Assembly (NCBI RefSeq): GCF_013315265.1
Contig: NZ_JABUFE010000006.1
Span: 1-64,000, forward strand
Reading direction: 5' to 3'
Source of the DNA: Parasulfitobacter algicola
GTDB lineage: Bacteria; Pseudomonadota; Alphaproteobacteria; Rhodobacterales; Rhodobacteraceae
DNA length: 64,000 bases
Made by a program: the position numbers and the translations under genes. This document shows positions 1 through 64,000 of this stretch, piece after piece. The notes under the pieces are model-generated. The model was given only the letters and a program-made list of their open reading frames with translations. It was not told where the DNA came from and searched no databases. Every line of letters starts with the position of its first letter. The first letter of the stretch is position 1.

Positions 1-143
1 AGAGAACAAAGGTAACCTCAGACATCGACAAACAGGAATTTTGGAAAACAGACATTGACGGATTAGAGAACAAAATCTGCGGGAAGGGGAACTTCGCTGC
101 GGCAAGCGTCGACGATCGTATCGCGCAGGAAGCAGACCCCTAA
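1..143 (+). CDS. C-terminal end of an unknown protein (partial)
   Basis: The first 143 bases contain one frame that is open from the window edge (codons starting at base 3) to a TAA at 141-143 and encodes about 46 residues ending in IAQEADP. The residues are mostly polar, with one Cys and one Trp, and I see no known motif. The stop lies four bases from the end of the convergent hydrolase-OsmC gene, which is the tight spacing expected of a real gene end. The two other plus-strand frames close within this stretch. I do not recognise the family, and the start is outside the window. Confidence 0.55.
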   Translation, partial: RTKVTSDIDKQEFWKTDIDGLENKICGKGNFAAASVDDRIAQEADP

Positions 144-147
144 AAAC

Positions 148-1368
148 TCAGTCAGCCAGCTTTGTCACGATCTGCGCGCTGCTTTCTAGAGTTTTATGCA
201 CGGGGCACTTATCGGCGATTTCAAGTAGGCGGGTGCGTTGTGTGGTATCCAGGTCGCCCTGCAGGTGGATTTGGCGGATAAAGGCGTCGATCTGTGTGTC
301 TGTGCCGGTGCTGGCATCTTGGGCGTGAACCTTATCATGGCTGACATCGACGCGCACATTCGTCAGCGGCCAGCCTTTTCGACGCGCATACATGCGGATT
401 GTCATGGATGTACAGGCCCCAAGCCCCGCGGACAAAAAACCATAGGGCGACATACCGCGATTGGTACCGCCATAGGCCAATGGTTCATCGGCAAGGGTAT
501 GATGGGTGGCACCTGATTGAACATCTTGCAGAAAGCCGTTTGGATCTGCTTCGGTTACGCGGATCACGCCTTCGGGCGCGCCGATCGGCGGGGCAGGCTG
601 GGTCAGCGGAATGTAGCGGGATACCCAAGCAGAAATAACGCTGGCGGCGTATTCGGCATCTGCGGCCTTGGTGATCAGGTGATCGGCATTATCAAGGGTG
701 ATGAACGACTTGGGGTGCTTGGCAGCCAGAAAAATCTCGGATGCATTATCGATGCTAACTGTATCGTCCAGCGGCGCGTGCAAAATCAACAAGGCCGCGC
801 CTAAATTGCTGATTGCGGGGGTCAGTTCGCCCTTGGCGATGTCATCCAGAAAGTTTTTCCCGATGCGAAAAGGGCGACCGCCCAATTGCACTTCGGCTAC
901 GCCTTTGCTGATGATCTCGGGCAGGGCGTCGGCGAAGTTGTGGGTGACGTGATTGGGATCGAACGGTGCGCCAAGGGTAACAACAGCCTTGGTTGACGGG
1001 ATCTGCGGGGCGGCTTTCAGAACGGCGGCACCGCCCAGGGAATGCCCGATCAGAATGCTGGGGGACATCTTGCGCCCATCCAGATATTCACACGCAGCGA
1101 TCAGATCATCGACATTTGACGTAAAAGACGTATTTGAAAATTCGCCACCTGAATGCCCCAGCCCGGTGAAATCAAACCGCAAAACAGCAATCCCCATTGA
1201 TGCAAGGCGCGCGGCAATGCGGCGCGCAGCAGGGATATCTTTTGAGCAGGTAAAGCAATGGGCGAAAAGGGCCGTTGCCAGATGTGGGCCGTCTGGCAAA
1301 TCAAGGCGGGCTGCCAATTGATCACCGCTGTGACCTGTGAATGTGATCCGTTCGGTAGGCATTGCCAT
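148..1368 (-). CDS. Alpha/beta hydrolase fused to an OsmC-family domain
   Basis: A two-domain protein of 406 residues. Residues 1-255 are an alpha/beta hydrolase with the nucleophile elbow GHSLGG (Ser110), an oxyanion-type segment near residues 36-41 and a late His in the NADHL motif (His230). Residues 265-406 are an OsmC/Ohr-like domain with the two expected redox cysteines, Cys319 in GLGACTS and Cys388 in DKCPVHKTL. OsmC proteins reduce organic or fatty acid hydroperoxides, so the fusion may hydrolyse and detoxify a peroxidised ester; that coupling is inference. This fusion is known in proteobacteria as a bifunctional alpha/beta hydrolase/OsmC family protein. I chose the ATG at 1368 because AAGGGA lies just upstream; an in-frame ATG at 1428 would add 20 unlikely basic residues. 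Two dyads lie in its promoter region. Confidence 0.9.
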   Translation of the reverse strand: MAMPTERITFTGHSGDQLAARLDLPDGPHLATALFAHCFTCSKDIPAARRIAARLASMGIAVLRFDFTGLGHSGGEFSNTSFTSNVDDLIAACEYLDGRKMSPSILIGHSLGGAAVLKAAPQIPSTKAVVTLGAPFDPNHVTHNFADALPEIISKGVAEVQLGGRPFRIGKNFLDDIAKGELTPAISNLGAALLILHAPLDDTVSIDNASEIFLAAKHPKSFITLDNADHLITKAADAEYAASVISAWVSRYIPLTQPAPPIGAPEGVIRVTEADPNGFLQDVQSGATHHTLADEPLAYGGTNRGMSPYGFLSAGLGACTSMTIRMYARRKGWPLTNVRVDVSHDKVHAQDASTGTDTQIDAFIRQIHLQGDLDTTQRTRLLEIADKCPVHKTLESSAQIVTKLAD

Positions 1369-1416
1369 GTGTCCCTTTGCGCGTGTTGGTTTCGAAATTG
1401 GGACAGGTTTGCGCAA

Positions 1417-1433
1417 GACACAAGGCATGTGTC
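1417..1433. promoter_or_regulatory. Dyad in the hydrolase-OsmC promoter region
   Basis: GACACA and TGTGTC form a perfect 6-base inverted repeat around AGGCA, about 50 bases upstream of the hydrolase-OsmC start on the minus strand. It is placed and sized like an operator, but I cannot assign a regulator. Confidence 0.3.
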
Positions 1434-1436
1434 AGT

Positions 1437-1458
1437 TCTGTCACGTCATGGTGACAGA
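1437..1458. promoter_or_regulatory. Perfect 8-base dyad upstream of hydrolase-OsmC
   Basis: TCTGTCAC and GTGACAGA are exact reverse complements separated by GTCATG. The 16-base core GTCACGTCATGGTGAC recurs at 60447-60462 upstream of sciP. Position and symmetry suggest a transcription factor site, possibly for peroxide or stress control of the adjacent OsmC fusion, but the regulator is unknown. Confidence 0.4.
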
Positions 1459-1512
1459 TCGTATGTGATATGTTTCAAAAATGAAGCGTCTGGCGACGCT
1501 GCATTTATAGGT

Positions 1513-1537
1513 GCGTTGCCCTTAAGTGGGGCAACGC
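1513..1537 (-). terminator. Hairpin after typA
   Basis: GCGTTGCCC and GGGCAACGC pair as a 9-base stem with a short loop, beginning 8 bases past the typA stop on the minus strand. No clear U-run follows, so it may be a weak or Rho-assisted terminator or an mRNA-stabilising hairpin. Confidence 0.5.
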
Positions 1538-1544
1538 CACGTGC

Positions 1545-3365
1545 TTATCCGCCAGAACGAGATTGGCGTTTGCGTTCGTGCGGATCCAGGTAACGCTTGC
1601 GCAGACGGATGGCGTTTGGTGTCACTTCGACCAGTTCATCATCGTCGATATAGGCGATGGCCTCTTCAAGTGACAGCTTCATAGGTGTGGTAAGGCGGAC
1701 GTTTTCGTCGGTGCCGGCCGCACGAACGTTGGTCAGCTTTTTGCCTTTCAAAGGATTCACCTCAAGATCGTTTTCACGGCTGTGTTCGCCGATAATCATG
1801 CCCTGATAGACGTCTTCCTGTGCGCCGATAAAGAATTTGCCGCGATCTTCGAGGTTAAAGATCGCATAGGCGACAGACACGCCGTTTTCCATCGAAATCA
1901 GAACACCCGCGCGACGACCTGGAATGGCGCCTTTGTGCGGAGCCCAATCGTGAAAAACACGGTTCAGCACGCCTGTGCCGCGTGTATCGGTCAGGAATTC
2001 GCCGTGATAGCCGATCAATCCGCGCGATGGCACATGTGCAATAATGCGGGTTTTGCCCGCCCCGGCCTGCTTCATTTCAACCAGATCGCCGCGACGCGTA
2101 CCGGTGATCTTTTCGATAACAGCACCAGAATATTCGTCATCAACATCAATGGTGACTTCTTCGATGGGTTCCAGTTTTTCGCCGTTTTCTTCGCGAAATA
2201 GCACCTGGGGGCGACTGATGGACAGCTCAAACCCTTCGCGGCGCATGTTTTCGATCAGAACGCCCATTTGCAATTCGCCGCGGCCTGCGACCTCAAACGC
2301 TTCGCCACCGGGGGTGTCGGTGACACTGATAGCGACGTTGGATTCGGCTTCCTTCATCAGGCGTTCGCGAATTACGCGGGACTGAACCTTTTTGCCATCG
2401 CGTCCAGCAAGCGGACTGTCGTTGATGCCGAAAGTCACCGTGATAGTGGGCGGATCGATGGGTTGTGCCGGAATGGCTTCGGTGACCGTGGTTGCACAGA
2501 TCGTATCGGCGACGGTGGCCTTGGTCATGCCTGCGATGCTGACAATGTCGCCCGCTTCGGCCACGTCGATGGCCTGTTGGCCCAGGCCGCGAAAAGCCAG
2601 AATTTTGGTGGCGCGGAACTGTTCAACGCGGGTACCGTCGCGCGACAGGGCATGTACGGTTTCACCAGCTTTCAGGGTGCCGCTTTCCACGCGGCCCGTC
2701 AGGATGCGGCCAATAAAAGGATCAGCGCCCAATGTGGTGGCCAGCATACGAAACGGATCCGAGATCGCATCAAGTTGTTTGGGGGCGGGCACGTGTTGCA
2801 CGACCAGATCAAACAGCGCTGAAAGATCCTTGCGCGGGCCGTTCAGTTCGACATCGGCCCAACCGGATCGACCGGATGCATAAAGGGCCGGGAAATCCAG
2901 TTGATGGTCATCGGCACCCAGGTTGGCAAACAGATCAAAGACTTCGTCAAGTGCGCGATCCGGTTCGGCATCAGGTTTGTCGACCTTATTCAGCACAACG
3001 ATGGGACGCAGGCCAAGGGCCAGTGCTTTTGAGGTGACGAATTTTGTTTGCGGCATCGGCCCTTCGGCGGCATCAACCAGAAGTACAACACCGTCAACCA
3101 TCGACAGAATGCGTTCGACTTCGGCACCAAAATCAGCGTGGCCGGGGGTGTCAACGATGTTGATCCGGCGATCTTTCCATTCGACGCTGGTTGCTTTGGC
3201 CAGAATAGTAATCCCGCGTTCGCGTTCCAGATCGTTGCTGTCCATCGCGCGTTCGGCCACAGCCTGATTTTCACGAAAGGCGCCCGACTGTTTCAAAAGT
3301 TCATCCACAAGTGTGGTTTTGCCGTGGTCAACGTGTGCGATGATCGCGATATTGCGAAGGTCCAT
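1545..3365 (-). CDS. typA: Ribosome-associated GTPase TypA/BipA
   Basis: A 606-residue translational GTPase of the usual length for TypA/BipA, which binds 70S ribosomes and helps assembly and growth under stress. The G-domain motifs are in order: P-loop [10 protein letters not shown] (residues 10-19), RGITI switch [10 protein letters not shown] (G3) and NKVDKPDA (G4). EF-Tu domain 2-like and EF-G III/V-like domains follow, then the TypA-specific C-terminal region with [20 protein letters not shown]. The ATG at 3365 begins the conserved [16 protein letters not shown] start. It seems to be a single-gene unit, with a hairpin after its stop and about 220 bases separating it from the divergent TerB-family gene. 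Confidence 0.98.
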
Positions 3366-3588
3366 GTGTCATGCCTTATGCTGGAGTTGCGCGCGGCCTA
3401 ACGCGGCTGTGCACAAAAAGCCAGAGGGAATGCAAAGACACCCTGCGTAAAACGTATCTTTCGCCCAAATCTGTGAAACCTGCTGGAAATGTCACATAAT
3501 AAAGGGGTGTTTTCATGCAGCCGTTAACTTGGTGCGGCAGCGCGGGCTTTGCTGACGGGTATAAAGCAGGGTGAATTGGAGTAGGGTT

Positions 3589-4218
3589 ATGATTTTTATT
3601 TGGGGCTCGCGCGGGCGGGCTAAATCTATTGAGAACGGCGATTTTTTCTGCCCCGAATGTAACGGACGTCAGGATATGGATCTGATGCATGTGAAAAATT
3701 GGTTTACTTTTTATTGGATACCGATTTTTCCAATGGGGGATCTGGGCAAATATGTGGAATGCAAACGCTGCAAGGCCACATTTAATGAGCGTATTCGCGA
3801 CTATGATCCTGAATCGCAGGCCGAAGCGTTCGAGGCTGAATTTTCCATCGCAGCCAAGCGCGTAATGTTCAAAATGGCATTGGCGGACGGTGAAATTGAT
3901 GATGCCGAGGTGGCACAGATCACACAAGCCTTCCAGAACATCGCCAAACGCGAGATTGACCCGGCTGATATGGCGGCTGAATTGGAAATGGCCCGCAACG
4001 ATACACTGACGGTCAAGGATTATCTGACGGATGTGGCCCCTGGGTTGAACGATACGGGCAAAGAGCTGGTGCTGCGATCCGCGATTGCGGTGGCCAAAGC
4101 CGACGGCAACGTGGACCCCGAAGAAATCGTGCAGATCAAGGAAGTTATCGCAGCACTGGATATGCCCAAAGCCTATGCCAATGGTGTGCTGGCCGAAGAA
4201 GGATTGGCCACGATTTAA
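3589..4218 (+). CDS. Zinc-ribbon and TerB-domain protein
   Basis: A 209-residue soluble protein. Residues 15-65 form a zinc ribbon with two CxxC knuckles (Cys21/Cys24 and Cys58/Cys61) flanking an aromatic stretch FTFYWIPIFPMG. Residues 80-205 are an all-helical TerB (tellurite resistance B) domain with acidic motifs ALADGEIDDAE and AKADGNVDPEE, which in the family bind divalent cations. The function of this architecture is not established, and no other ter genes are nearby, so a role in tellurite resistance should not be assumed. The start at 3589 follows GGAG; an in-frame codon at 3571 would add six residues. Its end overlaps the convergent DUF421 gene by four bases. Confidence 0.8.
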   Translation: MIFIWGSRGRAKSIENGDFFCPECNGRQDMDLMHVKNWFTFYWIPIFPMGDLGKYVECKRCKATFNERIRDYDPESQAEAFEAEFSIAAKRVMFKMALADGEIDDAEVAQITQAFQNIAKREIDPADMAAELEMARNDTLTVKDYLTDVAPGLNDTGKELVLRSAIAVAKADGNVDPEEIVQIKEVIAALDMPKAYANGVLAEEGLATI

Positions 4219-4751
4219 GGCACGGGCTTGGACAATTCGGTCTGTACCGGGGTGGGGATATCTTCTGCGCCCCATGACACGGATCTAAGCAGTTCGCAAT
4301 CAAACGTATCACCATGTAGTACGCTGATGTCGCCCGTTGGTTCAAACACGACCGCCCTGATTTGGCTTAGGGCGATTGCGTTCGCCTCGCGCAGTTTGCC
4401 GCGCAAATCCGATTGGGTGACGCGCGCCAATGGCAGGTTCTTTTCAAGAACAACGCCATCATACATCAACATCAGGGGTGCATTATCGGTCAAAGTTACA
4501 GCCCACCCGTATCGCTGCCGGACTTTTGAGACGACAAAACGGGTCAAAAACAGCGTGGCCAATGCCACCAGTTCCGGCCAAGGAGAATCGCTGCTGGTCA
4601 TCATCGTGGCCAGCACGGACCCGGCAGCGACTGTTAGGCCGAAATCAAAACTGGACATTTTGGAAAACGACCGAAGCCCGTTCAGTCGCACTAATACGAT
4701 CACGGCTACGACCGCCAGTATTGTTTGTGCAGCAACGATGATAAATTCCAT
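4215..4751 (-). CDS. YetF/DUF421 family membrane protein
   Basis: 178 residues. The N-terminal half has two or three membrane segments (residues 3-22, about 36-52 and 60-74) with the conserved family region LNGLRSFSKMSSFDFGLTVAAGSVLATM. The C-terminal half (about 90-178) is the cytoplasmic YetF domain with LPLARVTQSDLRGKLREANAI. YetF proteins are inner-membrane proteins of unknown biochemical role. The start is three bases past the stop of the upstream DUF998-type gene on the same strand, so the two are probably cotranscribed and translationally coupled. Confidence 0.85.
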   Translation of the reverse strand: MEFIIVAAQTILAVVAVIVLVRLNGLRSFSKMSSFDFGLTVAAGSVLATMMTSSDSPWPELVALATLFLTRFVVSKVRQRYGWAVTLTDNAPLMLMYDGVVLEKNLPLARVTQSDLRGKLREANAIALSQIRAVVFEPTGDISVLHGDTFDCELLRSVSWGAEDIPTPVQTELSKPVP

Positions 4752-4754
4752 CAG

Positions 4755-5402
4755 CTAGTTACTTTTCAAAGCGTTGCGACCGCGTGATACAAAGACGGTG
4801 CAAAGCGTACTGACGATGGCACAGGCGATAACACCAAGAGCGCGTTCATAAAGCCCATCGACCGTTGTTGGCAGAAGAAAAAAGATCGGTGCGGTGATAC
4901 CCCAAAGCAGACCAAGACCAATCAGGGTGCGCATGGCCCAATCGTGATTGATACCGATACCCTTGGCCATGAAAAGTGGGGCCAACAAAAAGAAAACGCC
5001 AAGACAGTAAACCAGATACATGTGGATTACGATGCCTTCATTGTCGTTGTCACCATATTCATTGCGTGCGCCGACCACGACGACCAAGGCGGCTAGAACG
5101 GCTAACGAAAAGATCCCACCAGACCAGAAAATACCCCCTAAATGCGCATGAGAGGCGGCAAGTGCTGTGGCGAATAGTCCTGCCGCAAAGCCATACAGGG
5201 CCACGTCCATAATAATCTCGGATTGACCGGCGGCCAGATCACTGATGGTGTCGGATACCCAATTATATTCTGGAACGAAAAACGGCGCTATGATTGTTCC
5301 AAGAATTAAAGCAACACAACCCAGCAGACCAATCAGTCCGAATAGGATCAGCAGATAGGGGCGTTCTTGATCTATCGCGTGGCCCGTTGCATCTTGCGTC
5401 AA
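4755..5402 (-). CDS. DUF998-type membrane protein
   Basis: A 215-residue polytopic protein with about six hydrophobic segments and the motif YNWVSDTISDLAAG after the first helix, typical of DUF998 proteins, whose function is unknown. The best start is the TTG at 5402, which AAGGGG precedes by about eight bases; I see no better in-frame ATG near the N-terminus. It is the first gene of a two-gene unit with the DUF421 gene. It diverges from the RidA-like gene, and a perfect dyad (5453-5471) sits between the two promoters. Confidence 0.75.
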   Translation of the reverse strand: MTQDATGHAIDQERPYLLILFGLIGLLGCVALILGTIIAPFFVPEYNWVSDTISDLAAGQSEIIMDVALYGFAAGLFATALAASHAHLGGIFWSGGIFSLAVLAALVVVVGARNEYGDNDNEGIVIHMYLVYCLGVFFLLAPLFMAKGIGINHDWAMRTLIGLGLLWGITAPIFFLLPTTVDGLYERALGVIACAIVSTLCTVFVSRGRNALKSN

Positions 5403-5452
5403 TGATCTACCCCTTTGGCCGTGGTGTTTATTTCAAACGCAACGTTGTCAAA

Positions 5453-5471
5453 AAATGTTCCGCGAACATTT
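5453..5471. promoter_or_regulatory. Operator-like perfect palindrome AAATGTTC-CGC-GAACATTT
   Basis: Two exact 8-base inverted half-sites separated by three bases lie between the divergent DUF998 and RidA-like genes. The layout resembles a dimeric repressor site. It is not the direct GTTC-N7-GTTC repeat expected for alphaproteobacterial LexA. The regulator is unknown. Confidence 0.5.
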
Positions 5472-5518
5472 GATATGATTGCGAACGGCTCAATTGAGCG
5501 GCCGAATAAGGATACGAA

Positions 5519-5917
5519 ATGTCAAAACGAACGATAATCGATGTGCCAGGTGTGCCTAAGTCGCCGTCACCCATTGCGAATGCAGTAGTGGTCGGGAATA
5601 CCTGCCATATCTCGGGGCAACTTAGTGTTTATGACGATGGATACCGCCCGGGCACACCGCGCGCCGAAGCCGAGCGCGCGTTTGAGCTGATCTTTCTGAT
5701 CGCCGCCGAGGCAGGATTTGACCGATCTGACATCGTTTATGTCGACCTGGCTTTTGCCGATTTGGATGATCTGCCCGACGTGAATGCGCTTTATGGCGAG
5801 CTGTTTGAAACACCACCGGCGCGCACGATCTATCAAGCGGCCAAACTGCCTTTTGGGGCCAAGGTTAAGGTGCAGGCGGTTGCGATGAAGTCATTCATCG
5901 GTGATAAGGAAGCATGA
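5519..5917 (+). CDS. RidA family protein (YjgF/YER057c/UK114)
   Basis: 132 residues, the usual single-domain length. Canonical RidA hydrolyses reactive enamine/imine intermediates released by PLP enzymes. The conserved substrate-carboxylate arginine is present (Arg102 in PPARTIYQ), as are the GNTCHISGQL segment and the C-terminal KVKVQAVA strand. Because the key arginine is kept, imine deaminase activity is plausible, although this sequence looks more like a RidA paralogue subgroup than the archetype. It overlaps the following small membrane protein gene by an ATGA junction, suggesting coupling. Confidence 0.85.
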   Translation: MSKRTIIDVPGVPKSPSPIANAVVVGNTCHISGQLSVYDDGYRPGTPRAEAERAFELIFLIAAEAGFDRSDIVYVDLAFADLDDLPDVNALYGELFETPPARTIYQAAKLPFGAKVKVQAVAMKSFIGDKEA

Positions 5918-6108
5918 CAATACTAGAAAAAATCCTGACTTTCTTAGTCGCGTGGGTCGTTATTGGGGTGGTATGTCTTGCCTTCATTGCCATAGCTTTA
6001 TCGGTAAATACCGATTTAGCAGGAGGATGGGCCGCGGTGCCGTTACTTTTGCCGATTGTTGGTGGGATGTTTTTTGTGTCCTATCGAAAAAAATCCCATT
6101 CAAAATGA
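5914..6108 (+). CDS. Small two-helix membrane protein
   Basis: A 64-residue protein with two hydrophobic helices (about residues 6-30 and 40-57) separated by NTDLAGGW and ending in the basic tail RKKSHSK, so both ends probably face the cytoplasm. The start codon overlaps the RidA-like stop in an ATGA junction, which supports it as a real, coupled gene. I do not recognise a family. Confidence 0.6.
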   Translation: MTILEKILTFLVAWVVIGVVCLAFIAIALSVNTDLAGGWAAVPLLLPIVGGMFFVSYRKKSHSK

Positions 6109-6172
6109 CCGTGCCAGTCGGGCATATAGCTATGACGTCCTCTTGAGGTCGTTCCCAACAGGTGGAAATTTG

Positions 6173-6679
6173 ATGATACGCAAATTGATTACGATATTAT
6201 GCATGTCTGCTGCTTTGACACATGCTGTAAGCGCACATGAAGTGGACGTCGATCGACAATTTACCCCGAATAAAGAAGTCGCGGGCGTGGATACACCGCC
6301 CTATAGCATCGATGATATCTTCAGGGGCGAGGCGCGCGATGTCTTGCTGGACGCCGACTGTAACATGACAGCCCGCACATTTCAGAATATGTCGATCGGG
6401 GCATGGCTGGAACAGGATATCGAAGAACGACAGCGGCTGGTCTGTGTGATTCTGATGGTGTCAGGCGGGCCAGAGCGTCTGAAAGAACGCGCGGGACAAG
6501 ACCCGATAGATCCGTTTGTTTTACAGTCCCTTACAGAACAAGCAGCATATCTGTCCGAGGTGCTTCGCGCGCCTTATAACCTAAGTGCTGTCGAAGCGGT
6601 TAGCGCCATTCTGGTGATAAACGGGGCGCTGTATCCGGGGGACAGACGCGCCATGATGCGGTTGATTGCGGAAAAATAA
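6173..6679 (+). CDS. Secreted protein of unknown function
   Basis: 168 residues. The start at 6173 gives a signal peptide MIRKLITILCMSAALTHAVSA with likely cleavage before HEVDVD; the longer open frame upstream does not look protein-like. The mature part has two Cys (in ADCNMT and RLVCVI) that could form a disulfide, and is otherwise mainly helical. A GGTGG element precedes the start. It follows the RidA-like and small membrane protein genes on the same strand with a 64-base gap, so it may be the last gene of that unit. Family not recognised. Confidence 0.65.
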   Translation: MIRKLITILCMSAALTHAVSAHEVDVDRQFTPNKEVAGVDTPPYSIDDIFRGEARDVLLDADCNMTARTFQNMSIGAWLEQDIEERQRLVCVILMVSGGPERLKERAGQDPIDPFVLQSLTEQAAYLSEVLRAPYNLSAVEAVSAILVINGALYPGDRRAMMRLIAEK

Positions 6680-6701
6680 ATGGGCCGCGTGTCGAGCCGA
6701 T

Positions 6702-7361
6702 TCAGTCAAATGCAACTGTCCTATGCATGTCCGCTTGCGCGCGTGTGATCGCCTTGGCCACCTGAACCGATGTGAGAAATGAAATATTCATCAAGATCAA
6801 CTGAATAATAACCATGATCGGCAAGTATGATACGAACTCATCAATATTGAAGATTATCATCGTAATTATTGCTATAGCGGTAAAATAAAGGATCGAGCTG
6901 ATCCAATATACGTAAAACACGGCCTGGATCTTGGCATCACGCCAGTTTTTTGGATTAATCGAGGCTTTCCATATGTCACGTAGGGCGGCGAACGGGATCC
7001 AAAGATTTATAATTGGTATCAATTTCCACAATGCAGCACGAAGTGGGGGTATTGGCATATCCTTTGCCCCTAAGGCACGGGCATTTAAAGCTGCGTGATA
7101 AATCCACGTCATAAAGCTGATAAAGGATATGATGAAGACGATTATCGTAACAGGCATCAATAAACTATGTCCGACATATACATACGGGTATAGTTTTTGA
7201 ACGCTTGGCGTTGTTATTAAATACCTTTGAAACACACCGGTCCAAAGTATTTGCATAATAAAATAGATGTTACAAAAACCCATCGTCAGATAAGTCGTCC
7301 ATTTGACCCATGATAATCTGGGCGAAATGGCGCGGAAGTCGGGGGGTAATTTTGGGTTCAT
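6702..7361 (-). CDS. DUF4328-type membrane protein
   Basis: 219 residues with about five to six membrane segments. The region FMTWIYHAALNARALGAKDM, followed by WKLIPIINLWIPFAALRDIWKAS, matches the hallmark of DUF4328 proteins, which have no known biochemical function. It is rich in Ile, Phe and AT-rich codons compared with its neighbours, so recent acquisition is possible but unproven. It lies downstream of icd on the same strand, but the icd terminator (7376-7399) separates them, so it needs its own promoter or read-through. I see no strong ribosome binding site. Confidence 0.75.
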   Translation of the reverse strand: MNPKLPPDFRAISPRLSWVKWTTYLTMGFCNIYFIMQILWTGVFQRYLITTPSVQKLYPYVYVGHSLLMPVTIIVFIISFISFMTWIYHAALNARALGAKDMPIPPLRAALWKLIPIINLWIPFAALRDIWKASINPKNWRDAKIQAVFYVYWISSILYFTAIAIITMIIFNIDEFVSYLPIMVIIQLILMNISFLTSVQVAKAITRAQADMHRTVAFD

Positions 7362-7375
7362 TATTCAAATAAAAT

Positions 7376-7399
7376 GGGCCGCCCGATATCAGGCGGCCC
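7376..7399 (-). terminator. Rho-independent terminator of icd
   Basis: GGGCCGCC and GGCGGCCC form a perfect 8-base GC-rich stem with an 8-base loop just past the icd stop. On the minus strand a T-rich stretch (ATTTTATTT) follows. Confidence 0.8.
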
Positions 7400-7407
7400 G
7401 TGTTCTT

Positions 7408-8616
7408 TTACATCGCAGCGTTCAGGTTTTCGTCGATCTTCTCAAGGAAACCTTCGGTGGTCAGCCATTTCTGATCGGGGCCGACAAGCAGGGCCAGATC
7501 TTTGGTCATATGGCCGCTTTCGACCGTATCGACGATGACCTTTTCCAACGTATCGGCAAATTTGGTCAGTTGATCGTTGCCGTCCAGTTTCGCGCGGTGC
7601 TTCAGCCCGCCGGTCCAAGCAAAAATCGACGCGATTGAATTTGTCGATGTCGCTTCGCCCTTTTGGTGCTGGCGATAGTGACGTGTGACGGTGCCGTGGG
7701 CGGCTTCGGCCTCAACGACTTTGCCATCGGGCGTCATCAGTTGGCTGGTCATCAGACCAAGCGATCCAAAGCCCTGTGCCACGGTGTCAGATTGTACGTC
7801 GCCATCATAGTTCTTGCACGCCCAGACAAAGCCGCCAGACCATTTCATGGCAGCCGCGACCATATCGTCAATCAGACGATGTTCGTACGTGATGCCAGCG
7901 GCCTTGAACTTATCGGCGAACTCTTCTTCGAACACCTTTTGGAAGATCAGCATGAACTGACCATCGTACTGTTTCAGAATGGTGTTCTTGGTCGACAGAT
8001 ACACCGGCCAACCCAGGTTCAGACCATAGTTCAGCGACGCGCGTGCAAAATCGTGAATGCTTTCATCAAGGTTATACATACCCATGTAAACACCGGATGA
8101 TGGCGCCTTGAACACTTCGTGTTCGATCACCTTGCCGTCGTCGCCCACAAATTTCATGGACAGCGTTCCAGGCCCGGGGAATTTCATATCCGTGGCACGA
8201 TACTGATCACCATAAGCATGACGGCCAATGACGATGGGCTGTGTCCAGCCTGGTACAAGACGGGGGACATTCTTACAGATGATCGGAGCACGGAACACAA
8301 CGCCGCCCAGAATGTTGCGGATCGTCCCATTGGGGCTGCGCCACATTTTCTTAAGGCCGAATTCTTCGACCCGGCCTTCGTCGGGGGTGATCGTTGCGCA
8401 TTTGACGCCGACGCCGATTTCCTTGATCTTTTCGGCCGCATCAATGGTGATCTGGTCGTCTGTGCGATCACGTTCTTCGATGCCAAGATCGTAATACAGC
8501 AAGTCAACATCCAAATAGGGCAGGATCAGTTTTTTCTTGATGAAATCCCAGATGATCCGGGTCATTTCATCGCCATCAAGTTCGACGATTGGATTTTCAA
8601 CTTTGATCTTGGACAT
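7408..8616 (-). CDS. icd: NADP-dependent isocitrate dehydrogenase
   Basis: 402 residues of the eukaryotic-like (type II) NADP-IDH subfamily usual in alphaproteobacteria. It oxidatively decarboxylates isocitrate to 2-oxoglutarate in the TCA cycle, producing NADPH. Recognisable segments are the N-terminal [19 protein letters not shown], the substrate-binding region [16 protein letters not shown], metal-binding [20 protein letters not shown] and the C-terminal [31 protein letters not shown]. The start follows AGGGGG. A GTATAC dyad upstream (8682-8697) may be its operator, and a strong terminator follows. Confidence 0.98.
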
Positions 8617-8681
8617 GGTGTCCCCCTTGCTGCGTGAATCGGTCTGCGCGTCGTCTAGCGCAATTCGCCGCCGCGGGGAAG

Positions 8682-8697
8682 GTATACGCTTGTATAC
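8682..8697. promoter_or_regulatory. GTATAC-GCTT-GTATAC dyad upstream of icd
   Basis: Two identical palindromic GTATAC half-sites are separated by four bases, 66-81 bases upstream of the icd start. GTATAC-centred sites are common for GntR/FCD-type regulators; assignment to icd control is inference from position. The 3' end of the upstream 158-residue gene is only 9 bases away. Confidence 0.45.
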
Positions 8698-8706
8698 GGA
8701 ATTTGA

Positions 8707-9183
8707 TTACACACCATACGCATCAATCGTGATCACACCATCCAATGTGCCAAGTAGAGAGGGCGATGCAGATTCGTCAGCACCTTCAGCCGGGACAAAC
8801 ATGTTGATCGTACCACCTAGAATCGCCCCGGGACCAAGCAAGTGGTCGAAAATTTCAGGTTCAGTTATGGGATATTTTGCATGACCCTGCCCGTTACCTT
8901 TTCGAGTTTCATAGCCGCAACAAACAAAGCGCAGATCGCCCAAGCCGTATTCAGTTTGCAGATAAGCATGTGCCTCGATGAGGTTTTCAGCAGGAACTGA
9001 GTATTTCACCTGAATAAGTTTTTGAGAATTCATGACGACTAGGCATTCGGGCTTGCCAAGATAGGGAAGGTTCAGGCCGTCATTCTTCAAAAACGCTTGG
9101 CAAATATCGGTTTTAGGCCAAACAAAATATGTGACGCTTCCCAAAAGGCATAAGGATAGAACCGTCAGAATTCCTGTTTTCAT
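8707..9183 (-). CDS. Unknown membrane-anchored or secreted protein (possibly DUF4952-like)
   Basis: 158 residues with an N-terminal hydrophobic segment (residues 4-20) that is either a signal peptide or an anchor, followed by a periplasmic domain. Cysteines occur in TDICQAF, KPECLVV and the paired motif RFVCCGYET. The segment LRFVCCGYET preceded by AYLQTEYGLGD recalls DUF4952-type proteins, but I hold this loosely. The ATG overlaps the stop of the 79-residue gene (ATGA), so it is the third gene of a minus-strand operon with the hydrolase. Confidence 0.6.
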   Translation of the reverse strand: MKTGILTVLSLCLLGSVTYFVWPKTDICQAFLKNDGLNLPYLGKPECLVVMNSQKLIQVKYSVPAENLIEAHAYLQTEYGLGDLRFVCCGYETRKGNGQGHAKYPITEPEIFDHLLGPGAILGGTINMFVPAEGADESASPSLLGTLDGVITIDAYGV

Positions 9184-9419
9184 TCCGCATCAAGTGGATT
9201 GGTTTTTTGGTGTTCTTCCAGTTTGTCGGCCAGATACATGCGACCTTTGTTGAACGCCAGTTGTGTGCGTACCGCGCCCAGAAACTCTTCTTCAAGAGTT
9301 TGAGAAGATGCACCAATAATATCTGCCAATTTGACAAAAAGGCTGCTGTCCCCGATTTCATCTTGGACAGCAACACATTCTTCGGCCAATTGCGCGGCCA
9401 TTTCCTGAATCGTAGCCAT
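9180..9419 (-). CDS. Small soluble protein of unknown function
   Basis: A 79-residue, acidic, helical protein with a core around AAQLAEECVAVQDEIGDSSLFVKLADIIGASSQTLEEEFLGAVR. No membrane segment or motif is recognised. Its start overlaps the hydrolase stop by one base (TAATG) and its stop overlaps the next start (ATGA), so it is the middle gene of a tightly coupled three-gene operon. That coupling is the main support for it. Confidence 0.7.
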   Translation of the reverse strand: MATIQEMAAQLAEECVAVQDEIGDSSLFVKLADIIGASSQTLEEEFLGAVRTQLAFNKGRMYLADKLEEHQKTNPLDAE

Positions 9420-10072
9420 TAGCGTGTGTTTTCAGTTAACCTGCGTTGTACGTATTCTTTCACATTACCAATCATCGTATCCATATAATCATCTTCAAAA
9501 AAGTGGCCAGAGCCATCGATTTCCTGATGCGTGACAGTAATACCTTTTTGTTCGTGCAGCTTTTCGACCAGCGCATGCGTGTCAGCGGGTGGGGCCACGC
9601 GATCGTTCGTGCCGTTGATGACCAACCCGGAACTGGGGCAGGGCGCAAGGAACGAAAAATCATACATATTGGCGGGTGGCGATGCGCTGATGAACCCTGT
9701 AATTTCGGGGCGGCGCATCAAAAGCTGCATGCCGATCCAGGCGCCAAAAGAAAAGCCTGCGACCCAGCAATGCTTGGAATTATTATTCATCGATTGCAGG
9801 TAATCCAGGGCCGATGCTGCATCTGACAGCTCTCCTATGCCCTGATCATATTCGCCTTGGCTGCGACCCACCCCGCGGAAATTAAACCGCAGAACTGTAA
9901 AGCCCATGTTATAAAACGCGTAGTGCAGATTATAAACGACGCGATTGTTCATAGTACCGCCAAATTGTGGATGCGGATGCAGCACAATCGCAATGGGGGC
10001 GTCTTTTTCCTTCTGCGGATGGTAGCGGCCTTCTAGCCGACCTTCGGGGCCGGGGAAAATCACTTCGGGCAT
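9419..10072 (-). CDS. Alpha/beta hydrolase
   Basis: 217 residues of a compact alpha/beta hydrolase group common in alphaproteobacteria. Features are the N-terminal IVLHPHPQFGGTMNN loop (oxyanion region), FRGVGRSQG, the nucleophile elbow AGFSFGAW, a NGTNDRVAPP acidic segment and the late SGHFFED histidine. The substrate is unknown. I chose the start at 10072 because AGGGA precedes it; an in-frame ATG at 10105 would add 11 basic residues. It diverges from iscR, sharing the promoter region that holds the Irr-like box, and heads a three-gene minus-strand operon. Confidence 0.85.
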   Translation of the reverse strand: MPEVIFPGPEGRLEGRYHPQKEKDAPIAIVLHPHPQFGGTMNNRVVYNLHYAFYNMGFTVLRFNFRGVGRSQGEYDQGIGELSDAASALDYLQSMNNNSKHCWVAGFSFGAWIGMQLLMRRPEITGFISASPPANMYDFSFLAPCPSSGLVINGTNDRVAPPADTHALVEKLHEQKGITVTHQEIDGSGHFFEDDYMDTMIGNVKEYVQRRLTENTR

Positions 10073-10112
10073 AGGTGTCCCTGTCTTTTTGTGTTTAAGG
10101 CGCATGGTATTC

Positions 10113-10141
10113 TTGACGAATTCACTTGGTCACCTTAGAAC
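10113..10141 (+). promoter_or_regulatory. Predicted sigma70-type promoter of the iscR-suf operon
   Basis: TTGACG (10113-10118) and TAGAAC (10136-10141) are separated by 17 bases. The -10 half overlaps the Irr-like palindrome, so a bound repressor would block the promoter. The start site is predicted near 10148. Confidence 0.45.
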
Positions 10142-10150
10142 AGTTCTAAA
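10134..10150. promoter_or_regulatory. Irr-type iron control element (ICE box)
   Basis: CTTAGAACAGTTCTAAA fits the alphaproteobacterial Irr box TTTAGAA-N3-TTCTAAA with one mismatch and contains the perfect palindrome TTAGAAC-A-GTTCTAA. It sits about 90 bases before iscR and overlaps the predicted -10. Irr is a heme/iron-responsive Fur-family regulator, and suf operons are known Irr targets in this group. Repression under low iron is inference from the overlap. Confidence 0.75.
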
Positions 10151-10238
10151 TTATACTTGTTATGCACTGGACGTGCTGGAATAAGGCAACTAAGCAATCT
10201 GTCTTGGCGCGTCAATGCAAATGCGGAAGTCTTGGATC

Positions 10239-10697
10239 ATGAAGCTAAGTACAAAGGGCAGATATGCAATGGTTGCGCTGGCTGATCTGGCGCTGCAACC
10301 CGCTGATGTATTGGTGTCATTGGGTGAGATTTCTAAGCGTCAGGATATATCTTTGCCGTATCTTGAACAGCTTTTCGTGAAATTGCGCCGCGCCAAACTT
10401 GTGGACAGCGTGCGCGGACCCGGTGGCGGCTATCGGCTGGCGCGGGCCGCAGTTGATATTCGGGTGGTTGATATATTGTCGGCGGTGGACGAGACGGTCA
10501 GCGCGATGCACACAGGGGCAGGGGCATCAGGTGGCGTGTCAGGCAGCCGCGCACAGTCTTTGACCAACCGTCTGTGGGAAGGGCTGTCGGCCCATGTCTA
10601 TGTGTTTTTGCACCAGACGCGATTGTCGGATGTGGTGAAAAACGACCTTATGCCATGCCCTGCCGTGCCGAATTTGTTTGAGCTCGTTGACGAATGA
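10239..10697 (+). CDS. iscR: Rrf2-family regulator, IscR-like, lacking the classical Cys triad
   Basis: 152 residues. The N-terminal winged helix (MKLSTKGRYAMVALADLAL, QDISLPYLEQLFVKLRRAKLVDSVRGPGGGYRLAR) is typical of IscR, the Fe-S-sensing repressor of Fe-S assembly genes. Enterobacterial IscR binds [2Fe-2S] with three Cys around residues 92-104; here that stretch (about 90-105) is HTGAGASGGVSGS with none, and the only Cys is Cys140 in LMPCPAVP. Rhodobacter sphaeroides IscR has been described as an unusual single-Cys Fe-S protein, which would fit. The start at 10239 gives the canonical MKLSTKGRYA; an ATG at 10215 is less likely. It is the first gene of the suf operon. Confidence 0.92.
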   Translation: MKLSTKGRYAMVALADLALQPADVLVSLGEISKRQDISLPYLEQLFVKLRRAKLVDSVRGPGGGYRLARAAVDIRVVDILSAVDETVSAMHTGAGASGGVSGSRAQSLTNRLWEGLSAHVYVFLHQTRLSDVVKNDLMPCPAVPNLFELVDE

Positions 10698-10797
10698 TGC
10701 ATTACCGAAATGAAACGCCTGCGGCGCTGCGGTTTCTGGCACTTCGTGCAGGTTTCGCCTTTGGCGAGAATATTTTTGCCAAGAAGAAGGCGGTAAT

Positions 10798-11925
10798 ATG
10801 AGCCGGGTTTATCTGGATTATAATGCCACGGCGCCTTTGCGGGTGGAGGCGCGCGAGGCGATGTTGGCGGCAATGGATGTGGTCGGTAATCCGTCGTCGG
10901 TTCATGCCGAGGGGCGCGCAGCGAAGGCGATTGTCGAAAAAGCGCGGGGGCAGGTTGCGGCGCTGGTCGGGTGTGATCCACAGGAGATTATTTTTACCAG
11001 CGGTGCGACGGAGGCTGCAGCTTTGGTCCTTCGGAATGCCAAAGGGACAGTTTTTGTATCTGAGAACTGTCATGATTGTTTTTTTGCGCATGTTGATAAT
11101 GCGAATGTCAGATCTGTTCCGATCAATGTAAACGGATATGTCGAGAGCGGCTGGCTGGATGATGAGCTGCAGAAGGTCAAAAAAGCGGGTCAGAAGCTAA
11201 ATCTGGTTGCCCATTCCTTTGCCAATAGTGAAACAGGCATTCTTGAGCAGGGCATGATCAGGCGCGCCATTCTGGATACCGGTGCGCGGCTTGTCACGGA
11301 TTGTGTTCAGGCTGTGCACAGACGCAGTATCTCTTTCGGTCAGCCCTGGAACAGCTATGCCGTTTTATCAGCTCATAAAATGGGTGGCCCTTATGGTGTC
11401 GGATGTCTTGTCGTGAAACAGGGTATTGATTTGCAAGCACAGATCAAAGGTGGCGGCCAAGAGATGGGGCGGCGGTCTGGGACTGAGAATGTCATCGGGG
11501 TTGCTGGATTTGGGGCTGCGGCCGAGGCTGCGGCACGAGATATTGAGGCGGGCGTCTGGGAAAAAGTTGAGAAACTTAGAAATATTCTAGAAAGTGCTAT
11601 TGAGGCTGGCTCAAACGATACTATTTTTGTCGGGAAAGGGACTAAACGTTTGCCGAACACATCTTGTTTCGCCACACCGGGTTGGAAGGCTGAGACACAG
11701 GTGATGCAGATGGACCTTGCGGGCTTTGCGATCAGTGCGGGCAGTGCGTGTTCCAGCGGCAAGGTCAAGTCCAGCCGAGTGCTGCGCGCGATGGGATACA
11801 AAGATGATGTGGCGTCAAGCGCGGTGCGCGTGTCATTGGGGCCCGAGACAACAGAACAGCAGGTCATGGCGTTTGCGGATGCTTGGCTGAATGCAAGACA
11901 AAAACAACGCGCCCGTGCGGCGTGA
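10798..11925 (+). CDS. Cysteine desulfurase, NifS/IscS-like (group I)
   Basis: A 375-residue PLP enzyme that takes sulfur from cysteine for Fe-S cluster assembly. It begins [15 protein letters not shown], as in NifS/IscS; the PLP lysine lies in [11 protein letters not shown], and the mobile-loop catalytic Cys318 in [14 protein letters not shown], as in group I enzymes. It lies 100 bases after iscR and 20 bases before sufB. The operon also has a group II desulfurase (SufS) at its end, so two desulfurases share one operon, an arrangement seen in Rhodobacterales. I give no symbol because iscS and nifS naming is ambiguous here. Confidence 0.93.
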
Positions 11926-11945
11926 TAACACGAGAGGAAAGCAAG

Positions 11946-13466
11946 ATGGCGGCACTGGATGTTGATGTCAAAGAAGGCGTCGAAGCGGAAACCGTTGAGG
12001 CCGTTCAACAGCTTGCGGGCAAATATAAATACGGTTGGGAAACCGAGATTGAGATGGAATATGCTCCAAAAGGGCTGACGCCAGATATCGTCAAGCTGAT
12101 CTCAGAGCGCAATGAAGAGCCTGAGTGGATGACCGAGTGGCGCCTTCAGGCCTATGACCGTTGGCTGCAAATGAAAGAACCCGATTGGGCGATGGTGGAT
12201 TACCCTGAGATCGATTTTCAGGATCAGTATTACTATGCCCGCCCCAAAAGCATGATTGAAAAGCCTAAATCACTGGATGAGGTTGATCCGAAATTGCTGG
12301 CGACTTACGAAAAGTTGGGGATCCCTCTGAAAGAGCAGATGATTTTGGCTGGTGTCGAAGGGGCCGAGGATATGCCTGCCGAGGGGCGCAAGGTGGCCGT
12401 GGATGCGGTGTTTGACTCGGTTTCCGTGGGCACAACGTTTCAGGCCGAATTGAAAAAGGCCGGTGTGATCTTCTGTTCCATTTCTGAGGCAATCCGCGAA
12501 CATCCTGAACTGGTGAAGAAATATCTGGGGTCGGTCGTGCCGGTGTCGGATAATTTCTATGCCACGTTGAACTCTGCTGTGTTTTCAGACGGGTCGTTTG
12601 TCTATGTGCCGCCCGGCGTGCGTTGCCCGATGGAGCTGAGCACCTATTTCCGGATCAATGCTGAAAATACGGGGCAGTTTGAACGCACACTGATCATTGC
12701 CGACAAAGGATCGTACGTCAGCTATCTGGAAGGCTGTACCGCACCGCAGCGTGATACATCACAATTACACGCAGCCGTGGTTGAGATCGTGCTGCTTGAA
12801 GATGCCGAGGTCAAGTACTCTACTGTTCAGAACTGGTATCCTGGTGATGAAAACGGCAAGGGCGGGATTTATAATTTTGTGACCAAGCGTGCCGATTGCC
12901 GCGGGGATCGTTCCAAGGTGATGTGGACGCAAGTGGAAACCGGATCAGCTGTGACCTGGAAGTACCCAAGCTGTATTCTGCGTGGTGACGAAAGTCAGGG
13001 CGAGTTCTATTCGATTGCGATCACCAACCATATGCAGCAAGCCGATACCGGAACAAAAATGGTGCATCTGGGCAAGAACACCAAATCCCGGATCGTGTCC
13101 AAAGGGATCAGTGCCGGCAAGGCGCAGAATACCTATCGCGGGCTGGTATCGATGCATCCCAAGGCTAAGAACAGCCGAAATTACACGCAATGCGACAGTC
13201 TGTTGATCGGCGACAAATGCGGGGCCCATACAGTGCCATATATTGAGGTCAAGAATAATAGCAGCCGCGTTGAGCATGAGGCGACAACATCCAAGGTGGA
13301 CGACGATCAGCTGTTTTACTGCCGTCAGCGCGGTATGGACGAGGAAGAGGCCGTGGCCCTTGTCGTGAACGGGTTCTGCAAGGAAGTGCTGCAGGCGCTG
13401 CCGATGGAATTTGCGATGGAAGCTCAGCAGCTGGTTGCGATTTCTCTGGAAGGGTCAGTGGGTTAA
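11946..13466 (+). CDS. sufB: Fe-S cluster assembly scaffold SufB
   Basis: A 506-residue scaffold subunit of the SufBCD complex, on which nascent Fe-S clusters are built using sulfur from SufS and energy from SufC. Conserved regions include the central [31 protein letters not shown], the beta-helix core with [12 protein letters not shown], and the C-terminal [35 protein letters not shown]. The start at 11946 follows GAGGAAAGC; the longer in-frame ATG at 11883 lies within the desulfurase gene. The stop overlaps the next ATG (TAATG). Confidence 0.98.
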
Positions 13467-13852
13467 TGCGCGACCTTCCCATGCATCATGGCACCTATAC
13501 GCCAAATGGCGTCGCCACAGATAAAGCAGCAATGCATCGTCAGCACATGCATGGTACGATGTCCTACACGTCTGGATTGACATATCTGTTGTCCATCCCT
13601 GCAGGTGCTTTTGTGTTCAGTGCTATATTCTATGTGATATTTGGTATGCCTGCCGCAGGTACGCTGATTGGGGTCATTCTAACACCCATCTTGCTGTTTT
13701 GGCGCGCACGACGGGCTGAAAAGAAGTGGCAGATGATCAAATCACAGCAGCAATATACTGCACAAGAAGACCGCAGAAAACAGACCGCGCGTCAAATTCA
13801 GGAAGCAAAAGCGCGCGGTGATTTTGATCGGTTCGGTCAGACTGAAAAATGA
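13466..13852 (+). CDS. Membrane protein of unknown function in the suf operon
   Basis: 128 residues. The N-terminus is His/Met rich (MHHGTYTPNG, MHRQHMHGTM), which could in principle bind metal. Two hydrophobic helices follow (about 38-60 and 64-78), then a charged, probably helical C-terminal tail. The ATG overlaps the sufB stop and its stop overlaps the next small ORF (ATGA), so it is translationally coupled within the suf operon. Family not recognised; small membrane proteins at this place are usual in Rhodobacterales suf operons. Confidence 0.7.
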   Translation: MRDLPMHHGTYTPNGVATDKAAMHRQHMHGTMSYTSGLTYLLSIPAGAFVFSAIFYVIFGMPAAGTLIGVILTPILLFWRARRAEKKWQMIKSQQQYTAQEDRRKQTARQIQEAKARGDFDRFGQTEK

Positions 13853-14025
13853 AACGCACGGCACTTTTATCTGCAGTGGCAACGGGTGCGTTTTGTGGGC
13901 CATTTGCTTTGATCGTCGATACCCTTTCGGATGGTCTTGGGGCGCTTGAGATATTAGCTGCCGGCGCGATATCAGGCTTTTTAGGCAGCCTTTTTGCGCA
14001 TTTTATTTTGTGGAAGAAATCATGA
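13849..14025 (+). CDS. 58-residue membrane protein in the suf operon
   Basis: An ORF starting at an ATGA overlap with the preceding gene encodes 58 residues with two hydrophobic helices (about 5-25 and 32-53) around DTLSDGLGALE, ending in WKKS. The hydrophobic pattern, glycine/alanine spacing and coupled start argue that it is real, although it is short. Function unknown. Confidence 0.6.
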   Translation: MKRTALLSAVATGAFCGPFALIVDTLSDGLGALEILAAGAISGFLGSLFAHFILWKKS

Positions 14026-14181
14026 CGAAGATGAGGATGCAATTTGAAGACAATCATTTGATTGACACATGCATTGATTCCGTATCGTCAAAAGTGCCGA
14101 AATTATTCTTTTCGCAGTCAAGTTGTCGCCTTAATCGCTTTCTACCCAAGGGCGATATCGCAGACAAAAAAGATCGTCAGA

Positions 14182-14703
14182 ATGAGCGAAGAGCAAAAAG
14201 CCAATTTTCAGGATCGTTTGGCCAGAATAAATGGCCCGCAATCCGCGCAGTCCATGCCACAGAACATGGTGACGCAGCCATCCCAGTCCAAGGCGCGCAA
14301 AGTTCACAAAGAACCGATGCTGGGGAACTTCGGATATCCACTATCGATAATCGGTGCGTTTCTTCTGGGTATGATCTGCGTTTTGATCAGTCGGTGGGCA
14401 CGTTTTCATATCGCGATTGGCGAACCAACGGCGATATCTTACGACGCACTGGTAATCGAAGGCCTGCTTGCCGGCGGGATCGCTTTTATCATGCGGCACG
14501 CCTTCAATCTGGAAGATCCCATTCATATCAGCGCCAAAGGCTTTGGAATCACAGCAATGATTGGTCTTATGCACAATCTGGTTTGGTATTTTCCTACAGC
14601 GTTCGAACTGATCTTCTCACCCGAATGGGTCGAACTTGTGTTGGATCAGACAGAGATAAACTCATTCATGATCGGCCCGATTGCTGTTGTATTCGGGCAG
14701 TAA
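14182..14703 (+). CDS. Membrane protein, paralogue A of a tandem pair in the suf operon
   Basis: 173 residues. A polar N-terminus (MSEEQKANFQDRLARING) precedes about four hydrophobic segments (approximately 50-68, 84-100, 119-135 and 158-171), with FPTAFELIFSPEWVELVL near the end. It matches the next gene in layout: F-x-x-R-[LI]-x-R-[IV] at the N-terminus and a FP-E-x-x-F-[SA]-PEW motif towards the C-terminus, so the two look like diverged tandem paralogues. The start is not certain: the frame stays open upstream to about 14062 and the ribosome binding site is weak. Family not recognised. Confidence 0.65.
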   Translation: MSEEQKANFQDRLARINGPQSAQSMPQNMVTQPSQSKARKVHKEPMLGNFGYPLSIIGAFLLGMICVLISRWARFHIAIGEPTAISYDALVIEGLLAGGIAFIMRHAFNLEDPIHISAKGFGITAMIGLMHNLVWYFPTAFELIFSPEWVELVLDQTEINSFMIGPIAVVFGQ

Positions 14704-14805
14704 ACTCGGCGGCTATTCGCCGTGATAACGCCCAAATCACCAATCTTTCGCCCAAGAACCGCCCAATTTGCTACCTAGGTTTGAAGAAACTTGGGGGTTT
14801 TTTGT

Positions 14806-15345
14806 ATGTCAGTTGGTCAAACATCGTTCAGCAGCAGGATCGGGCGCGTGGAAGCAGGTCAAGATGGTTTAATAACGGGGCGCGGGCGCGGTGGCGCAAA
14901 GCAACCCAATTTCATTGTTGGGTTCGTAACCGGAATTTTGGCCTATGTCGGCTTTATACTGGGCGCATGGCACCTGAAAGAATGGGCGGCGGTCAACTTT
15001 ACAACAATCGAAGATTTCGGCATTATTGTTCTTGGAACGATCATAACAGGCTGGATCATCCGGTCACTTTTGAAAATTCAGGGCAAGAATGTAATCCGCA
15101 ATCATTTGCTGGGCATCATCGTGGCATTTGGCACATTTCACATGGCTGTACATGCCTTTCCCGAACAAATCGAAATGGCGTTTGCCCCCGAATGGATGGC
15201 GCAAACCATGTCCAGCACAAGTCCGGACTTTATGACACCCGACGCCGGCTTTCTGGCCGCACGCGATGTGATCATGGTCAAATTAGAAAGCATGGAAACT
15301 TATCAGAATCTTCGGGCCGAATTGGCCGAAGAGCTAGAAAACTAA
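14806..15345 (+). CDS. Membrane protein, paralogue B of a tandem pair in the suf operon
   Basis: 179 residues starting MSVGQTSFSSRIGRVEAG. Three hydrophobic segments lie at about 37-60, 70-88 and 100-118, followed by HAFPEQIEMAFAPEWMAQTM and a helical acidic C-terminus. It shares the R-[IL]-x-R N-terminal signature and the PEW motif with the preceding gene. A GGGGG element seven bases upstream supports the start. It lies 79 bases before sufC. Function unknown; position suggests a Fe-S or iron-linked membrane role only by association. Confidence 0.7.
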   Translation: MSVGQTSFSSRIGRVEAGQDGLITGRGRGGAKQPNFIVGFVTGILAYVGFILGAWHLKEWAAVNFTTIEDFGIIVLGTIITGWIIRSLLKIQGKNVIRNHLLGIIVAFGTFHMAVHAFPEQIEMAFAPEWMAQTMSSTSPDFMTPDAGFLAARDVIMVKLESMETYQNLRAELAEELEN

Positions 15346-15424
15346 ACCAAAACAGTCCATCACTGAACCTTAATCGGGACCCTGCATCGCAGGTGTCCCT
15401 TTTTGCGTTGCCTAAGAGGAAATT

Positions 15425-16180
15425 ATGTTAGAAATCAAAAATCTGCACGTTAAACTTGAAGAAGAAGACAAACAAATTCTGAAAGGGGTCGATCTGACGC
15501 TTGAGGCCGGTAAGGTGCATGCGATCATGGGGCCGAATGGGTCTGGTAAATCGACTTTATCTTACGTCCTTGCGGGCCGCGACGGCTATGAGGTCACCGA
15601 CGGATCGGCTAAGTTGGGCGGTGAAGATATCCTGGAAATGGATCCAGAAGAGCGCGCTGCGGCTGGTCTGTTTTTGGCCTTTCAATACCCGGTCGAAATT
15701 CCCGGTGTGGGCAACATGACATTCCTACGCACGGCCGTGAATGCCCAACGCAAGGCGCGCAGCGAAGATGAACTAAGTGCAGCCGATTTCCTGAAATTGA
15801 TCCGCGAAAAAGCCAAAAGTTTGAAAATCGACGCTGACATGCTAAAGCGTCCGGTGAATGTCGGGTTTTCGGGTGGTGAGAAAAAGCGCAATGAAATTCT
15901 GCAGATGGCAATGCTTGAGCCAAAGATGTGCATTTTGGATGAAACGGACTCAGGCCTGGACGTTGATGCCATGAAACTGGTCGCCGAAGGCGTGAATGCG
16001 CTGCGCGATGAAGGGCGATCATTCTTGGTCATCACGCATTATCAGCGCCTTTTGGATCATATCAAACCAGATGTCGTCCATATCATGGCGGACGGTAAAA
16101 TCATCAAAACTGGTGGCCCAGAACTGGCGCTTGAAGTTGAAAATAACGGTTATGCCGACATTCTGGCCGAGGTGGCATAA
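15425..16180 (+). CDS. sufC: Fe-S assembly ATPase SufC
   Basis: A 251-residue cytosolic ABC-type ATPase of the SufBCD scaffold. The Walker A is GPNGSGKST (residues about 36-44), the Q-loop region AFQYPVEIPGV, the signature FSGGEKKRNEI and the Walker B CILDETDSGLD, all as in SufC. The start follows AGAGGAAATT. The stop directly abuts the sufD ATG. Confidence 0.98.
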   Translation: MLEIKNLHVKLEEEDKQILKGVDLTLEAGKVHAIMGPNGSGKSTLSYVLAGRDGYEVTDGSAKLGGEDILEMDPEERAAAGLFLAFQYPVEIPGVGNMTFLRTAVNAQRKARSEDELSAADFLKLIREKAKSLKIDADMLKRPVNVGFSGGEKKRNEILQMAMLEPKMCILDETDSGLDVDAMKLVAEGVNALRDEGRSFLVITHYQRLLDHIKPDVVHIMADGKIIKTGGPELALEVENNGYADILAEVA

Positions 16181-17467
16181 ATGGCGCTTGCGAAACTGAA
16201 ACAAGACACGACTGAAACACGTCTGTCGGCCATGCAAATGCCCGAAGGCGGACATTGGTCAGATGCGGCCCGTGCGGATGCGCTAAGCCGCGTTCGGATG
16301 ATGGGCCTGCCGACCCGGCGTGATGAATATTGGAAATATACAAACCCAACGACGCTGACAGATGCAAATGGCCCGCCAGCGGCGACATTTGATATGAGTG
16401 ATGAATCACAGCTGTTTGGTGACATTGATCGTTTGAAAATCGTTTTTGTCGATGGTGTGTATGATGCCGATGCATCAGACCCACTGGCGATGGAGCACGT
16501 GACAATCGCGCGCCTGGCCGAAGCGGGTGAAAAAGATATCCACTGGGCCAAAGACATGTATGGCACGCTGGAAATTGATGGCCAGAGTCCAGTCGAACGG
16601 CCCCTTGCGGCCTTGAACACCGCATTTGCCAGTGACGGCATTCTGATCCATGTCACGGGTAAGGCCCCAAAGCCTGTCAGCATGATTTATCATCATAGTT
16701 CAGATACATCCGACGCCATTTTGCATCATTGCATCAAGCTTGAATCGGGTGCGGAACTGACAGTTCTGGAAAATGGCCCGGCGGCTGCGCGCTTTAACAA
16801 ATGCATGGAGATTGATGTAGCTGATGGCGCGGCTTTTCACCATGTGCGGGCGCAGGGGCGTGATCATGAACGGCGTGCTGTGACGCATATGTTCACGCGT
16901 TTGGGTGCAAATAGCACCTATAAAAGCTTTACGTTGACCGCGAATGGCGTGTTAACCCGTAATGAAACCATCATTGACCTAAGGGGCGATGACGCGATTG
17001 CCCATGTAGCGGGTGCGGCCATGGGCGATGGTGATTTTCACCACGACGACACTGTTTTTATCACCCATGATGCCGTCAATTGCGAAAGCCGTCAGGTGTT
17101 CAAAAAGGTTCTGCGCAACGGGGCTGTCGGCGTTTTTCAAGGCAAAATTCTCGTGCAACCAGGTGCGCAAAAGACCGATGGCTATCAGATCAGCCAGTCA
17201 CTTTTGTTGGATGAAGACAGCCAGTTTCTAGCCAAACCTGAACTTGAAATCTATGCCGATGATGTGGCCTGTTCGCATGGGTCGACATCTGGTGCGATTG
17301 ATGAAGATGCGCTGTTTTATCTGCGATCACGCGGTGTGCCTGAACATCAGGCGCAGGATCTTCTGGTTTTGGCATTCCTGGCCGAAGCGATTGAAGAAAT
17401 CGAAGATGAAGATATTGCCGCCGATATTCTGTCGCGGCTTGAAGGTTGGCTGGTCAGACGTCGCTGA
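16181..17467 (+). CDS. sufD: Fe-S assembly scaffold SufD
   Basis: A 428-residue partner of SufB and SufC. The N-terminal helical part contains RVRMMGLPTRRDEYWKYTNPTTL; the C-terminal beta-helix carries DDVACSHGSTSGAIDEDALFYLRSRGVPEHQAQDLLVLAFLAE, the conserved SufD region with the His used at the cluster site (SHG). The start is immediately after the sufC stop, and its TGA overlaps the following ATG. Confidence 0.97.
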   Translation: MALAKLKQDTTETRLSAMQMPEGGHWSDAARADALSRVRMMGLPTRRDEYWKYTNPTTLTDANGPPAATFDMSDESQLFGDIDRLKIVFVDGVYDADASDPLAMEHVTIARLAEAGEKDIHWAKDMYGTLEIDGQSPVERPLAALNTAFASDGILIHVTGKAPKPVSMIYHHSSDTSDAILHHCIKLESGAELTVLENGPAAARFNKCMEIDVADGAAFHHVRAQGRDHERRAVTHMFTRLGANSTYKSFTLTANGVLTRNETIIDLRGDDAIAHVAGAAMGDGDFHHDDTVFITHDAVNCESRQVFKKVLRNGAVGVFQGKILVQPGAQKTDGYQISQSLLLDEDSQFLAKPELEIYADDVACSHGSTSGAIDEDALFYLRSRGVPEHQAQDLLVLAFLAEAIEEIEDEDIAADILSRLEGWLVRRR

Positions 17468-17967
17468 TGCCCGTTGCGGATAATATCATAGCAACTTACC
17501 GGGGGCCGACGCGGGTAATGCAGCGGCTTTTGGATGCAGGTCAACGCGAAGATCGGGCCTTGGCAATGGTCATGGGCGCCAGCGCGCTGATCTTTATTGC
17601 ACAATGGCCTAAATTGGCGCGCCAGGCCCATCTGACCGAAGGTGTCGAGATTCAGCAATTAATCGCCGGTGCGCTTTGGGGGATTATCTTTTTACTGCCC
17701 TTGATGCTGTATGGTCTGGCAGCATTAAGTCATATGATTGCACGCGTATTTGGGGGCAGGGGCAGTTGGTTTGGTGCCAGATTAGCCTTATTCTGGAGCC
17801 TTTTAGCCTCGACCCCGCTATTGATGTTGCACGGTCTTGTTGCCGGTTTTATCGGACCTGGCACGCAGCTTTCGGTCGTTGGGGTTGTCTGGCTTGTGGT
17901 GTTTTTGGTCTTTTGGGGTCTGTGCCTTCGTGTCGCAGAGCTTGAGACCCCCCTCAAAGCGGACTAA
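17467..17967 (+). CDS. Membrane protein in the suf operon, probably YIP1-related
   Basis: 166 residues with a short cytoplasmic N-terminus (MPVADNIIATYRGPTRVMQRLL) and about four hydrophobic helices (approximately 38-53, 68-90, 104-124 and 130-152). It seems to be a diverged relative of the next, YIP1-like gene. The start at 17467 overlaps the sufD stop (ATGA); an in-frame upstream ATG would lie within sufD. YIP1-family proteins are membrane proteins of unknown bacterial role. Confidence 0.7.
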   Translation: MPVADNIIATYRGPTRVMQRLLDAGQREDRALAMVMGASALIFIAQWPKLARQAHLTEGVEIQQLIAGALWGIIFLLPLMLYGLAALSHMIARVFGGRGSWFGARLALFWSLLASTPLLMLHGLVAGFIGPGTQLSVVGVVWLVVFLVFWGLCLRVAELETPLKAD

Positions 17968-17976
17968 GTACCTTTT

Positions 17977-18585
17977 ATGACAATGACAATTCAATCTTTC
18001 CTCGCGTTATTCCAGCTTAGTTTTGCCCAGCCAAAGCAAGCGGCCGAAGCTGTCTTAGCTTTGAATATCCCGCGTGAGGCTTTGTGGCTGCTTGTGTCGC
18101 TGGCTGTGATTTTATCGACAATATCAGGCGTGCTTGGGCAAACGATTGCCACGCCCACTGAACAGCAACAGCAAGCAATGCAGTTAATCCCGACAAACCC
18201 TGTGCTTTTTTTGGTTATGTATGCTGTGTTTATAGTGGCATTTATGGGTGCCGTTCACGTGGCAGGACTTGCTTTTAAAAGTCAGGGCAGCTTCGATGAA
18301 TGTGTCGTCGTGTTGTCATGGTGGCTGATCATATCGAATACTGCACGGATTATGGGGCTGTTTCTGGCTTTGCTTTCACCCATGCTAGGTGGCTTGGTGC
18401 TGCTTGGTCTTGTGGGGTATGGCATCTGGATTTTAGTCAACTTCGCAGATGTTATTTTCCGGTTCAATTCGCTTGGGAAATCAGCGCTGATGCTATTTCT
18501 TGCGTTCATGGGGCTGGTTTTTGCAGCCGCTATGATCTTGGCGATTTTTGGTTTCACACCACCTGAAGGGGCGGCCAATGTATGA
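17977..18585 (+). CDS. YIP1 family membrane protein
   Basis: A 202-residue polytopic protein with about five hydrophobic segments and the region FKSQGSFDECVVVLSWWLIISNTARI, which fits the YIP1 family. It lies nine bases after the previous gene and overlaps the sufS start by eight bases, so expression with the suf genes is near certain. Its biochemical role is unknown. Confidence 0.8.
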   Translation: MTMTIQSFLALFQLSFAQPKQAAEAVLALNIPREALWLLVSLAVILSTISGVLGQTIATPTEQQQQAMQLIPTNPVLFLVMYAVFIVAFMGAVHVAGLAFKSQGSFDECVVVLSWWLIISNTARIMGLFLALLSPMLGGLVLLGLVGYGIWILVNFADVIFRFNSLGKSALMLFLAFMGLVFAAAMILAIFGFTPPEGAANV

Positions 18586-19798
18586 TATTGATAAAATCCG
18601 GGCCGATTTTCCAATACTGTCGCGCCAGGTGAACGGCAAACCGCTGGTATATTTGGACAATGGGGCATCTGCGCAAAAACCAAAAACCGTGATAGATGCG
18701 ATCACAACGGCCTATTCCTATGAATATTCCAATGTTCACCGTGGCCTACATTATCTTTCCAACGTCGCGACTGAAAAATACGAAAGCGTGCGCGGGATCG
18801 TGGCGCGCTTTTTGAATGCGCCCTCTGAGGATGAGATTGTTTTGAATTCCGGCACGACCGAAGGCATCAACATGGTTGCTTATGGTTGGGCTATGCCACG
18901 GCTGCAGGCCGGTGATGAGATCGTTCTTAGCGTGATGGAGCATCATGCGAACATTGTACCGTGGCATTTTCTGCGTGAACGGCAAGGTGTCGTTCTAAAA
19001 TGGGTCGATGTCGATGTGAACGGTGCATTAGATCCGCAGAAGGTGATCGACGCGATTGGGTCCAAGACTAAACTGGTGGCGTTGACGCATCTGTCGAATG
19101 TTCTGGGCACGAAGGTGGATATCAAAGCCATCACCAAGGCAGCCCATGATCACGGTGTGCCAGTTCTGGTCGATGGATCACAGGCAGCTGTGCATATGCC
19201 TGTCGATGTGACTGATCTTGATTGCGATTTTTACGCGGTTACCGGGCACAAACTTTACGGTCCAAGTGGATCTGGTGCGATTTTCGTCAAGAAAGAGCGG
19301 CTGCAGGAAATGCAGCCCTTTATGGGTGGTGGCGATATGATCCGTGATGTGCACAAGGACAGTGTGACCTATAACGATCCGCCAATGAAGTTCGAAGCGG
19401 GAACGCCTGGCATTGTTCAGACGATCGGCATGGGGGCCGCGCTGACCTATATGATGGATTTGGGGATGAATAAGGTTGCTGCTTATGAGGACAGCTTGCG
19501 GGATTATGCGCGCCAGAAACTGGACGGATTGAACTGGCTGCATGTCCAGGGCACGACAGCAGATAAGGCTGCGATTTTTTCATTTACTTTGGATGGTGCG
19601 GCACATGCACATGATATTTCCACCGTTTTGGACAAAAAGGGCGTTGCTGTGCGCGCAGGCCATCATTGTGCACAGCCATTGATGGAACATTTGGGTGTGT
19701 CCGCCACATGTCGCGCATCATTTGGCATGTATAACACTAAGGAAGAGGTCGATGTTCTGGTCGATGCGCTGGAACTGTGCCACGATCTTTTTGCCTAA
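18578..19798 (+). CDS. sufS: Cysteine desulfurase SufS (group II)
   Basis: A 406-residue PLP enzyme delivering persulfide sulfur to SufBCD. MYDIDKIRADFPILS at the N-terminus, the PLP lysine in YAVTGHKLYGPSGSG, HHCAQPLM and the group II catalytic Cys378 in TCRASFGMYN all fit SufS. The start at 18578 lies inside the end of the YIP1 gene. No sufE, sufU or sufT follows; the operon ends here, so the sulfur acceptor partner must be elsewhere. Confidence 0.96.
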   Translation: MYDIDKIRADFPILSRQVNGKPLVYLDNGASAQKPKTVIDAITTAYSYEYSNVHRGLHYLSNVATEKYESVRGIVARFLNAPSEDEIVLNSGTTEGINMVAYGWAMPRLQAGDEIVLSVMEHHANIVPWHFLRERQGVVLKWVDVDVNGALDPQKVIDAIGSKTKLVALTHLSNVLGTKVDIKAITKAAHDHGVPVLVDGSQAAVHMPVDVTDLDCDFYAVTGHKLYGPSGSGAIFVKKERLQEMQPFMGGGDMIRDVHKDSVTYNDPPMKFEAGTPGIVQTIGMGAALTYMMDLGMNKVAAYEDSLRDYARQKLDGLNWLHVQGTTADKAAIFSFTLDGAAHAHDISTVLDKKGVAVRAGHHCAQPLMEHLGVSATCRASFGMYNTKEEVDVLVDALELCHDLFA

Positions 19799-19830
19799 TA
19801 GGGCGTTTCTTTTTACAAAGGTCCGGGCAT

Positions 19831-19852
19831 AAAAAAGCCCCGCCTAAGGGGC
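19831..19852 (-). terminator. Terminator between sufS and the convergent DUF882 gene
   Basis: GCCCC and GGGGC form a 5-base stem around GCCTAA at 19837-19852. Read on the minus strand a run of six T follows, making it a rho-independent terminator for the DUF882 gene; on the plus strand it would be weaker. Confidence 0.7.
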
Positions 19853-19884
19853 GATTTCAGAATAGAGTTTGGGAAAAAAGACGG

Positions 19885-20454
19885 TTAACGCCCCCATGTC
19901 CGAATTGGACCGCAATCCATATGGACGAAGTTTGATTTTGAATATCGACCAACACCACCACTGGCACAGGCCGCTGCGGCACGTGCAACTTCGGTGACGC
20001 TTTTCGAATTCATCCGTAGATCGGCCGCCTGGCCTTTCATATGCAGTGATTGCTTGGCAACGCCACCTGAACGGGATCGCAGCATCGCATTGGTCTGCGG
20101 GGTGCGATATCCAGAGAGTAACAGATAAGGTTCATCCGCACGAAGCAGATTGTGGGACGCGGCCATAATATCAATGGTACGGGTATCGATAGAGGTGGTA
20201 CTGTCCTGACGCCAGTCGCGCATGAAATAATTGATTTCTTTCAGACTTTCGCGAACGTATTTTCCATCGATCCAATAAAGAATGTCGATGCTTTCGCCGG
20301 TTCTGCCAGAATGCATACGCAATCTGCGCACATCGCCAGCACCGCGAAGAAAACCTGCCGCCATTGTGTAAGTAGGTGCTGCAGTCACCGCAGTTGCTGC
20401 AAACGCACCCAAGAGCCCACGTCGTGTTAAGCCCCTAGAGCCAGATATTGTCAT
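19885..20454 (-). CDS. DUF882/YcbK-like murein peptidase-type protein, Tat-exported
   Basis: 189 residues. The start at 20454 gives a twin-arginine signal (SRGLTRRGLLGAFAATA) with hydrophobic core and likely cleavage after AAPTYTMA. The mature domain is M15A-like: SGYRTPQTNAML, LHMKGQAADLRM (metal-ligand His and Asp) and FVHMDCGPIRTWG (second metal site) are present, so zinc-dependent peptidoglycan cleavage is plausible. It diverges from an L,D-transpeptidase gene, another cell-wall enzyme. A longer frame to 20559 would put 35 residues before the Tat motif and is less likely. Confidence 0.85.
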   Translation of the reverse strand: MTISGSRGLTRRGLLGAFAATAVTAAPTYTMAAGFLRGAGDVRRLRMHSGRTGESIDILYWIDGKYVRESLKEINYFMRDWRQDSTTSIDTRTIDIMAASHNLLRADEPYLLLSGYRTPQTNAMLRSRSGGVAKQSLHMKGQAADLRMNSKSVTEVARAAAACASGGVGRYSKSNFVHMDCGPIRTWGR

Positions 20455-20774
20455 GTCCCAAACGCCCGTCCCGTTTCTTAGTGTTTTGGCCCGCGTTTCG
20501 CGTGCCCCTGCCTGGTCATCCCCTGCATATGGTATGCCATATCTCGAATCAGCAACCAACCCCTGATTAGCTGTTAACCTTGTATAAGCATGAAAATTGG
20601 CAAAATTTTGCTAAAAAAGCCCTAATTTTTCTTGCCTTAAAGTAAACGCCGTGGTGCAAGTGCACCGGATTACAGATTATTGGCGCAAGCGCACGATTGT
20701 GAATGGACTTGCATCAATCCGTGTAACAAAACATGAACTGATCAGATAAACGAAACTTTAAACAGAGGCCAGAG
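20455..20774. other. Intergenic region between two divergent cell-wall genes
   Basis: About 320 bases without a supported gene. It contains a perfect dyad GGTGCA-AG-TGCACC at 20653-20666 and AT-rich sequence (20580-20640) that could hold the two divergent promoters. No RNA gene or convincing ORF was seen. Confidence 0.5.
20653..20666. promoter_or_regulatory. GGTGCA-AG-TGCACC dyad
   Basis: An exact 6-base inverted repeat with a 2-base spacer, between the DUF882 and L,D-transpeptidase genes. It could be an operator shared by both peptidoglycan genes; regulator unknown. Confidence 0.35.
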
Positions 20775-22379
20775 ATGCTTATTTCGCAGCCCCGACCTTC
20801 ATCAATTTTTGCAATCATCGCATTGCTTTTTGTTGTTTTAACTGGAATTCCCGCCGCATCGCAGAATTTGCAGGCACGTCAGGCACTGGCGGAAGCCGCT
20901 GCCAGTGACCGCGGTATTGCCGAATTTTATAAATCGCGGAATTATGAACCAATTTGGACCGGATCGTCGTCAAAAGACCGGCAACGCAGACAGTCTTTTC
21001 TGAAAGCGTTAAAGACCGCAGATGATCACGGTTTGCCTGCAGAAAGTTACAAGGCTGACACAATCCTGTCTAATTTGCGTGGCGCTAAAACAGTCCGCGA
21101 ACGTGCACAGATCGAAGTGCAGCTTAGCAAGATGTTTCTTGACTATGCACGTGACATTCAAACCGGTGTATTAGTCCCATCGCGTGTGGACAGCGGCATC
21201 GTTCGCAAGATACCCTATCGCGATCGTACTGCGACGCTGACAGCTTTTTCGAAAAGCTCAGCAAATGGTTTTATCAAATCACTTCCCCCTCGAAACCCCG
21301 AATACACACGCCTTATGAAGGAAAAGATGCGTCTTGAACGCCTTTTGGCACGCGGCGGGTGGGGCCCCGAAGTTCGTGCGCGGGAATTGAAACCCGGTGC
21401 AACGGGTGCTCAGGTTGTGGCATTGCGTGATCGGTTGCGGGCCATGGGGTATATCCGTCGGTCGTCAACACAGACGTACGACGACAACATTCGCAAGGCT
21501 GTCGCATTGTTCCAACGTGACCATGGTCTGCGCACTGATGGTGTTGCCGGCAAGGGCACGATGTCTGAAATCAACAAGCCGGTTGAAGCACGCTTGCAAT
21601 CGGTCATTGTCGCGATGGAAAGGGAACGCTGGATGAACATGGATCGTGGTAAACGCCATGTCATGGTCAACCTGACAGATTTTACTGCCAAAATCATCGA
21701 TAATAACAAGGTCACATTTTCGACCCGGTCTGTCATCGGCAAAAATGTTGATGATCAACGCAGCCCTGAATTTTCCGATACGATGGAATTCATGGTGATT
21801 AACCCAAGCTGGTATGTGCCGCGATCCATCGCAACCAAGGAATATCTGCCGCTACTGCGTCGAAATCCAAACGCTGTGCGTCATTTGGAAATTCGCGATA
21901 CACGTGGTCGCCGGGTCAATCGCGCGACAGCGGACTTCGCAAATTATACGGAAAACAACTTTCCTTATACCATGCGCGAACCCCCAAGTCAGGGTAACGC
22001 GCTTGGTCTGGTCAAGTTCATGTTCCCAAACCAGTACAACATCTATCTTCATGATACGCCTGCGAAAAACCTATTTAATCGGGAAACCCGTGCCTATAGT
22101 CATGGTTGTATTAGGCTGCGCGATCCCTTTGATTTTGCATATGCGCTGTTGGCAAAGCAAACCAACGATCCCGAAGGTTTCTTCAAAGCGCAATTGCGCA
22201 CAGGCAAGGAAGTGCAGGTTGATCTGAAGCAACCAGTCCCAGTTCACATCATGTACCGTACGGCTTTTACGCAAGCCAAAGGTCCTATCAACTTTCGTCG
22301 CGACGTTTATGGTCGCGATGCGCGTATCTGGCGCGCCCTTGAACGCGAAGGGGTAGCATTGCGCGCCGTTCGGGGGTAA
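20775..22379 (+). CDS. L,D-transpeptidase with peptidoglycan-binding domain (YcbB-like)
   Basis: A 534-residue periplasmic enzyme that makes or remodels 3-3 peptidoglycan crosslinks or attaches proteins to the wall. A signal peptide spans about residues 1-30. A helical scaffold domain follows, then a PG_binding_1 repeat (about 205-275, GATGAQVVALRDRLRAMGY) and the YkuD catalytic domain (about 290-500). Its active site HDTPAKNLF ... YSHGCIRL carries His443 and nucleophile Cys445. Length and domain order match YcbB/LdtD-type enzymes. The start follows AGAGG. lpxD begins 31 bases downstream, so cotranscription is possible. Confidence 0.95.
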   Translation: MLISQPRPSSIFAIIALLFVVLTGIPAASQNLQARQALAEAAASDRGIAEFYKSRNYEPIWTGSSSKDRQRRQSFLKALKTADDHGLPAESYKADTILSNLRGAKTVRERAQIEVQLSKMFLDYARDIQTGVLVPSRVDSGIVRKIPYRDRTATLTAFSKSSANGFIKSLPPRNPEYTRLMKEKMRLERLLARGGWGPEVRARELKPGATGAQVVALRDRLRAMGYIRRSSTQTYDDNIRKAVALFQRDHGLRTDGVAGKGTMSEINKPVEARLQSVIVAMERERWMNMDRGKRHVMVNLTDFTAKIIDNNKVTFSTRSVIGKNVDDQRSPEFSDTMEFMVINPSWYVPRSIATKEYLPLLRRNPNAVRHLEIRDTRGRRVNRATADFANYTENNFPYTMREPPSQGNALGLVKFMFPNQYNIYLHDTPAKNLFNRETRAYSHGCIRLRDPFDFAYALLAKQTNDPEGFFKAQLRTGKEVQVDLKQPVPVHIMYRTAFTQAKGPINFRRDVYGRDARIWRALEREGVALRAVRG

Positions 22380-22410
22380 GCCACACCCCGAGATATTCAG
22401 GGGAAAACAC

Positions 22411-23502
22411 ATGGCACATACTGTCAAACAGATTGCAGCGGCGCTTGGGGCGGAAGCCTTTGGCGCCGTTGATCTTTTGATCGAAGGTGCTGCAGAACCC
22501 GCGATGGCAGGTCCCACACAGATCGCATTGGCGATGGATCCAAAATATGGCGAAGGCCTTGCAAAAGGACATGCGCGCGCAGCGATTCTTTGGGCCGGGG
22601 CCGATTGGCAGGAACTGGGGCTTGATGCCGCGATCTTTGTGCCACGCCCACGTTATGCAATGTCGGGATTAACCACATTGTTGGATGCGGGGCCAGACAT
22701 AGCCACAGGTATTCATCCCTCTGCTATTATTGATCCGTCTGCACATATTGGCGCAAACGCAGCAATTGGCCCACTGGTTGTGATCGGTCGCGATGTGACA
22801 ATCGGCGACAACGCCCGCATTGCCGCACACACAGTTATTTCCGAGGCGACAGTGATTGGTGATGACGCCATGATCCTGCAAGGTGTGAAAATCGGTGCAC
22901 GGGTTCAGATCGGCGACCGGTTTATCGCGCAACCGGGCGCTGTGATCGGATCAGACGGGTTTTCTTTTGTTACACCGGAAAAATCCGGTGTTGAAAACGT
23001 ACGTGAAACCTTGGGCGATCAAAAGGATGCTAAGGCGCAAAGCTGGACGCGCATTCATTCCCTTGGCACCGTTGAAATTGCGAATGACGTGGAAATCGGC
23101 GCGAATACAGCCATTGACCGAGGTACGATCCGTGCGACGAAAATCGGGCGTGGTACCAAGCTGGATAACCTTGTTCATATCGGTCACAACATTCAGATCG
23201 GCGAAGATTGCCTGATCTGCGGACAGGTGGGCATGGCGGGATCATCGACCATCGGCAACCGCGTGGTAATGGCCGGGCAGTGCGGTGTGAACGACAATAT
23301 TTTTGTTGGGGATGACGTTATCGCAGGCGGGGCGACCAAGATTTTCACCAATGCGCCTGCCGGGCGCGTGCTGCTTGGGTACCCGGCTATGAAGATGGAA
23401 ACTCATGTAGAAGCCTATAAAGGTCTGCGCAGGCTATCGCGTCTTTTCCGTGATGTCGCGGACTTAAAGAAAGCGGTTTCAAAGCCTGAACAGAATGACT
23501 AA
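22411..23502 (+). CDS. lpxD: UDP-3-O-acylglucosamine N-acyltransferase LpxD
   Basis: A 363-residue trimeric left-handed beta-helix enzyme adding the N-linked hydroxyacyl chain in lipid A synthesis. Hexapeptide repeats run from about residue 95 (IHPSAIIDPSAHIGANAAIG). The active-site segment KLDNLVHIGHNIQIG contains the catalytic His, and IGSDGFSF is conserved. It is not with lpxA-lpxB (56-59 kb) but next to an acyl carrier protein and a ketoacyl synthase. This suggests that those supply its acyl donor; that link is inference. Confidence 0.96.
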   Translation: MAHTVKQIAAALGAEAFGAVDLLIEGAAEPAMAGPTQIALAMDPKYGEGLAKGHARAAILWAGADWQELGLDAAIFVPRPRYAMSGLTTLLDAGPDIATGIHPSAIIDPSAHIGANAAIGPLVVIGRDVTIGDNARIAAHTVISEATVIGDDAMILQGVKIGARVQIGDRFIAQPGAVIGSDGFSFVTPEKSGVENVRETLGDQKDAKAQSWTRIHSLGTVEIANDVEIGANTAIDRGTIRATKIGRGTKLDNLVHIGHNIQIGEDCLICGQVGMAGSSTIGNRVVMAGQCGVNDNIFVGDDVIAGGATKIFTNAPAGRVLLGYPAMKMETHVEAYKGLRRLSRLFRDVADLKKAVSKPEQND

Positions 23503-23531
23503 ATCTTTGGCAGATGGATGGGGAAAGTAAG

Positions 23532-23789
23532 ATGAGCGTCAAAGATCGCGTCATGAAAATCATCGCTGAGCAAGCCGTTCTGGATGTCGAGGACGTCAAA
23601 ATGGACAGCACGCTTGAAGATTTGGGCATCGACAGTCTGGGGCTGGTCGAAAGCATTTTTTCCATCGAGGAAGAATTTGATATCCAGGTGCCATTTAATG
23701 CGAATGAACCCGGCGAAAGCGAATTCGATATTTCGTCTGTGGCATCGATCGTCAAGGCTGTTGAAACCCTTGTCTCTGAACAGGCATGA
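23532..23789 (+). CDS. Acyl carrier protein (secondary)
   Basis: 85 residues with the phosphopantetheine attachment motif DLGIDSLGLVE (Ser35). It is slightly longer than housekeeping AcpP and has an extra acidic loop NEPGESEFDISS, so it looks like a dedicated ACP rather than acpP. The start at 23532 follows GGAAAG. Its stop overlaps the ketoacyl synthase start (ATGA). Likely partner of that synthase and perhaps of LpxD. Confidence 0.9.
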   Translation: MSVKDRVMKIIAEQAVLDVEDVKMDSTLEDLGIDSLGLVESIFSIEEEFDIQVPFNANEPGESEFDISSVASIVKAVETLVSEQA

Positions 23790-25000
23790 CCCAAAACCGC
23801 GTTGTCATCACCGGCGTAGGAACCATCAATGCACTTGGTCACAATGCAGCCACCACGCTTGAGGCGATGCGCGAAGGCCGTTGTGGGATTGGCCCGCTGG
23901 ATATTCGCGATGTCGACAGGCTAGGCGTCAAGATCGGCGGGCAGGTGCGTGACTATGATGAAACCACGCATTTTAACCGCCAACAGATCGTGCTTTACGA
24001 CCGCTTCACACAGTTTACGTTGCTTGCGGCGAAAGAAGCAACTGACCAGTCCGGCATCAATTTCAGTGGTGAGTTATCTGATACAACCGGCGTCGTTCTT
24101 GGCACAGCTGCGGGGGGCGTGAACACCTGGGATGACAATTACAGATCCGTCTATGAAGATGGTAAAAACCGCGTGCATCCCTTTGTTATTCCTAAGTTAA
24201 TGAACAATGCGGCTGCCAGTCACGTGTCGATGGAATATAACCTGCGTGGCCCCACGTTCACCGTTGCTACGGCCTGTGCATCGTCCAATCACGCGATGGG
24301 GCAAGCTTTTCACATGATCCGCAGCGGTATGGCCAAGGCGATGATCACGGGTGGATCGGAATCAATGCTGTGTTTTGGCGGTGTGAAGGCCTGGGAAGGA
24401 CTGCGTGTGATGTCCAAAGACGCATGCCGCCCCTTTTCCGCCAACCGCAACGGCATGGTTCAGGGCGAAGGAGCAGCTGTTTTCGTTTTTGAAAACTATG
24501 ATCATGCCAAAGCCCGCGGTGCTGATATTCTGGCCGAAGTTGTGGGCTTTGCGATGACATCGGATGCATCGGACATTGTGATGCCGTCAAAACAGGGGGC
24601 AGGGCGTGCAATAAGTGGCGCGTTAAGGGATGCAGGGTTAAACCGCGAAGACATTGGCTATATCAACGCCCATGGCACTGGAACTGCTGCTAACGACAAA
24701 ACCGAATGCGCTGCTGTGGCGGATGTTTTTGGAAAACATGCCGATAAACTGATGATATCATCCACAAAATCCATGCATGGTCATCTGATTGGTGGAACTG
24801 GTGCCGTTGAACTTTTGGCCTGCGTCATGGCTTTGCGCGACGGGATTATCGCGCCCACAATCGGTTACGAAGAGCCCGACCCAGAATGCGCACTGGATGT
24901 TGTCCCGAACGAGGCGCGCGAAGTCAAAGTATCGGCCGTTCTGTCAAATGCCTTTGCCTTTGGCGGCCTGAACGCCGTTCTTGCCCTGCGCAAAGTTTGA
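23786..25000 (+). CDS. Beta-ketoacyl-ACP synthase (FabF-like)
   Basis: A 404-residue KAS II-type condensing enzyme. The catalytic Cys164 is in TACASSNHAMG, with active-site His in NAHGTGTAANDKTE and MHGHLIGGTGA, so the Cys-His-His triad is complete. It overlaps the upstream ACP gene by four bases. Housekeeping fabF usually lies with acpP and fabG; here the partners are a special ACP and lpxD, suggesting a dedicated acyl chain for lipid A or a long-chain acyl product. Confidence 0.92.
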   Translation: MTQNRVVITGVGTINALGHNAATTLEAMREGRCGIGPLDIRDVDRLGVKIGGQVRDYDETTHFNRQQIVLYDRFTQFTLLAAKEATDQSGINFSGELSDTTGVVLGTAAGGVNTWDDNYRSVYEDGKNRVHPFVIPKLMNNAAASHVSMEYNLRGPTFTVATACASSNHAMGQAFHMIRSGMAKAMITGGSESMLCFGGVKAWEGLRVMSKDACRPFSANRNGMVQGEGAAVFVFENYDHAKARGADILAEVVGFAMTSDASDIVMPSKQGAGRAISGALRDAGLNREDIGYINAHGTGTAANDKTECAAVADVFGKHADKLMISSTKSMHGHLIGGTGAVELLACVMALRDGIIAPTIGYEEPDPECALDVVPNEAREVKVSAVLSNAFAFGGLNAVLALRKV

Positions 25001-25060
25001 CTAAATTAAAACTGGTGATACACCCTTTCAGAATTGCTTGTTAAACAGGATCACCGTTTC

Positions 25061-25753
25061 ATGAACCGCGAACAAACCAACCGTATTCGATATGTGCTGG
25101 AAGAAATTCTTCCACCTGCTTTGCGGGACACAAAGATGTATCTGTTTTTGGCTAAACGGGTTTGGGGTGAACACATTACGCGGCTTGCCGAGTTTCGTCA
25201 AAACGCCCCGTTTCTGACACCCGAAGAATACGAAACCCTCTATCGCGACCATCCACGGGTTCATGATGAAACAGACAATTCGCAAGGCTGCATCGATAAA
25301 ATCACCCAGGATATTGTCGGGGACACCGTATGTGATGTCGGCTGTGGAACAGGTGCGCTGTTGTTGCGCGTCGCAGAAAAACGCAATGATATCAAAGAAA
25401 TGACAGGCGTTGATTTCGTGATCGAAGACGCCAAGGCTCTGGATCGCGTGAACTATGTCGCCGCCCGAATCGAAGATTTACCGTTTGAGGATAACGCGTT
25501 CGATACCGTGATTTGCACCCACGTCATCGAACATATCTTGGAATACCGCGTGGCATTGGCTGAACTACGGCGAATTGCGAAAAAGCGCCTGATCATCGTT
25601 GTTCCCCGCGAACGCGAGGCACTTTATACCTTTAATCCGCACTTCAACTTCTTTCCTTATAAGCACGCACTTTTGCGTGCGCTGCATCCCATTCCCGAAA
25701 ATTACGAATGCATCGATATCGGGCGGGATATCTATTACCGTGAAGATTACTAA
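25061..25753 (+). CDS. Class I SAM-dependent methyltransferase
   Basis: 230 residues with a Rossmann methyltransferase fold: VCDVGCGTGALLLRV (SAM motif I), TGVDF, ARIEDLPFEDNAFDTVICTHVIEHI (motifs III-IV) and RIAKKRLIIVVPRE. The substrate is unknown; position after lpxD-acp-kas suggests a lipid or envelope substrate, but this is inference. I chose the ATG at 25061 (AGGA ten bases upstream) over a TTG at 25034. A strong terminator follows the stop. Confidence 0.85.
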   Translation: MNREQTNRIRYVLEEILPPALRDTKMYLFLAKRVWGEHITRLAEFRQNAPFLTPEEYETLYRDHPRVHDETDNSQGCIDKITQDIVGDTVCDVGCGTGALLLRVAEKRNDIKEMTGVDFVIEDAKALDRVNYVAARIEDLPFEDNAFDTVICTHVIEHILEYRVALAELRRIAKKRLIIVVPREREALYTFNPHFNFFPYKHALLRALHPIPENYECIDIGRDIYYREDY

Positions 25754-25754
25754 T

Positions 25755-25793
25755 AAAAAAACGCCGCTCAAATTCAACTGGGCGGCGTTTTTT
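25755..25793. terminator. Bidirectional rho-independent terminator
   Basis: ACGCCGC and GCGGCGT pair perfectly, flanked by A6 and T6 tracts, between the convergent methyltransferase and ialB genes. It works on either strand. Confidence 0.92.
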
Positions 25794-25810
25794 ATTCTGT
25801 TATCGAAAAA

Positions 25811-26464
25811 CTATTCGGGAATTGTCGCAGGTTGTGGATCTTCTTCATTTGCCTGATCCAGCGCGTCAAAGGCGGCTGTGAACCCGTTAAGGGAGACAGT
25901 CAAAACCACATTCTGATCCGGCGCAAGGGCAGGAACAATTCTGATCCGCGCTTGCCCGCCCCGTTTGAAGTTATTCACGTAATTCTCATCTACGCCGAAC
26001 TGCGCCAGACAACCAATTTCAGCGCATTGTCTGAAAGGATATCGGCGTGCGGTCCCACTGTCGATGGTCAGCGTAACTTGTTCGGTCAACAGCGTATCAA
26101 GGGGCGCTAGAAAGTTAACGGCGGCACGGGCAGGGCGCTGGTCTTCGGCTAATGGCAGAATGTTCAGCTCGGCCACGGGATTATCTTCGCTGTCCATCAA
26201 TAGCTGGTGCATTTCGCAACCATCCCGACCATCAGGCAGACGCGTGCACCGAATTTTCCAATCGCTGAATTCTTCGCGAATAAATCGTTGACCGGGGCGA
26301 ATTTCATTTGTGACATCTTCGCCCATCTCAAGCTGTGGGGCCTCAGTCGGTGCGGCTTCTTCTTGGGCTGGCGGCTCGGCCTCATTCGTGGTGTCTTGGG
26401 CAAAAACCGGTGCTGCGAGCCCAACTAAAGTCACGGCGCAAAACGTTTTTAAAATATCGGACAT
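25811..26464 (-). CDS. Invasion-associated locus B (IalB) family protein
   Basis: A 217-residue secreted protein with signal peptide MSDILKTFCAVTLVGLAAPVFA and an acidic, Pro/Glu-rich linker (about 24-50). The IalB domain follows: FIREEFSDWKIRC, GCEMHQLLM, the conserved RYPFRQCAEIGCLAQFG with two Cys, and VSLNGFTAAFDAL. In Bartonella IalB is linked to erythrocyte invasion, but in free-living alphaproteobacteria the role is unknown. A candidate small RNA ends about 110 bases upstream on the same strand. A TTGACG element (26537-26542 on the complement) may be part of its promoter. Confidence 0.9.
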   Translation of the reverse strand: MSDILKTFCAVTLVGLAAPVFAQDTTNEAEPPAQEEAAPTEAPQLEMGEDVTNEIRPGQRFIREEFSDWKIRCTRLPDGRDGCEMHQLLMDSEDNPVAELNILPLAEDQRPARAAVNFLAPLDTLLTEQVTLTIDSGTARRYPFRQCAEIGCLAQFGVDENYVNNFKRGGQARIRIVPALAPDQNVVLTVSLNGFTAAFDALDQANEEDPQPATIPE

Positions 26465-26572
26465 TGGTGATCCTGCTTGTTTTGATCTTTGACATCGTCG
26501 TTAACACGTCGATCTTACGGTGTCAGTCCCGTATGCCGTCAAACACAGCATAAAACCGCCGTGATTCATGGA

Positions 26573-26644
26573 AAAAAGGGTCCCCCCAAAGGAACCCTTT
26601 TTCAGACTAAAGTCTCTCCCCGTCGGACTGGCCGACTTCTTATT
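26573..26644 (-). ncRNA. Candidate small RNA with three hairpins
   Basis: On the minus strand a promoter-like pair, TTGACG (26679-26674) and TAGCGT (26656-26651), is spaced by 17 bases. It is followed by hairpin GTCGG-CCAGT-CCGAC (26636-26622), perfect small hairpin AGACT-TT-AGTCT (26615-26604) and a terminator hairpin (26602-26573, GGGTTCC pairing with GGACCC, one bulge) ending in T6. No ORF fits. The predicted RNA is about 70 nt. It may be a free sRNA or a terminated leader for ialB, and I assign no known family. Confidence 0.5.
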
Positions 26645-26866
26645 GAGGGTACGCTATGAAGTTTCATGATCTACGTCAATAACGATCTGTTCACGTTTTT
26701 GCATCGGAACAATTTTCTTTAAAACGTTAACGTATTGGGGTTCAAGTTATGATCAATGCATATTTTTTGACGCTGATTGATTACTGAATGTGCATCATGA
26801 CTGGTGCAAAAAACCGAAGCCCCCTATGGTGACCTTGGGGAATGTGGGTAACGAGAAAGGGCAGAC

Positions 26867-28408
26867 ATGGTTAATGATATTTTTATCGGTGGGGGTGGCG
26901 AAGGGTATACCGAACCGCAGGCACTGAAACTTAGCTATGCAAACCGTCATGGCCTTATCGCCGGGGCAACGGGAACTGGCAAAACGGTCACGCTTCAGAT
27001 TTTGGCGGAAAGCTTTTCCAACGCCGGCGTCCCTGTTTTTCTATCTGACGTGAAGGGCGATTTGTCTGGCCTTGCCAAGGCAGGTAGTGCTGATTTCAAG
27101 CTGCATGATGCCTTTACCAGTCGCGCGGAAAAAATTAGTTTTACCGATTACAACTATCAGGATTTCCCCGTCACATTTTGGGATCTGTTTGGCCAATCGG
27201 GTCATCCGGTCCGCACGACTGTCGCCGAAATGGGTCCGCTTCTGATATCACGTCTGCTTGAGCTATCCGAGGCGCAGGAAGGGGTTTTGAACATCGCGTT
27301 CCGTGTGGCTGATGAAGAAGGCATGCCGCTTTTGGATCTAAAAGATTTACAGGCGTTGTTGGTTTGGGTTGGTGAAAACGGCGGCGATCTTGGTTTACGT
27401 TATGGTAATGTATCCAAAGCGTCGATCGGGGCCATCCAGCGCCGGCTTCTGGTGCTGGAAAATCAAGGCGGGGCCAAGTTGTTTGGTGAACCTGCATTAG
27501 AACTGGCTGACATCATGATGACCAATGATCAGGGCAGGGGGCGGATTAACATTCTGGCCTCGGATCAGTTGATGGGTGCCCCGCGGCTTTATGCGACCTT
27601 CCTGTTGTGGCTGCTATCTGAACTGTTCGAAGAATTGCCCGAAGTAGGCGACCCCGATAAGCCCAAACTGGTGTTTTTCTTTGACGAAGCGCATTTGCTG
27701 TTCGAAGACGCCCCCAAAGCACTGGTTGATAAAGTCGAACAGGTCGCGCGGCTGATCCGGTCCAAGGGCGTTGGTGTCTATTTCATCACACAAAATCCGG
27801 CTGACGTGCCCGAAGATATTTTGGGCCAGCTTGGTAATCGGATCCAGCATGCCTTGCGCGCTTTTACTGCAAAAGACAAAAAGCAATTGCGCGCAGCCTC
27901 AGAAACCTATCGCGAAAATCCACGTTTCGACACCGAACAGGCGATCCGCGAGGTTGGCGTTGGCGAAGCTGTGACATCGATGTTGCAAAAAAAAGGCGTG
28001 CCCGGCTTAGTCGAACGTACGCTGATCCGCCCGCCATCTTCACAGCTTGGGCCGATTTCCGATCTTGAACGCAAGGGCGTGATTGCGATGTCGCCCATCG
28101 CAGGCAAATACGAGGCGCTGATAGATCGTGCCTCAGCCTTTGAGATGTTGAAAAAACGCGCCGAGGTCGCCGCGAAAGAAGCCGAAGCCGCCGAAGCCAA
28201 GGAAGAAGAACTGGCTGTGGCCGAACGCGAATATCGCGCCGCGCGCCGCTACTCCGGGACCAAAGTCAGCCGGTCCACATCGCGCCGGACACGTAAAACC
28301 GAAAGCTTCGGGGCCGCAATGACGGGCATGGTCATCAAAGAACTCAAAGGCACCACAGGTCGCCGTATCGTTCGCGGTATTCTGGGTGGGTTATTCAAGG
28401 GGCGTTGA
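26867..28408 (+). CDS. HerA/FtsK-like ATPase, YjgR (DUF853) family
   Basis: 513 residues. The Walker A GATGTGKT lies near residues 33-40 and the Walker B LVFFFDEAHLLF near 270, followed by the sensor-like FITQNPADVPEDILGQLGNRIQHALRAF. The C-terminus is a charged helical region rich in Ala/Glu/Arg, then a GTKVSRSTSRRTRK basic stretch. YjgR proteins are predicted helicase-like ATPases of unknown function. A metallo-hydrolase gene starts at its stop codon (TGATG), so the two are coupled. No nuclease gene (nurA) is adjacent, so this is not a classic HerA-NurA pair. Confidence 0.92.
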   Translation: MVNDIFIGGGGEGYTEPQALKLSYANRHGLIAGATGTGKTVTLQILAESFSNAGVPVFLSDVKGDLSGLAKAGSADFKLHDAFTSRAEKISFTDYNYQDFPVTFWDLFGQSGHPVRTTVAEMGPLLISRLLELSEAQEGVLNIAFRVADEEGMPLLDLKDLQALLVWVGENGGDLGLRYGNVSKASIGAIQRRLLVLENQGGAKLFGEPALELADIMMTNDQGRGRINILASDQLMGAPRLYATFLLWLLSELFEELPEVGDPDKPKLVFFFDEAHLLFEDAPKALVDKVEQVARLIRSKGVGVYFITQNPADVPEDILGQLGNRIQHALRAFTAKDKKQLRAASETYRENPRFDTEQAIREVGVGEAVTSMLQKKGVPGLVERTLIRPPSSQLGPISDLERKGVIAMSPIAGKYEALIDRASAFEMLKKRAEVAAKEAEAAEAKEEELAVAEREYRAARRYSGTKVSRSTSRRTRKTESFGAAMTGMVIKELKGTTGRRIVRGILGGLFKGR

Positions 28409-29265
28409 TGAACGACCTGTTTCTACTGGGCACCAAGGGCGGCCCGGCCGTACGTACAGGTGGTTCGATGCCGACATCGTCGTTGTTGCGCATCGCGGAT
28501 CAGGTCATAGTGATTGACTGCGGCATTGGCGTGACCCGCGCAATTGTCAACGCAGGTGTGACCCTGATGGATGTCGATGCGATTTTTATCACGCATCTGC
28601 ACAGCGATCATATATTGGAACTTGGGCCGTTGTTGCACACGGCCTGGACCACCGGATTGAAGCGCAAAATCCAGGTCTTCGGCCCGGTTGGGACCAATGA
28701 TTATCTTGATCATTTCTTGCAATCCATGACGTTTGATAATGATATTCGCGTTCGCGACGAAGGGCGCATTCCCTTGGATACGCTGATCGAAGTGTCAATC
28801 TTTACGCAAGGGTCACTGCCAGATATTGGCGGGATAAACGTTGATGCATTGCGCGTTGACCATCCGCCGGTTACGGACTGCTTTGCACTGCGGTTTGAAG
28901 CGGATGATATACGCGTCGTCTTCTCGGCTGACACCGCCTATTTTCCGTCCCTTGCTGAATTTGCCCGAAACGCTGATGTTTTGGTTCATGAAGCAATGTT
29001 ATTGGAGGCTGTTGATGCTTTGGTGGCGCGCACCGGAAATGCGGATCGTCTGAAACAGCACTTGTTGGCAAGTCATACCGCTGCCGCTGATGTTGCCCGC
29101 ATCGCCCGTGATGCAAATGTCAAACATCTGTGCCTGAACCACCTGATCCCCGCCGATGACCCGCAATATAGCCCCGCAGATTTCATTGCGCAGATCAAGA
29201 CCGTCTGGAATGGTGAAGTGACAGTCGGATACGATGGATGCAGGATTGATCTGGCGCCTGACTAA
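28408..29265 (+). CDS. MBL-fold metallo-hydrolase (RNase Z-like group)
   Basis: 285 residues of the metallo-beta-lactamase fold. The metal-binding motif HLHSDH lies at about residues 64-69, a conserved Asp in FSADTAYFPS and late His residues in LASHTAAADVARIA and LNHLIPADDP. The general layout resembles the RNase Z-like (beta-lactamase superfamily III) hydrolases, but it lacks clear evidence of a tRNA exosite, so the substrate is open. The start overlaps the YjgR stop by one base, and its stop overlaps the convergent secreted protein gene by four bases. Confidence 0.88.
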   Translation: MNDLFLLGTKGGPAVRTGGSMPTSSLLRIADQVIVIDCGIGVTRAIVNAGVTLMDVDAIFITHLHSDHILELGPLLHTAWTTGLKRKIQVFGPVGTNDYLDHFLQSMTFDNDIRVRDEGRIPLDTLIEVSIFTQGSLPDIGGINVDALRVDHPPVTDCFALRFEADDIRVVFSADTAYFPSLAEFARNADVLVHEAMLLEAVDALVARTGNADRLKQHLLASHTAAADVARIARDANVKHLCLNHLIPADDPQYSPADFIAQIKTVWNGEVTVGYDGCRIDLAPD

Positions 29266-30863
29266 GGCCATCCCATCGCTTGAAAATCGATCTGATCAAA
29301 TGGCACCGGCTCATATAAAATAGCATCAAGGGGCATGCGGTGTTCTGTCAGACATTGAGTGGATTTCCGGCTGATCTGCTGGCCTTGCTCAAATGTCCGC
29401 CCATGATTATTTGTCCCAATGCAATTTGCATAACTCATTTCACTACATCGTTTTTCGACAATACGAACAGCGCGAACAATATCGCATTCGGCGGTTTCAA
29501 TCGCATCTTCGCGCGAGCTTGACAGCTTATCATAGGTTAACTCTGGATTGGAAAGTTGTTTGTGAATTAGATTAATTTGCGCCAGATATTCCAAAGTGGT
29601 GTCAAGGTTATGACCCGAATAATACAGTCGGTTTTGCGTGAAAATCTGTTTAGACTTCACATCATGAAAATCCGTTCTGACTGTTGCAAGCTGCCCGCCT
29701 AAGATCCACATATCACTGTCAAAGCGGCCATAAACCATAGCGTCATACCACATACGTCTTAACTGCTTCAGTTGACCATCTGTCAAAATAGTTTCGCTAA
29801 CACTGATACCTGTATAATGATCCAAGTGCCTGAATTCGAGTTCGTGAAGAATGGCAATTTCAAGCCATTCATAATTCAGCGGATCATCTTTTAAGATTTG
29901 ATCTGCATAGTCCTTAAGGTTCAGGTATGATTGAACAATGACCTGCGGATCCCTGTCGATACGTGCATACCTCATACCATTTCCAGCGTAATATTCGTGG
30001 TCATGTATTCCGTAATTTTCATCAAAATGCAGCTTCTGCAATCGCCGCAAATTTTCAAAGCTTCTGTCTGTCGCAAGGCTGAAAACATATCGCCAGTATT
30101 CCAGTTCTGGCGCATCCGCATACTTTTCAAGCACTGTCTTTATTTGCGCTATTTCTCTTTTAGAGGCATTTATGGTGAAATAGTAGATACCATATTTCGC
30201 AAAGAACAGGCTAACTTTGCAAATTTCGGCGTTATAGCCACTGACTTCCACAGCATAGATATTACACAAACGTTCCTGTTTACGGCGTGACCCACCCCAT
30301 TCCGGCGCCATCACACTGACCGCTTTTGCGACGGAACGGCTGTTCGGAATTGAGTCCAAAACAACGTCAAGCACTGGCTCGGGGTTGCGACGCTGTTGCC
30401 CAATCTGCTGCATCAGAAAAACGGCATCGCTAGCAGGAATGAACGTTGGAAGCTGTTCATAAGCTGTCAAAGTATGCTCGTTGGCTTTGTTCATATTGAA
30501 TTGAAAGGCGCGCATTGCTTCGGGCGATGTTTCAGATACAATTCTTTCGCCCCGATACAACCAACCCGACTTTACATACATCCAGGCCGCCGCAGAATGC
30601 GCATAAGCAGATGTCGGATAAGCGTTCGTCCATTCCTGAATAGCAGCGCGCCTTTGGGGGTGGGTTGTTTGGAAAAGTGTCCCATAGATTTTCCACAAGT
30701 CGATGCTGTTGCCTGTTTTCAACGCATTTTCGTGACGTTCACCGATAGATCGTTCAAGGGCCGCAAAATCCTTGGCATCGATCATACGGCGAAATTCATT
30801 CAGATCGACCTTGGCATAGGCCGGAAGACAAAAGGCTAAAAATGTACAAAGAAAATACTTCAT
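29262..30863 (-). CDS. Secreted helical-repeat protein (DUF4034-like)
   Basis: 533 residues with signal peptide MKYFLCTFLAFCLPAYA; the start at 30863 was chosen for that reason over 30890. The N-terminal part (about 20-150) resembles DUF4034: LWKIYGTLFQTTHPQRRAAIQEWTNAYPTSAYAHSAAAWMYVKSGWLYRGE. The rest is helical with many aromatic residues and several Cys near the C-terminus (CDIV, RCSEM, ANCIG, QCLTEH). Probably periplasmic with TPR-like repeats. Function unknown. It stands alone between convergent and same-strand genes. Confidence 0.75.
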   Translation of the reverse strand: MKYFLCTFLAFCLPAYAKVDLNEFRRMIDAKDFAALERSIGERHENALKTGNSIDLWKIYGTLFQTTHPQRRAAIQEWTNAYPTSAYAHSAAAWMYVKSGWLYRGERIVSETSPEAMRAFQFNMNKANEHTLTAYEQLPTFIPASDAVFLMQQIGQQRRNPEPVLDVVLDSIPNSRSVAKAVSVMAPEWGGSRRKQERLCNIYAVEVSGYNAEICKVSLFFAKYGIYYFTINASKREIAQIKTVLEKYADAPELEYWRYVFSLATDRSFENLRRLQKLHFDENYGIHDHEYYAGNGMRYARIDRDPQVIVQSYLNLKDYADQILKDDPLNYEWLEIAILHELEFRHLDHYTGISVSETILTDGQLKQLRRMWYDAMVYGRFDSDMWILGGQLATVRTDFHDVKSKQIFTQNRLYYSGHNLDTTLEYLAQINLIHKQLSNPELTYDKLSSSREDAIETAECDIVRAVRIVEKRCSEMSYANCIGTNNHGRTFEQGQQISRKSTQCLTEHRMPLDAILYEPVPFDQIDFQAMGWP

Positions 30864-30982
30864 AAATTGTTTGTTCCTCGACGGTTCCACAGGGGATAAG
30901 TTATCTGTCGCTGATTAAACCGAAAGATGAAATTGGCAGCACGTTATGTACAAAAAGCACATAGCAATTGACCCAAATTCCA

Positions 30983-32284
30983 TTAAAGCGGGCGTATCTG
31001 AAGTTGTGTCAGTCGGTTTGCATCACGTGCGACGACCTCGAACCGGAAGCCATGAAAGCTGAACACCTGACCAACGGTGGGGATCATCTGTGCCTCATGA
31101 ATGACAAGGCCAGCCACTGTATTCGCCTCGTCATCGGGCAAGTTCCAGTCGGTTGCACGGTTCAGATCGCGGATCGTCATCGATCCATCAATCACGAAAT
31201 GACCATCGGATGATTTCAGAACAGGTTGTTCGGCATCCGGGTCAAATTCATCAGTGATTTCACCAACGATTTCTTCCAGAATATCCTCTAGTGTAATCAG
31301 ACCTTGCAGCGCACCGTATTCATCCACAACCAGCGCAAAGTGTGTGCTACGACGCAAAAACTCACGCATTTGATCATCAAGCGTTGTAGTTTCAGGCACA
31401 AAATACGGTGTCATGGCGACATCTGTAACTGCAAATGATTCCAAAGCGTTGTGAGACGCATCCGGACCGCGGATCAACTTGTCAATCGCGCGCAACAGAT
31501 CTTTTGCATGGATAACGCCGATGATGTTTTCGGGATCATCACGATAAATGGGAAGACGTGTATGATTGCTTTCCAAACATTGCGACAGGATTTTTTCAGG
31601 GTTGTCATTGGCATTGATCATCTCAATGCCTGAACGATGCAACATGATTTCTTCGACCGTACGATCACTTAGATCAAGTGCGCCTAAAATTCGATCGCGG
31701 TCTTCTTTTTCAACGACACCTTCAGAGTGCCCCAACTGCAAAGCACCTGCAATTTCTTCACGCACAGCCAGAATGTGACTGTCGGGGTCTGTCTTTACCC
31801 CAAAAAGCGCCAGGATAGAACCGACCAAAACGCGCACAGCCGATACGACCGGGGCGAAAACCATGATGACAATTGATATCGCCGGGGACACCTTTGATGC
31901 CGCTGTTTCAGCGTTAGTGATGGCATAGGTTTTAGGTAAAACCTCTGCAAAAACAAGCACTAGCAGCGTCATGACCAATGTCGCAATGGCCACACCGCTT
32001 TCGCCGAAAACCCGGGTAAACAGCGCCGTGGCAAGCGAAGCCGCAAGAATATTCACCAGATTATTACCCAGCAACACTGACCCGATCAGACGTTCGTTGT
32101 CTTCGGTTATTTTTAGCGCGCGTTCGGCCCCTCTGGAGCCCTTGTCTGCCTGCGCGCGCAATTTCCCCCGTGAGGCAGCGGTCAGGGCTGTTTCTGATCC
32201 AGAAAAGAAGCCCGATAAGATCAACAGAACTAAAATCCCGCCGGTGGTGATCCAGAAAGCCGTATCGAAAACAGTAGGGGTCAT
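30983..32284 (-). CDS. HlyC/CorC family transporter-like protein (CNNM and CBS domains)
   Basis: 433 residues. An N-terminal CNNM/DUF21 membrane domain has about four helices (residues 10-190), with SGFFSGSETALTAASRGKLRAQAD. A CBS pair follows (about 205-325, MLHRSGIEMINANDNPEKIL and VVDEYGALQGLITLEDILEEIVGEI), then a CorC_HlyC domain (about 345-430). Members are linked to Mg2+/Co2+ efflux or magnesium homeostasis. It precedes no obvious partner; xerD lies 60 bases upstream on the same strand, so read-through is possible. Confidence 0.92.
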   Translation of the reverse strand: MTPTVFDTAFWITTGGILVLLILSGFFSGSETALTAASRGKLRAQADKGSRGAERALKITEDNERLIGSVLLGNNLVNILAASLATALFTRVFGESGVAIATLVMTLLVLVFAEVLPKTYAITNAETAASKVSPAISIVIMVFAPVVSAVRVLVGSILALFGVKTDPDSHILAVREEIAGALQLGHSEGVVEKEDRDRILGALDLSDRTVEEIMLHRSGIEMINANDNPEKILSQCLESNHTRLPIYRDDPENIIGVIHAKDLLRAIDKLIRGPDASHNALESFAVTDVAMTPYFVPETTTLDDQMREFLRRSTHFALVVDEYGALQGLITLEDILEEIVGEITDEFDPDAEQPVLKSSDGHFVIDGSMTIRDLNRATDWNLPDDEANTVAGLVIHEAQMIPTVGQVFSFHGFRFEVVARDANRLTQLQIRPL

Positions 32285-32343
32285 GGTGTCACTTTTTCAA
32301 ACTCTAAGGTCTTATGGGCTGAGCGATGCGATGGATCAAGCTG

Positions 32344-33273
32344 TTATCGTTTCTTGGACAGCGGATGATGATCCAACACCAGTTCTTTTAAGCGCTCATC
32401 CAAAACATGGGTATATATTTCTGTCGTTGCCACATCTGCGTGCCCTAAAAGTGTTTGAATCGACCGTAAATCAGCACCATTTGCCAAAAGATGTGTCGCA
32501 AAGGCATGACGCAAAGTATGAGGCGTGACCAGATCAGGCATGACGCCAGCTGCAGCGGCAAGATCCTTGATCAGAACATAAAACCTGATCCTGGTCAGAT
32601 GACCTGATTTGCCGCTTGATGGAAATAAGAACGGTGAAACATGCAAACCCTTTGCACGTGCCAGATCCTGTTTTTTGTCCCATGTCTTGATCCATTCAGC
32701 CAACGCGGTTCGTGCTGATGATGATAGTGGCACCATACGTTCCTTGCCGCCTTTTCCGCGGATCAGGATCAATCTTGGATCACCGCGCACCGCCGATATG
32801 GGCAATGATACCAGTTCAGTTACGCGCATACCGGTAGCATAAAGCAATTCAAGCAGGCATGTGTTGCGCAGTTGGTCATGTTTATTGCGTCCAAAGGTCT
32901 TGGCTGCCTGCAACAAGCGGTCAACATCCTGTTCGCTAAGGGTTTTAGGTAAACGCTTGTCGCGTCCCGGCCCCTTGATCTGAAGTGCTGGATTGTCTTC
33001 GCGCAGACCTTCTTCGAACGTAAAACGGTAAAGTTGTTTGATTGATGATAACCGGCGCGCACGTGTGGTTTTGGCAAGGCCTTGCGCGGTGCAATGGATC
33101 AGATACCCTTCGACATGGTCGCGGGTGGCCGTTGCAAAAGTGACTTTATTCTGCGCTAACCACTCAGAAAAATCTTTCAGATCACGTATATAGGCCAGTT
33201 GCGTGTTATGCGATGCGTCCAGTTCTGCGGCCTGGGCTTGGACAAAGGCTTCGATCCAGTTCAGGTTTGTCAT
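32344..33273 (-). CDS. xerD: Site-specific tyrosine recombinase XerD
   Basis: A 309-residue recombinase that, with XerC, resolves chromosome dimers at dif. The N-terminal SAM-like core-binding domain is followed by the catalytic domain with LLYATGMRVTELVSL (Arg I), GKGGKERMVPL (Lys), TPHTLRHAFATHLL (HxLR), LLGHADVATTEIYTHV (second His and nucleophile Tyr). It is of housekeeping length and context, not a phage integrase. The start overlaps the upstream gene stop by one base (TAATG), so it is coupled to the 506-residue secreted protein gene. Confidence 0.95.
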   Translation of the reverse strand: MTNLNWIEAFVQAQAAELDASHNTQLAYIRDLKDFSEWLAQNKVTFATATRDHVEGYLIHCTAQGLAKTTRARRLSSIKQLYRFTFEEGLREDNPALQIKGPGRDKRLPKTLSEQDVDRLLQAAKTFGRNKHDQLRNTCLLELLYATGMRVTELVSLPISAVRGDPRLILIRGKGGKERMVPLSSSARTALAEWIKTWDKKQDLARAKGLHVSPFLFPSSGKSGHLTRIRFYVLIKDLAAAAGVMPDLVTPHTLRHAFATHLLANGADLRSIQTLLGHADVATTEIYTHVLDERLKELVLDHHPLSKKR

Positions 33274-34793
33274 TATCCGCGCTCAAGCAGCAGCAGTTGC
33301 AGAGCGGCTTGCCGCGCCGTGTCTTCAAGACCAACAGATCGCAGCACCTTTAACCCTTGTGTGACCTGTGCCATATCGCCGCCGGCGCCTTTATCAAGCA
33401 AGGCAATAGCGCGCAAAATAGCTTCGCCGATACGCTTTTCGCGCAACATCGGAACGAATTTTTCAGGTAGGCTGTTATCTGTAAACGCATCCTTTACCGC
33501 AGCAGCAGTTGTGTTATGGGCCGTAGCTGTCTGCAGTTCGCCCCGCGCAAGGGCTTTTAGAAAACGCGTTTCTGCATCGTTGTCTTCCATCTGATTTGCA
33601 GCGGCTTCGTAGCTGTCTGACAATAACGCAATACGCAAGACAAGTGATTTTGTTGGTTTGTCAACTTTAAGACCCATCAGTTGGTCGGTGAACAAATTAG
33701 CAAAGGCAACTTCCAGATCAGCCTGTTGCATAGCAGCCCAAGCCGTTGAAAGGGTGCTTTGAACCGCCTTGGCGTTTCGATCTGTCAAAGCTTTGTCCAG
33801 ATTTTGAATTGCGCGTGCGCGGTCCCATATTCCGCCGGATGCTGACGGCCTGCGGTCAGAATAAATGCCTAACAGTTGATTTTCGGGAATTGCACCGACC
33901 CGGGCCAGCCGTTCGGCGGCCTCAAGCTGTGCTTTCCAGCCGGTATTTGATCGCAAGTCAGACGCTACAAAGGCCAAAGGCAAACGTGTCGTCGGAAGCG
34001 GTTCTCCGATTGCCTCGCGAATGCGGAATTCCAGTGGTGTAATCCGGGATGGTGGCGGTGTAGCGATGATATGATCGGTTTCTTCGTGTTCCAGAAAACG
34101 CACCATCAGATCTTCTTCGGCCTGATCTATCTGCCCAAGCGCCACGCCCGTTTCCAATGTCAAAGCCGCGGCTGACCAATCCCCGTTGCGGGCCAAACAG
34201 AAAATACGCGTTGAAAAGCTGGGGGTTAGACCGGGTTTATCGCGCAATGCCTCGCACGCGGCATCTTCGGTTCCGCTTAAAAGAGCCAGATCAAACCATC
34301 TGCGAAACAGATCCGGTTGTTTTGTATCGGCCCGTTCCAGCAGTGCCTTGGCCGCATCAATCGCGCCCACGTCTAGCAAGGCATCAATCCGTGCCAGCAA
34401 TAGCTTGGGTTCAAAATCAGCATCCATTGGCGGATTAACTTCGGCCAATAGCAGCATGTTCATCAGATCCTGCAAGGCAGGCAATCGCGGGGCAGGGGTC
34501 AGCAAAATCAATTGCGACAGTGTATCGCCATCACTGCTGCCCCATAGTTCAGGGGGCAGACCGGTCACGGATGTGGGTAAAAGGCCAACAGCATCAGGGG
34601 TTTGAACATCTAGTGGCATGACACTGACATTTTCGATCCCGGCCCCTGCGGATACAGGGGGTTCGGCGCCGCCAAGAGGTGGTTCAACCGAAATCGCAAG
34701 ACTGTCCGACAACCAGTCAATCGCAGACAAAGGTGCCTCTGCCAGCGCTGTTGATCCGAATAGTGCCGTAAAAACTGTTAATCTAATCAACAT
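33273..34793 (-). CDS. Secreted helical-repeat protein upstream of xerD
   Basis: 506 residues with signal peptide MLIRLTVFTALFGSTALA and a Pro/Val-rich linker. A long run of helices follows from about residue 100, with repeat-like Ala/Leu patterns (for example ARIDALLDVGAIDAAKALLERAD) suggesting TPR-like folding. Four-Cys content is low (CEALRD, RIFCLAR), perhaps one disulfide. Function unknown; a similar protein next to xerD and aroK appears typical in Rhodobacterales as I recall. It overlaps the 49-residue gene upstream by 11 bases and xerD by one. Confidence 0.8.
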   Translation of the reverse strand: MLIRLTVFTALFGSTALAEAPLSAIDWLSDSLAISVEPPLGGAEPPVSAGAGIENVSVMPLDVQTPDAVGLLPTSVTGLPPELWGSSDGDTLSQLILLTPAPRLPALQDLMNMLLLAEVNPPMDADFEPKLLLARIDALLDVGAIDAAKALLERADTKQPDLFRRWFDLALLSGTEDAACEALRDKPGLTPSFSTRIFCLARNGDWSAAALTLETGVALGQIDQAEEDLMVRFLEHEETDHIIATPPPSRITPLEFRIREAIGEPLPTTRLPLAFVASDLRSNTGWKAQLEAAERLARVGAIPENQLLGIYSDRRPSASGGIWDRARAIQNLDKALTDRNAKAVQSTLSTAWAAMQQADLEVAFANLFTDQLMGLKVDKPTKSLVLRIALLSDSYEAAANQMEDNDAETRFLKALARGELQTATAHNTTAAAVKDAFTDNSLPEKFVPMLREKRIGEAILRAIALLDKGAGGDMAQVTQGLKVLRSVGLEDTARQAALQLLLLERG

Positions 34794-34932
34794 CCAATGT
34801 TACCGGTTTTGTCACTTCGACCTGATCAGGGCTGAAATCAGCACCCAGATACGGCCCAAGATAAGCATAGCCTACCAATGCCAGAAAACCCAGCACTGCA
34901 AGATATCCAATGTATTTAAAAATACGCCCCAT
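34783..34932 (-). CDS. 49-residue single-pass membrane protein
   Basis: The ORF MGRIFKYIGYLAVLGFLALV begins at 34932 and has one transmembrane helix (about residues 6-28) followed by a short acidic tail DFSPDQVEVTKPVTLDVD. AAGGA lies about nine bases upstream of the ATG, and the end overlaps the 506-residue secreted gene by 11 bases. This suggests the first gene of a three-gene unit with xerD. N-in topology is likely from the basic N-terminus. Function unknown. Confidence 0.7.
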   Translation of the reverse strand: MGRIFKYIGYLAVLGFLALVGYAYLGPYLGADFSPDQVEVTKPVTLDVD

Positions 34933-35085
34933 TTTATTTGTCCTTCGCCTTTGCCTGCCCTGCGCGATATCTCTTCGGATATCTATGCATTTGATTTTAT
35001 ATATGGTCTTTTCGGCAAGTTCACGCCATTGAATGAGCAATGCAAGCAGTAAGCGGCCATGCGCCGACATTAAAGTGGGGGCTGT

Positions 35086-35637
35086 GTGGCCGGAAGATTG
35101 AAGAAAACGGTTGTTTTGGTTGGTATGATGGGGGCTGGAAAAACGGCAGTGGGGCGTGCATTGGCGACCCGGCTTGATGTTCCGTTCAAAGACAGTGATG
35201 CAGAACTTGTGACCGCCGCAAACATGACAATCGCCGAAATTTTCGACCGCGATGGTGAAGAGTTTTTTCGTCAAAAAGAAACGCAAGTGATCGAACGGCT
35301 CATGAACGATGCGCCCTGTGTTTTATCTACGGGTGGTGGCGCATTTTTGAAATCTGAAAATCGCGACATTATTTCAGCCAAGGGTGTTTCCATTTGGTTG
35401 AATGCCGATTTGGATTTGTTGTGGCAGCGTGTGCGGCACAAAGATACGCGCCCCTTGCTACGCACAGCGGACCCATATGCAACGTTGTCTGATCTTTATG
35501 ATCAACGTGTGCCCATTTACGAAAAAGCCGATTTGGCTGTCCCTGCCGACCCGGAATTCGAAATTGATGATATGGCCCAAGCTATTGAAATAGTTTTAGA
35601 AAAACGCCCCGATGTGTTGGAGATGTATGATGATTGA
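35086..35637 (+). CDS. aroK: Shikimate kinase
   Basis: A 183-residue P-loop kinase that phosphorylates shikimate in chorismate synthesis. It has Walker A GMMGAGKTAVGRAL, the substrate-binding DSDAELV and TGGGAFL motifs, and the LID region with RPLLRT. The start is a GTG at 35086; no in-frame ATG precedes the P-loop except one inside it. A GGGGG element lies just before. It is coupled to aroB, whose start overlaps its stop, and diverges from the 49-residue gene. Confidence 0.96.
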   Translation: MAGRLKKTVVLVGMMGAGKTAVGRALATRLDVPFKDSDAELVTAANMTIAEIFDRDGEEFFRQKETQVIERLMNDAPCVLSTGGGAFLKSENRDIISAKGVSIWLNADLDLLWQRVRHKDTRPLLRTADPYATLSDLYDQRVPIYEKADLAVPADPEFEIDDMAQAIEIVLEKRPDVLEMYDD

Positions 35638-36733
35638 GACGGTTCACGTTCCCTTGGGCGATCGCGCCTATGATATTCAGATCGGCCAAGATGTCGTGGC
35701 GCGCGCGCCAGAATGGATTACGCCTCTATTGACACAATCCCGCGTCGCTATCGTAACAGACGAAACTGTCGCAGATCAGTATCTGGCAAGGCTGTGCGCC
35801 GTCTTTAATGATGCTGGTATCCAAACCGTATCGCTTGCCCTACCCGCAGGCGAGGCGACCAAAAGCTGGCCACAATTTTCACGCACAGTCGAATGGCTGT
35901 TGGATCAAAAGGTTGAACGAAACGATATCGTCATCGCTTTTGGGGGCGGTGTGATTGGCGATCTGGTTGGATTTGCGGCCGCTGTTTTGCGCCGTGGTGT
36001 GCGTTTTGTGCAAATGCCGACAACGCTTTTGGCGCAAGTCGACAGTTCGGTCGGGGGTAAAACCGGGATCAACGCGCCGCATGGCAAAAACCTGATCGGG
36101 GCCTTTCACCAACCGTCTTTGGTATTAGCCGATGTCGGCATTTTAGACACATTGCCAAAGCGCGCCTTTCTGGCGGGCTATGGGGAAGTCGTGAAATACG
36201 GGCTTTTAGGGGATGCGGCATTCTTTGAATGGCTGGAAGAAAACGCCCCCGCAATGGCCGAGGGTGACATCAATTTGCGCATCGCGGCGGTCAAACGGTC
36301 TTGCCAGATGAAAGCAGATATCGTCGTTCGCGATGAAACCGAATTGAGGGACCGCGCGCTTTTGAATCTGGGGCACACATTTTGCCATGCGCTTGAAGCC
36401 GCGACAGGATATTCAGATCGTTTGCTGCACGGCGAAGGGGTTGCTGTGGGGTGCGCGTTGGCTTTTGATCTGTCGGCGCGCATGGGGCTTTGCAGTCAAG
36501 AAGACCCAAGTCGCGTCCGGGCCCACTTGCGCGCACTTGGGATGAAGATTGATCTGCGTGATATTGAAGGGGAGTTGCCGTCGACGGATGATCTTATCGA
36601 TTTGATGTCGCAGGATAAAAAGGTTCTTGATGGACAGCTAAGGTTTGTTCTGGCCCGTGGCATCGGCAAAGCCTTTGTAACGCCAAATGTCGACACTGAT
36701 CTTGTAAAAGCGGTCTTGAATGACGCGCGTTAG
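35630..36733 (+). CDS. aroB: 3-dehydroquinate synthase
   Basis: A 367-residue NAD- and Zn-dependent enzyme forming 3-dehydroquinate in the shikimate pathway. Conserved regions are LPAGEATKSW, FGGGVIGDLVGFAAAVLRRGVRFVQMPTTLLAQVDSSVGGKTGIN, the Zn-binding GYGEVVKYGLL (Glu), LNLGHTFCHALE and LLHGEGVAVG (His). The start is ATG 35630, seven bases after GGAG; ATG 35627 just before is equally possible. It overlaps aroK by eight bases. A hairpin overlaps its stop codon. Confidence 0.97.
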   Translation: MIETVHVPLGDRAYDIQIGQDVVARAPEWITPLLTQSRVAIVTDETVADQYLARLCAVFNDAGIQTVSLALPAGEATKSWPQFSRTVEWLLDQKVERNDIVIAFGGGVIGDLVGFAAAVLRRGVRFVQMPTTLLAQVDSSVGGKTGINAPHGKNLIGAFHQPSLVLADVGILDTLPKRAFLAGYGEVVKYGLLGDAAFFEWLEENAPAMAEGDINLRIAAVKRSCQMKADIVVRDETELRDRALLNLGHTFCHALEAATGYSDRLLHGEGVAVGCALAFDLSARMGLCSQEDPSRVRAHLRALGMKIDLRDIEGELPSTDDLIDLMSQDKKVLDGQLRFVLARGIGKAFVTPNVDTDLVKAVLNDAR

Positions 36734-36764
36734 ACGGGCTTGTGGTGCGCCAAACAAGCCCGTC
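36733..36764. terminator. Strong hairpin between aroB and ssb
   Basis: An 11-base perfect stem, GACGGGCTTGT pairing with ACAAGCCCGTC, with a 10-base loop begins at the last base of aroB and lies before the convergent ssb stop. No U-run is present on either strand, so termination may need help from Rho or the hairpin may stabilise the transcripts. Confidence 0.6.
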
Positions 36765-36781
36765 GCCGACTGCTTCACATC

Positions 36782-37261
36782 CTAAAATGGAATTTCGTCA
36801 TCAATATCGTTATTTGCCGGGGGTTGGTTGCCATAATCACCCTGTGATGACCCACCGCCATAACTTGATCCACGGGACTGATCACTGACCTGTCCACCGC
36901 CGCCGCCGTCACGGCCATCCAGCATTGTCAGCTCTGATTTATAAGGCCGCAGCACAACTTCGGTCGAATACTTATCTTGACCGTTTTGATCCTGCCATTT
37001 GCGGGTTTCCAACTGGCCTTCGATATAAACCTTGGATCCTTTTTTCAAATATTGCTCAGCGACACGTGCAAGAGGTTCGGAAAAAATAGCAACGCGGTGC
37101 CATTCTGTCCGCTCGCGGCGTTCGCCGGTGTTGCGGTCTTTCCAGTTTTCAGATGTCGCGATGCTTAGATTGCAGACTTTCCCACCATTCTGAAAGGTGC
37201 GCACTTCGGGATCTTGTCCCAAATTGCCCACCAGGATTACTTTATTTACTGAACCTGCCAT
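36782..37261 (-). CDS. ssb: Single-stranded DNA-binding protein
   Basis: 159 residues. An OB-fold domain (about 1-110) begins [21 protein letters not shown] and contains [31 protein letters not shown]; a Gly/Ser/Gln-rich linker follows, and the acidic partner-binding tail is DIDDEIPF. The start at 37261 is set by AGGAGG seven bases upstream; the frame is open to 37396 but that extension is not protein-like. SSB protects ssDNA in replication and repair. It diverges from the lytic transglycosylase gene. Confidence 0.97.
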
Positions 37262-37320
37262 CGTAACCTCCTGCCGAATCTCATAATTCTGTGACTGTAT
37301 CGTAAATATGCTCTTAAGCC

Positions 37321-37362
37321 GCAATATACGACTGGTCATGCAGGTAAAAATGCATATATTGC
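37321..37362. repeat. Spaced inverted repeat GCAATATA ... TATATTGC
   Basis: Two exact 8-base half-sites (37321-37328 and 37355-37362) separated by 26 bases lie in the divergent ssb/lytic transglycosylase promoter region. Could be spaced operator sites or promoter-related AT-rich blocks. It does not contain a GTTC-N7-GTTC LexA site. Confidence 0.3.
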
Positions 37363-37387
37363 AGCCAATCAAAAGACGAGGATTATT

Positions 37388-37981
37388 ATGCGTCAATTGT
37401 TTGCTGTTTTTATTTGTATCAATTTGATCAGTGCCGGGGTCGCGATATCCGAGGAATTTACATTATCCTCTAAATCACGTGCGGGTCTTTTCAAATCGCA
37501 AACCGATGTTCTGGACCGCCGGGCCACCAAGCAGTATGCCAATTCGGTCAGATTGCAGCCGCCGCGCGTGACGATCCCCACAGGGTTGGGCGCGTCACCC
37601 AGATATATTGGCCGGTATCGTGGTCCTTATCTGGATATGGCCCGGGCAGCCGCGCGCAAACATGGCGTGCCCGAAGATCTTTTTCTGCGGCTTGTTCAAC
37701 AGGAAAGCGCGTGGAAACCCAATGCAAGGTCTCACAAAGGGGCCATTGGATTGGCGCAATTGATGCCCCAAACAGCGCGTGAATTACGCGTCGATCCCAA
37801 AGATCCTGCCCAAAATCTTGATGGCGGCGCGCGGTATCTTCGGATGCAATATAACGAATTTAAATCATGGCGCTTGGCGTTGGCTGCCTATAACGCCGGA
37901 CCCGGGGCTGTTAAAAAGCATGGTGGCGTCCCCCCATTTCGTGAAACCCGCAATTACGTCAAGGTGATTTACGGACAATAA
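37388..37981 (+). CDS. Lytic transglycosylase (SLT domain)
   Basis: A 197-residue exported muramidase-type enzyme that cleaves peptidoglycan glycan chains to 1,6-anhydro products. Signal peptide [21 protein letters not shown]; the SLT domain spans about 80-195, with catalytic Glu in [15 protein letters not shown], followed by [27 protein letters not shown] and [31 protein letters not shown] precedes the start. It diverges from ssb. Confidence 0.93.
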
Positions 37982-37982
37982 G

Positions 37983-38096
37983 CTACTGTAAAATAAAAAT
38001 AATAATTGCCACCCAAAACCCGCACCCGATGATAGCAGTAGGAAATATCCACCAACCACTTCGGAACCGTTTTTGTTTTGGTCGCTTTTTACCCAT
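37983..38096 (-). CDS. 37-residue basic single-helix membrane protein (candidate)
   Basis: A short ORF on the minus strand begins MGKKRPKQKRFRSGW and continues into a 20-residue hydrophobic helix ending FILQ. The basic, then Trp-flanked, hydrophobic layout is typical of a real small inner-membrane protein. It lies 48 bases past the ABC transporter ATPase stop on the same strand, so it may be the last gene of that operon. The ribosome binding site is weak, so confidence is moderate. Confidence 0.5.
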   Translation of the reverse strand: MGKKRPKQKRFRSGWWIFPTAIIGCGFWVAIIIFILQ

Positions 38097-38144
38097 GACC
38101 GACAGGTGGCCAATAGCAGCGCGTTCTGCAAGGGCAAGAATACC

Positions 38145-40229
38145 CTAATCAGACTGAAATTCGATCACAGGTTCCATTTCATCCAGTTGCTCTTTCGACA
38201 GATGGCATTTCATCTGATGATTGTCGGCCAATATTTGCATGGGCGGCATTTCAGTTTCACATAAATCACCCGCGACCTGCGATTTCCAGCGACACCTTGT
38301 CTGGAACGGACATCCGGAGGGTGGATTCACGGCGGATGGTACGTCACCCTCAAGCACGATACGCTTTTTCTTGATCCGCGTATCGGCAATTGGAACGGCA
38401 GACAAAAGCGCCTCGGTATAGGGATGATAAGGCGGGGCAAAGACCTGTTGTGTGGTACCAAGTTCGACCACATGCCCTAGATACATCACCATAACTCTGT
38501 CAGACAGATATCGCACAATGCTTAGATCATGCGAGATGAACAGCAAGGTCGTGCGATGTTCGCGTTGAATATCCATCAACAGATCGGTGACTGCGGCCTG
38601 CACCGATACATCAAGCGCAGACACAGGTTCGTCCGCGACAACGATACGCGCGTCGCCTGCAAAGGCGCGGGCAATGCCGACGCGCTGTTTTTGCCCACCG
38701 GATAACTGGCGGGGCATGCGGTTGGCAAAAGCACGGGGCAGTTTGACCAGATCCAACAGGTTCAACATACGTTCACGACGTTCGGCAACAGACTTGCCAA
38801 CACCAAAGATTTCAAGCGCCCGTATCAACTGCCGGCCCACTGTCATGGAGGGATTCAGGGTATCAAAGGGGTTTTGGAAAACCATCTGTACATCTGCGAT
38901 CGTTTTCGTATCACGATTTTCGATTGCAATGTCATGAATGGGTTTATCATCCAGTAAAATCTGACCTTCGGTCGCCGTTTCAAGTCCCATCAGGACTTTG
39001 GCAAAGGTCGATTTCCCGCAACCGGATTCGCCCACAATCGCCAGGGTTTCGCTTTCTCGTGCTTCAAACGTCAGGGTTTCGTTGGCCTTAACAACACGCG
39101 CCTGTCCGCCGCCAAACATGCCTTTGCCGCTGATTTCATAGTATTTTTTCAGTTGATCCATTTTCAGGATCACATCGCCAACCTCTGCTTTACCTTTTTC
39201 GTCGCCTATCACCGGGGATTCATTCCAGTCAATTTCCTGAAATTTCAAACAACGCGTTGCGTGACGATCATCGCCGGGCACGGTCTGCATAGGGATTTCC
39301 TGCGCGTTACAGCGACCTTCCTCGTAATAATCGCAACGCGGTCCGAAATTACATCCGGGTGGGCGTTCGTGGGGCAGGGGAAAGTTGCCCGGAATGGCCA
39401 CCAAAGGGCGCGCCGTTTTATCAGCGCCGGGCAGGGGGATCGACCGGAACAGCGCCTGCGTATAGGGGTGCTGCATCTTGTCGAATACATCCGCGATGGA
39501 TCCGGTTTCAACCGCTTCGCCTGAATACATCACGCAAAGTCTGTCACAGGTTTCCAACACCAGCCCCAGATTATGGCTGATAAACAGCATGGATGTGCCG
39601 TATTTCTTGCCGAGCCCTTTGACCAGTTCAACGATTCCAGCTTCAACCGTGACATCCAGCGCTGTGGTGGGTTCATCCAAAATCAACAGCGACGGTTTGG
39701 ACATCAACGCCATCGCAATCACGATGCGCTGCTGTTGCCCGCCAGACAGCTGGTGTGGGAAGCTTTTCATGATGCGTTCAGGGTCAGGCAGGCCCACATC
39801 GCTGACCACTTCAAGGGCAAGTTGCCACGCCTCTTTACGCGACTTGCCTTCGTGGATCATTGGTACTTCGATCAGCTGTTTGCCGACTTTCATGGCAGGG
39901 TTCAGGCTGGCCATTGGTTCCTGATAGATCATCGCGATTTCAGATCCGCGCAGATCACGCAATTCTTCCTGGCTCATCTCATTCAGATCGCGGCCTTTGA
40001 ACTTGATCGTTCCATTGACGATTTTACCGTTCACACCCAGATCTTGCATCACACCCAAAGCAACGGTGGATTTACCGCAACCGGATTCGCCGACCAGCCC
40101 CATCGCTTCGCCTGGTTGAACTGTGCAGGAAAAGTCCATAACGGCCGGAATTTCACGTAGCCGGGTAAAGAAGGAAATCGACAGATTTTCGATTTCAAGA
40201 ATGGGGCCTTCGTAATCCCATTTGGTCAT
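38145..40229 (-). CDS. Dipeptide/oligopeptide ABC transporter, fused double ATPase
   Basis: 694 residues holding two complete ABC ATPase domains equal to DppD and DppF fused. Each has Walker A GESGCGKST (near residues 53 and 404), signatures LSGGQQQR and LSGGQKQR, Walker B with LLILDEP and IVVADEP, and a C-terminal oligo_HPY region with Cys-rich segments (PGCNFGPRCDYYEEGRC and GCPFQTRCRWKS). It powers uptake by the two permeases encoded upstream. Substrate is unknown; the family imports peptides, opines, nickel or similar. A 76-base gap separates it from the permease gene. Confidence 0.95.
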   Translation of the reverse strand: MTKWDYEGPILEIENLSISFFTRLREIPAVMDFSCTVQPGEAMGLVGESGCGKSTVALGVMQDLGVNGKIVNGTIKFKGRDLNEMSQEELRDLRGSEIAMIYQEPMASLNPAMKVGKQLIEVPMIHEGKSRKEAWQLALEVVSDVGLPDPERIMKSFPHQLSGGQQQRIVIAMALMSKPSLLILDEPTTALDVTVEAGIVELVKGLGKKYGTSMLFISHNLGLVLETCDRLCVMYSGEAVETGSIADVFDKMQHPYTQALFRSIPLPGADKTARPLVAIPGNFPLPHERPPGCNFGPRCDYYEEGRCNAQEIPMQTVPGDDRHATRCLKFQEIDWNESPVIGDEKGKAEVGDVILKMDQLKKYYEISGKGMFGGGQARVVKANETLTFEARESETLAIVGESGCGKSTFAKVLMGLETATEGQILLDDKPIHDIAIENRDTKTIADVQMVFQNPFDTLNPSMTVGRQLIRALEIFGVGKSVAERRERMLNLLDLVKLPRAFANRMPRQLSGGQKQRVGIARAFAGDARIVVADEPVSALDVSVQAAVTDLLMDIQREHRTTLLFISHDLSIVRYLSDRVMVMYLGHVVELGTTQQVFAPPYHPYTEALLSAVPIADTRIKKKRIVLEGDVPSAVNPPSGCPFQTRCRWKSQVAGDLCETEMPPMQILADNHQMKCHLSKEQLDEMEPVIEFQSD

Positions 40230-40305
40230 CAGTCTCTCCTTACCCTAAAAAGTTGGATGGTACGCGACAAATGCCTGTGAGGGCATGATAAGCGGGTTAT
40301 ATTCA

Positions 40306-41475
40306 TTAGTCTTTCAGGCTTTCTTCACGCAAACCATCCGCCAGCAGGTTCAATCCCAACACAAGTGTCAAAAGCGCAATGGCGGGTACCAGTGCGGGAT
40401 GTGGGAAAAAGGATATCCGGTCACTGCCCGCCCCAATGGTTGACCCCCAATCGGGACTTTCGGGTGATAGACCCAAGCCAAAGAAGCCAAGTGTACCAAG
40501 CAAGATCGTCGTATAGCCGATCCGAAGACAAAAATCGACGATCAGCGGCCCACGTACATTGGGCAAGATTTCCCACAGCATGATATACCACGGTCCTTCG
40601 CCACGGGTCTGCGCCGCCGCCACATAGTCACGTGTTTTGATATCTAGCGCCAACCCGCGCACAATTCTGAAAACCGTGGGCGCATTCACAAATACGACTG
40701 ACACAAAAACAACCAGCAGATTTGCAGGGAATTCGATTACGCCAAACGGGTCCGCGTTCCAGGCAGTTCCAAGATAGATCCATCCGCCAAAAATCACAGT
40801 GATACCCAACAGGATATTTCGTTTAACGGGCTGCGTGTAAAAGCGCGAGTTGAACAATATAACCAAAAAGACAATCGGAAATATAAACAAGACACCCGCC
40901 ATGACGCGCGGCAGGCTGGATTGGATAATCTCGGGCGTGACCAACAGGTAAAACAGCAAAATTACCGGAAAGGCCAGGATCAGGTTGGCTAGAAACGTCA
41001 GCAATGTATCTAACCAGCCGCTATAATATCCCGCAGGAAGACCAAGCGTGATACCAACCATAAACGCAAAAAGCGTAGCGCAAGGTGCAATCAGGATTAC
41101 CGTCCAACTGCCTGCAATCATGCGCGAAAACACATCGCGCCCAAGCAAGTCACCCCCCAAAAGATAGTGCGTATAAACCCCGTCACCCGGATTTGGCAAA
41201 GCAACACCAGGTGGATCATTTCGCAATGATGATATCTGGCCCAACGGATCATGGGTCATGATCATGCCAAATGCGCCAAAGACGCCCGAGAACACCCAGA
41301 ACATCACCAGTGCAAAGCCGATCATGCCGATCCAGCTGTCAAAAAGCTTACCATAAAGGCCCAATTGCCGTTTCAGCACGATCGACACTGTAAATGTGGC
41401 GGCCAGGGCAATCCACACGGGCGTGAACTGTGCGGCCATTCGCGTGATGATTTCCAGCCAGCTAAGCGCTTCCAT
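40306..41475 (-). CDS. ABC transporter permease, DppC-type
   Basis: 389 residues, longer than the usual ~300 of DppC. An N-terminal membrane segment precedes a BPD_transp_1 domain with about six helices. The EAA-type loop is AAQTRGEGPWYIMLWEILPNVRGPLIVDF. Between the early helices and this loop lies an extra hydrophobic stretch (about 190-255, with SRFYTQPVKRNILLG and the FGGWIYLGTAWNADPF segment), which accounts for the extra length. Forms the translocation pore with the DppB-type permease, whose gene ends 13 bases upstream. Confidence 0.92.
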   Translation of the reverse strand: MEALSWLEIITRMAAQFTPVWIALAATFTVSIVLKRQLGLYGKLFDSWIGMIGFALVMFWVFSGVFGAFGMIMTHDPLGQISSLRNDPPGVALPNPGDGVYTHYLLGGDLLGRDVFSRMIAGSWTVILIAPCATLFAFMVGITLGLPAGYYSGWLDTLLTFLANLILAFPVILLFYLLVTPEIIQSSLPRVMAGVLFIFPIVFLVILFNSRFYTQPVKRNILLGITVIFGGWIYLGTAWNADPFGVIEFPANLLVVFVSVVFVNAPTVFRIVRGLALDIKTRDYVAAAQTRGEGPWYIMLWEILPNVRGPLIVDFCLRIGYTTILLGTLGFFGLGLSPESPDWGSTIGAGSDRISFFPHPALVPAIALLTLVLGLNLLADGLREESLKD

Positions 41476-41488
41476 ACGTCCAGTCCCT

Positions 41489-42574
41489 TTACGAAATACG
41501 GATGCGTGGGTTCAACACGACATAGCCAATATCTGAGATAAGCTGCGTGACCAGCACGATGAATACGGCAACCACCGACATGGCCAACAGCAGCTCGATA
41601 TCATTATTCGAAGCCGCAGCGACCAGAGTGAATCCGAAGCCGTTGTAATTAAAGATACTTTCCACAATCACAACGCCGGTCAGAAGCCATGGTATCTGCA
41701 ACATAATCACCGTAAACGGCGCAATCAGTGCATTTCTAAGGGCATGTTTGATCACGATATTGCGGAAACTGACGCCCTTTAGTCGCGCGGTGCGGATGTA
41801 TTGTGATGTCATCACCTCGGCCATCGATGCGCGGGTCATACGTGCAATATAACCCATCCCGTAAATCGCCATTGTCATAACCGGCAGGGTAAAGTTCGCA
41901 AATGTTGGCCCACTGTCATAAGCTGATCGGGCAGATGCCAAGAACAAGGTCCGATCTATTACCCCCCATTCCCTTAAGATTGGTGAAATTCCAGTAATAG
42001 ATGATGCAAAGAGTGCGATAAAGATAACGCCAGACACATATTCAGGTGTCGCCGTTGCGGCGATTGAGGCTGTCGATAAGGCCCTGTCTGTGCGTGATCC
42101 TTCGCGCATGCCAGCAAAAATGCCGATGATCAGCGCAGATGGGATCATGATGATCATGACCCAGAACATCAAAACGCCAGTGGCGCCCAGCCTTTTGGTC
42201 AAAACACTTGCAACATCATCCCGCGATGATCTGGAATATCCCCATTCTCCCTGCAGAACACCGCAATATCTGGGGGCATCTTCGGCAGATTGCGTGCGAT
42301 TGATACAATACCCCGTCACGCTGCCATCCGATTGGATTTTTGTCCAACCCGGTACGACGCCAAGCCATTGACCATATCTGATTGGCATCGGCTCAAGAAA
42401 GCCGCGTTCCCCAAGCCAGGTTGTGACCTGTTCATCAGTGATCCGCGATCCGGCTTCGGTTCGGGCAATCTTTTCCAGATTTGGACGCAGGTTGGTCAGT
42501 GCAAAGACGATCATCGTCATGCAAAGCGCAGTCAGTATCATGACGCCGATGCGGCGCAGGACGAACAGTATCAT
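41489..42574 (-). CDS. ABC transporter permease, DppB-type
   Basis: 361 residues. TM1 is MILFVLRRIGVMILTALCMTM, then a periplasmic loop with an insertion containing two Cys (GYCINRTQ ... PRYCGVLQ) that may form a disulfide. The C-terminal membrane domain has EAA loop TARLKGVSFRNIVIKHALRNALIAP. The start at 42574 gives the standard N-terminus with AGGGA upstream; 42604 would add ten polar residues. It is separated from the binding-protein gene by a hairpin (42668-42696), suggesting differential expression. Confidence 0.92.
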   Translation of the reverse strand: MILFVLRRIGVMILTALCMTMIVFALTNLRPNLEKIARTEAGSRITDEQVTTWLGERGFLEPMPIRYGQWLGVVPGWTKIQSDGSVTGYCINRTQSAEDAPRYCGVLQGEWGYSRSSRDDVASVLTKRLGATGVLMFWVMIIMIPSALIIGIFAGMREGSRTDRALSTASIAATATPEYVSGVIFIALFASSITGISPILREWGVIDRTLFLASARSAYDSGPTFANFTLPVMTMAIYGMGYIARMTRASMAEVMTSQYIRTARLKGVSFRNIVIKHALRNALIAPFTVIMLQIPWLLTGVVIVESIFNYNGFGFTLVAAASNNDIELLLAMSVVAVFIVLVTQLISDIGYVVLNPRIRIS

Positions 42575-42667
42575 CGCAATCCCTGTGTCTTCTGTATGTC
42601 CCAAGGCCCGCGGGTCTGGTCAAAATGGATGTAAAACATATTCAATTCAGCAAACATATCCTAAACG

Positions 42668-42696
42668 AAGGGCCAGAAGATCATCCTCTGGCCCTT
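42668..42696 (-). terminator. Attenuating hairpin between binding-protein and permease genes
   Basis: A perfect 10-base stem, AAGGGCCAGA with TCTGGCCCTT, and a 9-base loop begins 11 bases after the binding-protein stop. The weak U tract after it suggests partial termination or 3' stabilisation. Such hairpins are common where the periplasmic binding protein is needed in excess over the membrane parts. Confidence 0.65.
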
Positions 42697-42706
42697 ACGG
42701 TACAAT

Positions 42707-44362
42707 TTATGCTTTCAAGGCCAGCTTTGTGGGTTCAATGAAATAGCTGGGGTGCATATCGGCCCCCAGAACCTTGTCGGTATAGTGGCGATAGATTGAC
42801 CGCCAGTAAGGTTGAAGTGTCACACCTTCGTCCAACATGATTTGCTGCAACTCGGCCATAACTTCGCGGCGCGCATCCACATCGGCAATTGCCATGGCTT
42901 CGGACAATTTGCTGTCAAACGTCTCATTGCTGAAGCCACTTTCGTTCCATGCCTCGCCAGACCGGTAAGCCAGCGCCAGAACCTGAATACCAAGTGGGCG
43001 ACCTGACCAGTCCGTCGAACTGAATGGGTATTTCGTCCAGTCATTCCAGAACGTATTGCCGGGCAGTATGGTGCGTTTAACATTGATCCCGGCATCGCGC
43101 AGCTGTGCTGCAACTGCGTCGGTCGTGTTCTTGCGCCAGTCATCATCGATCGAGATCAGCTCATGTTCGTAATCGGCCATGCCTGCCTCTTCCATCAGTG
43201 CCTTGGCACCGGCAGGATCATATTCGACCTTTGGAATTTCGGCATACTCAGGATGGAGTGGGGCAACGTGATGGTTTTCCGCAATTGTTCCAAGACCGGC
43301 TACACCCAGTTCAAGACAGATGCTGTTATCTACGGCCATCTGAAGTGCCCGTCTAACACGCGCGTCACCATATGGGGTTATACCGTCAACTTCGGCATTG
43401 TGGTTGGGCCGAATAACGATCGTGTTTGCGGTTGGTACTTCGGACTGGTTCCAGCCAATCGCGTTCATGATATCGACAAAATCAGTCACTGTTTCATACA
43501 GCATATCCACTTCACCGGACTCAGCCGCCGCCACCCAGGATGAGGCATCAGTGCCGTAGTCGATGTATTCGATACGATCCAGCGTGGCGCCTTCGCCCCA
43601 ATATTCGTGATCTTCGTTTTTAACCAACACGCCCTTGATGCCAACTTCGAACTCACCGGGCAGATAGGCACCGGTTCCGATTGGATTATCCATCGGGTTA
43701 CCGTTGTCATAAGACGGATGCACAACAGCTGCAGGGTAATCGGACAGGCCTGGAATGATTGTGACGTCAGGCTGTGGCAACGTCAGCTTCAGCGTATGGG
43801 TGTCGATCACCTCAATCGCGCCTTCGATCATCTTGCCTGTGTCGGGATCAACCAGCGTGTTCATACGCGCGGCCATCGAATTGCCTTCGACCGACTTGTC
43901 ACACCAGCGTTCAAAATTCACCAACACATCCTGTGCCGTGAAGTCATCGCCATTGTTCCACTTCACGCCTTGGCGCACATTCAGCATATACTCTGTCGCG
44001 TCGTCGCTGGCTTCCCAACTTTCCAGCAATGCGGGTTCAAAAGCACCGTCGCGCGTGTAATTGACCAGATATTCCAGCCAGCCGCGGCTGATGTTTGAAA
44101 TTTGCGGCCAGTCATAGGTGCGCGGATCTTTCAGCGGGCGCACATCCATCTGAATGCGCAGCGTGCCGCCTTGTTGTGCATGACCTGCGGCTTTCGCGGG
44201 TGTTGCAAGGCCAAGCATGCCATAAGCCGACGTTGCGGTCAGACCCAAAGCTGTTGCACGCGAAAAGAACTCGCGGCGGCTTAGTTTGCCAGCCTTTGCT
44301 TCCTCTGCGTACATTTTAACGGCCGGATGGACCGGCTTACCGGTTAGGGTGGAATGCGTCAT
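42707..44362 (-). CDS. ABC transporter substrate-binding protein (SBP family 5), Tat signal
   Basis: 551 residues. The N-terminus has a twin-arginine signal, [22 protein letters not shown], near residues 28-50, with cleavage after ATPAKAAG, so it is probably exported folded. The mature SBP_5 domain begins [15 protein letters not shown] and has [32 protein letters not shown] and [11 protein letters not shown], typical for peptide/nickel/opine-binding proteins. The start at 44362 follows AGGGAGAAC. It is the first gene of the importer operon, with an AraC-type regulator upstream on the same strand. Substrate not predictable from the sequence alone. Confidence 0.92.
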
Positions 44363-44685
44363 CGTGTTCTCCCTGTGAGACAATGATTTTTATTTTTTGT
44401 GAAGTCAGGCCATTGGAGGTCGCAAAGTCTTTTTAGCATTGTGTTTCGCGTCACGCCCAAAGGTTCCTTTCATTATCGCTATATTCGGCACAACTTTATG
44501 TCGCGCGTCAACGCTTGCTTTTGCTATTTTTGTGTCAAAAGCGACGTTTGCCTATAACAAAAACGACCTGAGCGCTAAACGCAACCGAAAAGATGTATTT
44601 ATTTTTTAAAGGGATTCTTTGTGTGGTCGATGCTATTTCATGGTTGGAAATAAGAAATCTGAAACCGCGCTGTCAGACATCGCGA
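44363..44685. other. Regulatory gap between AraC-type regulator and importer operon
   Basis: About 320 bases without a supported gene. It holds AT-rich stretches (44385-44400, 44590-44610) and an inverted repeat GCTTTTG ... CAAAAGC (44517-44542, 12-base spacer). It likely contains the importer promoter and possibly sites for the AraC-type protein. No RNA gene seen. Confidence 0.5.
44517..44542. promoter_or_regulatory. Inverted repeat upstream of importer operon
   Basis: GCTTTTG and CAAAAGC are exact reverse complements with a 12-base AT-rich spacer, about 155 bases before the binding-protein start. Candidate regulator site; AraC proteins often use direct repeats instead, so assignment is weak. 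Confidence 0.3.
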
Positions 44686-45486
44686 TCAGATATGCGCCCC
44701 GTTGCGATACGCCGAAGGCGTCATGGTCGAATGGCTTTGAAACGCCCGTGTAAAATAGGCAGGTGTTGAAAATCCAAGACTTTTCGCAATCGCATTGACC
44801 GGTTCTTTGGTGTCGCGCAAAAGGCGGCGCGCTTCGTACATCACACGATCATTCAGGACTTGCGATGCCGGCTGGCCACTGACCTGATTGCAAACGCGGG
44901 TCAGATGCGTCGCCGTCACACCCAGTGCCGTGGCATAGTGCTGAACATTGTGCCCGGTTGGATATTTGTTTTCGATCAATCTGGTATAACGCGCAACCAA
45001 CCGCGTGGCCGCATCGCTGTATTGCGCCGCGGCTTCTTCGGCGTGCTGACGGTCAAGCCAAACACCCAACAACGCGGCATAGGCAAACGCAGCACGGTCC
45101 TGACCGGGACGTTCGCTATCCAACTCACGTTGCAGCTGTTCCAGATTGGCATTGAATTCCTTGTGCGCAGATACATCACGGGTTCGCAGATGCACAGGAT
45201 CAGTGGGCAATCCCAACCGTTCATCCTGGGGCAGAAAGATCACTGATCCAAATGTGCCGGTCCCCGGTTCAATCGCGAACATTGTTCCTGCTGGAATAAA
45301 AATTGCATTATGGGTGCCAAACCCACTGCGCCGACCCGCAACCGTAATACGGCCCTGTCCCCGTGTAATCCACAGCAACGTATGCGACGTTTCGCTGTGG
45401 GGCAGACTGGCACGCCACGGTTCACGCTTGACCATTTGGGCCAGCGGCAGGCTTTTGATTTGATCTAGCGTCTCTTTCGATACCAC
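44686..45486 (-). CDS. AraC-family transcriptional regulator
   Basis: 266 residues. The N-terminal cupin-like sensor domain (about 20-110) includes SHTLLWITRGQGRITVAGRR and FIPAGTMFAIEPG. The C-terminal double helix-turn-helix (about 165-266) contains YATALGVTATHLTRVCNQVSGQPASQVLNDRVMYEARRLL and AKSLGFSTPAYFTRAFQSHSTMTPSAYR. The start seems to be a GTG at 45486. Being directly upstream of, and on the same strand as, the importer operon, it likely controls that operon; the effector is unknown. Confidence 0.92.
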   Translation of the reverse strand: MVSKETLDQIKSLPLAQMVKREPWRASLPHSETSHTLLWITRGQGRITVAGRRSGFGTHNAIFIPAGTMFAIEPGTGTFGSVIFLPQDERLGLPTDPVHLRTRDVSAHKEFNANLEQLQRELDSERPGQDRAAFAYAALLGVWLDRQHAEEAAAQYSDAATRLVARYTRLIENKYPTGHNVQHYATALGVTATHLTRVCNQVSGQPASQVLNDRVMYEARRLLRDTKEPVNAIAKSLGFSTPAYFTRAFQSHSTMTPSAYRNGAHI

Positions 45487-45566
45487 AGCGTCATCTTGTC
45501 GTTAAATTTCCAGGCAGCCCTAGTAGTGAAAAAATGTGGCATGCAATTCAAGCGCTTGTTAACCTT

Positions 45567-46448
45567 TTAAAAGGGGCAGGCGTAAGATTGCCACGTCTTC
45601 ATTCTGGCCCGAAACCAGGTTCGCTGTCGTTTTGCGTATTGCCGCGACGATATAATCGCTGCCTCACGTGCCTGACCCAAGGTCATTCCCCCTTTCAAAT
45701 AGGCAATAAGCTCGGGTGCACCAATCGCCTTTGACGATAGCGAATTGGGATTCCAATCCATCAAATTGTGGCGCGCTTCTTCGATCGCGCCCTGTTCAAG
45801 CATTGTGTCAAAACGTTTCACTATGCGTGAATTCAGCCAATCCTTGTCGGTCTGAAAGACGATGGGTTGCACTTGATCCAGGGGCATAAGCGGCGGTGGT
45901 GTCCGATCCTGCCAGTCGGCCAATCCTGTTTTGGTGGCTTGCAAAACCTCCCATGCCCGCTGAACGCGCACCGGGTTCAATGTATCAATCCGTGCCGCGG
46001 TCTTTGTGTCCAGTTCTGCCAGCAAGACATCGCTGCCTTCATCTGCCATCCTATGGTTTGCCAGTGTTCGCACGTCGGACGGTATAGCAGGAATGTCCGC
46101 TAACCCTTTTGTTAATGCAGTAAAATACAGCCCAGTACCCCCGACAATAATCGGTCGATCTACCTTTTTTAGAATGTCCCGCAGATCGTTAAGCCAGTGC
46201 CCAACCGAATAATCCGCATGGGCCCCAATATGCCCATAAAGATAATGATCGGCAGTCTTTAAATCTGCCTTTGACGGACGCGCCGTTAGCACAGACCAAT
46301 TCGAAAACACCTGCAAAGCGTCTGCATTGATGATTTGCCCGCCCTGAGTGTCTGCAATTTCAAGCGCTAGGGCGGATTTACCCGATGCGGTTGGGCCAGC
46401 GATCAAGACAGCGCGGTCCTGTGCGAGGTTTTTGATGGCAAAAGACAT
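45567..46448 (-). CDS. miaA: tRNA dimethylallyltransferase
   Basis: A 293-residue enzyme transferring a dimethylallyl group to A37 of tRNAs that read UNN codons. P-loop [13 protein letters not shown] is at residues 16-28; conserved [42 protein letters not shown] and the C-terminal [14 protein letters not shown] are present. The start at 46448 gives the standard short N-terminus; a longer frame to 46535 is unlikely. It diverges from pyrH. Confidence 0.95.
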
Positions 46449-46574
46449 GGCTATCCCGGCTGTCGGAATGGAATTTGTGCAGTCATGAACATCTTTTTGC
46501 GCACTTGGCCTTTGGTGATTGAACCCGGGCGGCATTTACGACATTTTGCACCGCAACGCAAAAAGGGATCAGGG

Positions 46575-47318
46575 ATGACGGAAATGGATGGGGCAGATGG
46601 GCAGGCCAAGACGACATATAAACGGGTCTTGCTGAAAATATCGGGCGAAGCTTTGATGGGTGATCAGGGCTATGGGCTGCATCCACCGACGGTTCAACGT
46701 ATCGCGAAAGAAGTGAAATCCGTTCACGATATGGGTGTCGAAATTTGTATGGTCATCGGTGGCGGCAACATTTTTCGCGGCTTGCAAGGCAGCGCGCAAG
46801 GGATGGAACGCACGACAGCCGATTACATGGGGATGCTGGCCACAGTCATGAATGCGCTGGCGATGCAATCCGCGCTGGAAGAACTGGACATCCACACCCG
46901 TGTCATCAGTGCGATACCGATGGATCAGGTGTGCGAGCCCTATATCCGCCGCCGCGCCGTGCGACACCTGGAAAAGAAACGGGTCTGCATTTTTGCGGCT
47001 GGCACCGGAAACCCCTATTTCACCACAGATACCGCCGCCACCCTGCGGGCAAATGAAATGAGCTGCGAGGCAATCTTTATGGGCAAGCAGGTCGACGGTG
47101 TTTATGATAAAGATCCAAAGAAACATGATGATGCCGTACGGTATGGACAGATTACCTATGACGAGGTTTTGCAACAGCATCTGGGCGTGATGGATGCCAG
47201 CGCCATTGCGTTGGCGCGCGACAACAATCTTCCGATCATCGTCTTTTCACTGGATGAACCGGGTGGCTTCAGGGGCATTCTGGCAGGCGAAGGTACGTAT
47301 ACAAGGGTACATGGGTAA
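46575..47318 (+). CDS. pyrH: UMP kinase
   Basis: A 247-residue amino acid kinase-fold enzyme converting UMP to UDP. It starts with a short polar extension, then [85 protein letters not shown] and [19 protein letters not shown]. The ATG at 46575 follows CAGGG closely; the upstream open frame is not conserved-looking. It heads the envelope-biogenesis cluster. Its TAA overlaps the ATG of an unusual secreted protein gene. Confidence 0.96.
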
Positions 47319-48106
47319 TGCGCATTCTATCTGTTTTTTTGATCTGCTTTGCCTTTGTGGCATCGGCCGATGAACAACAGTCTGCACTTCTTGAATTCAT
47401 GGGCGGGCATGGGTGCACAATTAGTCAGGAAAGCCGCAATGCAGCACGTGCATCCGGTTTCACGCATGAACAAATAAATACCTTGATGCAGGAAAGCCTG
47501 TCCAATGGAGCGGCATCGCCGCAGGCTATCTGGATCGTTCTGGGTGAAGAGATTTGTGATATACGATTGCCGGACATAACAACGTCTGTTTTGGTAACAG
47601 ACCCGGATATCATGGGCGTAACATCAGCAATCGATGAATATGCTAAAATGGGTCAGAATGGCTGCTTTTTGAAAGATGCTAAGACGGTTTTCAATGCCCG
47701 TCATGAAGGCGATGCGAATACCGCAGAGACAGAATATACTAAATTCCTTGCATCGCATTTTATGTCAGGTGATTTGCGGTTTTACGGTGAAGAGGTGCTT
47801 GAGACACCCATTGGCATTCAGGTGATGACAGGGGATTGCGCCGATGTTCCTCAAAGAGATGTGATTGAGGCAAATCACGCCTATCTTGTCGCTGATTTCG
47901 GATCATATGTCCGGGCCTTGGGAAAAGCGAATAGTTGCATAGATCCTGGGGCATCTGGTCTTCAGGTCACGCGGCAAATTTTACCTGATAACAAAAACAG
48001 CTGGTTGTTTTTCGAATACGACATAATTGCAATTGCGGCAGGATGGTACACGGGCGGATCAGATGGTCAGCCACGATCACCGCGTCCCCCACTGTGTCAT
48101 TATTGA
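47318..48106 (+). CDS. Secreted protein of unknown function inserted between pyrH and frr
   Basis: 262 residues with signal peptide [17 protein letters not shown]. The mature protein has about eight Cys spread over its length (GCTIS, EEICDI, GCFLK, GDCADV, NSCID, PPLCHY), which suggests disulfides in the periplasm, and ends in PRSPRPPLCHY. I do not recognise the family. The start overlaps the pyrH stop (TAATG), so it is coupled to pyrH; 124 bases separate it from frr. The usual pyrH-frr pair is therefore interrupted. Confidence 0.75.
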   Translation: MRILSVFLICFAFVASADEQQSALLEFMGGHGCTISQESRNAARASGFTHEQINTLMQESLSNGAASPQAIWIVLGEEICDIRLPDITTSVLVTDPDIMGVTSAIDEYAKMGQNGCFLKDAKTVFNARHEGDANTAETEYTKFLASHFMSGDLRFYGEEVLETPIGIQVMTGDCADVPQRDVIEANHAYLVADFGSYVRALGKANSCIDPGASGLQVTRQILPDNKNSWLFFEYDIIAIAAGWYTGGSDGQPRSPRPPLCHY

Positions 48107-48230
48107 TAAACAATGCAGTGGGTTGATAGTGGAAACAAAGCGGCAAGTTGCACAGGAACTGCACAGGCGTTCTATACAAATGTCCCAATTTGCAGCTATA
48201 GCAGTCACGTAACATACGAAGAGCACAGAT

Positions 48231-48794
48231 ATGTCAGAAGATTTTGAACTAGATACAGATGATCTTCAGCGCCGGATGGATGGGGCCATGGCCTCGCTTC
48301 GGACTGAATTTGCATCGCTGCGTACAGGGCGTGCATCGGCTAGCATGTTGGAACCGGTGATGGTGGATGCCTACGGTAGCATGACGCCGATCAATCAGGT
48401 GGGAACCGTTAACGTGCCTGAGCCGCGGATGGTCACCATCAATGTCTGGGACAAAGGGCTGGTCAGTAAGGTTGAAAAGGCAATTCGCGAAAGTGGTCTT
48501 GGGATCAACCCGCAGCTGAACGGCACGATCATCATGTTGCCAATCCCAGAGTTGAACGAAGAACGCAGAAAAGAACTGACCAAAGTTGCCGGAACCTATG
48601 CCGAAAATGCGCGGGTCAGCATTCGCAATATTCGCCGTGATGGGATGGATCAGATCAAGAAAGCCAAAGCTGATGGGATGTCCGAGGACGACCAAAAGCT
48701 GTGGGAAGATGAAGTTCAGGAATTAACGGATAAAATGATCAGTGCGATAGACGAAGCGCTGGAAACGAAGCAGTCAGAGATAATGCAGGTTTAA
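48231..48794 (+). CDS. frr: Ribosome recycling factor
   Basis: 187 residues, the usual length. RRF with EF-G splits post-termination ribosomes. Landmark segments are [78 protein letters not shown] and [35 protein letters not shown]. Weak upstream sequence (ACGAAGAG) serves as ribosome binding site. uppS follows after 29 bases. Confidence 0.97.
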
Positions 48795-48823
48795 GGCGCC
48801 AAGCGTCAGAAAGGCCCGGTTTT

Positions 48824-49546
48824 ATGGCCAAAGATATCGCAACACGCGGCCCCAATCATGTCGCGATCATCATGGATGGCAATGGTCGTTGGGCCACGCA
48901 ACGTGGACGCCCACGCTTGTTTGGTCATCACGCAGGGGCCAAGCGCGTGCGCGAAATCGTCGAGGCTTGCCCGGATTTAGGCGTAAAATACCTGACGATT
49001 TTTGCGTTTTCGACTGAAAACTGGAAACGCACCCAAACTGAAGTCGCCGGTTTGATGAGTCTGTTTCGTCGTTATATCCAACGCGAAGCACGCGCATTAT
49101 TCGAAGAAGGAGTGCGTGTTCGATTTATCGGTGACCGTATGAAGCTGGACGATAAGCTGGTCACATTGATGGATGAATTGGAATTGTTGACAGCTGTCAA
49201 CTCTAAGGTGCATCTGACAATTGCCCTGAATTATGGGGGTCGGGATGAGGTTGCGCGCGCAACAAAACGCTTGGCCTATGAAGTGGCGGCTGGTCGTCTG
49301 GACCCCAAGGACGTGGACGACGAAACCTTGCCACGCTTTCTGGACACTTATGTGTTGCCTGACCCTGATTTGGTGATCCGCACCAGTGGCGAAGCACGTA
49401 TTTCTAATTTCCTGCTATGGCAATCTGCCTATGCCGAATACGAGTTTATCGATACGCTTTGGCCTGACTTCAAAGCGGATGAATTTGCCGGACTAATTGC
49501 AAATTATTCCGAGCGGGACCGCAGATTTGGTGCCATCAAGACATGA
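48824..49546 (+). CDS. uppS: Di-trans,poly-cis undecaprenyl diphosphate synthase
   Basis: A 240-residue cis-prenyltransferase that elongates farnesyl diphosphate to the C55 carrier of peptidoglycan and LPS O-chain synthesis. It has VAIIMDGNGRWATQRGRPRLFGHHAGAKRVREIV (catalytic Asp, FPP site), TIFAFSTENWKR, LTIALNYGGRDEVARA and DLVIRTSGEARISNFLLWQSAYAEYEF. The stop overlaps the cdsA start (ATGA). Confidence 0.97.
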   Translation: MAKDIATRGPNHVAIIMDGNGRWATQRGRPRLFGHHAGAKRVREIVEACPDLGVKYLTIFAFSTENWKRTQTEVAGLMSLFRRYIQREARALFEEGVRVRFIGDRMKLDDKLVTLMDELELLTAVNSKVHLTIALNYGGRDEVARATKRLAYEVAAGRLDPKDVDDETLPRFLDTYVLPDPDLVIRTSGEARISNFLLWQSAYAEYEFIDTLWPDFKADEFAGLIANYSERDRRFGAIKT

Positions 49547-50337
49547 CTAAGAACCCCAAGTGGGAAGATTTACGGGATCGTGTGATCTATGGTGCAGGTA
49601 TGGCCGTTTTGGGCATGCTTGGCATTTGGTTGGGCGGCATTTGGTTTCAGATGCTGGCCGTGTTTGTCACGGCTGTGATGATCTGGGAGCTGACTTTGAT
49701 GGTGCGTCTTGATGCGCCGACCCAAGGCATGTTGCTGGCGGCGTTTACGGCCAGCGTTTTATCAGGATTGCTGGCCACAGAACAAACTGGCCTGATCCTG
49801 TCATTGCTTTTTGTGCCCGCCATTGTTGGCGCAGTTATGATGCCACGGGAACGGCTGACATTTTTTCTGTTTGCGCTTGGCATTGTTGTGGCGGGCTGGG
49901 GATTGGTTGTCTTTCGCGAAACCTACGGGGTTGTCTGGTTGTTCTGGTTGATCGCTGTTGTGATTGCGACGGATATATTCGGTTATTTCGCGGGCCGCAT
50001 GATTGGCGGGCCCAAGTTTTGGCCTGCGGTCAGCCCCAAGAAAACCTGGTCGGGAACAATCGCGGGTTGGGTTGCTTCAGCCATTATCGGCTTCATATTC
50101 TTGGGGTTCACAAATGCAGGTAATGATTTGCCGTGGATTTCTGTGGCGCTGTCATTTGCTAGTCAAATGGGTGATATCGCGGAAAGTGCTTTGAAACGAC
50201 GCATGAAGGTCAAGGACAGTTCGACCCTGATCCCAGGACACGGTGGTTTATTTGATCGTTTCGACGGATTACTGGGAGCGGCTTTGGTGATGCTGTTCGT
50301 CGCACTGGTCGTTGATATTCCAGAGGTGCGATTCTGA
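49543..50337 (+). CDS. cdsA: Phosphatidate cytidylyltransferase
   Basis: A 264-residue inner-membrane enzyme making CDP-diacylglycerol. About seven hydrophobic helices, with the C-terminal signature VKDSSTLIPGHGGLFDRFDGLLGA and KKTWSGTIAGW. The start overlaps uppS. Its TGA at 50335-50337 overlaps the predicted dxr start as CTGA. Confidence 0.95.
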   Translation: MTKNPKWEDLRDRVIYGAGMAVLGMLGIWLGGIWFQMLAVFVTAVMIWELTLMVRLDAPTQGMLLAAFTASVLSGLLATEQTGLILSLLFVPAIVGAVMMPRERLTFFLFALGIVVAGWGLVVFRETYGVVWLFWLIAVVIATDIFGYFAGRMIGGPKFWPAVSPKKTWSGTIAGWVASAIIGFIFLGFTNAGNDLPWISVALSFASQMGDIAESALKRRMKVKDSSTLIPGHGGLFDRFDGLLGAALVMLFVALVVDIPEVRF

Positions 50338-51503
50338 CCCGCAAAGTCACCATATTTGGCGCAACAGGATCAGTCGGGCAGAATACGATTGATCTAATCA
50401 AGCGCGCACCTAATGAATTTGACGTTGTCGCTTTGTCTGGTGGACGTAACATTCAAGCATTGGCAGAGGATGCCAAAGCCTTGCATGCTGAAATTGCGAT
50501 TACGGCTTATGATGACGGTCTGGCAGATCTGAAAGATGCGCTTACAGGAACTGGAATAGAAGTCGCCAGTGGTGCGCAGGCGATTGAAGACGCGGCCAGT
50601 CGTCCCGCAGATTGGATCATGTCAGCGATTGTGGGGGCGGCCGGTTTGAAACCAGGTTTGCGTGCGCTGCAGCAGGGCACAACATTGGCTTTGGCAAACA
50701 AAGAGTCACTGGTGACAGCGGGATCTTTACTGATGGGCACCGCAAAAAAGTACAACGCGACGGTTCTACCTGTCGACAGTGAACATTCTGCGGTGTTTCA
50801 GGCCTTGGTTGGCGAAGACATCAAAGCGGTTGAGCGGGTTATCATCACAGCCTCGGGCGGGGCATTTCGTGATTGGCCCCTTGATAAGCTGGCCAATGCG
50901 ACACTGGCGCAGGCATCCAGTCACCCGAACTGGGATATGGGTCAGCGCATCACAATTGACAGCGCGTCCATGTTTAATAAATCTTTGGAACTTATTGAAA
51001 CAAAAGAGTTTTTTGACGTTACGCCTGATCAGATCGAAGTTATTATTCATCCTGAAAGCCTGATCCATGCTTTGGTTGGCTTTTGCGATGGGGCGTTGAT
51101 GGCGCATGTGGGGCCACCTGATATGCGCCACGCGATTGGTTTTGCTTTGAACTGGCCTGAACGCCGCGCCTTGCCTGTTGACCGGTTGAACCTGGTAGAT
51201 ATTGGTGCTTTTACGTTTATTGCTCCGGACGAAGTTCGTTATCCAGCCTTACGCTTGGCGCGTGAAGTGATGGAGGCGGGCGGTTTATCCGGTGCCGCGT
51301 TCAATGCCGCCAAAGAACGCGCATTGGATGGTTTTATCGCCGGAGAGATCGGATTTTTGCAAATGGCTGATGTTGTTGACGCGACGTTGAACCGCATGGT
51401 CGCGAAAGAAACACTTTTAAGTAATCAGATGTGTCTTGATAACGTGGTGGAAACCGATCATCTGGCACGCATATATGCAACCGAGATTATACACGCACTT
51501 TAA
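50334..51503 (+). CDS. dxr: 1-deoxy-D-xylulose 5-phosphate reductoisomerase, probable CTG start
   Basis: A 389-residue enzyme of the MEP isoprenoid pathway making 2-C-methylerythritol 4-phosphate. The NADPH site FGATGSVGQNTIDLI (about residues 8-22), LANKESLVTAG, LPVDSEHSAVFQAL and TIDSASMFNKSLELIE are present. An in-frame stop at 50313-50315 bounds the frame; between it and the NADPH motif there is no ATG, GTG or TTG. The best codon is CTG at 50334, which overlaps the cdsA stop as CTGA, exactly where an ATGA start would be; ATT at 50331 is the other option. The first later TTG (50433) would delete the NADPH motif. Either a rare start or a sequence error. Confidence 0.93.
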   Translation: MTRKVTIFGATGSVGQNTIDLIKRAPNEFDVVALSGGRNIQALAEDAKALHAEIAITAYDDGLADLKDALTGTGIEVASGAQAIEDAASRPADWIMSAIVGAAGLKPGLRALQQGTTLALANKESLVTAGSLLMGTAKKYNATVLPVDSEHSAVFQALVGEDIKAVERVIITASGGAFRDWPLDKLANATLAQASSHPNWDMGQRITIDSASMFNKSLELIETKEFFDVTPDQIEVIIHPESLIHALVGFCDGALMAHVGPPDMRHAIGFALNWPERRALPVDRLNLVDIGAFTFIAPDEVRYPALRLAREVMEAGGLSGAAFNAAKERALDGFIAGEIGFLQMADVVDATLNRMVAKETLLSNQMCLDNVVETDHLARIYATEIIHAL

Positions 51504-51514
51504 GGAGCGTTTAC

Positions 51515-52849
51515 ATGGATATTACCAGTTTTGCCGCGGGGTTTGGTGGTGTGACGTATATGATCCTCTTTTTGATCATTGCGCTGTCAATTATCGTAGC
51601 CATTCATGAGTACGGACATTACATCGTCGGTCGTTGGTGCGGTATTCATGCCGAAGTGTTTTCCATCGGGTTCGGGCCCGTCATCTATTCACGTCGGGAC
51701 AAACGTGGCACGCAATGGCAGATCGCCATTTTACCCTTGGGTGGATTTGTAAAGTTTCTTGGCGACGCGGATGCGGCCAGTGGCAAAGATGGTGAACGTG
51801 TTGCATCCCTAAGTGCTGCAGAACAACGCCGGACAATGCACGGCGCCCCACTTTGGGCACGGTCTGCCACGGTTGTGGCGGGGCCTGTCTTTAACTTTAT
51901 TTTTTCTATCGCCATCTTCACCGGTTTGATCCTTTATCAAGGTCAGCCGACCGAAGATTTTGTAATCGAAGATTTTCTGCCCTTACCGGATGTCTATACG
52001 CAGGAACTTCAGCCTGGTGATGTTGTCGTGGCGATCAATGGTCAAGAAATCGGCGCAGATCTTGGGGCGGTCTTGGCCAATCTGCCAAGCGCACGCGAAA
52101 TTGACTATGGTATCATTCGCGACGGTGAAGCCATAACAGTAACAGCGCCACATCTGATGCCGCCTGTTGTGCATGGCCTGACACCGCGTCTTCCGGCAAT
52201 GGATATTGATATGAAGATCGGCGATGTGATTACGGCTGTAGATGGCGCGCCGGTTTACACATTTGAAGACTTCAGACAGATCGTCGTTAATTCCGAAGGG
52301 AAGCCGCTGAAACTTGACGTCTGGCGCGACGGCGAACAGATGGATTTCGTGCTTGTTCCACGCAAAATAGATTATCCGCTTGAGGATGGCACATTTGAGA
52401 AGCGTTATTTGATTGGCATGACATCTGGATTGTTCATTGAACGTCAGGCAGAGAATGTCGGGTTTTTCACAGCTGTCTGGTATGGTGTTGAAAATACGTT
52501 TGTCATCATGAGCTCAAGCGTGAATGCGCTTTGGAATATCATCACGGGTGCGATCAGCACGTGCAATCTTTCGGGTCCTGTTGGTATCGCTGAAATGTCG
52601 TCTGGCATGGCAAGCCAGGGTACAATGAGTTTTATTCAGTTTATCGCGGTTTTGTCGACTGCGATTGGTTTTATTAATTTGTTTCCCATTCCTGTTTTGG
52701 ATGGCGGCCATCTGGTGTTTCACGCCTATGAGGCCGTTCGGGGTAAGCCCCCCAATGATCAAGCGTTGAAGTACATGATGATTGCCGGATTGACGATCAT
52801 GCTTTCATTCATGGTTTTTGCGCTGACAAATGACATTTTTTGCCCCTAA
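51515..52849 (+). CDS. rseP: Site-2 zinc protease RseP
   Basis: A 444-residue inner-membrane metalloprotease that cleaves anti-sigma factors and leftover signal peptides. HEYGH (residues 31-35) with the later VLDGGH motif form the zinc site in separate membrane helices. Two PDZ-like regions lie between (about 120-185 and 210-280). The start is preceded by AAGGAG. A small hairpin (52842-52857) overlaps the stop codon. bamA follows after 140 bases. Confidence 0.95.
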   Translation: MDITSFAAGFGGVTYMILFLIIALSIIVAIHEYGHYIVGRWCGIHAEVFSIGFGPVIYSRRDKRGTQWQIAILPLGGFVKFLGDADAASGKDGERVASLSAAEQRRTMHGAPLWARSATVVAGPVFNFIFSIAIFTGLILYQGQPTEDFVIEDFLPLPDVYTQELQPGDVVVAINGQEIGADLGAVLANLPSAREIDYGIIRDGEAITVTAPHLMPPVVHGLTPRLPAMDIDMKIGDVITAVDGAPVYTFEDFRQIVVNSEGKPLKLDVWRDGEQMDFVLVPRKIDYPLEDGTFEKRYLIGMTSGLFIERQAENVGFFTAVWYGVENTFVIMSSSVNALWNIITGAISTCNLSGPVGIAEMSSGMASQGTMSFIQFIAVLSTAIGFINLFPIPVLDGGHLVFHAYEAVRGKPPNDQALKYMMIAGLTIMLSFMVFALTNDIFCP

Positions 52850-52857
52850 AAAGGGGC
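52842..52857. terminator. Small hairpin overlapping the rseP stop
   Basis: GCCCC and GGGGC pair around TAAAAA. No T-run follows on the plus strand, so termination is doubtful; bamA and the genes beyond are likely still expressed by read-through or from their own promoter (TTGACA at 52927-52932). Confidence 0.3.
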
Positions 52858-52989
52858 GGAATTTCGCGCGTCGCGCCTGAATTAGGCACATCATACAGTG
52901 TTGCCCGATTATACGCCGACTAGGTTTTGACAAGTCTGCCCCAAGCCGTTAACTGCATTGAAACGGGGCAGCATTGGCGGAGAAGAATC

Positions 52990-55308
52990 ATGGCCGCATG
53001 TTGGGGCGCTTTCACACAAAGTGTTTCTTTATTTAAAAAATTGCGTTTCACTGGATTAGCTTTATTAGCATTTCTGGTAACGACTTTGGTCGTGAATGCA
53101 CAATCATACACTTTCAACACAGTTCAGATCGAAGGCAATCAGCGTGTCGAACAAGGCACAATCCTGACCTATGCCGGGATTGCGCGGGGCGAACGCGTGT
53201 CAGCAGGGCGATTGAATGACGCTTATCAGAATATTCTGGAATCTGGATTATTCGAAAGCGTTGAGCTTGAGCCGCGCGGATCGACCCTGATCATCAGGGT
53301 AAGGGAATTCCCGACGATCAACCGCATCAGCATCGAAGGCAATCGCCGTATCAAGGACGAAGCCATTTTGGGTTTGTTGCAATCGCGGCCACGTCGAGTC
53401 TATAGCCCGACTGTTGCCGAACGGGATGCCGCGTTGATCACGCAAGCCTATGCTCAAGCTGGACGGTTTGCGGCGACTGTAACACCATCCATCATTCGCA
53501 GATCTGATAACCGTGTCGATCTGGTTTTTGATATCAGCGAATCCGGTGTGATTGAGATCGAACGCATCAGCTTTACAGGCAATCGCGATTATTCTGATCG
53601 CCGGTTGCGCCGCGTTTTGGAAACCAAGCAAGCTGGCATTTTCCGTCAGTTGATCGGTCGCGATACTTTTGTTGAAGACCGTATTGAATTCGACAAGCAG
53701 GTGTTGCGTGATTTTTACCTGTCGCGCGGGTATGTTGATTTTCAGACGCTGAATGTCAGCTCAGAATTGACACGTGAACGTGACGCTTTCTTGATTACGT
53801 TTAATGTGCGTGAAGGGCAGCAGTTCAAATTTGGTCAGGTTCGTGCCGTTAGTTTGATCGACAATGTGGACGAGGAAGACTTTCAGGACGTGATTAATAT
53901 CCGCCCTGGCGTGACGTATTCCCCCACGGCCATTGAAACTGTTATCACCCGAATGGAACGTCTGGCACTGCAAAAAGGTCTGAACTTTGTCCGCGTTCAA
54001 CCCAACGTATCGCGAAACGATCGTCAGCAGACGCTGGATATCAATTTCGAAATCACACGTGGCCCCCGTGTCTTTGTGGAACGTATTGATATTGAGGGGA
54101 ACACCACAACGCTTGATCGTGTCATTCGCCGTCAGTTTCGTATTGTAGAAGGTGATCCGTTCAATCCGCGTGAAATCAGACAAAGTGCTGAACGTATCCG
54201 TGCCCTTGGACTTTTTGCAAATGCCGAAGCAAACGTACGCGAAGGATCCAGCCCAGACACTGTTATTATTGATGTCGATGTCGAAGAACAGAATACCGGG
54301 TCTTTGAACTTTGGTGCCAACTTTAATGCAAATGACGGTATTGGTTTGGCTGTCGGGTTCCGTGAACGCAACTTTCTGGGACGCGGGCAATCGCTTTCGT
54401 TTGGGTTTAACACATCAGCAGACAATGCAAGTTATAACTTCGGCTTTGCTGAACCTGCGTTTCTGGGGCGGGATCTTCGCTTTGGTATTGATCTAAGGTA
54501 CGCCACGACTGACGGGCGGTTTTCTGACTATGCCACGACATTGGCGCGGTTCAGCCCATCACTTTCCTTTCCTGTCAGCGAAAATGGGCGGCTATCTGTT
54601 CGATATGCGCTGCAACAGGATGAAATTTCTGATGTCGAAGATGATTCCTCGCAATTGGTTATCCAGGATGGCGATGCTGGCGCTTTGATAACCAGTTCAG
54701 TTGGTTACAGCTACACCTTTGATAACCGCGTGACGGGCCTGAATCCCAATGCCGGTATCTTGCTGCGGTTCAGTCAGGATATCGCAGGTCTTGGTGGGGA
54801 TCGTGAATATCTGCGAACGGTCGCGTTTCTGGGCGCGCAGACAGCAGTGCTGAACGAAGAGGTTACGTTGCGGGCCATTTTCGAAGGTGGCGCGATCAAT
54901 ACGTTCGACGGAAATTCAAGAATCACGGATCGCTTTAGCGGGAACGGGAAAATTCGCGGGTTTGAACCAAATGGCTATGGTCCACGCGATTTGAATGCCG
55001 AAAATGAAGACGCGGTATATGGCAACATTTTCGCAGCCGCCCGGTTCGAAGCGGATTTTCCACTGCCTTTGCCAGAAGAATATGGCATATCAGGCGGGGC
55101 ATTCTTTGATATCGGGTCGGTTTGGGATCTGGATGATGATCTTGGCGGAACGATTGATGACGATCTGATCTTGCGATCCTCTGTCGGGCTGTCTTTCTTG
55201 TGGACGACGCCATTGGGCCCGCTGCGTTTTAACTTTGCACAACCCTTGTCAATCGAAGACTATGACAATCCGCAATACTTCGACCTGTCCATCTCAACGA
55301 GCTTTTAA
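52990..55308 (+). CDS. bamA: Outer-membrane protein assembly factor BamA
   Basis: A 772-residue core subunit of the BAM complex that folds beta-barrel proteins into the outer membrane. Signal peptide to about residue 37 (LALLAFLVTTLVVNA), five POTRA domains (about 38-420) starting YTFNTVQIEGNQRVEQGTI, then the 16-strand barrel ending in FDLSISTSF with terminal Phe. The FSGNGKIRGFEPNG segment in the barrel (about 655-668) corresponds to the conserved loop-6 region. The start at 52990 follows GGAG; upstream in-frame codons at 52927 coincide with a TTGACA promoter-like element. Confidence 0.96.
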   Translation: MAACWGAFTQSVSLFKKLRFTGLALLAFLVTTLVVNAQSYTFNTVQIEGNQRVEQGTILTYAGIARGERVSAGRLNDAYQNILESGLFESVELEPRGSTLIIRVREFPTINRISIEGNRRIKDEAILGLLQSRPRRVYSPTVAERDAALITQAYAQAGRFAATVTPSIIRRSDNRVDLVFDISESGVIEIERISFTGNRDYSDRRLRRVLETKQAGIFRQLIGRDTFVEDRIEFDKQVLRDFYLSRGYVDFQTLNVSSELTRERDAFLITFNVREGQQFKFGQVRAVSLIDNVDEEDFQDVINIRPGVTYSPTAIETVITRMERLALQKGLNFVRVQPNVSRNDRQQTLDINFEITRGPRVFVERIDIEGNTTTLDRVIRRQFRIVEGDPFNPREIRQSAERIRALGLFANAEANVREGSSPDTVIIDVDVEEQNTGSLNFGANFNANDGIGLAVGFRERNFLGRGQSLSFGFNTSADNASYNFGFAEPAFLGRDLRFGIDLRYATTDGRFSDYATTLARFSPSLSFPVSENGRLSVRYALQQDEISDVEDDSSQLVIQDGDAGALITSSVGYSYTFDNRVTGLNPNAGILLRFSQDIAGLGGDREYLRTVAFLGAQTAVLNEEVTLRAIFEGGAINTFDGNSRITDRFSGNGKIRGFEPNGYGPRDLNAENEDAVYGNIFAAARFEADFPLPLPEEYGISGGAFFDIGSVWDLDDDLGGTIDDDLILRSSVGLSFLWTTPLGPLRFNFAQPLSIEDYDNPQYFDLSISTSF

Positions 55309-55856
55309 TGCTAAGGTGGATGGCAATCTTGATGCTATGGCTTGCCGCAGGGCAGGCCATGGCGCAACAAGATCAGGTTTTGCCATCCAGTGATGTGCTG
55401 GTCATTAACAGACAGCGTCTTTTTGAAGAAAGCGCCTATGGGCGTGCTATCCTGTTCACCTTGAACCAACGGGCTGGTGAAATTAGGGCGGAAAATCAAA
55501 GGCTTATACAAGATCTTGAAGCAGAAGAACGTGATCTTGCGTTAAAGCGTTCCACATTGCCACAAGATGAATTTCAAACCCTTGCTGAAGCTTTCGATGA
55601 AAAAGTGCAAAAGATCAGGCGTGATCGCGACACGCAAGAACGTCGTTTTGATCTGATTGTGGAACAGACAAGGGTCGACTTTACAAATAAAACGGCTCCA
55701 ATTCTTGAGAAAATATTGTTGGAAAGCGGCGCTTCGATCATTTTGTATCAGACTGAAGACAGCAATTTCATGGCACTTCCAAAGGTTGATGTAACAGCGA
55801 TTGCCATTCAACGCATTGATGCTGAATTCAGCGCCAATGGATCTACACCGCAGTAG
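55308..55856 (+). CDS. OmpH/Skp-family periplasmic chaperone
   Basis: 182 residues with signal peptide MLRWMAILMLWLAAGQAMA. The core is long charged helices (about 55-140), with ENQRLIQDLEAEERDLALKRSTLP and DEKVQKIRRDRDTQERRFD, the coiled-coil tentacles of Skp, which hold unfolded outer-membrane proteins for BamA. The start overlaps the bamA stop (TAATG), so it is tightly coupled to its functional partner. Confidence 0.92.
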   Translation: MLRWMAILMLWLAAGQAMAQQDQVLPSSDVLVINRQRLFEESAYGRAILFTLNQRAGEIRAENQRLIQDLEAEERDLALKRSTLPQDEFQTLAEAFDEKVQKIRRDRDTQERRFDLIVEQTRVDFTNKTAPILEKILLESGASIILYQTEDSNFMALPKVDVTAIAIQRIDAEFSANGSTPQ

Positions 55857-55920
55857 ATACCTTGTGCAGGTTCGACCCAAATGCTAGCCCATCTTAAATG
55901 ATAATAAAGACGAGGGCCCG

Positions 55921-56382
55921 ATGACCGATCATTTGAAAACAGCCGATATCGATACGATCCAGCGGATTTTACCGCATAGATATCCCTTTTTGCTGGTCGA
56001 TAAAGTCGTTGATATTGACGGTTCAAAATCGGCAAAGGGTATCAAGAACGTCACATTCAATGAACCCCATTTTCAGGGCCATTTTCCGGGCGCCCCGATT
56101 ATGCCAGGTGTGACAATTATCGAAGCGATGGCACAAACGGCTGCTGTTATGGTGGGTGTCGATATGGAAATGCTAGACAAGGAGATGCTTGTCTATTTCA
56201 TGGCAATCGACAAATGCAAATTCCGACGTAAAGTTATGCCGGGGGATGTGTTGGAAATGAACATCGAAACCAAACGTGGCGGATCTAAGATCTGGAAATT
56301 CAGCGGGCGCGCGACGGTGGATGGCGAACTGGCTGCCGAAGCAGAATTCACGGCCATGCTAGATCTGCCCGAGGCTGAATAA
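55921..56382 (+). CDS. fabZ: 3-hydroxyacyl-ACP dehydratase FabZ
   Basis: A 153-residue hotdog-fold dehydratase of fatty acid synthesis. Catalytic motifs [37 protein letters not shown] (His and Glu), and [10 protein letters not shown] are present. ACGAGGG precedes the start. It competes with LpxA for hydroxyacyl-ACP, which makes cotranscription with lpxA (one-base overlap) meaningful. Confidence 0.97.
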
Positions 56383-57179
56383 TGGCAATTGACCCCACTG
56401 CACAGGTTCACGCAACAGCCCATATCGAAGAGGGTGCCGTTGTTGGAAAGAATTGTATCATTGGCCCATTTGCTCTGGTTGGGTCAGATGTTGTTTTGGC
56501 CGATGGGGTTGAACTGAAAAGCCACGCGGTGGTGACTGGTCAAACTGAAATTGGTGCAGAAACCGTTATCTTTTCCTTTGCGGTGATTGGCGAAATTCCG
56601 CAGGATCAGAAATTCAAAGGCGAAAAAACGCGCCTTGTCATCGGGGCACGAAATCGAATTCGTGAACATGTCACGATGAATACTGGCACCAAGGGTGGCG
56701 GCGGCGTCACACGCGTTGGCGATGATGGTTTGTTCATGGCCGGGTGCCATGTTGCCCATGACGCAAAGGTTGGAAACCGGGTTATTATGGTCAACAACTC
56801 TGCTTTGGCAGGGCATTGCATTATCGGAGATGACGTTATCATCGGCGGGCTGTCAGGTATTCACCAATGGGTGCGCATTGGCAACGGCGCGATTATCGGT
56901 GCTGTTAGCATGGTCACGAATGACGTGATCCCGCACGGCTTGGTACAGGGGCCCCGGGGAGAGCTGGACGGGCTAAATTTGGTCGGTTTGAAACGCAAAG
57001 GTGTTGCGCGTGGCGATATTACTGCCCTTCGGGCGGCCTTTCAAATGCTGGCACAAGGCGAAGGTGCTTTTATCGACCGCGCCCGAAAATTATCAGATGA
57101 AACCGAAAGTGATTATGTACGTGAGGTAGTTGATTTCGTTCTGGGCGACTCGGATCGGTCGTTCCTGACCCCGCGCTGA
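56382..57179 (+). CDS. lpxA: UDP-N-acetylglucosamine O-acyltransferase LpxA
   Basis: A 265-residue trimeric beta-helix enzyme starting lipid A synthesis. Hexapeptide repeats run from PTAQVHATAHIEEGAVVGKNC; the catalytic His is His126 in GCHVAHDAKVGN, matching E. coli His125, and a C-terminal helical domain follows. It overlaps fabZ by one base (TAATG) and lpxI by one. Confidence 0.97.
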   Translation: MAIDPTAQVHATAHIEEGAVVGKNCIIGPFALVGSDVVLADGVELKSHAVVTGQTEIGAETVIFSFAVIGEIPQDQKFKGEKTRLVIGARNRIREHVTMNTGTKGGGGVTRVGDDGLFMAGCHVAHDAKVGNRVIMVNNSALAGHCIIGDDVIIGGLSGIHQWVRIGNGAIIGAVSMVTNDVIPHGLVQGPRGELDGLNLVGLKRKGVARGDITALRAAFQMLAQGEGAFIDRARKLSDETESDYVREVVDFVLGDSDRSFLTPR

Positions 57180-58000
57180 TGATTGCGATTGTTGCAGGGC
57201 AGGGTGATCTTCCGCGCCACATTATAAAATCGCTGCAAGCGCAAAATCTGCCATTTCAACTATGCCAGATGCATGGATTTCCCGTTTCCCTTGATCACCC
57301 GGTTCTTGAATTCAGAATTGAACAGTTGGGCAGTTTTCTGCAAGAGCTTAAGGCACGGGATGTAACCAAAGTGGTATTTGCCGGATCTGTTCACAGACCA
57401 AAGATTGATCCAACCGCAATTAATGCGCAGACCATACCTTTGGTGCCACGCATGATGCAGGCAATACAGCAAGGCGATGATGCAGCATTACGTGTTGTAT
57501 TGGATATCTTTCAGGATGCAGGATTCTCGATCTGTGCCGCTGTTGATATTGCACCTAATTTGATGCCTGATGCTGGTAATTATACCGACGTATTCCCATC
57601 TGATATTCATAAAAAAGATACCAGTCGTGCCGTTAAGTTATTAGATACAATCGCACCGCTAGATATTGGGCAGGCTTGTGTTGTGGGCTCTGGCCAGGTC
57701 ATTGCAGTCGAAGGGATCATGGGCACAGACTGGATGCTGTTGTCACTAAATCCTGATCTGATTGAACAGTCAGCTGCCCGACCAAAAGGGGGGGTGTTCT
57801 ATAAAGCCCCCAAATTCGACCAGGACCGTCGGATTGACATGCCGACGATTGGTGTATCAACGGTGGATTCTGTTGAAGCCGCTGGCTTGGACGGGATTGT
57901 GATCGAAGCACGCGGTGTCCAGGTTCTTGATTTTGACAAGGTTGTGGCACGTGCAAATGAAAAGGGCCTGTTCCTTTGGGTGCGTGAAAGATCCCTATGA
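57179..58000 (+). CDS. lpxI: UDP-2,3-diacylglucosamine pyrophosphatase LpxI
   Basis: A 273-residue enzyme (DUF1009) that replaces LpxH in alphaproteobacteria, making lipid X from UDP-diacylglucosamine. The N-terminal MIAIVAGQGDLPRHIIKSL, VVFAGSVHRPKI and C-terminal YKAPKFDQDRRIDMPTIGVSTVDSVEAAGLDGIVIEA are the family segments. No lpxH is in the window, consistent with the substitution. Overlaps the lpxB start by four bases. Confidence 0.95.
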   Translation: MIAIVAGQGDLPRHIIKSLQAQNLPFQLCQMHGFPVSLDHPVLEFRIEQLGSFLQELKARDVTKVVFAGSVHRPKIDPTAINAQTIPLVPRMMQAIQQGDDAALRVVLDIFQDAGFSICAAVDIAPNLMPDAGNYTDVFPSDIHKKDTSRAVKLLDTIAPLDIGQACVVGSGQVIAVEGIMGTDWMLLSLNPDLIEQSAARPKGGVFYKAPKFDQDRRIDMPTIGVSTVDSVEAAGLDGIVIEARGVQVLDFDKVVARANEKGLFLWVRERSL

Positions 58001-59178
58001 AACTGTTTTTAATCGCGGGTGAACCGTCTGGCGATAAACTTGGCGCGGCCCTTATGAAAGGGCTACAGCAGCTTATTCCTGACGTAGAATTTCACGGTAT
58101 TGGTGGTCCCTTGATGCAGCAACAGGGTTTGATCAGCCTGTTTCCGATGGACGAACTTAGTATCATGGGCATTGCCGAGGTTTTGCCAAAGTATTTCCAT
58201 CTAAAGCGACGGATCAGGCAAACTGCGGATAAGGTTCTGACACTGAAGCCAGATGCGTTGATCACAATTGACAGCCCTGATTTTTGTCTGCGTGTTGCAA
58301 AGATTGTAAAAGCGCAAAGTTATATCAGAACAGTACATTATGTTGCGCCAACCGTTTGGGCCTGGCGCCCAAAGCGGGCACAGAAAATGGCACAAATGAT
58401 CGATCATGTACTGGCACTATTTCCGTTTGAACCGCCATACATGCAAGCGGCCGGAATGCGGTGCGATTTTGTTGGTCATCCTGTGGTGTCCGAACCACAG
58501 GCGAATGATGCGGATGTGCAGGCGTTTCGCCAAAGATATGATATCGCTGATCAGACCCCTGTCGTTCTTGTTCTTCCTGGCTCCCGCAAGGGCGAGGTCA
58601 GTCGCCTTGCAGCGATTTTCGGGCAGGCTTTAAAACCTGTTCTGACCAAACATCCAGATGCGCGTATTGTTGTCCCTGTGGCATCGCCCGTATCAGGATT
58701 GGTTCAGGATTTGACCAGTGATTGGCCCTGCAAGCCAATCATTCTTGATCCAGCCCAAATGTCTATTGATGCGTATGTTTCCGAAAAACGTACAGCTTTT
58801 CGTGCCGCTGATGTGGCGTTGGCTGCTTCTGGAACCGTGTCGCTTGAATTAGCTGCAAGTGCGACGCCAATGGTCATCGCCTATGATATGAACATCATTT
58901 CAAGATACCTGATCCGGCGTATGTTGCTGGTTGATACAGTCACTTTGGTTAATCTGGTCTCTGAAACGCGGACAGTGCCTGAATTTCTTGGCGCTGACTG
59001 CCAGCCTGAACCGATTGGGCAAGCTTTGATTGGTGTTTTGGCCGATCCGTCAGCGCAACTGGACGCGATGCGCGTAACCTTATCGCGACTGGGACAAGGT
59101 CAAAAGGACCCGGGGCTTCGCGCTGCTGAAGCCATCATTGACGATATCAGTAGAATATCCGCCACTGATCAAAGATGA
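57997..59178 (+). CDS. lpxB: Lipid-A-disaccharide synthase
   Basis: A 393-residue GT19 glycosyltransferase joining lipid X and UDP-diacylglucosamine. MKLFLIAGEPSGDKLGAALM, FHGIGGPLMQQQGL, TIDSPDFCLRVAKI, HYVAPTVWAWRPKRA, LFPFEPPYM, VLPGSRKGEVSRL and LAASGTVSLELAASATPMVIAYD mark the family. The last gene of the cluster; a 6-base hairpin follows. Confidence 0.97.
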   Translation: MKLFLIAGEPSGDKLGAALMKGLQQLIPDVEFHGIGGPLMQQQGLISLFPMDELSIMGIAEVLPKYFHLKRRIRQTADKVLTLKPDALITIDSPDFCLRVAKIVKAQSYIRTVHYVAPTVWAWRPKRAQKMAQMIDHVLALFPFEPPYMQAAGMRCDFVGHPVVSEPQANDADVQAFRQRYDIADQTPVVLVLPGSRKGEVSRLAAIFGQALKPVLTKHPDARIVVPVASPVSGLVQDLTSDWPCKPIILDPAQMSIDAYVSEKRTAFRAADVALAASGTVSLELAASATPMVIAYDMNIISRYLIRRMLLVDTVTLVNLVSETRTVPEFLGADCQPEPIGQALIGVLADPSAQLDAMRVTLSRLGQGQKDPGLRAAEAIIDDISRISATDQR

Positions 59179-59196
59179 TGACGCAATTGTCGCGCA

Positions 59197-59212
59197 AAAC
59201 CCGCAAGGGTTT
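59197..59212. terminator. Short hairpin between convergent lpxB and mnmA
   Basis: AAACCC-GCAA-GGGTTT, a perfect 6-base stem with GCAA tetraloop, lies between two stop codons. Short, with a T-containing tail, so a weak bidirectional terminator at best. Confidence 0.45.
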
Positions 59213-59221
59213 GATAAGCGG

Positions 59222-60367
59222 TTAATATCCACGCCAGATCCAACCACCGCCCAGGATACGGCTGCCAGACGTTTCATAAAACACGCAAGCTTGACCCGGT
59301 GACACACCTTCTTCGGGGGTCAACAGTTCGATTTCTGCTTCTGTGTCTGAAATTGGTCGGATGATCGCATCGCGCGGAGGACGTGTTGATCGTACTTTGA
59401 TCGCGACGTGACGTTCGGACTGATCGCTAAACTTTCCATCGCCCAACCAATTGATTTCACGCACAGGAATGGTGCGCGTGGCCAGCATCTCTTTGGGGCC
59501 AACAATTACGTGACGTTTATCGACATCAAGCCTGACCACATAAAGCGGGTCGCCCAGGCCACCAATCCCAAGACCGCGACGTTGACCAATCGTATAATGG
59601 ATCACACCTTTGTGCTGGCCTAGAATATTCCCATCGACATCAACAATATCTCCGGGATCCGCAGCCCCAGGGCGCAGTTTTTCAATCACGCTGGCGTAAT
59701 TCCCGTTTGGCACAAAGCAGATGTCCTGACTGTCCGGTTTGTCCGCCACGCTTAGCCCATATCGGCTGGCCAAAGCACGCGTTGCCTCTTTTGACGGCAA
59801 ATGCCCAAGCGGAAAACGTAGGTAATCCAATTGTTCCGGGGTCGTCGAGAACAAAAAATAGCTTTGATCCCGCGCGGCATCTTCGGCGCTATGTAACTCG
59901 GGCCCTTTTTGCCCCATTTTGCGCTGAATGTAATGGCCTGTGGCCATGCAATCGGCGTCCAGATCCTTGGCCGTTTCCAGCAGGTCCTTGAATTTCACCC
60001 TCTCATTACAGCGTATGCAAGGAACAGGCGTCGCGCCCGCCAGATAGCTGTCGGCGAATTCGTCGATGACGGCTTCCCTAAAGGTGTTTTCATAATCCAG
60101 CACGTAATGGGGAAAGCCCATTTCTTCAGCCACGCGCCGGGCGTCGTGAATATCACGGCCCGCACAACACGCGCCTTTCTTGGCCAAGGCAGCACCGTGG
60201 TCATAAAGCTGAAGGGTAACGCCTACGACATCGTATCCTTCTTCAGCCAATTGTGCTGCCACAACAGAACTGTCGACACCACCGGACATGGCAACCACCA
60301 CACGTGTTTCAGCCGGAGTTTTCGCAAACCCCAGTGAATTCACTACTTTGTCATTGTCCAGCGCCAT
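59222..60367 (-). CDS. mnmA: tRNA-specific 2-thiouridylase MnmA
   Basis: A 381-residue enzyme inserting sulfur at U34 of tRNA Lys, Glu and Gln. The PP-loop motif [15 protein letters not shown] starts near residue 23. The first catalytic Cys is in [14 protein letters not shown] and the second in [18 protein letters not shown] and [18 protein letters not shown] are conserved. The start at 60367 has AGGAGA upstream. It diverges from sciP. Confidence 0.96.
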
Positions 60368-60446
60368 AAAATTCTCCTGAATTTTAAACGAAATATAGGA
60401 AAATGCGAAAGACTAACAAGGGGGTGTTTCACCACACGTTAATCCC

Positions 60447-60462
60447 GTCACGTCATGGTGAC
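60447..60462. repeat. Second copy of GTCACGTCATGGTGAC
   Basis: The same 16-base near-palindrome as at 1440-1455 lies 28 bases upstream of the sciP start. Two copies in upstream regions may mark a regulon, but chance recurrence at this length is possible in 64 kb. Confidence 0.35.
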
Positions 60463-60489
60463 CACAATATGACTAAAGGGGTGAGTACT

Positions 60490-60768
60490 ATGTATCTAAA
60501 GAAAATTGAAGGACCAAGATCTGTAACCTTGTCGGATGGATCGATTATGACACGTGCCGATTTGCCGCCCATTGGAACAAGCCGATGGGTTGCATCGCGT
60601 AAGGCTTGTGTGGTGCGGGCTGTGGCCCACGGGCTATTGGGCAAAAAAGAGGCGTTGAGCACCTATGACATCTCGGAAGAGGAGTTTGATGCCTGGTGTA
60701 ATGCAATCGCGGACCATGGGATAGGTGCCCTTAAGACAACTGCGATACAAAAATATCGACAACCTTAA
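60490..60768 (+). CDS. sciP: CtrA inhibitor SciP (DUF1153)
   Basis: A 92-residue protein matching SciP of Caulobacter: MYLKKIEGPRSVTLSDGSIMTRADLPPIGTSRWVASRKACVVRAV and LSTYDISEEEFDAWCNAI. In Caulobacter SciP binds CtrA and blocks its transcription activation in G1. The start at 60490 begins the conserved MYLKKIEGP, preceded by AAGGGG; the open frame to 60403 is not conserved-looking. It lies directly upstream of ctrA, pairing regulator and inhibitor. Confidence 0.95.
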   Translation: MYLKKIEGPRSVTLSDGSIMTRADLPPIGTSRWVASRKACVVRAVAHGLLGKKEALSTYDISEEEFDAWCNAIADHGIGALKTTAIQKYRQP

Positions 60769-60794
60769 GTTGCTTAGTTAATATTTTCGCAACG

Positions 60795-60810
60795 GTAACT
60801 TGTCGTTAAC
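60795..60810 (+). promoter_or_regulatory. CtrA-type box in the ctrA promoter
   Basis: GTAA-N7-TTAAC fits the CtrA consensus TTAA-N7-TTAAC with one mismatch, 55-70 bases before the ctrA start. It overlaps a possible -35 (TTGTCG), as usual for CtrA-activated promoters. This predicts autoregulation. No GANTC methylation site is found between sciP and ctrA. Confidence 0.55.
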
Positions 60811-60864
60811 CATTGCTTGCGAGTGTAGCAGGGAATGAAGCGATACCAGCGGAGATTAAAGAGT

Positions 60865-61581
60865 ATGCGAGTGTTATTGGTTGAAGACGATCCCACCACA
60901 TCCAAAAGCATCGAACTGATGCTAACCCACGCAAATCTAAATGTTTATGCGACAGATTTGGGTGAAGAAGGTATCGATCTGGCAAAATTATATGATTATG
61001 ATTTGATTTTGCTGGATTTGAACCTTCCGGATATGAACGGTCATGAGGTGCTGCGCCAGCTGCGCCTTGCCAGGATTGAAACCCCCATTCTGATTCTATC
61101 AGGCGCGGATGATACTGAAAATAAGATCAAAGGATTTGGCTTCGGTGCAGATGATTATCTGACAAAGCCGTTCCACCGCGAAGAACTGGTTGCCCGTATT
61201 CATGCGATTATTCGACGTTCCAAGGGACATTCGCAGTCGGTTATTAAAACCGGTAAGATCGCGGTTAACCTTGATGCAAAAACGGTCGATGTCGAAGGGG
61301 CTTCTGTTCATCTGACCGGAAAAGAATATCAAATGCTTGAGCTTTTAAGCCTGCGCAAAGGGACGACGTTAACGAAAGAGATGTTCTTGAACCATCTTTA
61401 TGGCGGCATGGATGAACCGGAACTCAAGATCATTGATGTATTCATCTGTAAGTTGCGCAAGAAACTGGCCGCTGCAACAGATGGTGACAATTACATAGAA
61501 ACAGTTTGGGGCCGTGGCTATGTACTGCGCGACCCTCAACGTGATCAAATTCCTGCCGAACGCATAGCGGTCGGCGCATAA
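60865..61581 (+). CDS. ctrA: Cell-cycle response regulator CtrA
   Basis: A 238-residue OmpR-type regulator. The receiver domain (1-115) has phosphoacceptor Asp51 in [11 protein letters not shown] and the acidic pair EDD at residues 7-9, with Lys in [28 protein letters not shown]. The DNA-binding domain includes [51 protein letters not shown], the strongly conserved CtrA region. In Rhodobacterales CtrA controls motility and gene transfer agents rather than viability. The start at 60865 gives [10 protein letters not shown] terminator follows. Confidence 0.97.

Positions 61582-64000
<2,419 letters not shown>

Follow-up and report, generated by a model that had tools for sequence, protein, structure and literature searches.

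A small RNA (sRNA) gene conserved in the family Rhodobacteraceae lies, in our reading, immediately upstream of ialB in Parasulfitobacter algicola. The window, that is, the whole 64,000-nt stretch of DNA that was analysed, carries this unit between ialB and a divergent gene for a HerA-like ATPase. We give a probability of roughly 0.7 to the explanation in which the unit is an independent gene, its product would act in trans by base pairing, and its copy in genome G052, which we take to be R. sphaeroides 2.4.1, is very probably the sRNA UdsE. Judged by the comparative evidence, it is a genuine sRNA gene, probably already detected in one species.

The P. algicola locus

The features of the locus are as follows.

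26651-26679, minus strand: sRNA promoter P1, TTGACG (26679-26674), 17 nt, TAGCGT (26656-26651); read from the sequence
26572-26645, minus strand: small RNA of about 73 nt, with a putative 5' end and a 3' end in the T run; covariance model match
26616-26638, minus strand: near-invariant core AAGTCGGCCAGTCCGACGGGGAG (family consensus AAGTCGGCCAGTCCGACRGGGAG); from the sequence and the family loci
26622-26636, minus strand: hairpin 1, GTCGG (26636-26632) and CCGAC (26626-26622) around the 5-nt loop CCAGT
26615-26621, minus strand: GGGGAGA, a G-rich stretch 3' of hairpin 1 and putative contact site
26604-26615, minus strand: hairpin 2, AGACT (26615-26611) and AGTCT (26608-26604); present in the P. 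algicola copy, not a family feature
26572-26603, minus strand: intrinsic terminator of the sRNA, 14-bp stem, loop TTGG, T6; from the fold
26498-26526, minus strand: predicted ialB promoter motif P2, CTGACA, 17 nt, TAACGA; motif common to the family loci
25811-26464, minus strand: ialB, 217 aa, the next gene downstream on the same strand; Pfam IalB PF06776, E 2.2e-32
26867-28408, plus strand: HerA-like ATPase gene, divergent neighbour; Pfam HerA_C PF05872, E 1.7e-221

The original prediction had placed here, on the minus strand, a promoter of the form TTGACG-N17-TAGCGT, a GTCGG/CCGAC hairpin and a T6 terminator. Direct reading of the sequence from 26679 to 26572 confirms all three, and their coordinates are right. 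The 5' end of the sRNA would fall 6-7 nt after the -10 hexamer, near 26645/26644. In the P2 motif (26526-26498), a TG stands one base upstream of the second hexamer.

It had also been argued that three successive stems are unlikely to arise by chance, and this argument does not hold. A 90-nt minus-strand fold has a minimum free energy of -31.0, as against -27.1 for shuffled sequences (sd 3.4, z -1.15), and 20 of 200 shuffles fold as well; the plus strand gives z -0.23. In the 90-nt fold, the GGGG pairs with CCCU at 26649-26646, upstream of the putative sRNA 5' end. A full AGACT/AGTCT stem in hairpin 2 would leave a 2-nt loop, and the predicted fold has four pairs there. What does exceed chance is the conservation of the promoter, of the first hairpin with its GGGAG and of the terminator, not the folding energy, and it is through this conservation that the proposal of a candidate sRNA upstream of ialB is supported.

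Standard scans pass over the locus. A consensus promoter and terminator scan listed neither P1, because P1 has 8 of 12 consensus matches and the threshold was 9, nor the sRNA terminator, which was probably missed owing to the pairing of its T run into the stem. No family in Rfam release 15 reaches its gathering score at the P. algicola locus, where the best sub-threshold match is Atu_C8 (19.4 bits vs a cut-off of 50), and none matched in seven further family loci. Elsewhere in the window, Rfam Cis52_sRNA matches at 41734-41912 on the plus strand with 114.8 bits; this match lies antisense inside an ABC-permease-like open reading frame (41489-42604, minus strand) and may reflect coding conservation.

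Conservation within the Rhodobacteraceae

The conserved anatomy was described from a set of 218 loci, of which 203 hold the core and 181 are distinct; they were picked by the core or the covariance model, not by the promoter, and related species are counted more than once among them. Left out were a repeat of the window (L003), 22 duplicates, identical to others in the sequence around the core, two loci whose core did not fit the regular expression (L163, L191), and a group comprising weak out-of-family matches, StsR, unrelated sequences and a second R. sphaeroides stretch (L193-L200, L202, L206, L207, L218).

A promoter of the form TTGAC-N16-18-TANNNT is found upstream in all 181 loci, with a spacing of 17 nt in 177; when positions are drawn at random from these loci, 1 of 8601 fits the rule. 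It ends 11-17 nt before the TCGG of the core, and the P. algicola copy follows the TTGAC-N17-TANNNT rule. The P. algicola copy also carries the family core, AAGTCGGCC-N3/4-CCGACRGGGAG. From TCGG on, two spellings that differ only at R (G or A) account for 146 of the 181 loci, a conservation that is partly preselected since the loci were chosen by a looser form of the core. The RGGGAG after hairpin 1 is kept in the loci examined, and is likewise part of the selecting pattern. The sRNA has an estimated median length of 72 nt in the family, measured from 12 nt before TCGG to the end of the stem.

At the 3' end, 175 of the 181 loci pass the terminator rule, compared with 353 of 3620 random sequences. 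Five of the six failing loci look like terminators by eye; the sixth, L205 (around 1554), has the core and promoter and no clear terminator, and its genome, G300, has three model matches. In the alignment, all nine modelled pairs of the terminator stem show two-sided changes, and 96.6% of its cells are paired. The whole structure has 138 two-sided cells vs 32.6 in shuffles, and 97.8% of cells are paired vs at most 65.1% when it is slid along the alignment. These pair counts come from 98 matches in 96 hand-picked loci, including two weak extras in L059, and lean towards the model because the alignment was fitted to it. The second match in L059 (1361-1439) is weak on both strands, at 24.5 and 19.9 bits; it may be a copy that has diverged, or a terminator standing alone.

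Hairpin 1 is conserved in another manner: all of its counted cells are paired in the 98 aligned matches, its sequence hardly changes, and a single two-sided change is seen, at one pair. Such a sequence could be read as a DNA operator, GTCGG-N5-CCGAC, placed just after the promoter and having no role as RNA. The inverted repeat does lie close to the putative start site, but the pattern occurs at about background frequency (4 times in its own genome vs 9 for the reversed pattern; among 10 genomes, more often than the reversed pattern in four, less often in five and equally often in one), counts that bear on repeated sites and not on a single-site operator. In addition, the conservation around the repeat is asymmetric, with AAG before it and RGGGAG after it, and a covarying terminator follows. 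We regard an operator as highly improbable.

The second hairpin of the original prediction did not survive comparison. Hairpin 1 is conserved, whereas the 14 nt that follow GGGAG form a 4-bp hairpin in 2 of 181 loci, one of them that of P. algicola (54 of 3620 shuffles), so the description in terms of two hairpins should be recast as one conserved hairpin plus a terminator. In the same region, start codons lying 3-12 nt downstream of GGGAG are slightly commoner than expected (64 of 181 loci vs 25% in shuffles), a weak excess that leaves room for a leader peptide in some members.

The original prediction had named conservation in related genomes, alongside transcript data, as a check fixed beforehand, and the locus passed the conservation part. 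The covariance model (R1) was built from 31 loci, which match it by construction, with a structure taken from RNAalifold in which GGGG pairs with the 3' arm of the terminator, the terminators of that alignment being out of register. In a second model (R2), the terminator register was named from the same alignment; all genome counts rest on R1. At E<=0.01, 349 of 394 family genomes match; of the 347 that are more complete, 312 do; 335 of the 394 reach 1e-6, as counted from the covariance listing. The P. algicola copy, itself among the 31 model sequences, is matched at 26570-26651 on the minus strand with 70.4 bits (E 2.6e-23). Matches are found in 143 of 149 genomes in an order sample, all of them Rhodobacteraceae, and in 53 of 56 genomes of one large genus. 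A class sample of 289 genomes, whose listing mostly leaves out genomes with no match, yielded 50 matching genomes: five of the same family with at least 39.6 bits, and 45 from outside it with at most 24.8 bits and a best E of 8.8e-6. The out-of-family matches are taken as background.

Searches by sequence similarity point the same way within narrower limits. In a second genome of the genus, BLAST matches only the RNA body (26644-26573, query 57-128 of 141) at 82%. At E<=0.1, BLAST gives a match in 119 of 198 sampled family genomes, in most cases to the hairpin and GGGGAG. Named genomes scanned for exact matches gave at least 120 stretches, and each of the 80 stretches listed has one match. Among the matches listed, the titles are those of Rhodobacteraceae, Rhodobacterales or loosely labelled bins, plus one Maritalea mobilis. 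The model finds no match in 45 of the 394 family genomes, among them G102, a single contig with 100% completeness. Some absences are due to divergence, as in genus g24, where three members give weak matches and three others none; others, such as that of G102, may be real.

Relation to ialB

The family loci share the element order P1, sRNA, terminator, P2, ialB. Among loci with enough sequence around them to show the neighbours, 170 of 174 have ialB after the sRNA on the same strand, and 159 of 177 have the HerA gene upstream. The sRNA is kept with no ialB found beside it in four loci (L019, L083, L088 and L136), each with 500 nt of room or more. The median distance between the terminator and ialB is 134 nt (169 loci, with start codons chosen by rule; 5-95 percentile, 98-213). 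In 157 of 170 loci this gap contains the P2 motif, CTGACN-N16-18-TA with TG just upstream, compared with 14 of 3400 shuffles; the motif was defined after inspection of these gaps. A generic promoter rule applied to the same gaps does no better than chance (27 of 169 vs 14% in shuffles).

This layout bears on a choice that the original prediction left open, between a free sRNA and a premature-termination leader. In the leader reading, P1 would be the promoter of ialB, the hairpins would form an attenuator, and the short RNA that it releases would be either a by-product or an sRNA derived from the UTR. The constant presence of ialB downstream on the same strand favours this reading, as does the publication of UdsE as a 5'-UTR-derived sRNA, for which RT-PCR evidence of sRNA-mRNA cotranscripts is given in the accessible part of PMC8625941. 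An attenuator is less likely because of P2: in 157 of 170 loci ialB has a separate predicted promoter beyond the terminator, and the RNA would for this reason be better described as an independent sRNA gene. The comparative anatomy thus favours the free sRNA. An attenuator would be expected to offer a covarying competing fold; the sole alternative pairing found by RNAalifold, that of GGGG with the 3' terminator arm, comes from an alignment with its terminators out of register and has no two-sided change, as against the nine covarying pairs of the terminator stem. We consider a leader unlikely. At the same time, some read-through into ialB is likely, because cotranscripts of UdsE have been published, as far as the accessible text of PMC8625941 goes.

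Pairing in cis adds little. Between the core and the ialB leader, the predicted pairing is -26.2 kcal/mol (n 157), as against -27.0 (n 153) for sequence 300 nt further on, although 118 of 157 leaders fall below the mean of their own mononucleotide shuffles. Since it is no better than with the sequence 300 nt on, this pairing was not counted as evidence, and it speaks against the leader reading.

The probable R. sphaeroides copy and a possible mode of action

In G052, presumably R. sphaeroides 2.4.1 as noted above, the minus strand carries the copy at C4:1426530-1426609, flanked by ialB and a catalase gene. It shares its promoter, its core and the arrangement of hairpin and terminator with the P. 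algicola copy. Here the upstream neighbour of the sRNA is katE, the catalase gene, and not herA (L201, L218); beyond it is an open reading frame that reads by eye like a LysR-type regulator. In PMC3413700, katE is RSP_2779. From this number and the adjacency of the genes, ialB is probably RSP_2778, an assignment that rests on gene numbering, and the RNA is probably RSs2778. The G052 copy is therefore very probably RSs2778, which was renamed UdsE. The original report of it is said to be that of Berghoff in 2009.

What is described of UdsE in the accessible part of PMC8625941 agrees in several respects. The RNA lies in a 5' UTR with a transcription start site at its 5' end, and was probed on Northern blots of R. 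sphaeroides; the likeness to our sRNA consists in its position next to katE on the ialB side and its start at that site. Its 3' end is listed as 'unknown', and it is affected by RNase E and PNPase. In the same part of the text, the sRNA promoters other than those of udsA, udsC and udsH do not fit the RpoHI/HII consensus motifs, which is in keeping with a housekeeping-type P1. The difference is in the origin assigned: UdsE is published there as 5'-UTR-derived, whereas the family data point to a terminator of its own and a separate ialB promoter motif. In the literature searched, RSs2778 was found only in PMC8625941; ialB, an sRNA and Rhodobacter were not found together; and no description of the sRNA family was found, the searched literature lying mainly outside subscription journals.

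Other sRNAs were compared as well. StsR (RSs0827) of R. sphaeroides is similar in length (72 nt) and belongs to the same bacterial family, according to the accessible parts of PMC8307010 and PMC11354728, but it is a separate gene with another sequence, and in G052 the two lie about 568 kb apart. Identity with StsR was rejected: G052 holds the exact complement of the published StsR probe at that other place, and the P. algicola RNA lacks the probe sequence. Intergenic 60 and 134 of P. denitrificans (PMC5107571) and the sRNAs of R. pomeroyi (PMC4809877), as described in the accessible parts of those papers, were weighed as possible counterparts and were not linked to the family. The CcsR1-4 ('cuckoo') RNAs are likewise small RNAs of R. 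sphaeroides, whereas the core of the present family is G-rich. Their loop motif, which we take to be CCUCCUCCC, is absent from the P. algicola sRNA; from the sequences, a GGGAG:CUCCC contact between the family sRNA and the CcsR RNAs is imaginable.

As to mechanism, RNA polymerase with the housekeeping sigma factor would start at P1 and stop at the intrinsic terminator, giving a product of about 73 nt composed of the 5' hairpin, the GGGAG(A) stretch, an A-rich linker and the terminator. The loop CCAGU and RGGGAG would then pair in trans with C/U-rich sites carried by a second sRNA or by one or several mRNAs. We favour a trans-acting base-pairing RNA, since this would account for a hairpin that is almost frozen in sequence and not only in pairing. 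When 20 genomes were searched for the 12-mer antisense to GGGAG and a portion of the hairpin, 25 places turned up in 18 of the genomes; 11 of the 25 lie outside the sRNA itself, and no gene recurred.

That no mRNA target recurred in these 20 genomes would also suit an sRNA that binds a protein, or that titrates another sRNA as a decoy, with the frozen hairpin and GGGAG as the binding element. The near invariance of the hairpin, with hardly any compensatory change, goes beyond what pairing alone would need and fits such an element too. Against it, as well as against base pairing in trans, Hfq is not listed among the factors affecting UdsE in the accessible part of PMC8625941. We think this explanation rather unlikely, and keep to base pairing in trans as the preferred mode of action.

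As far as searched, the sRNA family, its near-invariant core and the tandem-promoter layout are new. The family has a defined promoter, core and terminator and is missing from Rfam. We know of few sRNAs that have kept both their sequence and their gene order throughout a whole bacterial family. Since the RNA probably matches one already detectable on blots in a species open to genetic work, experiments on its role could begin at once, and the comparison suggests that one published '5'-UTR-derived' sRNA, UdsE, may be better viewed as a gene of its own. More tentatively, and with the odds somewhat against it, the RNA may be a core regulatory RNA of all Rhodobacteraceae, with an element of about 20 nt frozen across hundreds of genera by contacts with many mRNAs, with a partner sRNA or with a dedicated protein. 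If so, an abundant marine and phototrophic group would possess a housekeeping regulator that sits permanently in front of ialB.
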